This document shows, one piece after another, positions 1 to 64,000 of a stretch of 64,000 bases of DNA (the first letter of the stretch is position 1; each line of letters begins with the position of its first letter). The stretch spans positions 1 to 64,000 of the forward strand of contig SKCR01017751.1 in assembly GCA_019454045.1 (NCBI GenBank). The letters run 5' to 3'. The DNA is from Zanthoxylum bungeanum. Taxonomy: Eukaryota; Streptophyta; Magnoliopsida; Sapindales; Rutaceae. The notes under the pieces were generated by a model. It saw nothing but the letters and a program-made list of their open reading frames with translations. It was not told where the DNA came from and ran no database searches. The position numbers were made by a program, and so were the translations under genes.

Positions 1-480
1 ATGAAAGACGGCGCATCAGTTGAGGCCCACGGACTCAAATGATCGCTGACAAAGATGAGTTAGCCAAGATGGGCATTTTCTGGAGGCAGAGTTGACGATT
101 GATATGCTATTACAATCGCTACCCGATACTTGGAAACAAATCATCATCAACTATAAGTTGATGGACACTGACGACACTCTTGGAGAGTTGTTGTCCGTGC
201 TGAAGGAGTCCGAAAAGGAACTCCTAAAGGGGAGCAAGCGCGAGGCGTATTATGCATCGACCTCTCATGCGCCAAGGGCTGGGCCCAAGGCAATTGGAGG
301 TGCGAGGAAGAAGAAGTTCAAGAACAAGGGCAAGGGCAAGTTGACAGTGGCTTCTAGGAAGCCAAGGACAAATCTCGTGCATCTGCCTCAACTGCGCAAG
401 AGGGGTCACTGGAAACGTGACTGCCGAATGGGCAAAGGGCAGAGGGAGGATATCAAGGCTGGAAGGCTATCGCCTCTGGT
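1..480 (+). pseudogene. Copia gag C-terminal fragment with broken zinc knuckle
   Basis: This encodes the end of the Gag (UBN2-like) nucleocapsid protein that packages retrotransposon RNA. The stretch 92-376 reads LPDTWKQII and ends in a Lys/Arg-rich region. The CCHC zinc knuckle at about 376-426 is recognisable (CLNC... then GHWKRDC) only across frames: compared with the copy near 32635-32676, bases are missing around the first cysteines. Other indels precede position 92. It cannot make a working Gag. Confidence 0.85.
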
Positions 481-900
481 ATGTTTGTTATTGAGATAAA
501 TATGAATACTTCTAGTTTTAAAAATTGGATTTTTGATTCTGGTTGTGGTGCTCATATTTGTACTGATGTGCAGGATCTGCAGAATAGCAGGGTGCTGGCA
601 TCGGGGGAGATGGATCTACGGGTCGGAAATGGAACACCAGTTGCTGTTTTGGCCGTAGGACTTTTGTTTTAGAACTGCCCTCAGGGCAGTACTTAAACTT
701 TTGAACTGTTATTTTGTACCTAGTTTAACTAGGAATATTATATCTGTATCCTTGTTAACCCAGCAGGGTTACACTTTTGTATTTAGAAACACTGGGTGTT
801 ATTTATATAAAAATGATGCAGAAATTTGCACAGCTGTTGCAAATAACGGTCTTTATATTTTGAATATAAGTGAATCTCCTAAAATGACAAACAAAAGGCT
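481..900 (+). pseudogene. Copia aspartic protease domain (partial)
   Basis: This is the retrotransposon aspartic protease that cleaves the polyprotein. The catalytic motif DSGCGAHIC is present near 535-560, with Cys-Gly replacing the usual Ala/Ser-Ser after DSG; the same motif occurs in the 32788-32808 copy. A premature stop falls near 670 (...VGLLF) and reading resumes in another frame at about 701. The order gag-protease-integrase matches Copia. Confidence 0.85.
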
Positions 901-1790
901 CAAAAGGAGTAATCTAAAAGATGAAGCTTATATGTGGCATTGTCGTCTAGGACACATCAACAAGACTCGCATATCCACACTTTCGAAGAGTGGGTACTTG
1001 GACGAATTTGATCCCAATTCATATGACGTCTGCGAATCTTGTCTTTTAGGCAAAATGCCTAAATCACCTTTTAGCGGTAAAGGTGAACGTGACACAGAAT
1101 TGTTGGCTCTCGTTCATACTGACGTATGCGGGCCCATGTCTAGCCAGGCTAGAGGTGGATTTCACTACTTCGTAACCTTCACAGATGATGCATCTCGTTA
1201 CGGTTATATGTATCTTATGAGACACAAGTCGGAAACTTTTGAGAAATTCAAAGAGTTTCGACACGAAGTGGAGAAACAAACAGGGAGAGTATTAACATTA
1301 CGGTCAGACCGTGGTGGCGAATACTTAAGTTTGAGTTTCAAGATTACTTGAAAGAATATGGTATTCTTTCACAGTGGACTCCTCCTGGAACACCGTAATT
1401 AAACGGTGTGTCCGAACGGAGAAACCGCACCTTGTTAGACATGGTGAGGTCAATGATGAGTGAGGTCTGAGTCGCACTGAGCTACCAATATCCTTCTGGG
1501 GATACGCATTAAACAGTGCTATACTTATTTTAAATAAGGTACCGTCGAAGTCTGTTGAACAGACTCCATATGAGATATGGACAGGAAGGAAACCAGGTTT
1601 CTCTTTCCTGAAGATTTGGGGATGCTGGGCATATGTTAAACGTTTGGAAGGTACCAAACTTGAACCCAAATCTGATAAATGCCTTTTCGTAGGATATCCT
1701 AGGGAAACCAAAGGATATTACTTCTATCACCCACAAGAGAACAAAGTATTTGTTGCTCTACAAGCATTTTTCTTGAGAAGGATTTTATAA
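901..1790 (+). pseudogene. Copia integrase, frameshifted
   Basis: Integrase inserts the cDNA into the host chromosome. The N-terminal HHCC zinc region is visible (WHCRLGHINKTRI, later CESCLLGK), then the catalytic core with the first Asp in HTDVCGP and the second in RSDRGGEY. The Glu region (LNGVSERRNRT) follows a stop codon, because CAA became TAA near 1397. An 11-bp insertion lies near 1461 relative to the other copy, and other frame changes occur at about 1330 and 1480. Not functional. Confidence 0.9.
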
Positions 1791-1795
1791 ATGCA

Positions 1796-2960
1796 GTGGT
1801 AAGTGGGAGGAAAGTAGAACTCGATGAAGATCGTAGTGATACTGTTCCTGGCAATGAATCAACGACGGAACAAGAACAGACCGTCCGGGATGAGTCTGTA
1901 CCACAAACTTCACATACACAAGGACCGCGTAGGTCGGAGAGAGTCAGAACAGTACTTGAGAGGTATGGATTCTTGATCTCACCTCATGTAGATATTAATC
2001 TTATTGAGGATATTGAGCCGGCTACGTATGAGGAAGCGATAAAAAATATCGATTCCGCTTTATGGCAAGAAGCCATGAAGTCCGAGATGGATTCCATGTA
2101 CGCCAACCAAGTTTGGACACTAGTTGATGCACCAAAAGGCGCAAAGCCTATTGGATGCAGAAGGATCTTCAAGAAGAGACCGACATGGATGGCAACGTAC
2201 AAACGTACAAAGCTAGGCTTGTAGCGAAGGGGTATCGTCAACAATATGGTATTGATTATGACGAAACCTTCTCACCCGTTGCCATGATTAAATCCATTCG
2301 GATAATGCTTTCAATAGCTGCATATTTCGATTACGAGATATGGCAGATGGACGTTAAAACCGCTTTCCTTAACGGAAACCTTTTGGGATGTTTATATGCA
2401 ACAGCCTGACGGTTTTATCGTACCTAGACTTGCAAACAAGGTTTGTAAGTTAATCGATCCATTTATGGATTGAAGCAAGCATCACGGTCATAGAATCAGC
2501 GTTTTGATGAGATCAAAAGAATATGATTTCGTGCAAAACGCAGATGACCCTTGTGTATACAAGAAGGTTAGTGGGAGAGCACTTACTTTTATTGTCCTTT
2601 ATGTCGACGACGTATTGCTTATAGGCAATGACATTCCCATGCTAATGTCGGTGAAAGCTTGGCTTTCATTAAAATTCTCCATGAAAGATCTGGGAGAAGC
2701 AGCCTTTATTCTTGGAATAAAGATCTACCGGGATAGATCTAGAAAGCTGCTTGGACTCTCCCAGAGTACATACATTGATAAAGTGTTGAAGCGATTCAAC
2801 ATGGAACAATCCAAGAGGGGATTGGTTCCAATGGTACGTGGTACCTCTCTGTCTAAGGACATGTGTCCTAAGACTCAGGAAGAGAGAGACAACATGAGTC
2901 GGATACCGTTCGCCTCGGCAGTCGGATCGATCATGTATGCCATGATATGTACACGACCTG
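1796..2960 (+). pseudogene. Copia reverse transcriptase, frameshifted
   Basis: This is the RVT_2 reverse transcriptase that copies element RNA into cDNA. The N-terminal part reads SERVRT...YEEAI...LWQEAMKSEMDSM. It continues in a second frame (YKARLVAKGYRQQYGIDYDETFSPVA) and a third from 2504. The catalytic motif YVDD at 2600-2611 is intact. Frame breaks at about 2160, 2400 and 2500 inactivate it. It lies between integrase and RNase H, as expected for Copia. Confidence 0.92.
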
Positions 2961-3549
2961 ATGTCTCATATGCTTTGAGCATGTGCAGTCGCTATCAGGC
3001 CGATCCAGGTGAAGGTCACTGGATAGCAGTTAAGAATATCCTTAAGTATCTTAAACGAACTAAGGATGCTTTCTTAATTTATGGAGATGGAGAACTTGCG
3101 GTATCTGGGTATACCGATGCAAGTTTCCAAACCGACAAGGATGACTACAAGTCGCAATCCGGGTACATTTTTTGTTTGAATAACGGAGCAGTGAGCTGGA
3201 AATCTTCCAAGCAAGATACTGTTGCCGATTCAACAACAGAAGCGGAGTATATCGCTGCATCTGAAACAGCAAAGGAGGCAGTTTGGATCCGAAAGTTCCT
3301 AATCGGATTAGGAGTAGTTCCTTAGCAGTTGAGCCCGTTCCATTGTATTGTGACAATAACGGGGCTATAGCACAGGCTAAGGAACCAAGGTCTCATCAAC
3401 GGTCCAAGCATGTTCTTCGACGTTACCATCTGATTCGGGAGATTATACATCGTGGCGATGTAAAGGTCGAGAAGGTCACATCAGATGACAACATTGCAGA
3501 TCCGCTGACGAAGGCTGTTCTTCAGCAAGTTTTTGAACGACACACATAG
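2961..3549 (+). pseudogene. Copia RNase H, frameshifted near its end
   Basis: This is the RNase H domain (RNase_HI_RT_Ty1 type) that removes RNA from the RNA:DNA hybrid. Motifs: GYTDASFQTD (first Asp), the Glu in TEAEYIAASETAKEAVW, and CDNNGAIA (third acidic). The C-terminal part DDNIADPLTKAV completes the polyprotein and stops at 3547-3549. One frameshift near 3325 puts a stop after GLGVVP. The polypurine tract and 3' LTR follow within 50 bases. Confidence 0.92.
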
Positions 3550-3586
3550 TTTGGGTATTAGATGCTTGAGTGACTGGCTATAGGCC

Positions 3587-3597
3587 AAGTGGGAGAT
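3587..3597 (+). other. Polypurine tract of family-A element
   Basis: AAGTGGGAGAT directly precedes the TGTTAG start of the 3' LTR. This is the usual primer site for plus-strand cDNA synthesis in LTR retrotransposons. Confidence 0.8.
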
Positions 3598-3714
3598 TGT
3601 TAGACATTATGTCCCATAGCGTCACTGTTTGTAAATGATATTGTATTATTGTACAAAATTAACTATGTGATAATGAAATTGCCTTTTGCCGTTTTGTAAT
3701 ATTATTTACTTTGA

Positions 3715-3723
3715 TATATAAAT
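3715..3723 (+). promoter_or_regulatory. Candidate TATA box near the LTR 5' end
   Basis: TATATAAAT lies about 115 bp into the LTR. A TATAAAT-type box sits at the same offset in the other A copy (about 27564) and in family-B LTRs (about 18635, 26568, 39531). Conservation of position supports a promoter role, but a second TATA-like site occurs near the LTR 3' end, so the start site is uncertain. Confidence 0.4.
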
Positions 3724-4691
3724 GGCGAAAGTCCATATGATTAATACCAGATTGAGATGATATGAGACAGTATCAATCCATAAAGGTTTAATCATTAAAT
3801 ATCCCTAGTCGGAGTATTATCGAGATCGGACATCGATAATGCGGAATAGACTAGTATTGCGCTTGTGCACGTTGTGAGGGCACAACGGCATAGTTCTCAT
3901 ATATTTAAGTATTGGATACTTATGCAAGTGCGATAGGAGGTTGTGTTTTACCGATGGTACGGAAAACAGCTTCGCTCTGGATAGACCCCGTGGAATCCCA
4001 TTGGTAGTATGTCTGCGTGTCTATGGGAGGCCGCATCAGGGTAGGTGTATATGGTCTTAACCTGAGACTTACATCGCTAGTACTTGCGACAATCGGTAAA
4101 CTTTGGTTTTGGTGGTTGGGGACCTTAACCAGTTCTGTGTACACCTCTTCTGGGTTTATCGAGAATCGTAGTGTACTGGATGTGATGTCGAGATGGAAGT
4201 ATCACTTCAGACATATGGAGGTGATGATCACGCAGGACACAGAACTAGTACTCTATAAAAGGTTGCAACCATCGGGACAATATGACCAGGTCAGGATTGT
4301 CCGATTTAAAGAGACTAGTTGCTTGATGTCCGATATATTTCGTACGGGGCAGACACATTTCCAGCCCCAGGCCTAACATGTGATCGTCCGATACTGGATC
4401 GATGTACGCAATACTACGGTATACTACGCTTGATATAGATCTGATATTCCTATAAGAATATTTATGGAGAATTGGGTAGGCATGGCGCTTGCTAGAAGCC
4501 AACCTTGTCTTGTGAATCGGTAAAAATGTAGTACGAGGTACGTACGTGTTCGGATTATCCGACGACCGTATTTACTGGCAACATATCCGGAGATCTCTTG
4601 GGTCGCTTCCCGAAGATTCACCAATGACGTATGATTCAAACTCGATTAATCTTGGATTAATTACGGAGAGACTTTATCTTGGATAAAGTAC

Positions 4692-4700
4692 TATAAATAG
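4692..4700 (+). promoter_or_regulatory. TATAAATAG box inside LTR A (this copy only)
   Basis: A perfect TATAAATAG lies in the middle of the LTR. The corresponding place in the 27448 copy reads CCTATTTAGAG, so the box is not conserved within the family and may be chance. Confidence 0.25.
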
Positions 4701-5551
4701 AAGAGAACGATTAATTTGGAATTAATCGTAAAATTATTATATTCGATATAATAATCGAAATTCGATTTCGACGCGAAATTAAAATTAGAATTTATTCGGG
4801 CAAACGAGTTAATTTAGAATTAATTCGTTAGCGACGTAAATAATAATTTCGCTAGGCGCAATCATTTATTTAAATTCGATTTAATTAACGTCGCGATGTA
4901 AGTTCGGTATTTCGGAAATATCGAACCCGAACGCGTGAGTGCACGTGGGCCCACTTTCATTTGGAAACGTGTGGGGCCCACATGACACATGTCATATTAT
5001 GCATTATTTAATTGTGATGCATTGCATGGAGATAGTGTACAATGCACTCAATGGTTTTGCATGGAAATTGAGTGTTTGACACTCTAAGCCATTGCATGAT
5101 TTGTGTCATAAGTTTATTATTAATTTAATAATATTATGGCATAATATAAATTGATTTTTGAAATCAAATCCCTCACTCTCCTCTCTTTCCTCTTGACCGA
5201 AACTGTGAAGTTTCACAGCCCTCTCCACTTTTCTGTTTTTGTTGCAAAAACTTGAAGAAATTGTGTTTTGTTTGGAACATAAATTCACACACAAGGCTAG
5301 CACCTTCAAGGGATCATACAAAGGTGTTATGGGAAACTAATTCTTGAGCTTGGAAGGATCAAATAAAGCTTGGAGCTTCCCCACTCACCTTGGCCGAAAC
5401 CTTCACTGCACAAGGAGAAAATTTTCATTTCATCAACGCATCCGCATTCCGATCTTTGTGAGTATGATTCCGCCATACTTCATCTTTTAATATAATATTC
5501 ATTGTTGTATTTAATGCTTAATCTTTCCTTGGGACATAATAGAAACCAACA

Positions 5552-5855
5552 CGTACTGGTACTCTGGTTAACTCCTTGGGTATTTGTAATATCATGGTTC
5601 TATGTTTTTAAACTTACAAGGACTTCTATTGATGTTGGTCTAATCTATGAGCCCTCACTAGTATTGTGGACTTGCTCATCTTGGTTCTTTCTTGTCTGGC
5701 CTTAGAAGCCTACTTTGTCTCTTCCTAGGTGAACCATCCCTCAAAGTTCGCTACCTCTTTCTCAAAATATAACATTATGAATATTAGGCTTTCCTACGAT
5801 TATGTTTGTCTACGCTGGTAAAGGCTGGGATATGCATCTATATCTCGATGGATAT
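5552..5855. other. Unassigned spacer between family-A LTR and Athila-1
   Basis: I see no protein motif, LTR end or repeat here. A 67-codon ORF (5502-5705) starts inside the LTR and looks incidental. It is probably the remains of older sequence into which both neighbours inserted. Confidence 0.5.
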
Positions 5856-6394
5856 TGATGAGCGGAAAATATATCAATATTTACCGCCCCCTTTACCTAA
5901 TATTTTGTTTAGTTTCTCGGTTTGATGAATGTTTTGCTGTGTTTTGATATTTTTTGTAGAACAATAAAGTGTCGGGACTTAATGCAATCAACTCGGGGCT
6001 AAAACAATGAAATCCGGAGCAAAAAAAAAATGGCGAAAACATAAATTTACTACGCGTCACGAAGTGCAGTCCTAAATTCCAATTTTGCGCAAGTTTCTTA
6101 TTTTGACCATAATGTTTTCATCTGATATCCGATTGAGCCAATTCAAGTTACAGATTAAAAAAGACACATAGATCTACAACTTCGAAGATTTAAATATTTT
6201 CGAATCCTGAAGTTTCTAAGACCGAATTGATAAAAAAAATCCAGTGTATTTTCTGTAATTACTATAGTCATTTTCAAAATATGAAATAAAATAAATAAAA
6301 TAAAAAAATAAAAATTGTCAAACATCCACAAAACATGATTCCATGTTTGGTGCCATGTTTGGTGGAGCAATTGGTCGAAGCCTTTAGAATTGCC

Positions 6395-6403
6395 TATAAA
6401 TAC
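6395..6403 (+). promoter_or_regulatory. TATA box of Athila-1 LTR promoter
   Basis: TATAAATAC sits in the context TTGCCTATAAA, the same context as the TATA box at 45899 in the Athila-2 LTR. In both LTRs it lies upstream of the tandem repeat block, so transcripts should start between the two. Confidence 0.6.
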
Positions 6404-6654
6404 CAAGCTTAACTTTGTAAATTTTCCATGCTTTCTTTGGAGGAATTTCTCCATGTAAACCTAAAGGAAAGTGTCTTGTGTATTAGTTTAAGTTTTCTTG
6501 TATTTTCTTTTTATCTAATTAATAAAATTTTGTGTGTTTTCATTTACAGCATGAGCAGATAATCTTGTTTTGCTGGGGTGAAAAGCTAAGACTTTTAATA
6601 TAATAAACTAGATTAATCTCCCTTATTTTAATTAAAATTTGGATTAATTAGTTT

Positions 6655-6862
6655 CCGCCAATATGGCCGGTTTAGGTGACAACCTTATTTACAGCCTATA
6701 TGGCTGGTTTTACATTATTGGACTTAGTTTTTGCCTATATGGTCGGTTTATGTGCTAACCTTGTTACCGCCTATATGGTTGTTTATATGATTTTGTTACC
6801 GCCTATATGGTCGGTTGGACTTTGGAAAACTGATATCACCGCCTATATGGCCGGTTTAAATA
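6655..6862 (+). repeat. Degenerate tandem repeat, 6 units, in Athila-1 LTR
   Basis: Units resemble ACCGCCTATATGGCCGGTTT, separated by variable spacers. Each unit can form a small stem: ACCG/CGGT or CAGCC/GGCTG around a TATAT loop. An equivalent 7-unit block occurs at 46202-46490 in Athila-2. Confidence 0.8.
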
Positions 6863-7758
6863 TAATTAATCGATAAATATTGACAATAAGGGAGATTTCT
6901 AATTTTGAAATATTAAAAGTGGATCCTCTAACCCCAACAATTTCTTTTATTGTACTTTTATATTTTTAATTTCCAGCATTTACTTTATGTCTTTTATTTT
7001 ATTTAAGCTTTTTTACCTTAGATGTGTGTCGTAACTAAGTCCGTTATCTGGGGTAGTGATGAATTCCAATATCATTGGGTTATAATGGGGTATTTTATAG
7101 TTTGGGTAATATAAAGGTTTACTTATTAAGTCTTAAGCTTAATGCATCTTGTTAACTGGCCACAAATAAGATTGATCTTGTAAACTTAAAATAACTTGAC
7201 AAAGGAATTTTAGGTTTCAGCCTTAGACTTAATAGCCCACGATCTTCCTTAAGGATAGATAAACCTTTAATAGATTTCCTTACAGGATAGACATATACCT
7301 GTTGGGCGGGGGTAGCCACAATTGGAACTTAATCTTAATGAATGCAGGTAATTTGATTGACATAGACATATGGTTTAATTGGGTTACACTGGGTATGTGC
7401 AGTTGACCATCGACAGAGGCTTTTGCATAGTTTCGTGTTCCAGGTTAGTAAACCAATATATTACACAAACATAAAATAACTACTTTATCTTTAAAAAGAT
7501 ATTGGAAGGATTCACAACCCTGAATAGTTTCTTAATATTGAATTTTCTTTAATATATTTTTGCGTAATTTTATTTACTTGTTTCAAGTTTAATGTCACCA
7601 CTCAATCAAACAATCAATCCATTAGATACTTGTAATAATTTGGCTTCATAAACTAATAGATTAGGTTTTAAGGCCTCGTGGGATCGATACTTTTTATACT
7701 ACTTGAACGATACGTGCGCTTGCATTATACGCGCGTGATTACGCACCGGTCAAGTTTT

Positions 7759-7773
7759 TGGCGCCGTTGCCGG
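7759..7773 (+). other. tRNA-Asp primer-binding site, split by CACTA insertion
   Basis: TGGCGCCGTTGCCGG is the start of the 18-base site TGGCGCCGTTGCCGGGGA, typical of Athila elements; the complete site is seen at 46817-46834. The remaining bases lie after the CACTA element from 13555. The insertion makes minus-strand priming impossible for this copy. Confidence 0.9.
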
Positions 7774-7799
7774 CACTACAAGAAAAAAAGGCCTTTACT
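7774..7799 (+). repeat. Left terminal inverted repeat of CACTA
   Basis: It begins CACTACAAGAAAAAAAGGC, followed by a TTTACTGA stretch matching the opposite end with small differences in A-run length. Confidence 0.95.
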
Positions 7800-8095
7800 G
7801 ACACTAAGGTTAGTGACACTAGGCTAAAAGTGTCAGAAACGACGTGTAAATGGGCCTATTTCCGTGTTTTTCACTTAAATATCAATAATTACTGACACTA
7901 TGGTATCAGTGATTTTAGTGTCAGTAATTACTATTACAATAGTATCAGTAAGAAATAAAAAAAAAAAAAAAAAACGCGTAGTCGTCTGGAGTCGAACCAA
8001 CACCTCGCGGAAGTGACGTTTTTCGCATATATTACTGACACTAGAGTATCAGTAAATTTAGTGTCAGTAATTAATGATACCTTAGTATCAGTAAA
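7795..8095. repeat. Left subterminal repeat region of CACTA
   Basis: There are at least eight copies of TACTGACACTA or TACTGATACTA-like motifs and their inverse (TAGTGTCAGTA), often as back-to-back palindromes. In CACTA elements such motifs bind the transposase accessory protein. Confidence 0.85.
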
Positions 8096-8802
8096 AAAAT
8101 TAAAAAAAAAATTTATTTCCTTAAGTCTGCTGGGACTCGAATTTGTAACCATTGATATAATTTTTTTTTTAATTGTAAGGCTTTACCACTGGGCCAAATC
8201 GTGACTTTTGTTCCTTAAACCGCGGTTTATAAAAATATATATGTATTTGTCGGGTCAAAACCTGAACCGTAGTTACCAAATCAATCTTAGTAATTTAGGG
8301 TTCCTCTCATTCCCACCTTTTTTTCATCGCGCAGCCTTTGTTTCCCCCTTCTTTACTCTCAAATATGAATCTCTCATTTGTAATTTCTAAAATCTAAACA
8401 AAATCCAGTACATCCTATCAATTATCAACCTTCAATTTAATAATTTAATAATTATATGAATTTATTATATATAATCATATGAATTATTATTAGATCGGAA
8501 ATTATTATTATTAATTTCTTATGATATTATCTTCGCACCATCAAAAAAATTGTGATAATATTAATGTACCTCCTGAATCAAAGAGCCACTACAAGATAAA
8601 AGATTTGAAAAATTTTACTTAATATCGTTAACGGAAAAAGTTATTCATTGATAGTGTCATTGTCAAAAATCCGTAATGGTTATACATATTTTTCCCAAAT
8701 AAATGTTTACAGAAATTATCTCTAACCAGATTATTTAAAATGAATAAATAAAATGTTTACAGAAATATGTTTGTTTATCTTTGAGAAATGAAAGGCTAAG
8801 CC

Positions 8803-9739
8803 ATGGGAGCAGCAGAAGTTCAGTTTCTTCTTCAACCACCCACTCACTTCACTTACAATTCAAAACAAAGCCCTAAAAATATAATTACTAAAGCCAAAAT
8901 TAAACACACCATCAACATACTAACCTGCTGCTCCACTAGATCCCGCTATAATTGGGACAGCAACGCCGAGCCCACAGCTAGTGGAAATGGACGCTTCAGA
9001 CTCAATCTCGAAGACGACGGCGACGATGACGATTTCTCGGTAAAGCCGAGGAGATGGTTGTCTGATTACGATTATGATAATGACGATGATTGGGAATTTT
9101 TTGATGAGGAAGATGAGTCTTTGATTTTTAAGGTAACGAAACTAATTTGTTTTTTATTTTTTTTTAATTTTGTTTGAAATAATATCTATCTTTTTTCTTA
9201 CTTATGTTGAAATTAGTATTCGGTTTTTTTTTTTTTTTTTTGGAACTTGGATACTTCAATTGAAAGTCAATATAATTTAATGACAGAAAATTTGGAAGTT
9301 AAAATTATTTCTTGCATTTGATAGAGTGTGGGGCAGGACTGGTAATAATTCTGATTCCAGACCCAGGGCGAAGAGAAAAAGGAAACCTTCTTCAAGAGCT
9401 GCAAGTAATACTAAAACAAGCCAGGGCAAACCAGAAAATGCTGCTGCCAACGGCAGGAGAAGTTATCAGTCATGGGTAGAAGCAGATGGTGTTTTGTATG
9501 AGAAGCGTGACACAAGTGGCCCAAGATTTGGTGGATGGGATGACCTAGACGAGAAAGTTGGAAACCAAAGGCACAGAGCAGCTAGAAAACCACCAATTCA
9601 AATAAAAAATGAGCGTCCAAAGCAGCAGAAGAAAGGTAAACTGAGTAGGACAGGAAGAATTAGAGAAACGCTAATGTTGTTGAGGGTGCTGATTGCTGTT
9701 TTCCCATTCTTGGGGTCATGGACTAAATTGCTTTTTTGA
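8803..9739 (+). pseudogene. Captured host gene fragment (two exon-like blocks, unknown product)
   Basis: The first block, ATG at 8803 to 9132, encodes about 110 residues: a basic, Ser/Thr-containing N-terminus resembling an organelle transit peptide, then a strongly acidic Asp/Glu-rich stretch (DDGDDDDF, DYDYDNDDDWEFFDEEDE). It ends at AAG|GTAACG, a good 5' splice site. The second block, about 9325-9739, begins after a TTTGATAG acceptor. It has Arg/Lys-rich sequence (RAKRKRKPSSRAA), an aromatic segment (SWVEADGVLYEKRDTSG) and a hydrophobic C-terminal segment (LMLLRVLIAVFPFLGSW) that could span a membrane. Exon phases do not match as read, so it is broken or the splice sites differ. I do not recognise the family. 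Confidence 0.55.
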
Positions 9740-9892
9740 TTCTCATTTGGCTCTCAACTCTTGGAATTTATTTTGTTATTTTTGCTTTGGGAAGCCTCAT
9801 GTGCTGGGTCATCCTACTTGCAAGTTATTGAAAAGATAGAACAGTCGGTACCAAATGGAGATTGGATCACTGGAGTGACGCTTGAACGCTTC

Positions 9893-9895
<3 letters not shown>

Positions 9896-9936
<41 letters not shown>
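9896..9936. repeat. (AT)n microsatellite
   Basis: About 19 AT units lie within the intron-like part of the captured segment. They create artefactual Ile-Tyr repeat ORFs. Confidence 0.95.
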
Positions 9937-9939
9937 CCT

Positions 9940-10780
9940 TTTTTTTTTCAGAAACAGATTCCAGTTTTGGACTTGTTTTAAAGCAGAAGTTTGTGAAGGT
10001 ACTGGGAAATATAATGGAAGCTATTTATGTTGGCTCTCTTACTTGCACTCCTTGTATCTTATTCACATTCCTTTGTTCTTTTTCCAGGCAAAAAAGAGGA
10101 CATGAGATGACCTCCAGATTAAGGTACCCAGTATTATTATTATTATTATAGAAGATGAAACCCTTGTATCTACTAAATTTATTACTTCATTGTATTGTGT
10201 ATTCATTTTCATTGTTTTGTAGTTGAAGAATTTACTTGGTATTACAAAATGAAGGAAATTCATGTAGATTGTCATACAACAAACCCTTCTCATATGTTGG
10301 TCGCAATGCCAACACTCCTACGACTGTTGGAGTTGGTGATCGAGCGTCAATCCAATTTTTATTCCATCTGTTTGACGTAAAAAGATTGGTTGAACCATAT
10401 AAATTTCACCAATAAGCACCGGATATAAGAGAGTAAAGTGTTGATTGCAACTATGAGTCTGTAGTAGAATTTACTTGAACTTTTGTAATGGTACTGTCTT
10501 GTACTAATTTTCCAACCAACCATATTTTTGCCATTGAGCCCAGAACAGATGCTCATTGAGAGCAGACCCTTAACAAAAGCAAAAAGAAGGTATTTGCTAG
10601 GATGAAAAACATAATGCAGATGACTGAAGTCTCATTAGAAAACTTGAGAAAACGAATAACAAGCTCTTGGCTATGCAAAAGGTGACCGAGTTGTATGTGT
10701 TTCCGGGAAATTTAGATTCAATTCACCAAGTAGCTGGCTAGGTGACAAGTGGTCGAGCTCTTAGCAGTCATGTGACCCTA
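9940..10780. other. CACTA interior with no recognisable gene
   Basis: It contains a (TAT)n run near 10133-10150 and short exon-like stretches. One around 10590-10690 could encode a Lys-rich helical segment (MKNIMQMTE...ENLRKRI). I cannot assign it. Confidence 0.4.
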
Positions 10781-11774
10781 TTCAAAAGTGGCCATTGACA
10801 GAGTTGACACAAGTAGTCGATTGGTGCCTCCAAATTTTACCCAAGAATTTTGTTTCCCCCTTCTTTACTAATGTTTTTATGCTTTTTAAGAGTTGTTTTC
10901 CGAATTTGATAAAGATTGATTATGACATACCAATTTTTGGTATTACTTGGAAGTCATACTTAGACAAAGCAATTTGCGAAGAAATCATGGATTTTAAGGA
11001 GGTCTCAAACTGTGCTATTAACATATGGATCAATTATGTTTTCTTTTACCTCTTTCTTCATTTGTTCTAAATGTTTTATAAATATTTACTTTATTTTTAT
11101 GTTTATCTTGTCTTAGGCACTTATACGATGAGATGGATAAAACTGAAATTGCCAAACCAGTTCAGTTTGGAAATTTTGAGATGATACGTCCATCAAAGGT
11201 TGCTTTGAAAGAAGGACCTCAATACATTTCAAAACTGTTAGGTATGATAGAGTTGGGGCAAATCATATTGATCCCATACAACCCAAGGTAATAATTTTTT
11301 AATTTTTTTAGTATTCAATTTCAAGTTATGTAATCCAGATTTTTATTACCCTTTCTTTCTTATTTAGCTTTCACTGGGTGCTTCTTGCAATTGACATAGT
11401 ACGACGCACGATATATATATATATTTTTGTGATATGCAACAATGAGAATATTTAGAATATGTCTAAATGAACTAATATTGATATGATAATTCTTTTTTAT
11501 AGTGTCCAATGCAGCCTGGAAGTTTTGAATGCGGTTATTATGTGATGAAATACATGCAGCAAATTGTAACAAATGTGAACATTCTAAAAGACAAGGTAAG
11601 TTAACAATAGTTAAGTTTTATCACTAGTCAATTAAGATATCTTACTGTTTAAAATTCTAACTTATAAATATTTTAAAGTTCAAGGGGATTAATGAGTACA
11701 CTCTGGAAGATATAACGCAACTCCGTGATGATTGGGCAATATATGTTGCACATATAATCACACAGTATAATTAA
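10781..11774 (+). pseudogene. Ulp1-like (C48) cysteine protease, exon fragments
   Basis: Ulp1 proteases process and remove SUMO; related domains are often carried by plant Mutator and CACTA elements. Exon-like blocks: about 11117-11288 ends KLLGMIELGQIILIPYNP before GTAATA; about 11369-11395 has the catalytic His in HWVLLAID; 11514-11594 has the Gln and Cys in QPGSFECGYYVMKYMQ and ends at a GTAAG donor; about 11680-11774 ends WAIYVAHIITQYN and a stop. The block that should carry the catalytic Asp (usually a YFLDPL-like segment) is missing between 11396 and 11513, where AT-rich DNA lies. The 5' exons from 10781 are uncertain. A dead or heavily shortened protease. Confidence 0.75.
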
Positions 11775-12556
11775 GAGGTAATTACAAGGACATGTTTTAC
11801 AGAGGTGATTATTACTTCCTATTTTTTCACTTTAATTCATGACATATTGGGAAATCTTCTATTCTTGCAGAATACAAATGACAAGGACAACATAGCTATT
11901 GTTTGTTGAGTTAATGAAGTAGTATGGTATTTCTCTTTTCTGTAAATTAATACATTCTTGTTTCTACTTTTAGCTTAGAATTTTTTCCCCAGATTTTTTA
12001 CTTCAGTGAAAGCAATATGAATCATATCTTTTATTTCAGTTTTATGCCCTGATGGGTTTAATTTGGTGGGTTAATTTGTTTTATTTGTGAGTTTTGCTAG
12101 TGGGTAAGATTGCTTTGAGACTTGAAAGTTAAAACAATCATGATGTAAAATATTCTATTAACAGTGTCTCGATGTTCTCTATGTCAGACATGAACTTGGA
12201 GATAGTTTTTTACCTGATGAAGTTTTGCCATGTTCTGATTGATACTTGTTGAAACCTTTGGGGGATATGGCACCTGTCATCTGATGTGCTTTGAGGTGCA
12301 GCATGAATGCTATGGAAGCAGTATTTGATATATTGAGATCTAACATGTTTATCTCATCTATTTTTATGGCAATTACCTGGAATGTTACATTCTAGTACAT
12401 TTTGAGCTTTGAACTTTTAGTTTCCAGGAATTCCATAATGAACAACTATCTTGTCATCTTGATTTGCTTCCTGCATTTGGAAACAGTATTAGATCATGTC
12501 ATCTGATAAACTTCATCTGGTTCATGAGATCCTTTTATTTCAGTTTTATGTCCGTC

Positions 12557-12617
<61 letters not shown>

Positions 12618-13200
12618 GATTTGTTTGTTTTGGTGATTATGTAGCGGTATGAAAGATACAACTTGTTATTATGGATGCCATTTGGTTTTTTATATGCATG
12701 CTCTTAGGTTGTTGGTATGGTTATTGTCAATAAGTGCTTTATGTGACAAAAATTAGATTAGGGTTATATTTTGTATTTTTATTTGGATGTATTTAATGTT
12801 TTTATTTATGAAGATATCGATTTTTTTTGGAAGTCCATCTAATTCTTAACATTTGGTTTATAATTTCAGATTTTGTGCCAGATATCATATTGTTGGGGGA
12901 TTGTTGCAGGCTTCTCAACAAGTATCATGAATTTTGGTGGGGGCATGACATTTTGATGGGACTTTAAGAGTAGTTTTTGAAATATATATATGTTAATTTA
13001 AAGATTGTCTATGGAGTTTTTGTATTCATCATGTGATACTGTTGAATTGATTAATACGATTAATCTATTATATTGCGAATTTTATATAAATGTAATTTTT
13101 TAGTTTTTTATTTCATTGAGTTGGTATATATATATATATATATTTTATGATTAATTTAATTACAAAAAATAAGAAATATAATTGTGAAATAATACGATTT
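11775..13200. other. CACTA interior, noncoding, with (TA)n(TG)n microsatellite
   Basis: I see no protein motif. A (TA)n(TG)n microsatellite lies at about 12557-12613. TTTTATTTCAGTTTTATG occurs twice (near 12030 and 12535), hinting at a local duplication. A short (TA)n lies at 13127-13143. Confidence 0.5.
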
Positions 13201-13526
13201 TTAAATTTTAAAAGATATTGACGGATATTGATACTATAGTAACAATAATTACTGACACTAAAAATCAAATATATGCGATATACTGATACTGCAGTAACAA
13301 AATTTACTGACACTATAGTATCACTAAATACTGATAATATAGTGTCAATAATTTACTGACACTAAAATAGTGTGAGAGATTACTGATACCATAGTGTCAA
13401 TAATTTTCTGATACTACAGTATTAACGTTTACTGACACTAGAAACTAGTGTCAGTGATTTCTGGTTGCGGCAACACTGACACATTTATATAGTGTCAGTA
13501 AAACCCTTTACTGACACTAATTTAGT
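13200..13526. repeat. Right subterminal repeat region of CACTA
   Basis: About ten copies of TACTGACACTA / TACTGATACTATAGT-like motifs occur in both orientations, mirroring the left end. Confidence 0.85.
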
Positions 13527-13554
13527 ATCAGTAAAAGCCTTTTTTCTTGTAGTG
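13527..13554 (-). repeat. Right terminal inverted repeat of CACTA
   Basis: It reads CACTACAAGAAAAAAGGC on the minus strand. The TSD CGG follows at 13555-13557. Confidence 0.95.
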
Positions 13555-13670
13555 CGGGGACTTATTTATCTTTTCACTATTAGTTTTGAGGTTAGATACA
13601 TTACTTGTATCTATTTTCTTTTCAGTTATTATTTCTGTTTTCTTGTGTTTCAGGTTCTCAGACACTACAT

Positions 13671-15179
13671 GAGACGAACCAGAAGCTTTGAACTTCGACC
13701 GCTTGACCCAGAGATTGAAAGAACCATCAGACAGTTAGAAGGGAAATGCGAGAAGGGAAAAATGCAATCGTCAACATGGAACATGAACCTCTGGAGGTTG
13801 CACCACCAATTCCCATTTGAGACAGAACCATTCATGTGGTTGATGGGCTCATTTCCTGTATTGTATTTCCTCCCTTACCCACAAATGCAGGTGACATCAA
13901 AACTTGCATTCAGATGATACAACAATCAGTTCAATTTGGAGGAAATGCAATTGAAGATCCTAATGCCCATATCAGTAACTTCCTAGAAGTTTGCGGCACT
14001 TTCAATTACAACCGAGCATCAGAAGAAGTAATGAGACTGCAAGTTTTCCCATATTCCTTGAAGGACAGAGCTAAAGTTTGGCTACATTCACTGCCAGCAG
14101 GTTCCATCACAACTTGGAACACTCTAGCCACCAAATTCCTTGCAAAGTACTTTCCCCCAACTAGAACAGCAAAACTGAGGAACGACGTCACATCTTTTAT
14201 GCAAGAAGATTCAGAATCCCTTTACGAAGCTTGGGAAAGGTACAAAGATTTGCTCCAGAAATGTCCTCACCATGAGATTCCAAAATGGCTTCAAGTCCAA
14301 ACTTTCTATAATGGACTTTCTGGATTGATGAGAACCACAATTGATGCTGCTGCTGGAGGAGCTTTGATGGAAAAAGGAGAAGATCAAGCCTGGGATCTAA
14401 TCGAAGAAATGGCAAACAACAATTCCTTGTGGCCAACGGAAAGGAGCATGATCCAAAGAATTGGTGGAATTTATGAAGTTGGAGCCAATACAGCAGTTGA
14501 CGCCAAGCTGGATCAGATATGCAAATTCATGGAGACTATCGACATGCAAAGCAATATTGGATCCACAAGTTCACCATATGAAGAAGGACCAGAGCCAAAC
14601 CAACTTTAAGAGATGGTGAACTATGTCAATAATTTCAACAGACAGATGAACAATCCATATTCCAACACCTACAGCCCATGGTGGAGGAATCATCCCAATT
14701 TCTCATGGAGCAACAATTCAAGGCCAAAGAACTATTCACTACCCGGATTCCAACAGCAACAGAAAAAAGTCTAGGAGTAGGAAAGTGAACCAGGAATAGC
14801 AGAAGTGCTGGCTCAGTTAAAAAAATTTGATGCTATCTTTCAGAGAGAATCAGTTTCCATCAAAGCACTGTAAAATCATATTGGACAACTAGCCAATGCT
14901 CAAAGTTACAGACCGCTAGGAAATCTTCCCAGCAACACAGAGCCAAATCCAAGGAACCGAGGGAAGGAGCAATGTCAAGCCATAACCTTGAAAAGCGGTA
15001 CTGAAATCAACAAAGATGTTGGAATCAATGCAACCATTGAAGAAGTTCCAAAAGATGTAGTTCCACAGATAGAGGAAAATGAAGTAGAGGAAAAAAAAGC
15101 AAAGGAAAAAGAAAATGATCAAATATCTCCACCTCCACCTTTTCCTCAGCGTCTTCAGAAAAACAAATTGGACAAGTAG
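13671..15179 (+). pseudogene. Athila-1 gag, frameshifted
   Basis: Gag forms the virus-like particle. A likely start is ATG at 13671 (MRRTRSFEL...), after a pyrimidine-rich TTTCAG stretch. The frame shifts near 13835. The conserved core is clear at 13836-14609: FLEVCGTFNYN, WLHSLPAGSITTWNTL, KFLAKYFPP and WERYKDLLQKCPHHEIP, all hallmarks of Athila gag (Retrotrans_gag). Stops follow at 14607, 14773 and 14871. A Pro/Glu/Lys-rich linker (14988-15179) leads into protease. No zinc knuckle could be found. Confidence 0.88.
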
Positions 15180-15371
15180 TTTGCTCGATTATTGGAGGTG
15201 TTCAAAAAGCTGCACATCAACATTCCATTTGCAGAAGCTTTGGAACAAATGCCCAGCTATGTCAAATTCATGAAAGACATTCTTTCACGAAAACAGAGAT
15301 TGGGAGATTATGACACAGTAGCATTATCGGAATAATGTAGCACCATCATTCAGAGAAAGCTTCCCCCGAAG

Positions 15372-15700
15372 TTGAAAGATCTTGGCAGTTTTACTGTCCC
15401 ATGCCCCACCAGAGAACATTATATCGGTAAGGCTTTATGTGACTTAGGTGCAAGTGTTAATTTAATGCCTTTTTTTATTTATAGGAAACTGCAAATTGGA
15501 GAAGCAATGCCCACCTCAGTCTCTCTGCATCTTGCTGATCGAACGCTCGTATTCCGAGAGGAGTCGTTGAAGTTGTGTTTGTCAAAGTTGACAAACTCAT
15601 TTTCCCAGCAGATTTCATCATCCTTGACATGGAAGAAGACAAAGATGTACCTATCATTCTTGGCAACAGGTCGAACTGTTATTGATGTACAAAAATGAGA
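15372..15700 (+). pseudogene. Athila-1 aspartic protease
   Basis: The motif CDLGASVNLMPF holds the catalytic D-[LS]-G-A triad with Leu instead of the usual Ser/Thr, as is normal in Athila. Downstream, another frame continues FPADFIILDMEEDKDVPIILGN, the conserved C-terminal half, so there is a frameshift near 15560. It lies between gag and RT as expected. Confidence 0.85.
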
Positions 15701-16019
15701 ATTAACCATGAAAGTTCAAGACCAAGAAGTTACCTTCAATGTTTTCAAAGCCATGAAATTTCTGAGTGATGAAAAAGAGGAAGCATGTTTCAGAATTGAT
15801 GTTGTTGATAGTATCATCCAAGATACTGATACAATTTCCATGGACAAACTTGAAGCTTGCATCACTAACATGACTGACATCGAGCTAGATGCTAAAATTC
15901 TGAAATGTATCAACTATCTTGACAAGCCATTCTATTTCAAATCAACACCACCAGTTGAAAGTCTGGAACTCCCAAAGAAAGATCGAATCAAGCCCTCAAT
16001 TAAAGAACCACCACAGCTG

Positions 16020-17108
16020 GAGCTGAAGTTACTTTCGAGCCATCTCAGGTATGCATTTCTTGGAAACTCTTTTGAATTACCTGTGATTATTTCTTCTTCG
16101 CTAACATTGGAGCAGGAAGAAAAGTTGCCGAGAGTGTTATGAGAACACAAGAGAGCCATTGGCTGGACTATAACAGACATTCGAGGCATTAGTCCATCAT
16201 TTTGTATGCATAATATTCTGATGAACGATGAGTACAAACCCACAGTGGAGCACCATCAGAGACTTAATCCAATCATGAAGGAAGTCGTGAAGAAAGAAAT
16301 TATCAAATGGTTGGATGCTGGCATCATTTACCCCATCTCATACAGCAGCTGGGTGAGTCTTATGCAGTATGTACCAAAGAAATGAGGAATTACTGTAGTC
16401 ACTAATGAAAAGAACGAGATGATTCCAACAAGAACAGTTACTGGATGGAGAGTATGCATGGACTACCGGAAGCTGAATAAAGCAACGAGGAAAGACCATT
16501 TTCTGCTGCCATTCATTGATCAGATGCTAGACAGACTGGCGTGACATGAGTCCTATTACTTTCTGGATGGATATTCAGGATACAATCAGATTTCCATCAC
16601 CCTAGAAGATCAGGAGAAAACCACATTTACATGTCCATATGGTACTTTTGCTTTCCACAGGATGCCATTTGGACTATATAATGCCCCTGCCACATTTCAA
16701 CGTTGCATGATGGCCATCTTCTCAGATATGCTGGAAAAGAGTATGGAGGTTTTCATGCATGATTTCTCTGTGTTCGAATACTCTTTCCACTTTTGCTGGC
16801 AAAATCTGGAACATGTGTTACAAAGATGTGAAGATACCAACATGGTACTCAACTGGGAGAAATGACACTTCATGGTGCATGAAGGCATTGTTCTTGGACA
16901 TCGGATCTCACAAAAGGGGATCGAGGTAGACAAAGAAAAGATCGAGAAAATTGAAAAACTACCTCCACGAACATCTGTCAAAGGGATTCAGAGTTTTCTT
17001 GGATATGCAGGCTTTTACAGGAGATTTATCAAAGACTTTTCCAAGATTGCTAAACCTCTGTGCAATCTTCTGGAGAAGAATGTGCCTTTCAACTTCACTA
17101 AAGAATGA
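16020..17108 (+). pseudogene. Athila-1 reverse transcriptase, mutated active site
   Basis: RVT_1 domain: [88 protein letters not shown]. The catalytic FMDD is changed to FMHD at 16752-16763 (Asp to His), which by itself should abolish polymerase activity. In-frame stops occur at about 16140, 16383, 16542 and 16863. RT is followed by the connection ([20 protein letters not shown]). Confidence 0.92.
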
Positions 17109-17560
17109 TAGGAATATTTTCAGATCCTAAAACATAAGCTAGTTTCAGCTCCTATCATTGTAGAACAATAATGGACCCTTCCATTTGAGGTAATGTGCGA
17201 TGCTATTGATTTTGTTGTAGGTGCAGTTTTAGGACAACGTAAAGCAAAAGTTTTCCACACCCTTTATTACTCATGCAGAACTCTGAATGAAGCTCAACTC
17301 AACTATACAACCACTGAAAAGGAGTTGTTTGCAGTTGTGTTTGCTTTTGACAAATTCCGCTCTTATCTGCTGGGTCCCAAAGTGGTGGTCTACACAGATC
17401 ATTCGACAATCAAATATCTGATTGCGAAGAAATATGCCAAGCCTAGATTGATCCGTTGGATACTTCTTCTCCAAGAATTCGATGTGGAGATTCGAGACAG
17501 GAAAGAGACATAAAATCAAGTGGCAGAACATTTTTTAAGGCTCGAGAATGGAGAAACAAC
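17109..17560 (+). pseudogene. Athila-1 RNase H
   Basis: Gypsy-type RNase H motifs are visible: [15 protein letters not shown] (first Asp), [19 protein letters not shown] (Glu), [11 protein letters not shown] (Asp). The end reads RDRKET then a stop, where DHLSRL-like sequence is expected; AEHF follows after the stop. Confidence 0.9.
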
Positions 17561-17595
17561 TAGCAAATAATTGACAATTAAAGAAACTTTTCCAG

Positions 17596-18515
17596 ATGAA
17601 CAGCTACATAGTGTCAGGAAAATGGCCGTTGGAATGGACAACTCGGCAACGGAAGAAGTTCTTCAAAGAAGTCAAGCACTGTGTTTGGGATGAGCCATAT
17701 CTGTTCAAACGTTGTGCTGATCAATTACTGAGGCTTGTGTTCCATAAGAGGAGGTCAACAGTGTTCTGTAACATTGTCATTCATTCTAATACGGCAGACA
17801 CTTTAGTAGGAATAAAACTGCAGCCAAAGTCCTTCAATCAGGTTTGTTCTGGCCCACTTTTTTTTAAAGATGCTTATCTTTTTGCTCTTCAATGTGACAG
17901 GTGCCAAAGAACGGGGAATGTTTCAAGGAGAAATGAAGAACCTTTGCAAAACATTCTGGAAGTGGAGATATTCCATGTGTGGGGTATCGATTTTATGGGA
18001 CCTTTTGTTCCATCAATCAGAAACCTGTACATACTGTTTGCAGTAGACTACGTCTCCAAATGGGTTGAGGTAAATGCACTACCATCAAATGATTCAAAAG
18101 TAGTGATCAAGTTCCTTAAAAAGAATATTTTCACTCGCTTCGGAACACCTTGTGTAATTATCAGCGATGGTGGTACACACTTTTGCAACAGATATTTCGA
18201 TGCACTCTTATCCAAATATGGAGTTACTCATAAGGTTGCCACTGTCTACCATCCACAGTCAAATGGACAGGTTGAAGTTTCAAACAGGGAAATTAAAAGA
18301 ATCTTGGAAAATTGTTGGATCAACAATGAGAGACTGGTCTACAAAACTGGATGATGCATCATGGGCCTACCAGACAGCTTAAAAGACACCCATTGGTATG
18401 TCCCCATATCGAATGGTGTTTGGGAAAGTGTGCCATCTCCCAGTTGAGCTTGAACACAAGGCGTACTAGGCACTGAAGAAGTTGAATCTTGGTCCACAAG
18501 CTGCAGAAGAGAAAA
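17596..18515 (+). pseudogene. Athila-1 integrase, truncated
   Basis: Zinc-binding part [15 protein letters not shown], then catalytic core: first Asp in WGIDFMGPF (17989-17991), second Asp in IISDGGTHF (18166-18168) and Glu in [16 protein letters not shown]. The frame breaks near 18350 but continues into PYRMVFGKVCHLPVELEH. It ends at the family-B LTR inserted at 18516, losing the C-terminal chromatin-contact region. Confidence 0.92.
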
Positions 18516-20545
18516 TATTGGACAATTATGACCCATAGCGTCACTATTTGTACAGATCATGGTGTTGTTGTACAAATTAACTATGTGACTAAGGAGATTG
18601 CACTCTTATCATCTGTGATTAGATCACCTAGATGTATAAATAATAGGAGGTCCCTATGATTTGTTCCTGGACGGAGAATAATATGAGAGAATATCAGTCC
18701 ACGAAGGATAAATCATTAAATATCCCTAGTCAGAGTATTATCGAGATTGGACATCGATAAATACGTAAAAGACTAGTATTACACTTGTGCGCATTGTGAG
18801 GGTACAACGACATAGTTCTCATATATTTGGGTATAGGATACTCATGCAAGTGTAATAGGAGGTTGTGTTTTACCGATGGTACGGGAAACAGCTTTGCTCT
18901 GGATAGACCCCCTCGGAATTCCATTGGTAGTATTACTATGTGTCTATAGAAGTCCGACATCATGGTAGGTGTATTTGGTCTTAACCTGAGACTTGGACCG
19001 CTAATACTTGCGACAATCAATATACTTTGGTTGCGGTCGTCCATGACTTTAACCGGTTCTGTGTACGCCAATACTGGGTATATTGAGAATCGTAGTGTGT
19101 TGGGTGTGATTTCAAGACGGAAGTATCACTCCACTCATAATGGAGATGATGGTCAAGTAGGATACGGGACTGGTTCTCTTAAATGCTGCAGCTATCGGGA
19201 TAAAATGACAAGGTCATGTTTATCCGATTAATGAGACTGGTTACCATACATCCGACATGTGCTTCGTACGGGGGACACAATTCCAGCCCCAGGCCTAGCA
19301 CGTAATCATCCGATACTGGACAGAAATACGCAATACAATGTATACTACGCCTGATACAGATCATTTATTCCTGTAAGGATATTTCAGAAGAATTGGGTAG
19401 GCACAACGCTTTTCTAGAGGCCAACCTTGTCTTGTAAATCGGTATAAACGTAGTACTTGGTACTTGGATCTTCGGATAGTCCGACGACCGAATTTACTGC
19501 CAACATATCCGGGGATCTCATGGGTCGCTTCCCAAAGATTCACCGATGATGTATGACTCGCACTCTAAATTAATCTGGATTAATTAGAAGAGAGAGAAAA
19601 TTAATCTGGGATTAATAGCGGATATATTTTATCTGGGATAAAATATCCATTAAAGAGAGAGAATGATTAATTTGGAATTAATCGAGAAAACTAATATATT
19701 TGATATATTAAATGAAATTGGATTTCGACGCGGAATTAAAATTAGATTTTAATTCGGGCGAACGAATTAATTTAGAATTAATTTGTTAGCGACGTGAATA
19801 GTGATTTCGGTAGGTGTAATCATTTAATTACGACGCAACGGAAAATTCATTAATTTGGAATTAGCGAACCTGAGCCCGAGATTATTTGCGAGCGCATTCG
19901 CATTTTGAATTGGAGTGCGGCACGCAAGTCAAATCAAGCGTCAAATCATTAGTCGCAACAAGTGTCTAATCACATGTCACTTTGAGTGATTTGACACTTG
20001 ATTGATTAATGTGATTGATTGATGGTAGTTTTGGGATTGTTGGAACCATTTGACCTTTTGAAAGCCAAATAAATGGTAAATCATTTTATTATTTTTTGGA
20101 AAATATAAATGGGTATTAGATGCACATTTTACCCAACAACACATCATCTCTCCTCTCATTTTTTCTCTCATCACTCACGCCCATGGAGGGGCAAAAAGCT
20201 TACTGGTTTTCTCTCAAAACCGTGAGTAGTGGGAAGCCAAGAGTTGGATTTTGCGGCAAAATCACAAGTGCTAGCACACTTACGAGACATACGAAGGTGA
20301 TAGGGAAGTCCACCCATGAACCGGGAACCATTCGACGAAGCTTGGAGCTTGACGAAGGACCAAAACCGAGCCAAAACAGTGAGTTGTGAACTGCCACTAC
20401 CGAATGCACAAGGAGCGGAATTTTGAGTTTTGTTCGTCTCCGCGTCGTTCAACCGATCGATATGAGTATTCTGCAACTTCGTTGATTTGTATTTGCACAT
20501 CTTTCATGCTTATTATTGATCTTGGGACCTTAATAGAAACCAACA
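18516..20545 (+). repeat. Copia family-B LTR (B1), 2030 bp, followed by its leader
   Basis: It begins TATTGGACAATTATGACC (TG mutated to TA) and ends AGAAACCAACA. A primer site TGGCATCTAGAGC follows at 20547, so this is a 5' LTR. The internal part is cut after about 1.7 kb. The upstream target is Athila-1 integrase. Confidence 0.88.
20104..20112 (+). promoter_or_regulatory. Candidate TATA box near the B1 LTR 3' end
   Basis: TATAAATGG is followed about 35 bp later by a CT-rich stretch (CATCTCTCCTCTC), which resembles a plant transcription start and untranslated leader. It is an alternative to the box about 115 bp into the LTR. Confidence 0.35.
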
Positions 20546-22225
20546 ATGGCATCTAGAGCAGGGTTTGAGCATGAAAAAGTTTAGGGCTTAAAATTTTGGT
20601 AATTTGTATTTGAGCATGATTTGAATAAATTGGATGTTTGAGTATGCTTAATACATGTTTAATTGAAGATTGATTGGATCAATTTCATGAAATAATGTTT
20701 GGAACATTTTTCCCCAAATATTGGGGCTTGGCCGAATATTAGTTGCCCTATTTAGTCTTGGATTTTTTGATTTTTGATTCATTGGATGAGTTAGAATCAT
20801 TCGGGAATGTGATTTAATGTCGATTGTGGAATTAATTGGATTGAATTCGAAGTGGACACAAATCCCCTCCATTGGCCGAGACTTTGAGTATGTAATTATG
20901 GGTTTGATTTTAATCAAAATGTGTTGGACATGTGATGATGAAAATGGGCATGATTAATTGTGTATATTGATGTTTTAGAAATGTTAATTTGGGTAATTAA
21001 TCATGTTATACACTTTTGTAATTAAATTGGGAATTTGGAATTTTATGATTTAATTATTTTGGGCCTTAAAATTGGATTTGGGTTTGTTATGTTGTAAATG
21101 GGCTTATTGGGCTTTGTTGTACAAAGTTGGGTTTAGACAAAATTGGTTTGATCCAATTACGCCCAAAACCGCATCCATAAAGCCCAAATGCGACTTAATG
21201 GACCTTTAAAGTTTAATTGGGCCTAATGGGCCAAGATTGATTTATAGGCTTATGGGGTAACTCCCGGATTGGACTTTGGTTATTGGGTTCGACCCGAGTT
21301 GACCAAAAGTCCACGCATCAAGAAATTAATTAAAAGCCCATTGGACTTTAATTAAATTGACGTTGGACGTTAATCGGGCTTTAAGACCCGTAACGATTAA
21401 ATTGGAATTTAAGTCATAAAAGTTCATTAATAAATTGTAGTATTTAATTTGGAATTAAATAGCGAATTAGTATTAATTACAAATTGAATTGGATTTAATT
21501 ATGTAGTTTAATTTAATTCGAGAATTGGTAGTTTGAGTACTTATTCGCAAAACGAGTTTGACTCGAACAAAATCAAATCATTGTTTGAACATTGGACGAT
21601 CACTAATTATCAGATTAATTAATTTGATTAGATTGATTGATAACATGCTTGTGTGAATACATGGTTGCGATGCATGAATAATGTATATCAGATGGATATT
21701 AGATGGGTGGGACAATTTTAGAAATTATTGTAATAAATTGGATTTATTAATTGGACCTGCGTGTCCAGCCTTATACCTCCATATTCTTTGTATTCTCTTC
21801 TCACCTATTCCCCTCAATGTAAATGAGGTTTCTTTAGAAGTGTAGTGTAACGGGTAGAAGTAATACATATGCTAGCGAGAGAGAGAAAGGGAGAGATTTG
21901 ATCTAGGATCAATATGTAAAGTATCTATCCGCATATCATTATTATTTATTATACGCGCCTTATTATGTGTTTAGAATTCATGTTTAAGGGTTTATGATGA
22001 TGAGACCTTAACAAAGATAATAAATTGGTTGCCAATTTGCACGCGAAAAACCCTAACTAAATATTAAGCGTTTTTCCTTCCATTGAGTGATTCTTACTCA
22101 AGATCCAAGACTGGCATTGGTTTGTTGGCCAAAGTCAGGACCTTTGTCCATTGAGGATGTGTTTGAATCACGAAGGCTTTGTTCCATATCGGTGTCTTGT
22201 CCAAGTTGTGATTTGTTGGCCAAAT
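20546..22225 (+). other. Family-B Copia 5' leader (B1), truncated
   Basis: It opens with the tRNA-Met primer site (20547-20559) and matches the B2 leader from 35302 in order. It ends within the GGCCAAAGTCA repeat segment, where it is joined to an unrelated LTR end near 22226. No coding region is reached. Confidence 0.85.
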
Positions 22226-22540
22226 GAAGAAAATGGGGATTTATGTTGCCCTTGGTGTTTTGATGTTTTGAACATGCTAAGTTCATCTTAGAAATGATTT
22301 AGAATCATTCAAAATTGATTTGATCAATTTCGAACTAAAATGGACTAAATACCAAGTATAAGGGTAATTCGGTAAATTCACTTAAATATGATTTATTTGA
22401 ATTTTATTTCATAATTTGATTATTGGATAATTAAATAAATATGTTTATTTAATTAATCCGAGAAAAATTTTTGAAATTGGAAAATTTGATTTTCCACCGC
22501 TTCCGCTGCGTTACCGGATATTCCCCTTAAAACCCCTACA
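22226..22540 (+). repeat. 3' end fragment of a family-C-like Copia LTR
   Basis: The sequence up to CCCCTTAAAACCCCTACA is similar, in reverse, to the ends at 39812 and 59204 (TGTTAGGGTTTTAAGGGGG). It lies in plus orientation and is joined at its left to the B1 leader. No primer site follows, so this is a 3' LTR or solo LTR end. Confidence 0.75.
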
Positions 22541-23965
22541 TTCTTATGCTCACATTATATTCTAGTACAACACGATATACTAAATTATGACTTTATGCAT
22601 TTAAAATTAGTGGTTTAGCCTAGTTCTAGAATTCATCTTGCAACTTTTAGTCTGATCAAGCTATCACCTTTAGACCATTACAGGAATTGCAATCTCCTTC
22701 GACGAAGCAGTAGAGTTCCAGCCAGTTTCAAGCACTGTGAGTGGACACTCTTTCTTTAAATTGATTTTCATTTTATTGTTTAGATATCATACTTACTTTT
22801 ATTCTTTAGGGCATTAGTTGATTTTCAATACAGTTATTTCATGAAAGATATTGATCTATGATATGTTTGAGAAAAGAAATGTTTTCAGAATTTGATTTTA
22901 TAATTTTCAGGGCATGAGGAAAAAACTCACCCCAGTATGTAACTTGAGATAGCTTGGAATTGATGGACAGAGACATGTGCACATGTAGATGACTAGGGGG
23001 ACGGTGATACGTAGCACCCCTAGATCTTAGTTTCAGAGCCAGGATGACGTCATAGGTTCCTGTACCTGGACTCTAGTTCAGAGCTTGGGTGGTAGCATAG
23101 ATCTGCACCTACACTTCTAGTTTGTGGCTTGGGGGACGGCGATACGTAACACCCCAAGACCATAAATTTCAGAGACGGTTGTGGCATGCTTTGGGGGACG
23201 GCGATACGTAATGCCCCAAAGTCATGGATTTGCACTGCTGGCTATAGTTAGGCGTATAGGGGGACGGCGATACGAAACGCCCTCATACGTCAAGGTTTTT
23301 CATATACAAAGCAGCTCACAGATTTAAGAAAGAATTTTCAGTTTTCAGTTACAGTTTTCAAAAAGAGTTTTCAATTTTCAGTTACAATTTTCAGAAAAAG
23401 CTTTTAGAAAAGAAAGTTTCCAGAAACAACAATTTTATAAGAGAATCATAATTTTAGAGCAGAAACTAGTTTTCTTATAAAGCTAATTCGTGGGTTTTCG
23501 GTTTTAGAATCAAATGTTTTTATAATAGTTTTTCAGATTCGTCCACTCACTTAGATCGAATAGCGATCTAACCCCCCCCCCTCCGCACTCCCAGGTTTAT
23601 GATCTTGCAGGTATTCTTGGAGGACGAGTTCGGGAGGACGGATACTGATGCAGTCACTAGGGTTTGGAGTCCACCAGTTCAGAGTCAGAGAGCATAAGAG
23701 TCTAGACATAGTCAAAGTAAAGTTCAATGTATACATTAGTGTTGTATAAGTCGTTATAAGTGTCTGTTAATGTTTTGTAAAGAGAATTATATTTGAGTAT
23801 ACAGTTATGAGAAATAAAGGCATTTTATATTGTTCAATTGGGCTATGGTCCTTGTTCATGACTTTGTATTTTGATGGTTTAAAATATAGTAGAGAAGTCA
23901 AAGGCTAATGGGGTTAGTACTGCTATCCCATGCCGGTAACATCTCCCAGATTCGGGGATGTTACA
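22541..23965 (+). repeat. Gypsy-type LTR, possibly chromovirus (Tekay/Del-like), 5' end missing
   Basis: It ends ATTCGGGGATGTTACA, the form usual for LTRs of the Tekay/Del group, whose ends are TGTAAC...GTTACA. It carries four spaced copies of GGGGGACGGCGATACG. No coding region of that element is present. The left end is cut by the family-C LTR. The assignment rests on the LTR end and overall style only. Confidence 0.5.
22996..23285 (+). repeat. GGGGGACGGCGATACG repeat array
   Basis: Copies start at 22996, 23131, 23193 and 23259, each followed by CCCC after about nine bases, so each can fold into a G/C hairpin. Spacing is about 62-66 bp for the last three. Confidence 0.85.
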
Positions 23966-24430
23966 CTCTCTATCGTATAGTTTATGGAAAACCTTGTCAT
24001 TTTCCTGTAGAACTTGAGCATAAGGCATATTGGGCTTTAAAAACCTTGTCATTTGCCTGTAGAACTTGAGCATAAGACATATTGGGCTATTAAATCATTC
24101 GATTCAAACCATGAAAATGTCAGTCATGAACGTAAACTGCAATTAGAACTTGAAGAGTTAAGGAATGATTCATATGAGAATGTAAAAATTCTTAAATCTA
24201 AAACTAAGGCCTTTCATGACATCCCAATTTCACGAAAAATATTTAAAATTTGTCAAAAAGTTTTACTTTATAATTCTCATCTTCATTTATTTCCAGGAAA
24301 ATTGAAATGCAATGGAGTGGCCCATATATTGTGAAACACGTTTATCTATATAGGGCTATTGACATTGAGAATCCTAAGGATGGTGATGTATTTAAAGTGA
24401 ATAGACAACGACTGAAACCATTTTTCGAGT
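23966..24430 (+). pseudogene. Athila-3 integrase C-terminal end
   Basis: Motifs: CHLPVELEHKxYWAIK, then KIFKICQKVLLYNSHLHLFPGKL, then a WSGPYIVKHV-like segment in another frame, ending VNRQRLKPFFE. These are the last parts of Athila pol. A tandem duplication of about 55 bp (about 23989-24098) repeats the CHxPVELEHK coding stretch. Confidence 0.85.
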
Positions 24431-24673
24431 GTTCAAATTTTCAAGAATCTCTTTTCCTTTCAAACCCAATGTACTATTATTGATATTTTTTTCTTTTCTT
24501 TTATTTTGTATTTGTCTAATTTCCATTTTTATTGAGTTTTGTAGCATTTTTTTTTTATCTTTTCATATTTTTTTAGAATCTTGCACCTCGGTTAAACACC
24601 GGATAACGGTACTCTGTGACTCTAAGTTGGTTCTTTCAGTTTCCTAAAATTAAAAATACCCTACAATCAAGTC

Positions 24674-25222
24674 ATGGAAGAAACTCTTGCAAAACTCCAC
24701 AATCATTTTCCTTATCTCACCTAAAATGCTCTGATGAAAATTTACAAAGCACGCACCGAAAGAATGAGGCTTCTAATTATCCATGGTATTCCTAGTGATA
24801 TTCCTTGGGTATTTGAAGCAAGGGTTCATTTGGCAGGTGAGTCATCTGACTCTTTCATTTCTTACATGTCTGGTTTAGGTAAAAACATATATGCTAAAAA
24901 AAAAGAGCTAAACAATTAGGTGTTTGTTATAAATGTGCTTGTTAGATGTGCAACATTCATTGTCGTTCTTTAGGAATGATGTTTGACAATCGCGAACATA
25001 AAATTTAATTAATTAGAGATGGATTGAGTAAAGAGTCTTTAGATGATATATCATTGACTTTTGAAACGCATCCTAGTGGACATGTTCATCGAGTAATTCG
25101 CAATTTGCATACAAATTTTCAAAAAGAAAGACAACAATACAGTCTCAGGAATCTGACTTTAAAAGACATTGTTTGCCAATTTATAAGAAAATTGGATGGG
25201 AAGCATATCCCCGACCCATAGA
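24674..25222 (+). pseudogene. Unknown ORF between pol and the LOG-like copy
   Basis: An ATG at 24674 (MEETLAKLHNHF) opens a reading path of about 180 codons. It has one stop near 24722, a frame change in an A-run near 24900, and stops near 24945 and 25007. It contains a Cys-rich cluster (CYKCAC.MCNIHC), then a charged part (KESLDDISLTFETHPSGHVHRVIRNLH) to a stop at 25220. I do not recognise it. By position it could be an env-like ORF, or part of the same captured cargo as the LOG copy. Confidence 0.45.
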
Positions 25223-25542
25223 GGGAGTTCAAGCCGTTACTGGACGTAAAACCAGAGGAAGATGTGAGCCAAAATCGCAATTACCCGTACATATTTTCAA
25301 TTTATTGCTTTAATTATTTTATTTTAAATTACTGCTTTGATTTACTTTAATTTACTGTTTTGATTTCCTTTAATTTTGTCGACAATATCTAAACTTTTTT
25401 ACTTTTACGATCTATTGTACTGTTCATCTGACAATTGTCATTTTACAAGTGCTAGTGCATTTACTACTCACATTTTTTTAGGATCTATAAATTCAGCTCG
25501 TCATTTCTCTCTTCGTCACATCCAGATAAGAGAAAGAGCAAA
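25223..25542. other. AT-rich gap between unknown ORF and LOG-like copy
   Basis: It has T-rich low-complexity DNA (TTTAATTTACTGTTTTGATT repeats near 25305-25375) and no motif. Confidence 0.5.
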
Positions 25543-26197
25543 ATGGAGAAAACTTCAAGACGACGAATCACCAATATCTGTTTCTTTTGTGGAATTAGCT
25601 CTGAAACTAAACCAGAATTTGTTGAGGCTGTACAAGAATTAGGTAGAGTTATGGCGGAAATAAATATGCAATTAGTATATGGTGGTGGAAATCTTGGATT
25701 GATGGTGTGTGTTTCAAAGGTCGTGCAAGAAGGTAGCAGTCAAGTTTTGGGGATCATTCCAAAAACCTTTGACAGAGGAAAACCTCATCGGAAAATCAAA
25801 TATAGAAGAATGCATTGTCTCATGTATGTCTGAAAGACTTACTGAAATGATCAATCATATTGACACTTTTATTACTTTACCAGGTGGGCTTGGCACGTTG
25901 GAAGAAATATTCATAGTTGTGTTATGGGCGAACTTGAAAATTCACTAAAAACCCATTGGACTACTTAATGTTGATGGCCTTTTAGGATTTTCTTTTTGTA
26001 TTTCTTGAGGATGCCAAAATAAATGGGTTTATTTCAAAATTGGTAAAGATATCTTCCTAACTGCAAGAAAAACTGATGATTTAATTAACCAAATTTTAGC
26101 TTATGAACCAAAAATTGACCCCATTCTTTTCAAGTTGAACTGCTCTGGTGACGATTGTGGCAAGAAGCGTAGAGTGGACTTGAATCTTAATCTGTAA
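25543..26197 (+). pseudogene. LOG-like cytokinin riboside 5'-monophosphate phosphoribohydrolase, intronless retrocopy in Athila-3
   Basis: LOG enzymes release active cytokinin from its nucleotide in the cytosol. ATG at 25543 gives ICFFCGISSETKPEFVEA, aligned with the family N-terminus, then VYGGGNLGLM and VLGIIPKTF. After a frameshift near 25785 it continues MSERLTEM...DTFITLPGGLGTLEE; PGGxGTxxE at 25880-25906 is the family signature, and the Arg and Glu used in catalysis appear kept. After IH a stop interrupts, then KPIGLLNVDG and finally IFLTARKTDDLINQILAYEP. The tail KKRRVDLNLNL before the stop at 26195-26197 is not usual. Total length is near that of full LOG. Plant LOG genes have several introns and none is visible here, so it came through RNA. 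It sits in the env slot of Athila-3. Confidence 0.88.
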
Positions 26198-26283
26198 TTT
26201 TTTTCTTTTAAATAGTCGTATATTCAATTGTCAATTCTACACTAACCAGGTGATGTCTTCTAAACTATAATTCTTCTTTTTCA

Positions 26284-26324
26284 GACATTGGGGACACTGT
26301 CTCAAATTTGTTGGGAGAGAGGAT
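26284..26324 (+). other. Athila-3 conserved 3' segment and polypurine-like stretch
   Basis: GACATTGGGGACACTGTCTC followed by TTGTTGGGAGAGAGGATAG resembles the segment before the 3' LTR of Athila elements. It shows that the LOG copy lies inside the element rather than downstream of it. Confidence 0.55.
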
Positions 26325-27442
26325 AGCAGACTAGATAGTTTTTATTTTTATGATTCGTTGATGTGTTTTTTGTTCAAAAAATTTTTTTTTTTGGGTTTTA
26401 AAAAGAAAAAAAAATATTTCATTTTTTTTGTTTTTGCTTTGTTGTTATTGTTGGACAGTTATGGCCCATAGCATCACTATTTGTATAGATCATGGTGTTG
26501 TTGTACAAATTAACTATGTGACAAAGGAAATTGTTATTTTATCATTTGTAATCAGATTACCAAGATGTATAAATGATAGAATGTCCATATGATTAGTTTC
26601 GGATTGAGATGATATGAGACAGTGTCAATCCACGAAGGTTTAATCATTAAATATCCCTAGTCGTAATATTATCGAGATTGGACATCGATAATGCAGAATA
26701 GACTAGTATTACACTTGTGCGCGTTGTGGGAGCATAACGACATAGTTCTCATTTATTTGGGTATAGGATACTCATGCAAGTGTAATAGGAGGTTGTGTTT
26801 ACCGATGGTACGGGAACAGCTTCGCTCTGGATAGACCCATCGGAATTCCATTGGTAGTATGACTATGTGTCCATGGAAGTCCGAATCAGGGTAGGTGTAT
26901 TTGCTCTTAACCTAAGTCTTGCACTGCTAATACTTGCGACAATCAATATACTTTGGTTTTGGTCGTCCAGCGCTTTAACAGTTTCTATGTACGCCTCTTC
27001 TGGGTATATTGAGAATCATAGTGTATTGGGTGTGATGTCGAGATGGAAGTATCACTCCAGTCCTAGTGGAGATGATGATCACGTAGGATACGGAACTGGT
27101 TCTCTTATATACTGCAGTCATCGGGATAATATGACTAGGTCATGATTATCCGATAATAGAGACTAGTTACCAGAGATCCGATATGTGCTTCGTACGGGGC
27201 AGACACAATTCCAGCCCTAGGCCTTACACGTGACATCTGATACTGCATCGAAATATGCAATACTACGTATACTACGCCTGATATAGATCACATATTCCAG
27301 TAAGAATATTTATGGAGAATTGGGTAGGCACGGTGCTTTGCTAGAAGCCAACCATGTCTTGTAAATCGGTAAAACCGTAGTACTAGGTACGTACGTTTTC
27401 GGATAGTCCGACGACCGGATTTACTGCCAATATATCTGAGGA

Positions 27443-27447
27443 TCTCA
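27443..27447 (+). repeat. Target site duplication TCTCA (left) of A'
   Basis: TCTCA precedes the LTR start and is repeated at 34268-34272 after its end. Five bases is the usual Copia duplication. Confidence 0.95.
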
Positions 27448-29387
27448 TGTTAGACATTATGTCCCATAGCGTCACTGTTTGTAAATGATATTGTATTATT
27501 GTACAAAATTAACTATGTGATAATGAAATTGCCTTTTGCCGTTTTGTAATATTATTTACTTTGACTTATAAATGGCGAAAGTCCATATGATTAGTACCTG
27601 GACTGAGAATGATATGAGACAGTATCAGTCCCCAAAGGTTTAATCATTAAATATCCCTAGTCTAGTAGTAGTATTATCGAGACTGGACATCGATAATGCG
27701 GAATAGACTAGTATTGCGCTTGTGCACGTTGTGAGGGCACAACGGCATAGTTCTCATATATTTAAGTATTGGATACTTATGCAAGTGCGATAGGAGGTTG
27801 TGTTTTACCGATGGTACGGAAAACAGCTTCGCTCTGGATAGACCCCGCGGAATCCCATTGGTAGTATGTCTACGTGTCTATGGGAGGCCGCATCAGGGTA
27901 GGTGTATATGGTCTTAACCTGAGACTTACATCGCTAGTACTTGCGACAATCGGTAAACTTTGGTTTTGGTGGTTGGGGACCTTAACCGGTTCTGTGTACA
28001 CCTCTTCTGGGTTTATCGAGAATCGTAGTGTACTGGATGTGATGTCAAGATGGAAGTATCGCTTCAGACATATGGAGGTGATGATCACGCAGGACACAGA
28101 ACTAGCACTATATAAAAGGTTGCAACCGTCGGGACAATATGACCAGGTCAGGATTGTCCGATTTAAAGAGACTAGTTGCTTGATGTCCGATATATTTCGT
28201 ACGGGGCAGACACATCTCCAGCCCCAGGCCTAGCATGTGATCATCTGATACTGGATCGATGTACGCAATACTACGGTATACTACGCCTGATACAGATCTT
28301 ATATTCCTATAAGAATATTTCTGGAGAATTGGGTAGGCATGGCGCTTTGCTAGAAGCCAACCTTGTCTTGTAAATCGGTAAAGACGTAGTACGAGGTACG
28401 TACGTGTTCGGATTATCCGACGACCGTATTTACTGCCAAAATATCCGGAGATCTCTTGGGTCGCTTCCTGAAGATTCACCTATGATATTTGATTCGGACT
28501 TAATTAATCTTGGATTAATTGCGGAGAAACTTTATCTTGGATAAAGTGCCTATTTAGAGAGAGAGAGAACGATTAATTTGGAATTAATCGATAAAATTAT
28601 TGTATTCGATATAATAATCGAAATTCGATTTCGACGCGAAATTAAAATTAGATTTTAATTCGGGCATACGAGTTAATTTAGAATTAATTCGTAAGCGACG
28701 TAAATAATAATTTCGCTAGGAGCGATTATTTATTTAAATCCGATTTAATTAACGTCGCGACGCTAGCTCGGTATTTCGGAAATATCGAACCCGAACGCGT
28801 GAGTGGACGTGGGCCCACTTTCATTGGGAAACGTGTGGGGCCCACATGACACTTGTCATTATATGCATTATTTAATTGATAAGGCATTGCATGGTGATAG
28901 TGTGCATTACACTCAAATGTTTTGCATGGAGTTTGAGTGTTTGACACTCTAAGCCATTGCATGGTTTGTGTCATAGATTTATTATTAATTTATAAAATTA
29001 TGGCATAAATATAAATTGATTTTTGGTAAAACAAAATCAATTACACAAAACTTTTCTCTCTCAAATTTCTTCACATTGCCGTGAACTCCATGGAAGGACA
29101 AAGGAAGATTTGATCTTCTATTCTCCATTTTTGCTAGCACAAGCAAGGGATCAAAAGAGGTGATAGGGAAACCATCAAAGATCTTGGAATACAAAAGCTT
29201 GGAGCTTCAAGTCTTCTTCCTCCTCTTGGCCGAATCTTCCAACACTTGGAGCTTCCACCATTGATCATCTTCTTCATCACATAGCTTTGTAAGTATGATT
29301 CCGCCATGCTTCAAGTCTTTTATATATTCATTTATAGTATTTCATGAATGCTTAATCTTTCCTTGGGACATATTATAGAAACCAACA
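27448..29387 (+). repeat. 5' LTR of A' (1940 bp)
   Basis: TGTTAGACATTATGTCCC...AGAAACCAACA, closely matching the LTR at 3598-5551. It contains the recurrent short ORF (27874-28233) and a TATAAAT box at about 27564. Confidence 0.95.
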
Positions 29388-29388
29388 A

Positions 29389-29402
29389 TGGTATCATGGA
29401 GC
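29389..29402 (+). other. tRNA-Met primer-binding site of A'
   Basis: TGGTATCATGGAGC, one base after the LTR end; TGGTATCAGAGC is the usual Copia site complementary to initiator tRNA-Met, and here it carries a small change. Confidence 0.85.
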
Positions 29403-29450
29403 CATGGTTAAGCATGAAATACTTTAGGTTAAAATTTGACAAAATTGGTT

Positions 29451-29871
29451 GAAGCATGTTCTTGTGAAATTTGATGAATAAGTATGCTTGCATGTATATA
29501 TAATGATGTTACATGGAATCAATTTTATGAAAAATGCATTGGATGATTTTTCCCCAAAATTTTGACCTTGGCCGAATGGGTGTGGTAAATTGATAAAAGC
29601 ATGTTCTTGTGAAATTTGATGAATAAGTATGCTTGCATGTATATAGAATGATATTACATGGAATCAATTTTATGAAAAATGCATTGGATGATTTTTCCCC
29701 AAAATCTTGACCTTGGCCGAATGGCATGAAGAAATTGATATAAGCATGTTCTTGTGAAATTTGATTAATAAGTATGCTTGCATGTGTATAACATGATGTT
29801 ATATGGAATCAATTTTATGAAAAATGCATTGGATGATTTTTCCCCAAATTCATGCCTTGGCCGAATGTGTT
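29451..29871 (+). repeat. 145-bp tandem repeat, three units, in A' leader
   Basis: Units start at 29451, 29596 and 29741 and contain AAGCATGTTCTTGTGAAATT, CCCCAAAAT and CTTGGCCGAATG. B leaders have one unit-like stretch each, so this is a family-A expansion. Confidence 0.9.
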
Positions 29872-31144
29872 GCTACTTGGAGTGGATTGGAATTTTTTGT
29901 GTTAAGATCATTGGATGACTTAGAACGTGTACGGGACGTAGATTAGTAATTCAATCGGATTGAAAAACAAATCGACACAAAAACTCACCTTGGCCGAATG
30001 TACAAGGACATGAAAAGGAGTTGATTTTTTGTTAAAATTAATGTTGGACATTTATTTTGAACAATAAATGATTAATAAATTAAATGGGTATTTTTTGAAA
30101 TATTTGGTTTAATATATTAATCTTGGTTTTACACTTTAATTAATTGGACTTTAATGTTTGGAATATTAAAATTTAATTAATGGGCTTAATTGGTGAATTG
30201 GGCTTTTAATATTGTATTTGGGCATAATGGGCTTGGTTGGACCAAGTAGATTTGGGCCAAATGGATTGGATCCAATTTGGGCCTAAATCACTCCATTAAG
30301 TCCAAATATAATATAATGGGCTTTAATAATTTAATTGGGCCTTATGGGCTTGAAATTGGTTTTATGGCACTTAAGGGTGATTCCTTATTTGGGCTTGGTA
30401 ATTGGGTATGACCCACATTGACCAAAGCCCAAGCCTTAATAAATCAATTGAAAGCCCATTTGACTTGAATTAAATTAAACATTGGATGTTAGTTGGGCTT
30501 TGAGACCCAATAGAATTGGATTTAGAATCTAAGTCTTTAAAGCACATTAAAAGTGTAAACATTTAATTTGGAATTAAATAATTGAATTAGTATTGAATAC
30601 GAATTAAATTAGATTTAATTAGTAGTTCGATATAATTCGTGAATTCGTACCTTATGTACTTATTCTCAATCGAGTTGGACTCGCGCAAAATCAAACCGTT
30701 GTTTGAACATTGGATGATCACTTAAACAAAGACTAATTAATTGGATTAGATTGGTTGTAAAAGCATGTCTTGTTTGAATATATATGTATGTGATGAATGA
30801 ATAGTGTATATCGGATGGATATTAGAAGGGAAAGGGTAATTTTAGAAATTATTGTAAATTTGGAATTTATAAATTGGACCTGCGTGTCCAGCCTTATCTC
30901 TTTATCTCTTTGTATTCTCTTCTCACCTAATTCCCCTCAATGTAAATGAGGTTTCTCTTATTGTATTATGTAATTGGGTTGAAGTAGAATAGTGCTAATG
31001 GGAGAGGAAAGAGAGTGATTTGTTCTAGGAACAAGTTGTTTATATATCCATCCGCATATCACTATTAATTTACTTTACGCGCTTTATGATGTTTTAGAAG
31101 CATGCTTAAGGGTGTATGATGATGAGACCTAACAAAGATATAAA

Positions 31145-31489
31145 TTGGTTGCCAATTACGCGAAAATCCCTCAATTTATATTAAGCGAATATCCTTCCAT
31201 TGAATGGTTCTTGTTCAAGATCCGAAGTTGGCATTGGTTTGTTTTTGACCAAAGTCAAGACCTTTGTCAATCAAGGATGTACTTGAATCATGAGAGTTTT
31301 GTTGCATATCGGTGTCTTGTCCAAATCGTGATTTTTATTGGCCAAAGTCAAGATCACTTTTTGTCCAACGACATTGATTACGAAACTTTCCTCGTCAATG
31401 GGTCCCGCTTAACTGGAATCATTAGGTTTGTTTTTGGCCAAAGCCAAGGCCTAGTTGATTCGGAGGATAGGGTTAGGAAAATGTATTAG
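31145..31489 (+). CDS. Short leader ORF with repeated QSQ motifs (doubtful gene)
   Basis: 114 codons in the sense leader upstream of gag. The peptide repeats FDQSQDL, IGQSQDHF and FGQSQGLV, which come from the GGCCAAAGTCAAGA DNA motif. The same region in B2 is not open. It may be an upstream ORF or a by-product of the DNA repeat. Confidence 0.2.
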   Translation: MVANYAKIPQFILSEYPSIEWFLFKIRSWHWFVFDQSQDLCQSRMYLNHESFVAYRCLVQIVIFIGQSQDHFLSNDIDYETFLVNGSRLTGIIRFVFGQSQGLVDSEDRVRKMY

Positions 31490-31888
31490 ATACATTGACA
31501 TTATACATATGTTTCGGACTTGGATGTCCACCTAACCGGATCTAGGAATTGGATGAGATCCAATTGATCATGGAGATCTACCTATGTTAAATAGCATACA
31601 ATTTTTATTGGCCAAAGTCAAGGTTGTGTGTTATTTAACGGGATCCTAGCCCACTAGGAAATTCGATTTCCCGAGTTCTCTACAGAGGGTTAGAAACTTG
31701 AAGAAAATAGTGGGAGGCTATTATTGAATTTGCAATTTCATTCAGATATTTAGCCTTACGCGTCTTTCAAAATTATTTCGTCAATATTTTAAATAATTAG
31801 TTGGACTAATATATTGTTATTTTTATATGTAACAGTTTGACTGTACCCATAACATCGTTGACTTTATAGTTGGACTATAGTTGTCAAG

Positions 31889-32720
31889 ATGATTGGCAAA
31901 GGTAATATCCGCGACATAATCATGGGCGATAATGTCTTCAAAGGGACAAACTTTGCCGACTGGGAAATGAACCTCAAGATAGTGCTTGGGGCTGAGAGGA
32001 TACTGTATACTATTCAGACACCTCTCCCGCCTAAACCCACTGAGCCACTGGAGCTAGAGTTATGGAAGACTCATAGTGATGATTGTGACCAAGCTCAGTC
32101 AGTTATGCTAGCTGCAATGACCCAGCATTTCAGACGCCAGAATAGGGATTTGGATCCCTATAACATGATGGCAAGATTGCGTGATCTTCACCGCACCAAT
32201 AAGCGGATGAAGAGGTACGAGCTAGTAAGGAAACTCTTCCGCTCCCGGATGACAGACGGCGCATCAGTTGAAGCCCACGGGGCTCAAATGATTGCCGATA
32301 TTGATGAGTTGGCCAATATGGGAATAGTCTTGGAGGCTGATCTGACTATAGATATGATCTTGCAGTCACTTCCTGATACTTGGAAACAAATCATAGTCAA
32401 CTACAAGTTGATGGATACGGATGACACTCTTGGAGAGTTGTTATCTGTCTTGAAGGAGTCCGAAAGGGAACTCCTAAAGGGGAGCAAGCGCGAGGCGCAT
32501 TTTGCATTGACCTCTCATGCGCCAAGGGGGGCCCCAAGGCAATTGGAGGTGCAAGGAAGAAGAAGTTCAAGAAGAAGGGTAAAGGCAAGTTGACAGTGGC
32601 TTCTAGGAAGCCAAAGGACAAATCTCGCGACATCTGCCTCAACTGCGGCAAGAGGGGTCACTGGAAACGTGACTGCCGAATGAGCATTGTGCAGAGGGAG
32701 GATATCAAGGCTGGCAAGGC
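31889..32720 (+). pseudogene. Copia A' gag with zinc knuckle, one frameshift
   Basis: Starts MIGKGNIRDIIMGDNVF; the core reads NFADWEMNLKIVLGAERI, LRDLHRTNKRMKRYELVRKLF and LQSLPDTWKQIIVNYKL (UBN2/gag family). One base is missing in a G-run near 32527 relative to the other A copy, so the frame ends as RRVKAS at 32593. In the next frame the CCHC knuckle CLNCGKRGHWKRDC (32635-32676) is perfect. Apart from that single indel the protein is complete. Confidence 0.92.
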
Positions 32721-33129
32721 CATTGCCTCTGGTATGTTTGTTATTGAGATAAATATGAATACTTCTAGTTTTAAAAATTGGATTTTTGATTCTGGTTGTG
32801 GTGCTCATATTTGTACTGATGTGCAGGATCTGCATGATAGCAGGGTGCTGGCATCAGGGGAGATGGATCTACGGGTCGGAAACGGAACACCAGTTGCTGT
32901 TTTGGCCGTAGGGACTTTTGTTTTAGTACTGCCCTCAGGGCATGAACTTAAACTTTTGAACTGTTATTTTGTGCCTAGTTTAACTAGGAATATTATATCT
33001 GTATCCTTGTTAACCCAGCAGGGTTACACTTTTGTATTCAGGAACACAGGGTGTTATTTATATAAAAATGATACAGAAATTTGCACAGCTGTTGCAAATA
33101 ACGGTCTTTTTTATTTTGAATATAAATGA
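32721..33129 (+). pseudogene. Copia A' protease domain
   Basis: Catalytic DSGCGAH at 32788-32808, flanked by NWIFDSG and ICTDVQDLHDS, followed by GNGTPVAVLAVGTFVLVLPSG. The frame is open to 33129, where an extra T in a T-run near 33110 relative to the first A copy changes the frame into integrase. Confidence 0.9.
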
Positions 33130-33984
33130 ATCTCCTAAAATGACAAACAAAAGGCTCAAAAGGAGTAATCTAAAAGATGAAGCTTATATGTGGCATTGTC
33201 GTCTAGGACACATCAACAAGACTCGCATATCCACACTTTCAAAGAGTGGGTACTTGGACGAATTTGATCCCAATTCATATGACGTCTGCGAATCTTGTCT
33301 TTTAGGCAAAATGCCTAAATCACCTTTTAGCGGTAAAGGTGAACGTGCCACAGAACTATTGGCTCTCGTTCATACTGACGTATGCGGGCCCATGTCTAGC
33401 CAGGCTAGAGGTGGATTTCACTACTTCGTAACCTTTACAGATGATGCATCTCGTTACGGTTATGTGTATCTTATGAGACACAAGTCGGAAACTTTTGAGA
33501 AATTCAAAGAGTTTCGACACGAAGAGGAGAAACAAACAGGGAAGAGTATTAAGACATTACGGTCAGACCGTGGTGGCGAATACTTAAGTTATGAGTTTCA
33601 AGATTACTTGAAAGAATATGGTATTCTATCACAGTGGACTCCTCCTGGAACACCGCAATTAAACGGTGTGTCCGAACGGAGAAACCGCACCTTGTTGGAC
33701 ATGGTGAGGTCAATGATGAGTCGCACTGAGCTACCAATATCCTTCTGGGGATACGCATTAAACAGTGCTATACTTATTTTGAATAAGGTACCGTCGAAGT
33801 CTGTTAAACAGACTCCATATGAGATATGGACAGGAAGGAAACCAGGTTTCTCTTTCCTGAAGATTTGGGGATGCTGGGCATATGTTAAACGTTTGGAAGG
33901 TACCAAACTTGAACCCAAATCTGAAATGCCTTTTCGTTGGATATCCTAGGGAAACCAAAGGATATTACTTCTATCACCCACAAG
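33130..33984 (+). pseudogene. Copia A' integrase, truncated by deletion
   Basis: Zinc domain WHCRLGHINKTRI...CESCLLGKM, first Asp HTDVCGPM, second Asp RSDRGGEYLS, and Glu in QLNGVSERRNRTLLDMV are all in one frame (33032-33949). After SMMSRTELPISFWGYA and the W...CWAYVKRLEG region the frame ends at 33949, and the sequence switches to LTR at 33982-33985. Confidence 0.93.
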
Positions 33985-33985
33985 A

Positions 33986-34267
33986 TTTGATCTTCTATTC
34001 TCCATTTTTGCTAGCACAAGCAAGGGATCAAAAGAGGTGATAGGGAAACCATCAAAGAGCTTGGAATACAAAAGCTTGGAGCTTCAAGTCTTCTTCCTCC
34101 TCTTGGCCGAATCTTCCAACACTTGGAGCTTCCACCATTTGATCATCTTCTTCATCACATAGCTTTGTAAGTATGATTCCGCCATGCTTCAAGTCTTTTA
34201 TATATATTCATTTATAGTATTTCATGAATGCTTAATCTTTCCTTGGGACATATTATAGAAACCAACA
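33986..34267 (+). repeat. 3' LTR remnant of A' (last 282 bp)
   Basis: It corresponds to 29109-29387 of the 5' LTR and ends ACCAACA at 34267. The join to integrase shares AAGA with the pol side and the LTR side. Confidence 0.95.
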
Positions 34268-34272
34268 TCTCA
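34268..34272 (+). repeat. Target site duplication TCTCA (right) of A'
   Basis: Matches 27443-27447. The B2 LTR resumes from here. Confidence 0.95.
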
Positions 34273-35302
34273 TGGGTCGCTTCCCAAAGATTCACAGATG
34301 ACGTATGACTCACACTTTATTAATTTGGGATTAATTAGTAGAGAGAGAAAATTAATCTGGGATTAATTACAGAGATATTTTATTTGGCATAAAATATTAT
34401 TTAAAGAGAGAGAACGATTAATTTGGAATTAATCGATAAAATAATATATTCGACATATTATACGAAATTGGATTTCGAAGCGGAATTAAAATTAGATTTT
34501 AATTCAGGCGAACGAGTTAATTTAGAATTAATTCGTTAGCAACATGAATAGTAATTTTGCTAGGCATAATTATTTAATTACGTCGCAACGGAAAATTAGT
34601 TAATTTGGAATTAGCGAACACGAGCCCTGGAGTGTTTACGGGCGCACTCGCATTGCGAATTTAAGTGCGGCCCACAAGTCACACCAAGCGTCAAATCACT
34701 AGTCAATCGATTGATGTGATGTCTAGTCACTTTGCGTGATGTGATAACTTGTCTCTTGTGATTGATGGTGGTAGTTGGATGGCTTTAATGCCTTTGACTT
34801 TTGGAAAAGTGTGAATTGTTTTTGGTAATTTTTTTTTGGAAAATAAAATTAACTAAATACATACCACATTTTCCCTCTCTAACTCTCTTTTGTAACTCAC
34901 GGTTTTGGAACCATTTTCCTCCTCTCCCTCTCTCTTCTTTGAAGACATTTTTCTTCTCCATTTCTTGGCAAGGCCGAGTATTACAAGAAGAACAAGGAAA
35001 GATTGTGGCAATTTTTCCAATGCTAGCACATGAAGAGTCATCCTAAGGTTATATGGAACTAACTTGTGAGCATGGAATCACCATTGGAAAGCTTGGAGCT
35101 TGGAGCACACTTGGAGGTGATGACCAAAAATTGGAGGAGAAAAATCTGCCCACTACCGAGAGCTTCTAAGAGGAGCTAAGGATTTTTGTTCCTCGCATCG
35201 CAAGCCGATCAATGTAAGTATGTTTTCACCATATTTCTTGATGTATTCACATGTGTTTCATTGCTTGAAATTGATCCTTGGGACTTAATAGAAACCCAAC
35301 AA

Positions 35303-35314
35303 TGGTATCAGAGC
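35303..35314 (+). other. tRNA-Met primer-binding site of B2
   Basis: TGGTATCAGAGC is the standard Copia primer site, two bases after the LTR end at 35301. Confidence 0.9.
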
Positions 35315-36840
35315 CATTTTGAGCATGAAACTTAATTAGGGTAAAATTTGGGTAAAATCAATTTGAGAATGATTTGATAAAATTAATTGATTGAGCATGC
35401 TTGAATGATGATGTATTGAAGTTGTATATGATCAATTTCATGAAATATTGATTGGATCAATTTTTCCCCAATATGTGAGGCTTGGCCGAATACATAGTCT
35501 TGCCCTAAATGTCATGGTATTTTTTGATTTTGATCATTGGATGAGTTGAAATCATTTAGGAAATGTAGATTGTGGATTTAATTGGATTAAAACCGAATCG
35601 AACAATAAAAAACCCCAAAATGCCGAGACTTTGAAGCATGTATAATGATGTGATTTTTTGATTCAAATGTGTTGGACATATGTTGATGATAATAAGCATA
35701 ATTAATTTGGCTAGTTGGTGTTTTGGAAATATTAATTTGGTTAATTAATTATGGCATACATTTTAAATTAATTAATTGTGAAATTTGGAATTTTGTAAGT
35801 TAATTAATTGGGCCAAATTTGGAATTGGGCTTTTAAAGTTATAATTGGGCTTAATGGGCTTGGTTCGGCCAAATTTGGTTTAGGCTAATTGGTTGGATCC
35901 AATTGGACCCAAAACCATTTCCATAAAGTCCAATTATGACTTAATGGACCTTTATTTTAATTGGGCCTAATGGGCCTAAATTGGTTTCTTGGCAAATAAG
36001 GGTGATTCCTTAAATGGGCTTTGGTATTTGGGTTTGACCCATATGGACCAAAAGTCCATGCCTTAAGAAATTAATTAAAAGCCCATTGGACTTTAATTAA
36101 ATTAAAATTGGATGTTAATCGGGCTTTGAGACCCGTAACGATTAGATTTAGAATCTAAGTCGTTAAAGGCACATTAAAAAGTGTAATATTTAATTTGGAA
36201 TTAAATAGATGAGTAAGTATTAAATACAAACTGAATTGGATTTAATGTTGTAGTTTAATATAATTCAAGAATTCGTACTTTAAGTACTTATTCGCAAAAC
36301 GAGTTTGACTCGCGTAAAATCAAATCGTTGTTTGAACATTGGATGGTCATTAATTATCAGATTAATTAATTGGATTAGATTGATTGATAACATGCTTGTG
36401 TGAATACATGGATGCGATGTATGAATAATGCATATCAGATGGATATTAGATGGGTGAGGGCAATTTTGGAAATTGTTGTAATAAATTTAGAATTTATTAA
36501 TTGGACCTGCGTGTCCAGCCTATTACCTCTTGACTCTGTGTATTTCTCTTCTCACTTATTCCCCTCAATGTAAATGAGGTTTCTTTAGAAGTGTTATGTA
36601 ATTGGGTAGAAGTAATACTTGTGCTAGTGAGAGAGAGGAAAATGAGAGATTTGTTCTAGGAACAATGTTTTAAATATCCATCCGCATATCATTATTATAT
36701 TTATTTACTTACACGCCTTATTATGTTTTTAGAATGCATGTTTAAGGGTGTATGATGATAAGACCTTAACAAAGATAATTAATTGGTTGCCAATTACGCG
36801 AAAAAGCCCTCACAAAATATTAAGCGTTTTTCCTTCCTTT

Positions 36841-37392
36841 GAGTGATTCTTACTCAAGATCCAAGACTGGCATTGGTTTGTTGGTCAAAGTCAAGACCTT
36901 TGTCCGTCGCGGATGTGTTTGAATCATGAAGGCTTTGTTCCATATTGGTGTCTTGTCCAAGTTGTGATTTTTTGGCCAAAGTCAAGATCACTTCTTGTCC
37001 ATCGACATTGATTATGAAGCTTTCCAAGGTCAATGGGTTCCGTTTAACTGGGATCACTAAGTTTGTTGTGCCAAAGCCAAGGCTTAGTTGATTCAGAGGA
37101 AAAAGGTTAGGCAATTGAGTGATTCTTACTCAAGATCCAAGACTGGCATTGGTTTGTTGGTCAAAGTCAAGACCTTTGTCCGTCGCGGATGTGTTTGAAT
37201 CATGAAGGCTTTGTTCCATATTGGTGTCTTGTCCAAGTTGTGATTTTTTGGCCAAAGTCAAGATCACTTCTTGTCCATCGACATTGATTATGAAGCTTTC
37301 CAAGGTCAATGGGTTCTGTTTAACTGGGATCACTAAGTTTGTTGTGCCAAAGCCAAGGCTTAGTTGATTCAGAGGAAAAAGGTTAGGCAATA
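36841..37392 (+). repeat. 276-bp tandem duplication in B2 leader
   Basis: Units 36841-37116 and 37117-37392 are almost identical (for example GGGTTCCG against GGGTTCTG), so the duplication is recent. Each holds three GGCCAAAGTCAAGA-type motifs. Confidence 0.95.
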
Positions 37393-37444
37393 TATTGGAT
37401 ATATTGGCATATATAAGATATATGTTTCGGACTTGGATGTCCAT
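36854..37444 (-). CDS. Antisense leader ORFs, two near-identical copies (doubtful gene)
   Basis: ORFs 36854-37114 (86 codons) and 37130-37444 (104 codons) read FPLNQLSLGFGTTNLVIPVK...VDGQEVILTLAKKSQLGQD. A partly open version exists in the antisense of the minus-strand B element at 52351-52581. Antisense extra ORFs are known in several plant LTR elements, but A' has stops in the equivalent frame. No known domain is recognised. Confidence 0.25.
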
Positions 37445-37772
37445 CTACTGGATCTAGGAATTGGATGGGATCCAATTGATCTTAGAGATCTACGTAGTTA
37501 ATTATCATACAATTTGTTGGCCAAAGTCAAGATTGTGTGTTATTTAACGGGATCCTAGCCAACTAGGAAACAAGGTTTCCCGAGTACTCAACAGAGGGTT
37601 AAAGGCTCGCCGAAAAATAGTGGGAGGCAAGTATTAAATTTGTAATATTCGTTTAGTTACTTGCCATACGCGCTCATTTCAAATATTTCGTCAAATAAAT
37701 TAATATATTAGTTGGACTAATATTTAATGTTGTTTTAATTAAACAGTTGGACTGTATTCAAACTATTTCATT

Positions 37773-37985
37773 TATAGTTGATTATATAATTGGATTATAG
37801 TAATCAATATATTTGAATTAACTAATTTCAATTAATAGTTGATTTTATAATTGGATTACAATAATCAATATAATTGAATTTAATCAATTAAATTATAGTT
37901 GATTATATAGTTAGACTATAGTAATCTTTATATTCAATAGTACCTAAAATCGTTGATTCGATAGTTGGACTATTGGAATCAAGAT
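37773..37985 (+). repeat. Inverted-repeat array upstream of B2 gag
   Basis: Four units of about 60 bp with the pattern TAGTTGATTATATAATTGGA followed by TTATAGTAATCAA; the TTGATTA/TAATCAA ends pair, giving hairpins just before the gag start. A single simpler unit precedes A' gag; the array is also in the minus-strand B copy near 51830-52060. Confidence 0.75.
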
Positions 37986-37989
37986 AAAT

Positions 37990-38640
37990 GAAAGATTAGT
38001 GTTTAAAACATAATCCTGGGTGAAAATGTATTTAAACGACTTTAATTTTCAAATTGGGAATAAAACCTCAGGATAGTCCTGAGAACCGAGAAGTTACTTT
38101 ATTTGATATAGTGACGTCTCGAACCTAAGCCCGGAGTTGAGCAAACAGTAGAGCATGATCTTTGGAAGATTCATGTGATGATAACTTTAGTGCTTAATCC
38201 ATTAAGCTTGCCAAATAGACTCCTTAATTTCTTATTCAGAGCTAATGATTAGATCCTTATAGTATGATATTGAAATTTAAGGATCTTCATATATCTATCC
38301 TTAGATCTTAGAAGAACTAATTGCAATAGTAAACTCTTGGAGAGTTAATAGCTATACTCAATGAGACAAAGCCAGAGTTTGCAATAAGGCAAGAAGCGCA
38401 AGGCGCATTTTACTTCGACATTCTAGAAGGCCAAGGCTTAGCCAAAGGCTTCTGGGGAATGAAAAAGGGCAAAGGAAAAATCATTATAATCTTCTGGGAA
38501 GACATAGGACATATCCCAAAATATCTACCTATATTGTGGCAAACGGGGTCACTGGAAGTGTGACTGCCGTATGGACAAGGCAGACATGAAGGAATTAAAG
38601 ACGGTGCAAGGCTCCGACTTCAAAAATGTTTGTCATAAAC
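37990..38640 (+). pseudogene. Copia B2 gag, heavily degraded
   Basis: Similarity to the A' gag is visible in order from about 37995 to the zinc knuckle at about 38531-38570. The start ATG is lost (CAAGATAAATGAAAG). The knuckle reads with the first Cys changed to Tyr (Y..CGKRGHWKCDC). Frameshifts are frequent. Confidence 0.75.
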
Positions 38641-39050
38641 ATGTTCACTACTAGTATTAAAATTGGATTTTAGATACTGAGTGTGGTACATAAATATGTG
38701 TTGTTGTGCAGAATCTACTGATTAGCAGGAGACTGACTTCAGATGAGATTTAGCTACGAATCGGAAACGGGACGATACTCGCTGTTTTAACCGTAGATAC
38801 CTAAGTTTAGGAACTACCCTTAGGGTATGTACTTAAATTATGATACTGTTACAATGTAACTAGTTTGACTAGAAACATTATCTCTATATCAGGGTTTAAC
38901 CCGTTGTGGGTATACCTTTATATTCTAGAACACTAAAGTGTTTTATTATATAAAGATGATATTGAGATAAGCACATTAGATGTGAATAACAGAATTTATA
39001 TTTTGAATATAAATAAATCTCAAACGTATAATAAGACAAACAAATAGCTC
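38641..39050 (+). pseudogene. Copia B2 protease region, degraded
   Basis: GATTTTAGATACTGAGTGTGG corresponds to the DSGCG site, with Ser to Thr and Gly to Glu changes (DTECG). The following segment matches the A' protease-integrase linker with many indels. Confidence 0.7.
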
Positions 39051-39412
39051 AAACTGATTTAAATCAGTTGAGACTTATAAGTGGCATTGCTGTCTGGGAC
39101 ACAATTTAACAGGACTCGTATATCCACACTTTCGGAAAGTGGGTACTAGGACGGATTTGATTCTATTCAAATGATGTCTATGAATCTAGTTTATTAGGCA
39201 AAGTGCCTAAAATACTTTTTACTTAGTATAAGTGTAAATGCCACCAATCTGTTAGCCCTCGTTCATAGTGACGTGAGTGGGGCCATATCTAGATAGGCTA
39301 GATATGGATATGAATGTTTCGTGACCTTTACGGATGTGGCATCGCGTTATGGTTATGTGTTTCTTGTGAAACACGGATCAGAAAATTTCAAAGAGTTTCG
39401 ACACGAAGTAGA
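39051..39412 (+). pseudogene. Copia B2 integrase, first part
   Basis: WHCCLGHN-like zinc region near 39081, then HSDVSG and TFTDVASRYGYVFL. It breaks off at GAAGTAGA, where the solo LTR begins at 39413, and resumes at 63454. The break follows a KFKEFRHEV-like segment. Confidence 0.85.
39408..39412 (+). repeat. Target site duplication GTAGA (left) of solo LTR B3
   Basis: GTAGA is repeated at 63449-63453. Confidence 0.92.
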
Positions 39413-39806
39413 TGTTGGACAATTATGACCCATAGCGTCACTATTTGTACAGATCATGCTGTTGTTGTACAAATTAACTATGTGACAAAGGAGATTGCTC
39501 TCTTATCATTTGTGATTAGATCACCAAGATTTATAAATGATAGCAGGTCCTTATGATTTGTTCCTGGATTGAGAATGATATGAGATAGTATCAATCCACG
39601 AAGGATAAATCATTAAATATCCCTAGTCATAGTATTATCGAGATTGGACATCGATAAATGCGTAAAAGACTAGTATTACACTTGTGCGCGATGTGAGGGC
39701 ACAACGGCATAGTTCTCATATATTTGGGTATAGGATACTCATGCAAGTGTAATAGGTACAGGAAACAGCTTCGCACTGGATAGACCCTCTCGGAATTCCA
39801 TTGGTA

Positions 39807-39811
39807 GTATG
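39807..39811 (+). repeat. Target site duplication GTATG (left) of element C
   Basis: GTATG is repeated at 61792-61796. Confidence 0.92.
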
Positions 39812-42426
39812 TGTTAGGGTTTTAAGGGGGAATATCGGTAACACAGCGGAATAGCGGAAAATCAAAATTTTCTGATTTCAAAACTTTTTCTCAGATTAAT
39901 TAAATAAACTTATTTATTTAATTATCCAATTGTCAAATTCTGAAAAATTACACAAGAGATCAAATTTCTTGGTAATTATCAAATTGCCCAAAAACTTTGT
40001 AAATTGATTATTTTACACCAAAAATTATCAAATATAATTTTGGATGATTCTAAATCATTTCTAAAATGTTTTTCAACACATCTAATGCATCAAAATCAGA
40101 CTTAACACAAATCACCAATTTTTTCCTAATTACCGTGACTACCCCCAAATTTTCAAGTAATTGCATTTTGGTCCATTTTGTTCAAAACATACCAAGATCA
40201 AATCTAATCAACCCAAATATTTACATGCATCATATGCATACCATAATACATCACATATATGAAAAGCCCTAAATTTGGAGTGGGTTATGAACCCTAATTT
40301 TTCAATTTCATCAAATTGTCCAATTTCACCAAATTTACAAAATCCAACACTTTAATTCATTCAATACTTCACCAATCAAGCCTCATCACTTTGAAACAAC
40401 TCTAAAACAATTCTAGGTCACCAAGGAGTGGCTTAATAATTCTAGAATGACAACTTTGATTTTCAAAGAATCAAAAGTAAGCTTTAAAACAAGTTTAAGC
40501 TCACTTACATGCATCAATCTTTCACACAAGTTCTCAACCAAATAAAACACAAACTATAAGAAGAGAGATAACATCAAAGCATCACAAATTGAAGCTAAGT
40601 ATGTTAGAAATATTTTTCATGTTGGAGGAATTGAAAGAAAACTTACAAATGCTTAAGATTTCCAAGATTTTCTTCTTTTCTCCAAACTTTTTTTCTCGCA
40701 ACCACTTTTGTGCTCTATTTTTGTGTATATGAACTTGTTTAACCCTAAAAGATGAATCAAAACAATATATACTTGCCCAAAACTGGCCTTGGCCGAAATT
40801 GTGATGTATATATAATATCTAGATATTTTTGTTTCATTTAATTTTTTGCTTTATCAACTTGCAATCTAAATCATTACACCTTTAATGAATTATTCAACAA
40901 GTCAACAATTGCAACTTAAAAAATATAACCATTATATTTAATTTAGGGTGATAGCCGAATATTACAAATAAAAAGGAAAAAGGATATTTTCAATTTCAAC
41001 AATTAAAACAAATATCCAAGGAAGTCAAATTCAATTTGACAACCTTTTCCTTTAAGTATAAAGTCAATAATTTACACTTATAATCATTTCCTAACTTTAT
41101 CATTTAGTGAGATATTTATATTTTAATTATATTAATCATTTAACAATTAAATAATTAATTAATTAATTAAATACAAATATCTCAAATATATGTATTATAT
41201 TTACTTTAAATATTTCAAATACATATATTAATGATATATGTCAAATACCTTTATTTGACAATTTATTAATGTGTATTTAATAATATCATATATTAAATAC
41301 AAATGCACATTAATTAGGAAATGACGGTTCGACCCATTTGCATGTATTTTTCATTTAACCATTAAACGATTTATAAATAATCATCATTATTTATAAAAGT
41401 CGCCCTAGTGCTCTACGAGTATATTTCATTAGTGAGACTCTCTAGATTCAGGTATATCCGTCACAAAATCCAATTTCGTGTCCATAATTTACCCACCCGT
41501 AAATTATGACGACCACGGATAAACTAGCTGAATCATACATGTCGTGGTCATTGTATACGTATATTCCCTCCGTCACAGGTATCCAGATAATACCAGAGAT
41601 ATAGATGTAAACGTCAAATCTCTATAGGTATTATCCCGTCGACGTATCTATTAGCAATCTCTAAATAACAATCGGAACTTACTTCCGAAGTATACTGTGG
41701 CCACAGATTTAACAGACTGCTAATCATATATGGACTACCTATGCTCTGTACACAGAACTGACGGATCCTATCTTGATACACACAGGATATCCTGAGGATC
41801 GGTCCACACCCAACGAACAGGCAGAGGTCTGATCTAAATAGATCGGTGACGTGACTTCCATCTAAGTGTGGAGGATGTCTCATACATCCACAGTGGTATC
41901 TCAAGTCCAAGGACCACTATGCTACTCAACCCGAGAAGATTCTTATTGACGTTGGTGTATCATCCATTAAGAATATTCGGTGAGTCGTTTAGTGTTTATC
42001 TATTATAAACACATACACTTGTATACGAGTCTCCCTAGACTCATGGTTCATTGGGATAAACCATCGGACCAAGTCTCGATATACGACATGTACTGGTCTC
42101 AACGGATTTGACTAACCGACACGTGTTAGTGAATCTTGACCAGGAACTATATTTGATAATATACATTTAGCAGTGAAACTTCCCAATGTCAATTACAAAC
42201 TACCTTTGTAACTGTGTACTGCAATATATATTATCGGGCCTTTGTCTAATATATACATATCACTAAACCATATTTAGTTTCAATCTAATCGTAATCAGAT
42301 CGAATACGTATATAAAAACAAGAGGTGCAACCATAAATAAGTAATATTATGGAAAATGAGATGTTCGTATTCATGAATAAGACATAAATACGGTCCGGAT
42401 TGGCGCTCTGAGCACCAACCCCAACA
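39812..42426 (-). repeat. 3' LTR of element C (2615 bp)
   Basis: On the plus strand it runs TGTTAGGGTTTTAAGGGGG ... AGCACCAACCCCAACA. It matches the right LTR over its length with many small differences, so this insertion is older than A'. It contains a 98-codon sense ORF (41614-41910). Confidence 0.93.
41614..41910 (-). CDS. LTR-resident ORF of family C (doubtful gene)
   Basis: 98 codons on the element's sense strand (MDLRYHCGCMRHPP...). The other LTR has a near-identical 96-codon version at 60979-61269. No recognised domain. Two open copies in aged LTRs is mildly suggestive only. Confidence 0.2.
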   Translation of the reverse strand: MDLRYHCGCMRHPPHLDGSHVTDLFRSDLCLFVGCGPILRISCVYQDRIRQFCVQSIGSPYMISSLLNLWPQYTSEVSSDCYLEIANRYVDGIIPIEI

Positions 42427-42446
42427 ATTTCTCCCATTTTCTCTTG
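42427..42446 (-). other. Polypurine tract of element C
   Basis: The minus strand reads CAAGAGAAAATGGGAGAAAT directly before the LTR. It confirms orientation. Confidence 0.85.
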
Positions 42447-43680
42447 TGCCAATCCACGGTATCATATACACATCTCAATGTGTATCGTATACGCATGGCC
42501 ATTAAAAGCTCACCCAGCACTTAAGAGGTAGGCAACAAGAAGTAGGTCCGCTAAAACATAAGCTGCAGCAATGTTCCGTTTTTGTTATTTATTTGGAAAC
42601 AGTATCTTGATTGGAAGATTTCCAGCTCAATATTCTGTTATTCAAACTATATACGTACCCTTATTGCGACTTACAGTTGTTTTCATCGGTTTGGAAACTT
42701 GCAGCGGTGAACCCAGCCACCTCAAGTTCTCATTTCCCATATTCTCAGAAAGCATCATTGGTTCATCCAAGATACTCAAGGATGTTCTTTACTTCAATCC
42801 AGTGATCATCACCTGGATTGGCCTGATTGCGTCTATATATGCTCATAGCATATGAGACATCACTTCATGTACATATCAAAATGTACGAACTCTGGGAGGG
42901 TTGTCAGCAGCTTTCTAGATCTATCCCAGTAGATCTTTATTCCTAGAATAAAGCCTGTTTCTCCCATGTATATCATGGAGAATTTTTCATGAAAGCCAAG
43001 CTTTCACCGATTTTAGTATGAGAATTTTATTTCTAAGAATCAATACATCATCAACTTATAGGACAATCATTTTCAGTACGCTCCTACTAACCTTCTTATA
43101 TGCACGAGAATCATCTTCGTTTTGAATTTAAATCATATACCATTATGATTACATCAAAATGCTGGTTCCAAGAACACAATGCTTGTTTTAATCCATAAAT
43201 GGATTGATTTATCGTGCAAACCTTGTTTACATGTTTTGGCACGACAAAACCGTCAGGATGTTGTAAACATCCTCCAAAAGGTTTCCGTTAAGGAAAGCGA
43301 TTTTGACGTCCATTTGCCATATATCGTAAATGAAATATGCAGCAATAGCAAGCATTGTCCAAATGGATTTAATCATGGCAACGGATAAAAGGTTTCGTCG
43401 TAACCAACACCATATTGATGATGATACCCTTTCCGTACAAGCCTAGCTGTGTATATTTGTATGTTACCATCCATGTATGTCTTCCTTAAAGACACATATA
43501 GTACCAATAGGCACAATGCCTTCTAGTACATCAACCAGTATTTAAACTTGGTTGATTTACATGGAATCCATTTCGGACTTCATGGCAGTTTGCCATAAAA
43601 GGAGTCGATACCTTGTATCACTACCTCATACGTAGTCAGTTAATTATCCTCAATAAGATTAACATCTTCATGAGTTGAGA
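42447..43680 (-). pseudogene. Element C RT and RNase H remains
   Basis: On the minus strand, 42560-42660 matches the RNase H stretch encoding SWKSS.QDTV and E.IAA. Around 43380-43500 it matches the RT stretch YKARLV.KGY. Large indels and stops run throughout; open plus-strand frames here are antisense. Confidence 0.8.
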
Positions 43681-43689
43681 TCAGAAACC

Positions 43690-44760
43690 CATACCTCTTA
43701 GATTGTTTCCTGACTCTCTCCGACCTACGCGGTTCTTGTGTATTCGAAGATTGTGGTACAGTTTCATCTCTGATGAACTGTCCGTGTTCCGTGAGGACTC
43801 AGTGCCTGGAACAGTATTACTCTGATTTTCATCGAGTTTTATTTTCCTCTCACTTACCACTGCATATAGAAATTCGTTTTAGGAAAACCGCATGGAGAGC
43901 AACAATTACATTGTTCTCTTGTGAGTTGTATAAGTACTATACTTTGGTTTCCCTAGGATAACCTACACAAAGGCACTTATCCAATTTGGGTTCTAGTTTG
44001 GTATCATCCAAACATATGCCCAGCATTCCCAAATCTTCAGGAATGAGAAACCTAGTTTCTTTCCTATTCATATCTAATATGAAATCTGTCTAATAGTTTT
44101 TCATGGAACCTTATTCAAAATAAGTATTGCACTGTTTAATGTGTATCCTCAGAAGGAAATTGGTAGCTCAGAGTGACTCATCATTAACCTTACCATGTCT
44201 AATAAAGTTCAGTTTCTCCGTTTGGACACACCGTCAAATTGAGGTGTCCCGGGAGGAGTCCACTGTCAAAGAATACCATACTCTTTCAAGTAATCTTGAA
44301 ACTCATATGTTTAAGTATTTTACACTATGGTCCGACCATAATGTTTTTAATACTTTTACCGGTATGTTTTCTCACTTCGTGTCGAAACTCTTTGAATTTA
44401 TCAAAAGTTTCCGACTTGTGTTTCATAAGATACACATAACCGTAACGCGATGCCACATCCGTAAAGGTTACGAAGTATTCATATCCACCTCTAGCCTAGC
44501 TAGACATGGGCCCACTTACGTCACTATGAACGAGGGCTAACAGATCGGTGGCACTTGCACTTTTACCAAGTAAAAGGTGTTTTAGGCAATTTGCCTAATA
44601 AACTAGATTCGTAGACATCATTTGAATTAGAATCAAATCCATCCTAGTATCCACTCTTCGAAAGTGTGGATATACGAGTCTTGTTAATGCATCCCAGATG
44701 ACAATGCCACAAATAAGTCTCATTTGATTTACTCAATTTGAGCTATTTGTTTGTCATGTT
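43690..44760 (-). pseudogene. Element C integrase remains
   Basis: Read in reverse it matches the A/B integrase: the SERVR linker near 43720, the catalytic core at about 44210-44560 and the WHCHLG zinc region near 44690-44710. Nonsense and frameshift changes are common. Confidence 0.85.
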
Positions 44761-44989
44761 ATATGTTTGAGATTAATTTTTAATCAAAATATAAATACCA
44801 TTATTTACATCTAATGTAGATATCTCGATATCATCTTTATTAACAAAAAACACCTGGTGTTTCGAAATATAAAGGTATACCCGCAACGGGTTAGACTAGA
44901 TACAGAGATAATATTCCTAGTCAAACTAAATACATTTTAATAGTCTCCTAATTTAAGTACATGCCCCAAGGGCAGCTCCAAAACTTAGG

Positions 44990-45439
44990 TTTCTACGGTT
45001 AAAACGGCGACTCGCGTCCCATTTTCGACTTGTAGGTCGATCTCATCTGAAGCCAGTCTTCTACTTATCAGCAGATCCCGTACATCAGTACATATATTCA
45101 TGTATCACATCTAGTATCATAATCCAATTTTAAAACCAGTAGTGAACATGTCTATAATAAACATTCTTGAAGCCGGAACCTTGTCCCGCCTTCACTTCCT
45201 TCATGTCTGCCATGTCCATACAGCAGTCACACTTCTAGTGACCCCATTTGCCACAGTTTAGGCAGACAACTTGGGATATGTCCTTCTAAGAAGATCTGGC
45301 TGTGCATAACGGATTTAGCACTAAAGTTATCATCACAATGAGTCTTCATAAGCTCATGCTCTACTATTTGCTCAACTTCGGGCTCATGCTTGAGAGGTTT
45401 CTCTATCCAATAGAATAACTTCTCAACTCCTAGGACTAT
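44990..45439 (-). pseudogene. Element C protease and gag remains
   Basis: Reverse strand: the protease site is degraded near 45090-45150. The zinc knuckle at about 45215-45262 keeps the CLNCGK.GH pattern with a stop before K.CDC. Then a deletion of central gag brings the N-terminal part (CCTCAAGCATGAGCCCGAAG region) next to it. It stops at the Athila-2 LTR at 45440, about 30 codons from the expected gag start. Confidence 0.8.
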
Positions 45440-45648
45440 TGATGAATACTAAAAAATGCATATTTATTAGACAATAAGTTAATCATTTTACACTTATAGT
45501 TTCACTAATCCCCTTAAATTGACACATTTGTGTAAATATTTTAAAGTTATGCTTTGAGTGCTTTTACTGTGTTATTTTATGTTTTTGTGAGGAAAAATAC
45601 TGATCGGAAGCTCGACGGGACAAATCAGACGTGAAAAAAATATTCTGC

Positions 45649-45760
45649 AAGCACGTCGTAAAATCGACAAGCATGTCGTAAAATCTACAAGCACGTCGTA
45701 AAATCGGCAAGCACATCGTAAAATCGGCAAGCATGTCGTAAAATCTGCAAGCACGTCGTG
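45649..45760 (+). repeat. 20-bp tandem repeat, about 5.6 units, upstream of Athila-2 TATA
   Basis: Units such as AAGCACGTCGTAAAATCGGC, each with an ACGT or near-ACGT core. Confidence 0.95.
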
Positions 45761-45861
45761 ACACGTGGAACCTTTACGTCGCGACACGTGTCCCCAACAT
45801 GGCTTCACCATTATCTGACACGTGTCCCCAACATGGCTTCACCATTCTTTGACACGTGTCC
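45761..45861 (+). promoter_or_regulatory. Cluster of ABRE/G-box elements in Athila-2 LTR
   Basis: ACACGTGG (45761-45768) and ACACGTGTCC at 45784-45793, 45818-45827 and 45852-45861, within three 34-bp repeats. ACGTG[GT]C is the abscisic-acid response core bound by bZIP factors. They lie 38-138 bp before the TATA box, a normal promoter position. Confidence 0.65.
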
Positions 45862-45898
45862 ACAACATGCATTCGCTGGTCTGGGCGGCGAATTTGCC

Positions 45899-45908
45899 TA
45901 TAAAAAAT
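45899..45908 (+). promoter_or_regulatory. TATA box of Athila-2 LTR
   Basis: TATAAAAAAT in the context TTGCCTATAAAA, matching TTGCCTATAAAT at 6395 in Athila-1. Confidence 0.65.
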
Positions 45909-46201
45909 AAGCATCCGACATTAGAAATTTTCATACTTTCTTTCCTGATTCCTCTGTAATTCTTGGAGAGAGAGTGTCTTGTTTGTTTATTTACTTAAAG
46001 CTTTTTGTAATGTCTTTTTCTTTCAATAATAAAAGTACGAATATATTTTATTACAAAATGAGTTGCTAATTTCTTTTCTGTTGGAGTAAGTGTGAAGCTT
46101 TTATAATGAGAACATAGATTAAACTCGCTTTTATTATAATAAATAAATTGAAATCTAATGATTAAAACTTGATTTAAATCTAGATTAATTATTGACAATC
46201 T

Positions 46202-46490
46202 TTATACCGCCTTTATGGCTGGTTTTATCAGTCTACCGCCTTTATGGCTGGTTTTATCTTTATACCGCCTTTATGGCCGGTTTTATCTTTATACCGCCTT
46301 TGTGGCTGGTTTTATCTTTATACCGCCTTTATGGCTGGTTTTATACGATTTTGGCATAATTAAGTACCTTGGTAGGACTTGTTATAGACAAACGGTATCA
46401 CCGCCTTTATGGCTGGTTTTATGTTTTTGGCATGTTTAGTACCTTGGTAGGACTAAGTACTGACAGAAATGACTACCGCTTTTATGGCTG
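46202..46490 (+). repeat. Tandem repeat, 7 units, in Athila-2 LTR
   Basis: ACCGCCTTTATGGCTGGTTTTA units with mostly short spacers; the last two are more widely spaced by CTTGGTAGGACT segments. Each unit can pair ACC-GCC with GGC-GGT across one bulged base. It is homologous to 6655-6862. Confidence 0.9.
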
Positions 46491-46816
46491 GTTCTTTTTA
46501 TTGGCATAATTAATTCCTATAATAAATTAAGTGGGTAAAAATGACAATTTATAAATTATGATAAAGCGAGATTTCTAAATGCTTAAAAGACTAAAAGTGG
46601 ATCCCAAAACTCCAGCATTTCTTTCTATTATTGTATTCCAACCTAAAATCCTCCAACTACTTCAACAAAGCAAACTTTTCATTCCCGCATTGGTCATTAT
46701 TCTATTTTGCTAAATCTCTTCTCTGTGGATCGACCCCTGACTCACCGGGTTATTTTATTACGTTGAAACTCTTATACTTGGGAGTAAAAGACCACTTTTC
46801 GAGTGTGTCAAGTTTT

Positions 46817-46834
46817 TGGCGCCGTTGCCGGGGA
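46817..46834 (+). other. tRNA-Asp primer-binding site of Athila-2
   Basis: TGGCGCCGTTGCCGGGGA, six bases after the LTR end. Complete. Confidence 0.92.
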
Positions 46835-46981
46835 AGTTTTATTTAGTAGATAGAATATTTATTTCTTCTTTCTATACTTTTCTTTTCTTTATTTTTATTT
46901 CGTATTTTTTTTTAATTTCTACATCTTATTTTTCTTTATTTGTTCTTGTTTTTATGTAGACCCAACTGTCCTGATTAATCC

Positions 46982-47224
46982 TTGATGAACCCTGAACCCA
47001 GAAATCTCACATATGGAGAGACCTTGTTCTTAATTTTTCTTGGTTACCTGAAACAGAAAAATCAACTTAAAACGTGTTTGTTGTTCATAAAAGAATTTTT
47101 TGAACCATCCCCACGTAAAGATGCTCTCATAAAACTTCACGAAAACATAATTCAAGACATTGAGAAAAATGAGCGAGGGATTCAATTGAGATCAAAATTA
47201 ACAAGGGTTAGAGGATGTTTTTAG
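46982..47224 (+). CDS. Small ORF upstream of Athila-2 gag
   Basis: 80 codons (MMNPEPRNLTYGETL...), hydrophobic then basic. I do not recognise it. It precedes gag by about 120 bases and could be an upstream ORF or the 5' part of an older gag. There is no counterpart in Athila-1, whose leader is short. Confidence 0.25.
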   Translation: MMNPEPRNLTYGETLFLIFLGYLKQKNQLKTCLLFIKEFFEPSPRKDALIKLHENIIQDIEKNERGIQLRSKLTRVRGCF

Positions 47225-47344
47225 ATCTAAATCACTGCATTTGTATTTTCCTTAATTTGTTCTTTTCATTTTCTTAGTTTAATTTCATTTTCAAGTTTTG
47301 TATTTGCAATTTCATATTTTTACATATAGTTTTTTTTAAGTTGC

Positions 47345-49014
47345 ATGAAACACTGGTCTCGAACATCTAGTGGCAGATTAAAAAGAGAGTCATCATCACT
47401 TTCATTGTTAGTCAGAATGGCTGAAAACCAAATTGAAAATCCACCTGCCCAAGTTGAAAACCCAGTTAATCAAGAAGAAAACGAGTCTCAGCATGGAGAT
47501 CCTAATCACCCTAGGACACTCAGACAATTCATGAATCCCACTAGGTCAGGATCACCATCTTGTATTGTTTTTCCTCCAGAAGCAGCACGTTTCAATTTTA
47601 AATCAAGTGTCATCAATCTTTTACCCACATTCCATGGTCTAGAATCAGAAAACCCTTATCAGCACCTAAGAGAGTTCGAAGAATTATGTAACACTTGCAC
47701 ATACCAAAATTATAGCATGAATATAATTCGGTTAAAGATTTTTTCCATTATCTTAAAAGGATAAAGCTAAAATTTGGCTACAAAATCTTAGGTCAGGATC
47801 TATTAGAACATGGGATGATTTACAAGAGCAGTTTCTTAAAAAGTTCTTTCCCTCTCATAGGACAAATTCCTTTAAGAGAAGAAACACAACATTCACACAA
47901 GAGTCGGGGGGAAACACTTTGCCAATGTTGGGAGAGGTATAAAGAGATATTAAATATTTGTCAACATCACAGGTTTGAAACATGGAGGTTAGTTGCCCAA
48001 TTCTAAGAGGGTTTAACACCTCAAGGTAGACAAGTAGTAGAGATGATGTGTAATGGTGAGTTTAAGGACAAAGATCCCGAAGATGCACTAGATTACCTAG
48101 AGCACATAGCAGAGAATACACAACAATGAGATACAATTGGTACATATGAGTCATCTGTTAAAACACAGTCATCTGGTAGAGGTATGTTTAACCTTAGGGA
48201 AGACCATGACCTTGCTGCAAAGTATGCATTTCTGTCTAAAAAAATTGAGGCTTTAGAAACAGGGAAGATGGATCATGTCAAGTCAGTTCAGGAAATCATA
48301 TGTCAAATTTGTAGTTCAAATGAACATGTCACATAAGTTTGCCCATCCATACCAGCCCTGAAAGACTGTCTCCATGACCAAGTCAGTTCCATAAACACAT
48401 TCAATAGACCAAATCCAAACCCATACTCACAGACCTATAACCCTGGTTGGAGAAACCATCAAAAATTCAATTGGAGGAATGATAACCAAGCACAACCTTC
48501 ACACCAACCTCCCCAGTTTCACCAGAATTTTCGAAACTCCCAGAATTATGCACCATATATCCCACCACCTAAGAAAACCATTGAAGATAACTTGAGTGCA
48601 TTCATGGAATAACAAGAAAACATCAATAACCAAAATGCACAAATGATGAATGATTTGAAAGAAACTTTTGATAAAATCACATCTGCTTGGGCCATTAAAG
48701 AGAAATGTAAGTTTCCCCCACAACCTCAGTCAAATCCCAAAAGCCATCAAAACTCTCATGAGGGTAGTTCTGGAAGTCAACACTTAGACCAAGTCAAATC
48801 TATTATTACTCTTCGTAGTGGTAAGACCATCCACAGACCTATTCTTGAACCTCGTGAAACTGAGGAAAAATCAGAATTAGAGGGTAAGGAAGGGGTTGAT
48901 GAACCATTACCCGTCGTTGATAATAATATTTTTTCTCATACACCTATATTTCCTCAGGCATTAAAAATAAAGAAATTGAACCATTCCCCAGAGATTTATG
49001 AAATATTCAAATAG
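47345..49014 (+). pseudogene. Athila-2 gag, frameshifted
   Basis: Gag path: MAENQIENPPAQ (ATG at 47417; an upstream in-frame ATG is at 47345), RTLRQFMNPTRSGSPSCIVFPP, FHGLESENPYQHLREFEELC, then after a frameshift near 47760 KIWLQNLRSGSIRTWDDL, FLKKFFPSHRT and CWERYKEILNICQHH. Stops are at 48004, 48127, 48334 and 48610. The region 48643-49014 ends the gag-protease linker (SIITLRSGKTI, typical of Athila). Confidence 0.9.
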
Positions 49015-49600
49015 GTAAAGGTCAATATCCCTTTGTTAGATGCCATTCAACAGATACCATCTTATGCCAAATTTCTGAAAGATCTGTGCACCGTTAAAAG
49101 AAAACATCATGTAAGAAAGAAAGCTTTTCTAGCTGAACAGGTAAGTTCCATTCTCTCAACTAATAATGCATTAAAATAGAAACACCCTGGTTGTCCAACT
49201 ATTTCTTGTATTATTGGAAATCAAAACAATGAACATGCTTTGCTTGATCTTGGAGCTAGTGTAAATTTACTGCCATTTTCGGTTTACCAGCAACTTAATA
49301 TCAGTGAGATGAAACCAACTTCAACTACCCTTTTACTTGCCGATATATCAGTTGACGTACCAAAAGGAATTATGGAAGATGTGTTATTGCAAATTGATAA
49401 ATTCGTATATCCTGTAGATTTTATTGTTTTAGAAACACAACCTGTGGCAGAGAGTTATAAGCCAATCCTTGTAATACTTGGTCGGCAATTTTTAGCAACA
49501 GCTAACGCTTTAATAAATTGCATGAATGGAATCATGAATCTTTCTTTTGGCAACATGACATTAGAGTTAAATATTTTTAACATGTGCAAACAGCCATATG
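49015..49600 (+). pseudogene. Athila-2 aspartic protease
   Basis: After VNIPLLDAIQQIPSYAKFLKDLC, the 308-codon frame at 49240-50166 holds LLDLGASVNLLPFSVY (catalytic D-L-G-A) and PVDFIVLETQP...VILGRQFLATANALI. The protease half is intact in one frame; stops lie just upstream at about 49012 and 49177. Confidence 0.88.
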
Positions 49601-50950
49601 ATGAAGATAATGAAAACGAAAGTGCAGAATCAATTGAACCTATTGTGGATGAGCATATTCAGGGGATTTTATCTGATCCCATGAAATTTTTTACTGCTAA
49701 TTATGTTGAGTCAAGTGCAGAAACTGATTCGGATATTACTAATGATTTTCTACTTGACTCTATTCAAGTATTGGAAGACGATGAAGAACTGGGAACACTG
49801 GAAGAAGAAAAATATGAAGAAGCACCCAATTTAGAGTTAAAAGCTTTGCCAGAAGGACTGAAATATGCATTTCTAGAAGATAATCAAACGTACCCTGTGG
49901 TAATTTCTTTTTCTCTCACAAGCGATCAAGAAGGTAAACTTTTAAAAGTGTTGAAAGAACATAAACTGGCAATTGGATGGACTTTAAAAGACATAAAAGG
50001 TATTAATCCATTAATTTGCACACATCGAATAAATCTAGAAGATAATGCTAGGACATATCGTCAACCCCAAAGAAGATTAAACCCTCACATGAAAGAAGTA
50101 GTAAAAACTGAGGTCCTTAAACTTCTTGATGAATGCATTATCTATCCTATTTCTGATAGTAAGTAGGTAAGTCCTACACAGGTTGTACCTAAAAAGTCTG
50201 GAATCACTGTTGTAAAATAAGATAAAGGGGAATTAATCCCAACTCGCATTTCATCTAGTTGGCATATGTGCATTGATTATAGAAAATTGAATGACGCAAC
50301 TAGAAAAGATCATTTCCCTTTGCCATTTCTTGACCAATTTTTGGAAAGAGTAGCTGGACACCCTTATTATTTTTTTCTTGATGGTTACTCAGGTTATTAT
50401 CAGATTCCCATTGCTTTAGAAGACCAGGAAAAAAAAAACATTCACATGCCCATTTGGAACAATTTGCATTTAGAAAAATGCCATTTGACTTTGTAATGCA
50501 CCTGCAACATTCCAACGATGCATGTTGAGCATATTTAGTGACATGGTTGAACACTGTTTAGAGGTCTTTATGGATGATATAACTGTCTTTGGAAATTCAT
50601 TTGATAATTTCTTGACTAATCTGGAAAATGTTTTGAAAAGATGTAAAGAAAAAGGACTTGTGTTAAATTGGAAAAATGCCATTTCATGACTGATTCAGGA
50701 ATTGTTTTAGGACACGTTGTGTCGTATAAAGGTATTGAGGTTGACAAAGAAAAAATAAAGGTCATATCTAAATACCATCACCAAAAACAGTCAGGGACAT
50801 TCGTTTTTTTTTAGGACATGCAGGATTTTATAGGAGGTTCATTAAAGACTTCAGTACCATATCCAGACCTTTATGTAACCTCCTATATAAAAGATTTGAA
50901 ACATTTGAATGGACAGAAGAATGTCAAAAATCATTCCAAAAAATTATCAG
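49601..50950 (+). pseudogene. Athila-2 reverse transcriptase
   Basis: Acidic linker, then HKLAIGWTLKDIKGINPLIC, RRLNPHMKEVVKTEVLKLLD, a stop at 50164, WHMCIDYRKLNDATRKDHF, FLDGYSGYYQI. A frame break near 50430-50490 falls in an A-run, then MPFGL.NAPATFQRCM, and the catalytic FMDD at 50567-50578 is intact. Further frame changes occur at about 50680 and 50770. The connection reads [20 protein letters not shown]. Confidence 0.92.
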
Positions 50951-50954
50951 TCTT

Positions 50955-51358
50955 TTGACTTCTGCTCCTATTATGCAATCCTCTGATTGGTCATTGCCCT
51001 TTGAGCTAATGTGTGATGCTAGTGATTATGCAGTTGGTGCAGTTCTAGGGCAGAGAAATGAAGGTAAACCGCATGTGATATATTACACTAGTAGAATATT
51101 AAACAATGCACAAATGAATTACACTACCACAGAAAAAGAACTACTTGCTGTAATATTTGCATTGGATAAATTTCGATCATATTTAATCGGTTATTCAACT
51201 ATTGTTTACTCTGATCATGCTGCTGTTAGATATTTGATGTCTAAACAGGATGCCAAGCCAAGATTAATATGGTGGATTTTGTTGCTTCAAGAATTCAATA
51301 TCACAATCAAAGATAAAAAGGGGGCAGAGAACGTGGTTGCAGATCACTTATCGAGACA
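50955..51358 (+). pseudogene. Athila-2 RNase H
   Basis: Open frame with [15 protein letters not shown] (Asp), [19 protein letters not shown] (Glu), [11 protein letters not shown] (Asp), and the end [12 protein letters not shown]. The frame runs on past the junction to 51401 in Copia antisense. All catalytic residues are kept, but the element lacks integrase. Confidence 0.92.
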
Positions 51359-51830
51359 GTTGCCTTTGACCAAGCCTCGGGTTTCCAGAATATTGAAGTA
51401 AGGTGTGCCTTGCACTATTTGCCTAATTGCAAATTTTGACTTTATCTCCTTGAGAATAGTCTTTAATTCTCCAAGAATTATTTATTGCAATTTTAAAAGT
51501 ACTTCCAAGATCTAATCTTTGAATATCCTTCAATTTCAATATCATACTTTAAGAATCTAATCCTTAGTTCTGATAAAGAAATTAAGGAGTCTATATGACA
51601 AGTATATGGATTAAGCACTAAAGTTATCATTACATGAATATTCCAAATATCATGTTCCACTTATTTGCTTATTCCGGACTTAGGCATAATATTATTTTAT
51701 CAAATAAAATAACTAATAAGTTTCCAGGACCATCGTGAAAATTTATTCCCGATTTGAAAATTAAAGTCGTTTAAATACATTTTCACCCAGGATTATGTCT
51801 TAAACACTAATCTTTCATAGCTATCTTGAT
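51359..51830 (-). pseudogene. Family-B gag fragment, minus strand
   Basis: The reverse strand matches the B2 gag from its start region to the basic stretch before the zinc knuckle (CCAAGGCTTAGCC-like sequence at the junction). It is interrupted by indels, and the start ATG region reads CAAGATAGCTATGAAAG. Confidence 0.8.
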
Positions 51831-54519
51831 TCTAATAGTCCAACTATTTAATCAACGATTTGTGGTACTATTTATTATAATGATTATAATAGTCCAACTA
51901 TATAATCAAATATAATCTAAATTAATTAACCTCAATTACATTGATTACTATAATCCAATTATAAAATCAACTGTAAACTGAAATTAATTAATTCAAATAT
52001 ATTGATTAATATAATCCAATTATATATAATCAACTATAATACAGTCCAACTGTTAAATAAAACAACAATTTAAATATTAGTCCAACTAACATTTAATCTA
52101 ATGACGAAATAATTTAAATGAGCGCGTATGGAGAGTAATTGAACGAGTATTGCAAATTCAATTCTTGCCTCCCACTATTTTTCGGCGAGCCTCCAACCCT
52201 CTGTCGAGTACTCGGGAAACCGTGTTTCCTAGTGGGCTAGGATCCCGTTAAATATCACACAATCTTGACTTTGGCCAACAAATTGTATGATAATTAACTA
52301 GGTAGATCTCTAAGATCAATTGGATCCAATCTAATTCCTAGATCCAGTAGGTGGACTTCCAAATCCTAAACATATATCTTATATATGCCAATACATCCAA
52401 TGTATTACCTAACCTTTTTCCTCTGAATCAACTAGGCCTTGGCTTTGGCACAACAAACCTAATGATCCCAGTCAAGTGCGACCCATTGACCATGGAAAGC
52501 TTCGTAATCAATGTCGATGGACAAGAAGTGGTCTTGACTTTGGCCAACAAACCACAACTTGGACAAGACACTGACATGTAACAAAGCCTTCGTGATTCAA
52601 CACACATCTTCGACAGACAAAGGGCTTGACTTTGGCCAACAACCAAATGCCGTCTCGGATCTTGAGTGAGAATCACTCAATGGAAGGAAAAACGCATGAT
52701 ATTTGATGGGTTTTTCGTGTGCAAATTGGCAACGAATTTATTATCTTTGTTAAGGTCTCATCATCATACACCCTTAAAGATGCATTCTAAACACATATAA
52801 AGCGCATATGATAAAATAATATGATATGCGGATGGATATTTTACACATTGATCCTAGATCAAATCTCTCACTTTCTCTCTCCCGCTAGCACAAATATTTC
52901 TTCTACCCGTTACACTACACTTCTAAAGAAACCTCATTTACATTGAGGGGAATAGGTGAGAAGAGAATACAAAGAATAAGAGGTGATAAGGCTGGACACG
53001 CAGGTCCAATTAATAAATCAAATTTATTACAACAATTTCTAAAATTGCCCCACCCATCTAATATCCATCCGATATACATTATTCATGCATCACAACCATG
53101 TATTCACTCAAGCATGTTATCAATCAATCTAATCCAATTAATTAATCTGATAATTAGTGATCATCCAATGTTCAAACAACGATTTGATTTTGTTCGAGTC
53201 AAACTCGTTTTTGCGAATAAGTACTTAAAGTACGAATTCCCGAATTAAATTAAACTACATAATTAAATCCAATTTAACATGCATTTAATTCTAATTCACT
53301 ATTTAATTCCAAATTAAATATCACACACTTTATTTAACGAACCATTACGACTTAAATTCCTAATTTAGTCGTTACGGGTCTCAAAGCCCGATTAACGTCC
53401 AACGTCAATTTAATTAAAGTCCAATGGGCTTTTAATTAATTTCTTAAGGCGTGGACTTTTGGTCAACTCGGGTCAAACCCAATAACCAAAGTCCAATCCG
53501 GGATTTACCCCATAAGCCTTTAAATTAATTTTGGCCCATTAGGCCCAATTAAATCATAAAGGTCCATTATGTTGCATTTGGGCTTTATGGATACGGTTTT
53601 GGGCCCAATTGAATCCAACCAATTTTGCCTAAAACAAACTTTGTACAACAAAGCCCAATAAGCTCAATAACAACAATTCAAGCTCAATTTCCAAAATTAG
53701 CCCAATTAATTAAATTACACAAATCCAATTTCGCAATTTAATTACCTAAAGTGTATATCATGATTAATCACCATAATTAACATTTCTAAAACACAAATTA
53801 GGCTAACTAATCATGCTCATTTTCATCATCATATGTCCAACATATTTTGATTAAAATCAAACCCATTCATGCTCACTTTGTTCTCGGCAATGGGGTTAAT
53901 TTCATGTTCGATTTGTTTCAATCCAATTAAACCCAATTCGACATTAAATCAATATACCCTAATGATTTTCAACACATCCAATGTTTCAAAAAATCAAAAT
54001 TCACCAAGAACACAAAGGGGCATAACTCTCGGCCAAGATAAGATTTTGGGCAAATTTGTTCCAAACCAAATTTGATCAAATTGATCCAACCAATCATCAA
54101 TTAAAATACATTCAAGCATACTTAATCATCCAATTTCATAATTACATGCTCAAATTCATTTTACCCAATTTCATGCTAAATAACATACTTGGCAATTTGG
54201 GGATTTTACATCCGATTCGAATTCAATCCAATTGATTCCGTAATCGACATAAAATCATCATCCCAAATGATTTCCAACACATCCAATTGTCAAAAATCAA
54301 AAATCCCAAGACATTAAATCATGTATCAAATTCGGCCAAGGTAGAAATTTGGGGAAAAAATGATCCAATCAAATTTTCTTGAAATTGACCCAATCAATCT
54401 TCAATTCAACACAATTAAGCATACAAATCCATCCAATTTAATTTATCATGCTCAAAATCAAGTTTGCCCAAATTTTAGCCCTAACTTTTTCATGCTTTTA
54501 ACCTAAGCTCCGATGCCAT
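51831..54519 (-). other. Family-B leader, minus strand
   Basis: It contains, in reverse, the hairpin array, the GGCCAAAGTCAAGA repeats (about 52260-52640), the GGACCTGCGTGTCC stretch (about 52995) and the primer site TGGCATCGGAGC at 54507-54518. A triple-type duplication is absent; two CTTGGCCGA-like units lie at about 54020-54350. Confidence 0.85.
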
Positions 54520-56558
54520 TGTTGGAGTTTCTATAGGTCCCAAGATCAAAACTCAAGCATGAATCATAAGTGAATACAACGATGGAAGTGCGGAATACTT
54601 ACATCGAGCGGTTGAGCGACGATTTGGGCAACAAAAATTCGAATTCTGCTCACTTTTTCAAGGCAGTGGGTTGCTGTGAATAGTGATTTGCGCCCCTTAT
54701 CTTCAAGATTTGAAGCTCCAAGCTTCAACATTTGGCTTCCCGGCTCATGGGTATACTTCCCTTATCACCTTGGCATGATCCCGGAGTGTGCTAGCACTCT
54801 TGTTTTGCCACAAAACACACTTGCTTCCCTCCATTTCTTTTGTTATTTTCGGCAGTTCACTGCCTCACAAAAACCAGAAATGGCGTGAGTGATGAGAGGA
54901 AGAAGAAGAGGAGAGATAGGAGGGAAAGTGTATTATGCGTATTTGGTGATTACCAAAGTGTATCTAATACACTTGAAATGAAATTCAAATTCATTTCCTA
55001 CACATTTGGCTTTAATTGCCAACCACACACATCACTCATCACATCAAGTCAACTCAATCAAGTTGTCAAGTCACATCACTCAAAGTGATAAGTGATTTGA
55101 CGCTTGATGCGACTAATGATTTGACGCTCGATTTGACGAGCCGCGCTCGAATTCGAAATGCGAATGCGCTCGCAAATAATCTCGGGCTCGGATTCGCTAA
55201 TTCCAAATTAACAAATTTTCCGTCGCGTCGTAATTAAATGATTACGCATAGCGAAATCACTATTCACATCGCTAACGAATTAATTCAAAATTAATTCGCT
55301 CGCCCGAATTAAAATCTATTTTTAATTCCGCGTCGAAATCCAATTTCATTTAATATATCAAATATATTAATTAATCGATTAATTCCAAATTAATCATTCT
55401 CTCTCTTTAATCGATATTTTATCCTAGATAAAATATCTCCGCAATTAATCCCAGATTAATTTTCTCTCTCATCATATTAATCCCAGATTAATAAAAGTGC
55501 GAGTCATACGTCATCGGTGAATCTTTGGGAAGTGACCCATGAGATCCCCGGATATGTTGGCAGTCAAATCGGTCATCGGACTATCCGAACACGTGAGTAC
55601 CAAGTACTACGTTTTACGATTTACAAGACAAGGTGGCTTCTAGCAAAGCACCAAGTCTAACCAATTCTCCGGACATATCCATCTAAGAATATTTAAGATC
55701 TGTATCAAGCGTAGTATACCAAGTATTGTGTATATCGGCCCAGTATCGGATAGTCACGTGCTAGGGCTGGGGCTGGATAAGTGTCTGCCCTGTCCGAAGC
55801 ACATGTCGGATGTCTGGTAACTAGTCTCTATAATCGGATATGCATGACCTAGTCATAATATCCTGATGGTTGCGCAACACTTAAGAGCACTAATACCGTA
55901 TCCTGCGTGACATCATCTCCACTATGACTGAAGTGATACTTTCGTCTTGACATCACACCCAATACTCTACGATTCTCAATATACCCAGCAGTTGGCGTAC
56001 ACAGAACCGGTTAGAGTCCTAGACGACCTCAACTAAAGTATATTGATTGTCGTAAGCATTAGCGGTGTAAGTCTCAGGTTAAAACCAAATACACCTACCC
56101 TGATGTCGGACTCCCATAGACACATAGTCATAATACCAATGGGATTCCGAGGGGTCTATCCAGAGCAAAGCTGTTTCCCGTACCATCGGTGAAACACAAC
56201 CTCATATCGCACTTGCATAAGTATCCAATACTTAAATATATGAGAACTATGCCGTTGTGCCTCACAATGTCGCCACAAGACAAGTGCAACTAGCAATATA
56301 TCGCCTATTCCGCATTATCGATGTCCTGTCTCGATAATACTCCGGCTAGGGATATTTAATGATTAATCCTTCGTGGACTGATACTGTCTCATATCATTCT
56401 CAATCCAGGAACTAATCATATGGACCTCTCTTCATTTATATATCTAGGTGATCTAATCACAAATGATAAGAGTGCAATCTCCTTTGTCACATAGTTAATT
56501 TGTACAACAACACCGTGATCTGTACAAATAGTGACGCTATGGGTCATATTATCCAACA
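54520..56558 (-). repeat. 5' LTR, Copia family B, minus strand (2039 bp)
   Basis: The plus strand starts TGTTGGAGTTTC and ends GGGTCATATTATCCAACA. The primer site abuts on the left, so it is the 5' LTR of a minus-strand element. Confidence 0.92.
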
Positions 56559-59203
56559 TGAACAATCTTAGATCTATGGTTCAATGGTGAACTTCCAGAA
56601 TCGATATCAAATATCACTTCCATTATAAGTTATAGGATAATTTTCTTTATAAGAAAACAACAGAACCATTAAGTATCAAATACTCATAAATGATTCTGAT
56701 ATCCTATTAGACTTATATAGAAGATGTATAAGGGTTGTTTCATCTTATTAATTACGTAGTTCCATTTATAATTTATCATTCTCACATTTGACTTCAATAA
56801 GTCAAGTCTTTTCTACAATAGTTAACATCTGATGTTACACACCAAGTAATAAAATGATTTTATTACTTGGGATCGTAGGAAAGATATTCTATCAAATAGA
56901 ATACAATATTCTATTAAACAGAATAAACGATAAACTTTTACTTATACCTTCGAGGTGTAAATAATTTACATTATATAACTATTATATAAAAGAAAGATTC
57001 AAATCTCAAACTTTTCAAGATTCAGATTTTCTACCTATACATATCATATATGTAACTGTGGAAATTAATGGAACCTAAATTAAAAGGATGAACTAGTGTT
57101 ACTAGAGCATATCCCCAAGAGTATTGAAACTAATTCGGTAACATTCAATATCAAACGAATCAAATCATATAAGATTCGACTGCTCCCACTACTCAATTCC
57201 ATCAAGATGGAATCGTGGAAGAATAATATTGAATATGAATCATATTCACTGAATAACCTTAGAACTAATTACTTTAAATTCATATGTTTGATCATATCAA
57301 CGATCTTTGAACAATTCAAAGACTTGTTATGAATTTTAATGATAGAGTTCTCACAAAACATCAGATTGAATATATATGAACAAGTCAAAAATATTCAACC
57401 TACGTTTCATCAGAACAGATTGAAAGTTCTTGATTATTTCAAGACGTTCAATATGTGTTCTTTCAGAAACACGTAACTAAGTTATGACAATTCATAAACT
57501 AAGTTACGAAGTAAAGAAAACTACCTTAAGCAATTACAATTTATTAAACTACATACATCCAATATATCAGTTAAATAAATCTGGTGGTCCAATGACAATC
57601 ATTGGTTAAACGAGATCTTAATCACCTTCCTGAATACAATATTCGTTAAATGGATAAGGATATGTGGTGTGATCTCGTATCAAACCATCCTTTACCATAC
57701 GGAATAAGCATCCAATGCTTAAGTGATAAAATCTCCTAAAGCACCGTTCTACATTATTTATTTTACCGAATAATTTTTCTTAATTTTTATCTCTACGTCA
57801 ATGACATTACTAGTTATATTTAAAATATATAACAACTTCTTTAAAAAAAACAAGTAACTATCCAATAGTTGCAAGTTCCGATATCAAATATCAAAAACAA
57901 TCGTTAACTAATATTTTAAATAACTAGACGGGAGATCTGGTATCCAATACCTATAGTTGTAGTATTGTGAAAATCGATATTTCTATACACAACTATACGC
58001 TTCTCCTTTCTTTAGCTTTACTATTTGCATTCAACTATTCACAACAATTGTAAATAATTGATTAGCAAATTGTGTCAGACACATTGCCTCTATAGGTCAT
58101 TAAAGCTAAGAAAACGTCATTACTAGATAAACAAATACCTAATGGGGCTTTCTTAATACCAGTCAAGAATCTCGAGACATGAACTAATTCAAGTCAATTC
58201 TTACTGCATAAGAAACTATTCTCTCTAAGTATATACCCTAAAAGGGATATCTATCTAGATTATCTATCATGACTTAGAAACTAAGTCATTAACCATCTTG
58301 ATTTTTGAAGAAAATCAGAACAATAGTTCCCGATGGTTTAGACAATTCTAATAATATCCTAGTCTAGTAGTATCTAGAACCTATTCTAGAATAACTGCAA
58401 ACAAGAGTCAAGTCAGATAACATATCAAAAATATGTGCAGTGAATTAAAAGTTTAATTCTATCTAATATAATAGATTAAGGAAAACAAACAAGCGGCTAT
58501 TTCTATAATAATACACACTGCATAAGTTAAGGAATATCTTAAACTTAGCAGTGCCTCCTACTATTTACGTAATACCGTAATCCCTAACGGAAAAATGAGA
58601 ATTCAATAATTAAATCAAATTCCATAATGGGAAGTGGACCCCATGAATATATTTCGACTCACAGCAGAGGCACGGTCTCACCTACGTATATTTACAGGTA
58701 GACAACTCATTTGTCAATCACTCAATAGTGACTCCGAGGTTCCGGTCCTGGTCGTTTCTCATTGTCGGTGCTAAGGTAGGCCCACAAGGAGACGTACCAA
58801 GGTTAAACTCGTCAATGATAAACTCAAGTTACTTGCGTAACCCTGACAGCTAGGGCACGTTCAGGATTCCGCTTTCGCTTGAATTTATCTAGTATCTAAT
58901 ATACATCTGGCATAAATAAATCTCTATGGGCTACACCCTCACAGCAGAGGCACGGTCTCGGATGTAGTCACGGAAAAATATTCATAAACCGTATTGACAA
59001 GACGGACCAAGAAACAAGTATTCCAAATACCAATTACTTTAAAACCTTATTAAGCAGGGATATTCCATAAAAGATTCTTTTAATTTATTTAATCAAATTA
59101 AATAAATATATGCATGCTACAAGTAAAGAAAAGAACAAGAATTAGATTTTAAAGGGCTAATCATATCGGGGTGTCCAGAATCAGACTCGCTCTGATACCA
59201 TTT
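56559..59203 (-). other. Leader of element C, minus strand
   Basis: AT-rich, with no convincing ORF. It begins at the primer site (59189-59200) and ends where the family-B LTR is inserted. The motif CACAGCAGAGGCACGGTCTC occurs twice (about 58660 and 58940). Confidence 0.75.
59189..59200 (-). other. tRNA-Met primer-binding site of element C
   Basis: The minus strand reads TGGTATCAGAGC, three bases from the LTR. Confidence 0.9.
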
Positions 59204-61791
59204 TGTAGGGTTTTAAGGGGGAATATCGGTAACACAGCGCAATAGCGGAAAATCAAAATTTTCCGATTTCAAAACTTTTTCTCAGATTAATTAAATAAAC
59301 TTATTTATTTAATTATCCAATTGTCAAATTCTGAAAAATTACACAAGAGATCAAATTTCTTGGTAATTACCAAATTGCCCAAAAACTTTGTAAATTAATT
59401 ATTTTAGCCCAAAAATTATCAAATATAATTTTGGATGATTCTAAATAATTTCTAAAATGTTTTTCAACACATCTAATGCATCAAAATCAGATTTAACACA
59501 AATCCCCAATTTTTTCCCAATTGTCGTGACTACCCCCAAATTTTCAAGTAATTGCATTTTGGTCAATTTTGTTCAAAACATACCAAGATCAAATCCAATC
59601 AACCCAAAAATTTACATGCATCATATTCATACCATAATACATCACATAGATGAAAAGCCCCAAATTTGGAGTGGGTTATGAACCCTAATTTTTCAATTTC
59701 ATCAAATTATCCAAATTTACAAAATCCAACACTTTAATTCATTCAATACTTCACCAATCAGCCTCACCACTTTGAAAAACTCTAGAACAATTATAGGTCA
59801 CCAAGGAGTGGCTTACTAATTCTAGAATGGCAACTTTGATTTTCAAAGAATCAAAAGTAAGCTTTAAAACCAGTTTAAGCTCACTTACATGCATCAATCT
59901 TTCACACAAGTTCTCAACCAATAAAACACAAACTATAAGAAGAGAGATACATCAAAGCATCACAAATGAAGCTAAGTATGTTAGAAACATTTTTCATGTT
60001 GGAGGAATTGAAAGAAAACTTACAAATGCTTAAGATTTCCAAGATTTTATTCTTTTCTCCAAACCTTTCTCTCAACCACTTTTGTGTTCTATTTTTGTGT
60101 ATATGAACTTGTTTTAACCCTAAAATGAAACAAAACAATATATACTTGCCAAAAAATGGCCTTGGCCGAAATTGTGATTTATATATAATATCTAGATATT
60201 TTTGTTTCATTTAATTTTTTGCTTTATCAACTTGCATTCTAAATTATTACACCTTTAATGAATTATTCAACAAGTCAACAATTGCAACTTAAAAAATATA
60301 ACCATTATATTTAATTTAGGGTGATAGCCGAATATTACAAATAAAAACGAAAAAAGATATTTCAATTTCAACAATTAAAATAAATATCCAAGGAAGTCAA
60401 ATTCAATTTGACAACCTTTTCCTTTAAGTATAAAGTCAATAATTTACACTTATAATCATTTCCTAACTTTATCATTTGGTGAGATATTTATATTTTAATT
60501 ATATTAATCATTTAACAATTAAATAATTAATTAATTAAATACAAATATCTCAATATATGTATTATATTTACTTTAAATATTCAAATACATATATTAATGA
60601 TATATGTCAAATACCTTATTCGAAAATTTATTAATGTGTATTTAATAATATCATATATTAAATACAAATACACATTAATTAGGAAATGACGGTTCGGCCC
60701 ATTTGCATGTATTTTTCGTTTAACCATTAAACGATTTATAAATAATCATCATTATTTATAAAAGTCGCCCTAGTCATCTACGAGTATATTTCATTAGTGA
60801 GACTCTCTAGATTCAGGTATATACGTCACAAAATCCAATTTTGTGTCCATAATTTACCCACCCGTAAATTATGACGACCACGGATAAACTAGCTGAATCA
60901 TACAGGTCGAGGTCATTGCATACGTACAATCCCTCCATCACAGGTATCCGGATAATACCAGAGATATAGATGTAAACGTCAAATCTCTATAGGTATTATC
61001 CTGTCGACGTATCTATTAGCAATCTCTAAATAACAATCGGAAATTACTTCCGAATTATACTTTGGCCACAGATTTAACAGACTGCTAATCATATATGGAC
61101 TACCTATGCTCTGTACACAGAGCTGACGGATCCTATCTTGATACACACAGGATATCCTAAGGATCGGTCCAAACCCAACGAACAGGTGGAGGTCTGATCT
61201 AAATAGATCGGTGACGTGACTGCCATCTAAGTGTGGAGGATGTCTCATACATCCACAGTGGTATCTCAAGTTGAATGACCACTATGCTACTCAACCCGAG
61301 AAGATTCTTATTGACATTGGTGTATCATCCATTAAGAATATTCGGTGAGTCGTTCAATGTTTATCTATTATAAACACCTACATGTCTATACGAGTCTCCC
61401 TAAACTCATGGTTCATTGGGATTAACCATCGGACCAAGTCTCGATATACGACATGTACTGGTCTCAACGGATTTGACTAGCCGACCCGTGTTAGTGAATC
61501 TTCACCAGGAACTATATTTGATAATATACATTTAGCAGTGACACTTCCCAGTGTCAATTACAAACTACCTTTGTAACTTTGTACTGCAATATATATTATC
61601 GGGCCTTTGTCTAATATATACATATCACTAAACCATATTTAGTTTCAATCTAATCGTAATAAGATCGAATACGTGTATAAAAACAAGAGGTGCAACCATA
61701 AATAATTTATATTATGGAAAATGAGATGTTCGTATTCATGAATCAGACATAAATACTGTCCGGATTGGCACTCTGAGCACCAACCCCAACA
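59204..61791 (-). repeat. 5' LTR of element C (2588 bp)
   Basis: The plus strand runs TGTAGGGTTTTAAGGGGG ... AGCACCAACCCCAACA, with one base lost at the left end relative to the other LTR. It contains the 96-codon ORF 60979-61269. Confidence 0.92.
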
Positions 61792-61796
61792 GTATG
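61792..61796 (+). repeat. Target site duplication GTATG (right) of element C
   Basis: Matches 39807-39811. Confidence 0.92.
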
Positions 61797-63448
61797 ACTA
61801 TGTGTCTATGGAAGTCCGAAATCAGGGTAGGTGTATTTGGTCTTAACCTGAGACTTACACCGCTAATACTTGCGACAATCAATATACTTTGGTTTTGGTT
61901 GTCCAGGGCTTTAACAGGTTCTGTGTACGCCTCTGCTGGGTATATTGAGAATCGTAGTGTGTTGGGTGTGATGTCAAGACAGAAGTATCACTCCAGTCAT
62001 ATGGAGATGATGATCACGTTGGGATACAGAACTGGTTCTCTAAAGGGTTGCAACCATCGGGATAATATGACTTGGTCATGATTATCCGATAATAAAGAGA
62101 CTAGTTGCTCGTAATCCAATATATGCTTCGTACGGGGCAGACACTGTACCAGCCCCAGGCCTTGCATGTGATTATCCGATACTGGATCGAAATACGCAAT
62201 ACCACGTATACTACGCCTGATATAGATCGCTTATTCCTGTAAGCATGTTTCTGGAGAATTGGGTAGGCATGGCGCTTTGCTAGAAGCCAACCTTATCTTG
62301 TAAATCGGTACAAACGTAATACTAGGTACTTACGTGTTCGGATAGTCCGACGATCGAATTTACTGCCAACATATCCGGGGATCTCATGGGTCGCTTCCCG
62401 AAGATTCACCGATGACGTATGACTCGCACTTTGTTAATCTGGGATTAATTAGATGAGAGAGAAAATTAATCTGTGATTAATTATGGAGATATTTTATCTG
62501 GGATAAAATATCATTAAAAGAGAGATAACGATTAATTTGGAATTAATCGATAAATAATATATTCGATATATTATACGAAATTGGATTTTGACGCGGAATT
62601 AAAATTAGATTTTAATTCGGGCGAACGAATTAATTTAGAATTAATTCGTTAGTGACATGAATAGTGATTTCGCTAGGCGTAATCATTTAATTACATCGCA
62701 ACGAAAAATTCGTTAATTTGGAAATAGCGAACCCGAGCCCGGGATTATTTGCGAGTGTATTTTCATTTCGAATTCGAGTGCGGCACGCAAGTCAAATCAA
62801 GCGTCAAATCGCTAGTCGCATCTAGCGTCACATCATCCGTCAATCAAGTGATAGATGTCTTTCACTTTGAGTGATTGACACAAGTCACTATTCATGAGTG
62901 ATGTGACTTGATGTAAGTTGATAGAAAGCTTTTTGAAAGCTTGATTGACATTTACAATTGTTTATTGATTGTATATGATTTATTTTGATTTTGGAAATTA
63001 AAAAGTGAAGTGTATTAGATACACTAAATCATTACAACCAAAAATCAATCTCTCTCTCCTCTTTTCTCATCTCTCTCACGCCCATGGAGGGGCTGTTTTT
63101 CTTCTGGTTTGCCGAGAGCCAAGGAGGAAAAAGGGAAGCAAAGTGTGATGTTTTGTGGCAAAAACATCAAGAGCTAGCACTCCGAGAGACATGCGAAGGT
63201 GATAGGGAAGTCCACCCATGAGCTTGGAATCACCATGACAAAGCTTGGAGCTTGGAAGATGATCCAAAACCGAAAATGGAGGAGCAAGGGACTGCTCACT
63301 GCCGAATGCACCAAGGAGGCAGAAATTGATTTTTGTTGTCCACCGCGTCGCTCAACCGCTCGATGTAAGTATTCTGCGACTTTCTCGATTGTATTCACAT
63401 GTATTTTCATGCTTGTTATTCGATCCTCAGGACCGTATAACTCTAACA
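61797..63448 (+). repeat. Second part of solo LTR B3
   Basis: Continues the family-B LTR from the element C insertion point to ACTCTAACA. It aligns with 18947-20545 of B1. Confidence 0.92.
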
Positions 63449-63453
63449 GTAGA
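63449..63453 (+). repeat. Target site duplication GTAGA (right) of solo LTR B3
   Basis: Matches 39408-39412. Confidence 0.92.
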
Positions 63454-64000
63454 CAGACAGACCGGCTAAAGTATTAAAACTTTCACGGTTAGACCATAAT
63501 GGAAAATACTTAAGCAATAAGTTTCTCAAATACTTGAAAGAGTATAGTATTTTTTCAATGAGGACTCCTCATGGAACACATCAATTTGACGGTGTGTCCG
63601 AACAGAGAAACCGAACCTTGTTGGACATAGTAAGGTTAATCATGAGTCGCTCTGAGCTACCATTTCCTTCAAGGGATATGCATTAAACAATGCAAGACTT
63701 ATTTTGAATAAAGTTCCATAAAAATTTGTTTGACAGAGTTCATATTAGATATGAACAGGAAAGAAACCGGGTTTTCTCATTCCTGAAGATCTGGGTATGC
63801 TAGGCATATGTTGGATGATACCAAACTAGAACCCAAATCGGATAAGTGCCTAAGTTGTGGTTATCCTAGGGAAACCAATGTATAGTACTTATACAACTCA
63901 CAAGAGAACAATGTAATTGTTGCTCGCCATGCGGTTTTCCTAAGAGGAATACCTATATGCAGTGGTAAGTGGGAGGAAAGTAAAACTCGATGAAAATCAG
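63454..64000 (+). pseudogene. Copia B2 integrase continuation, cut by window end
   Basis: Resumes at the base following the first part: a region matching KTLRSDRGGEY but degraded (GGTTAGACCATAATGG), then LDGVSEQRNRTLLDIVRLIMSRSELPF, a KIWVC.AYV region and the linker to RT (KWEESKTR). Stops and indels occur throughout. Confidence 0.85.

Follow-up and report, generated by a model that had tools for sequence, protein, structure and literature searches.

The 64,000 nt of Zanthoxylum bungeanum DNA analyzed here (contig SKCR01017751.1, positions 1 to 64,000, assembly GCA_019454045.1; henceforth the window) probably hold a dead copy from a high-copy Ty3/gypsy retrotransposon family of Athila type that carries a CRP gene and a LOG gene between pol and the 3' LTR as a host-manipulation cassette. 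We put the probability of this reading at about two in three. The relevant features of the window are as follows.

13821–18520, + strand: gag (PF03732), reverse transcriptase (RT, PF00078), RNase H (PF17917), and integrase (PF00665) of Ty3/gypsy type; possibly not the LOG-bearing copy
23971–24468, + strand: C-terminal part of an integrase, 5' neighbor of the accessory genes, located by tblastn with the integrase of locus L039
24674–25222, + strand: broken CRP gene (carlavirus/flexivirus-type cysteine-rich nucleic-acid-binding), located by tblastn and DNA match
25460–25500, + strand: conserved non-coding block 5' of LOG (ACTCA, a pyrimidine run, AG, then CTATAAATTCA), from an alignment of 34 copies
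25543–26197, + strand: broken LOG gene (cytokinin riboside 5'-monophosphate phosphoribohydrolase-like), from Pfam, tblastn, and genome matches
26159–26194, + strand: codons of the C-terminal LOG tail, a basic patch followed by LxLxL (EAR-type)
26284–26324, + strand: 3' segment pointed out in the initial annotation, inside the stretch that is colinear with other copies
26447–27449, + strand: LTR of another element, inserted in the 3' region and distinct from the LTR of the LOG element

The initial annotation had recognized a LOG-like sequence at 25543–26197. Profile searches confirm this assignment, since the pieces score 33 bits against PF18306 (cut-off: 26.3) and 47.5 bits against PF03641 (cut-off: 27), and a tblastn search with an uninterrupted LOG protein from the same genome covers residues 1–217 in two pieces at 25543–26194. 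By eye, a three-frame translation contains the one in-frame stop that had been described before and slightly more frame changes (at least three) than the two reported. Plant LOG genes have introns; we saw none in 25543–26197, and RNA-mediated capture of LOG is plausible.

On the 5' side, the L039 integrase matches 23971–24468 in three overlapping tblastn pieces with 39–66% identity. The gag-RT-integrase stretch at 13.8–18.5 kb may represent a different element copy, because integrase residues 268–305 occur on both sides of the interruption at 18.5–23.97 kb. On the 3' side, we take the segment at 26284–26324 to be an Athila motif. We rejected the possibility that the LOG element's own LTR starts at 26447; the copies leave the window near there. 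The window is heavily nested with elements: stretches similar to the LTR at 26447–27449 recur within it, and a copia-type gag ORF (PF14223) of another retrotransposon occupies 31862–32590.

Searching the genome (3.96 Gb, 51,709 contigs) with the window LOG DNA returned 8,992 first-look candidates, a figure that does not equal verified copies. All 40 scored matches, the window's own included, span nearly all of the 655 bases, and the other 39 do so with 89–91% identity. In seven examined copies of the window sub-family (L002–L008) the match runs continuously through LOG. It begins at the colinear integrase end in L002, L003, L005, and L007 and further 3' in L004, L006, and L008; it ends at 26449–26454 in five of the seven (L005: 26393, L006: 26389). 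L002 and L003 are 99.2% alike and hence nearly one copy. The PF03641 profile returned 47,331 first-look candidates, again not verified copies. Every one of the 150 scored exceeded the cut-off and 147 had no stop inside the 131-position match, but these are the best-scoring candidates, hence biased to intact copies. LOG is uninterrupted end to end in 16 of 30 examined loci chosen with this profile (two of the 16 are near-duplicates of others) and in none of eight examined copies of the window sub-family, the window's included.

A second set of loci was chosen by CRP DNA, independently of LOG. From 6,313 candidates 40 were scored, and loci were examined for 24; because they are the closest relatives of a single element whose genes are intact, they do not represent a random sample of the genome. 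LOG sequence lies downstream of CRP in 23 of the 24 (in some it is partial), LOG is uninterrupted in six, and CRP is uninterrupted in 11, with the query locus included in each count; LOG is broken or absent in 18. The recurring order is integrase end, CRP, LOG, and 3' region. Near-duplicates (L003, L014, L021, and L027) were left out before we counted loci that have LOG without a CRP match (7 of 27), which show that the pair is not obligatory.

With these data we could settle several points of the initial annotation. Its placement of LOG in a retroelement, 3' of pol and 5' of the 3' region, is supported, the element being of the Ty3/gypsy type. The genome search that it proposed uncovered many LOG-bearing copies, and its key question, whether intact copies exist in the same genome, is answered by the uninterrupted LOG genes in both locus sets. 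It had seen LOG alone in the slot; this view has to be revised, since the CRP gene at 24674–25222 precedes LOG. We rejected the idea that pol and LOG were joined by a one-off chance insertion on account of the 40 of 40 matches, the colinear copies, and the 23 of 24 CRP-chosen loci. The related proposal, that LOG is a host pseudogene which lies beside the element by chance and is no part of it, would suit a window so heavily nested. It is refuted by integrase end, CRP, and LOG being colinear in separate copies and by a LOG that sits between a matched pair of LTRs (L040, see below), so that we give it practically no chance.

Several other structures were recorded around these loci. L020 and L021 (contig C45283, matches at 57261 and 60751) are LOG-bearing stretches with 98.9% identity that share one orientation, are separated by about 3.5 kb, and constitute a tandem duplication. 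Many of L002–L040 contain repeats of about 105 bases some 550–650 bases downstream of LOG, and L041 contains a longer tandem array further downstream. A 3' LTR of L039 was not found in about 4 kb of further sequence.

The window CRP was detected by tblastn in overlapping pieces (24674–24958 and 24898–25215) with 58% and 71% identity, and the DNA match of other copies runs to 25222. When intact, this ORF between integrase and LOG codes for about 182 residues, in which a cluster of cysteines comes after a basic stretch. We scored two CRP copies of this genome against both Pfam families: each exceeds the cut-off of 23 for Viral_NABP, at 29.9 and 27 bits, while for Carla_C4 (cut-off: 20.9) one copy passes with 29.5 bits and the other stays below with 18.7 bits. 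Among 37 aligned CRP homologues, 35 and 34 match Viral_NABP and Carla_C4, respectively, with E ≤ 0.01. A database search found 245 proteins; no virus is the source organism of any of the 120 listed homologues, which come from Orobanche, Xanthoceras, Populus, and Acer, and one of which (P0179) was named "Viral nucleic acid binding" by JGI. The predicted structure of CRP is poor (pLDDT 67) and matched no viral structure in a fold search at E ≤ 0.001. The link to viral CRPs therefore rests on sequence profiles, with scores near the cut-offs, by which the element protein resembles them. The CRPs of carlaviruses, allexiviruses, and mandariviruses are likewise described as having cysteines clustered behind a basic stretch, with Carla_C4 or Viral_NABP domains (PMC12172455). 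The element CRP differs in being encoded by a retroelement and in its length of about 182 residues, and its suppressor activity is putative. According to the same source, viral CRPs are silencing suppressors, and p12 of chrysanthemum virus B (CVB) is also a transcription factor that causes hyperplasia (PMC12172455). CRP and LOG are combined in a gene model of Orobanche minor (P0237); a second model (P0231) links CRP to a stretch that looks aspartic-protease-like by eye and has no Pfam hit.

By profile, fold, and core motif, LOG is predicted to be a type-I phosphoribohydrolase with a putative role in cytokinin activation. PF03641 scores reach 127.4 and 128.4 bits (cut-off: 27), and the structural model (mean pLDDT 85.6) matches AtLOG3 (2a33) in a Foldseek search with E 5.4e-20, 52% identity, and TM scores of 0.92 by target and 0.75 by query. 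The catalytic residues are Arg99 and Glu122 in CgLOG (PMC4979012). Among the 108 listed relatives with a recognizable PGGxGTxxE core (11 of 119 without it were left out), Arg is present in 100 and Glu in 105, and both are kept in all three aligned LOG copies of the Zanthoxylum genome. The Lys of the MHxRK motif, which corresponds to the adenine-binding Lys100 of CgLOG (PMC4979012), is retained in only 10 of the listed sequences, among them the Diospyros host LOG P0130, and in none of the three same-genome copies. Since this Lys is mostly lost and eight of the 108 relatives lack the Arg, the substrate or activity of the element LOG may differ. Compared with the plant LOG enzymes AtLOG3 (2a33), AtLOG8 (1ydh), and P0130, the element protein shares the fold, the PGGxGTxxE motif, and the catalytic Arg and Glu; it differs in coming from an intronless gene, in the frequent loss of the Lys, and in an added basic and LxLxL tail.

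One alternative is that LOG serves nucleotide or silencing biochemistry instead of a hormone pathway, for example, as a phosphoribohydrolase acting on other nucleoside monophosphates in favor of reverse transcription. A mostly missing adenine-binding Lys next to retained catalytic Arg and Glu would suit such a role, as would the report that some plant LOGs preferentially form the riboside (PMC11593424), but the conserved LxLxL tail is left unexplained. We consider this alternative unlikely.

Excluding P0038, the tail forms the exact end of the protein in 91 of 118 listed relatives, occurs in relaxed form in eight, and is absent from 19, several of which are truncated proteins. Such a tail was also found in 37 of 40 loci of our own, a count that includes duplicates and loci that overlap. 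P0130, the only host LOG whose end was compared, has no such tail, and relatives of the Xanthoceras type keep the core and have no LxLxL end. The model confidence falls below pLDDT 50 at residues 204–217, and the tail is likely disordered. LxLxL is described as one form of the EAR motif, which binds TOPLESS (PMC8126959). The LOG tail matches this form by sequence; LxLxL is a short motif, and TOPLESS binding is putative. One may also ask whether the LOG fold mainly presents the basic patch and LxLxL as a TOPLESS-recruiting repressor, with catalysis being secondary. The exact ends in those 91 relatives and the low model confidence, as for a flexible end, would agree with such a scaffold, and pathogen effectors that target TOPLESS through EAR motifs are known (PMC8126959). 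Conservation of the catalytic residues in most relatives and the retention of the core in Xanthoceras-type proteins that have no LxLxL end argue against it, and we see only a small chance that it is correct.

We now return to the preferred reading and to the architecture of the element. The aligned copies share a block about 45–85 bases before LOG, with a between-lineage identity of 0.74–0.79 in 20-column steps, compared to 0.41–0.72 in the other steps, bar one sparsely filled step at 0.75. The sequence of this block makes a 3' splice site and/or a TATA box possible. At locus L040, a gag-like ORF and an uninterrupted LOG lie between LTRs at 801–2108 and 6908–8196. These LTRs differ at 29 of 1,286 sites (K2P 0.023), presumably corresponding to an insertion age of about 0.9–1.6 My at general substitution rates. 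The gag-like ORF was named by eye as an acidic ORF and has no gag hit in Pfam; no pol was recognized in L040 by inspection for pol-like ORFs and by comparison with the pol of the window. This upstream layout is common to seven of 27 non-duplicate loci, L040 included. L009, L010, L015, L029, L031, and L036 are 82–90% identical to L040 upstream of LOG, and the layout has no CRP match and no recognized pol.

Membership of the LOG element in Athila fits the features we examined at the sequence level, namely gene order and the missing chromodomain. The order gag, RT-RNase H-integrase, and extra region 3' of pol is composed of gag to integrase in the window, where this stretch may be another copy, and of integrase followed by CRP and LOG in L039. 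At E ≤ 0.1, the domains matched by the 420-residue integrase ORF of L039 are limited to rve, Integrase_H2C2, and, weakly, DDE, with no chromodomain. L040 contains TGGCGCCGTTGCCGGGGG close to where its 5' LTR ends; this is a candidate primer binding site, which may be of the tRNA-Asp type. tRNA-Asp is listed among the primers of non-chromoviruses (PMC6317226).

To measure constraint, we calculated dN/dS by the NG86 method for seven copies of the window sub-family and 27 other non-duplicate copies. Between these lineages, LOG shows a mean dS of 1.30, a dN of 0.188, and a ratio of 0.145; between-lineage LOG ratios are rough, because a dS above 1 is near saturation. Within the window sub-family the ratio is 1.16, as expected for dead copies, and within the other lineage it is 0.23; the "intact" within-lineage value of this first comparison was obtained from 12 copies. 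Selection of the other lineage's copies by domain score might have depressed dN; a separate count restricted to codons beyond the domain gave 0.12 between lineages and 0.35–0.36 within the other lineage. In the CRP-chosen set, with 21 copies left after dropping the query locus L042, the duplicate L046, and L047, which has no LOG, the LOG ratio was 0.18 between lineages (codon bootstrap: 0.14–0.27, 60 pairs sampled) and 0.49 within; for the last 14 LOG codons in this set, the values are 0.15 and 0.70. CRP ratios between lineages are 0.31 and 0.28 in the two sets, in which four window-type copies (L001, L002, L005, and L007) were compared to 15 or 21 others. The LOG ratios of 0.145–0.18 between diverged lineages imply that LOG is kept by purifying selection. 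CRP is under purifying selection as well, weaker than that on LOG, and the LOG of the window's sub-family drifts.

Fixed differences gave a less decisive picture. Strictly fixed LOG differences (19 synonymous and 10 nonsynonymous vs 496 and 538 within groups; Fisher p 0.09) are too few to decide, and at a looser threshold of 85% the fixed counts are 66 and 43 (p 0.015). The same test on CRP was not significant (p 0.07 and 0.14). Between the same lineages, the dS of CRP (0.51) is well below that of LOG (1.30), possibly because of CRP exchange or uneven constraint. A divergence gradient over integrase, CRP, and LOG was considered as a sign of module exchange and rejected, since it is confounded: the upstream integrase of the window may belong to another copy.

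There are at least two LOG lineages, because two pieces of the window LOG resemble P0016, a relative from the database (77% and 78%), more than L018, a copy of the other lineage from the same genome (67% and 57%). In a LOG tree with 47 rows, 43 relatives fall on one side, opposite to three host LOGs and a bacterial outgroup (support 98/95). This topology is compatible with one capture, in a tree that holds only three host LOGs and in which an element location was seen for few of the relatives.

Could LOG be a passenger, that is, a host LOG transcript captured once and then copied along without benefit to the element? The 18 of 24 CRP-chosen loci with broken or absent LOG, the ratio of 1.16 in the window sub-family, and the 0.49 within the CRP-chosen set point in this direction. 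The idea is contradicted by the low between-lineage ratios at a dS above 1, by catalytic residues and a tail that persist in many relatives with only about 50–65% identity, and by a derivative that has no recognized pol and still keeps LOG. We therefore regard a passenger as very unlikely.

Most likely, CRP and LOG act as a host-manipulation cassette that would combine silencing suppression with cytokinin activation and/or TOPLESS recruitment. Everything in this mechanism past the point that the genes are kept by selection is what we infer. LOG, and perhaps CRP too, would be translated from a separate mRNA that arises by splicing or internal initiation. CRP might blunt silencing of the element, and LOG might raise the level of active cytokinin; through its tail, LOG may also enter the nucleus and bind TOPLESS. 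Dividing meristem cells would thereby be favored, such that new copies could reach the germ line. A more far-reaching version is doubtful, though conceivable: an old retroelement lineage would have maintained, by selection across several eudicot orders, a two-gene host-reprogramming cassette of a virus-type suppressor/transcription factor (CRP) and a nuclear, TOPLESS-binding, cytokinin-activating enzyme, with which it would drive cell division and escape silencing like a virus or T-DNA.

The initial annotation had called a LOG-carrying retroelement unusual. In this respect it does not hold. LOGL4-like extra ORFs in Athila-like elements were reportedly described by Steinbauerova in 2011 (Genetica). 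LOG-bearing Ty3/gypsy elements of plants are in print, since a LOG/YgdH domain was detected in LTR-retrotransposon consensuses from two Citrus species and, without a filter, also from Populus trichocarpa (PMC9289625). These elements likewise place a LOG domain inside plant LTR retrotransposons; the main text of that report, as far as examined, is confined to the occurrence of the domain; a CRP partner, a C-terminal tail, a test of selection, and a derivative lacking pol are not mentioned there. Ty3/gypsy elements of orchids similarly captured and amplified a cellular enzyme domain, an RNA demethylase of the ALKBH type; enzyme and host group differ, and no CRP partner is described in that part of the source (PMC9289625). 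Athila elements with env-like or extra ORFs are described with an env-like protein in the slot (PMC7264820, PMC6317226), whereas here we find CRP and a protein with an enzyme fold. In the literature searched, which mostly did not extend to subscription papers, we found no report of the CRP and LOG pair, of CRP in LTR elements, of the LOG tail, or of the selection evidence, and no listed match mentioned a CRP family, by name or accession, together with "retrotransposon". LOG in plant LTR elements is thus known; the CRP and LOG pair, the tail, and the selection evidence are apparently new as judged from this search.

The role of env-slot genes in plant retroelements is an open question, and here the slot contains two recognizable genes under constraint. 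An enzyme-like LOG with retained catalytic residues and an interaction motif, together with a CRP like a viral suppressor, makes this question testable. With candidate hormone-gene copies numbering in the thousands in a single genome, the family also matters for annotation. Three Populus proteins named LOGL10 (P0042, P0049, and P0061) share this basic and LxLxL tail at their C-terminus; their genes may belong to retroelements and be misannotated as host LOGs.
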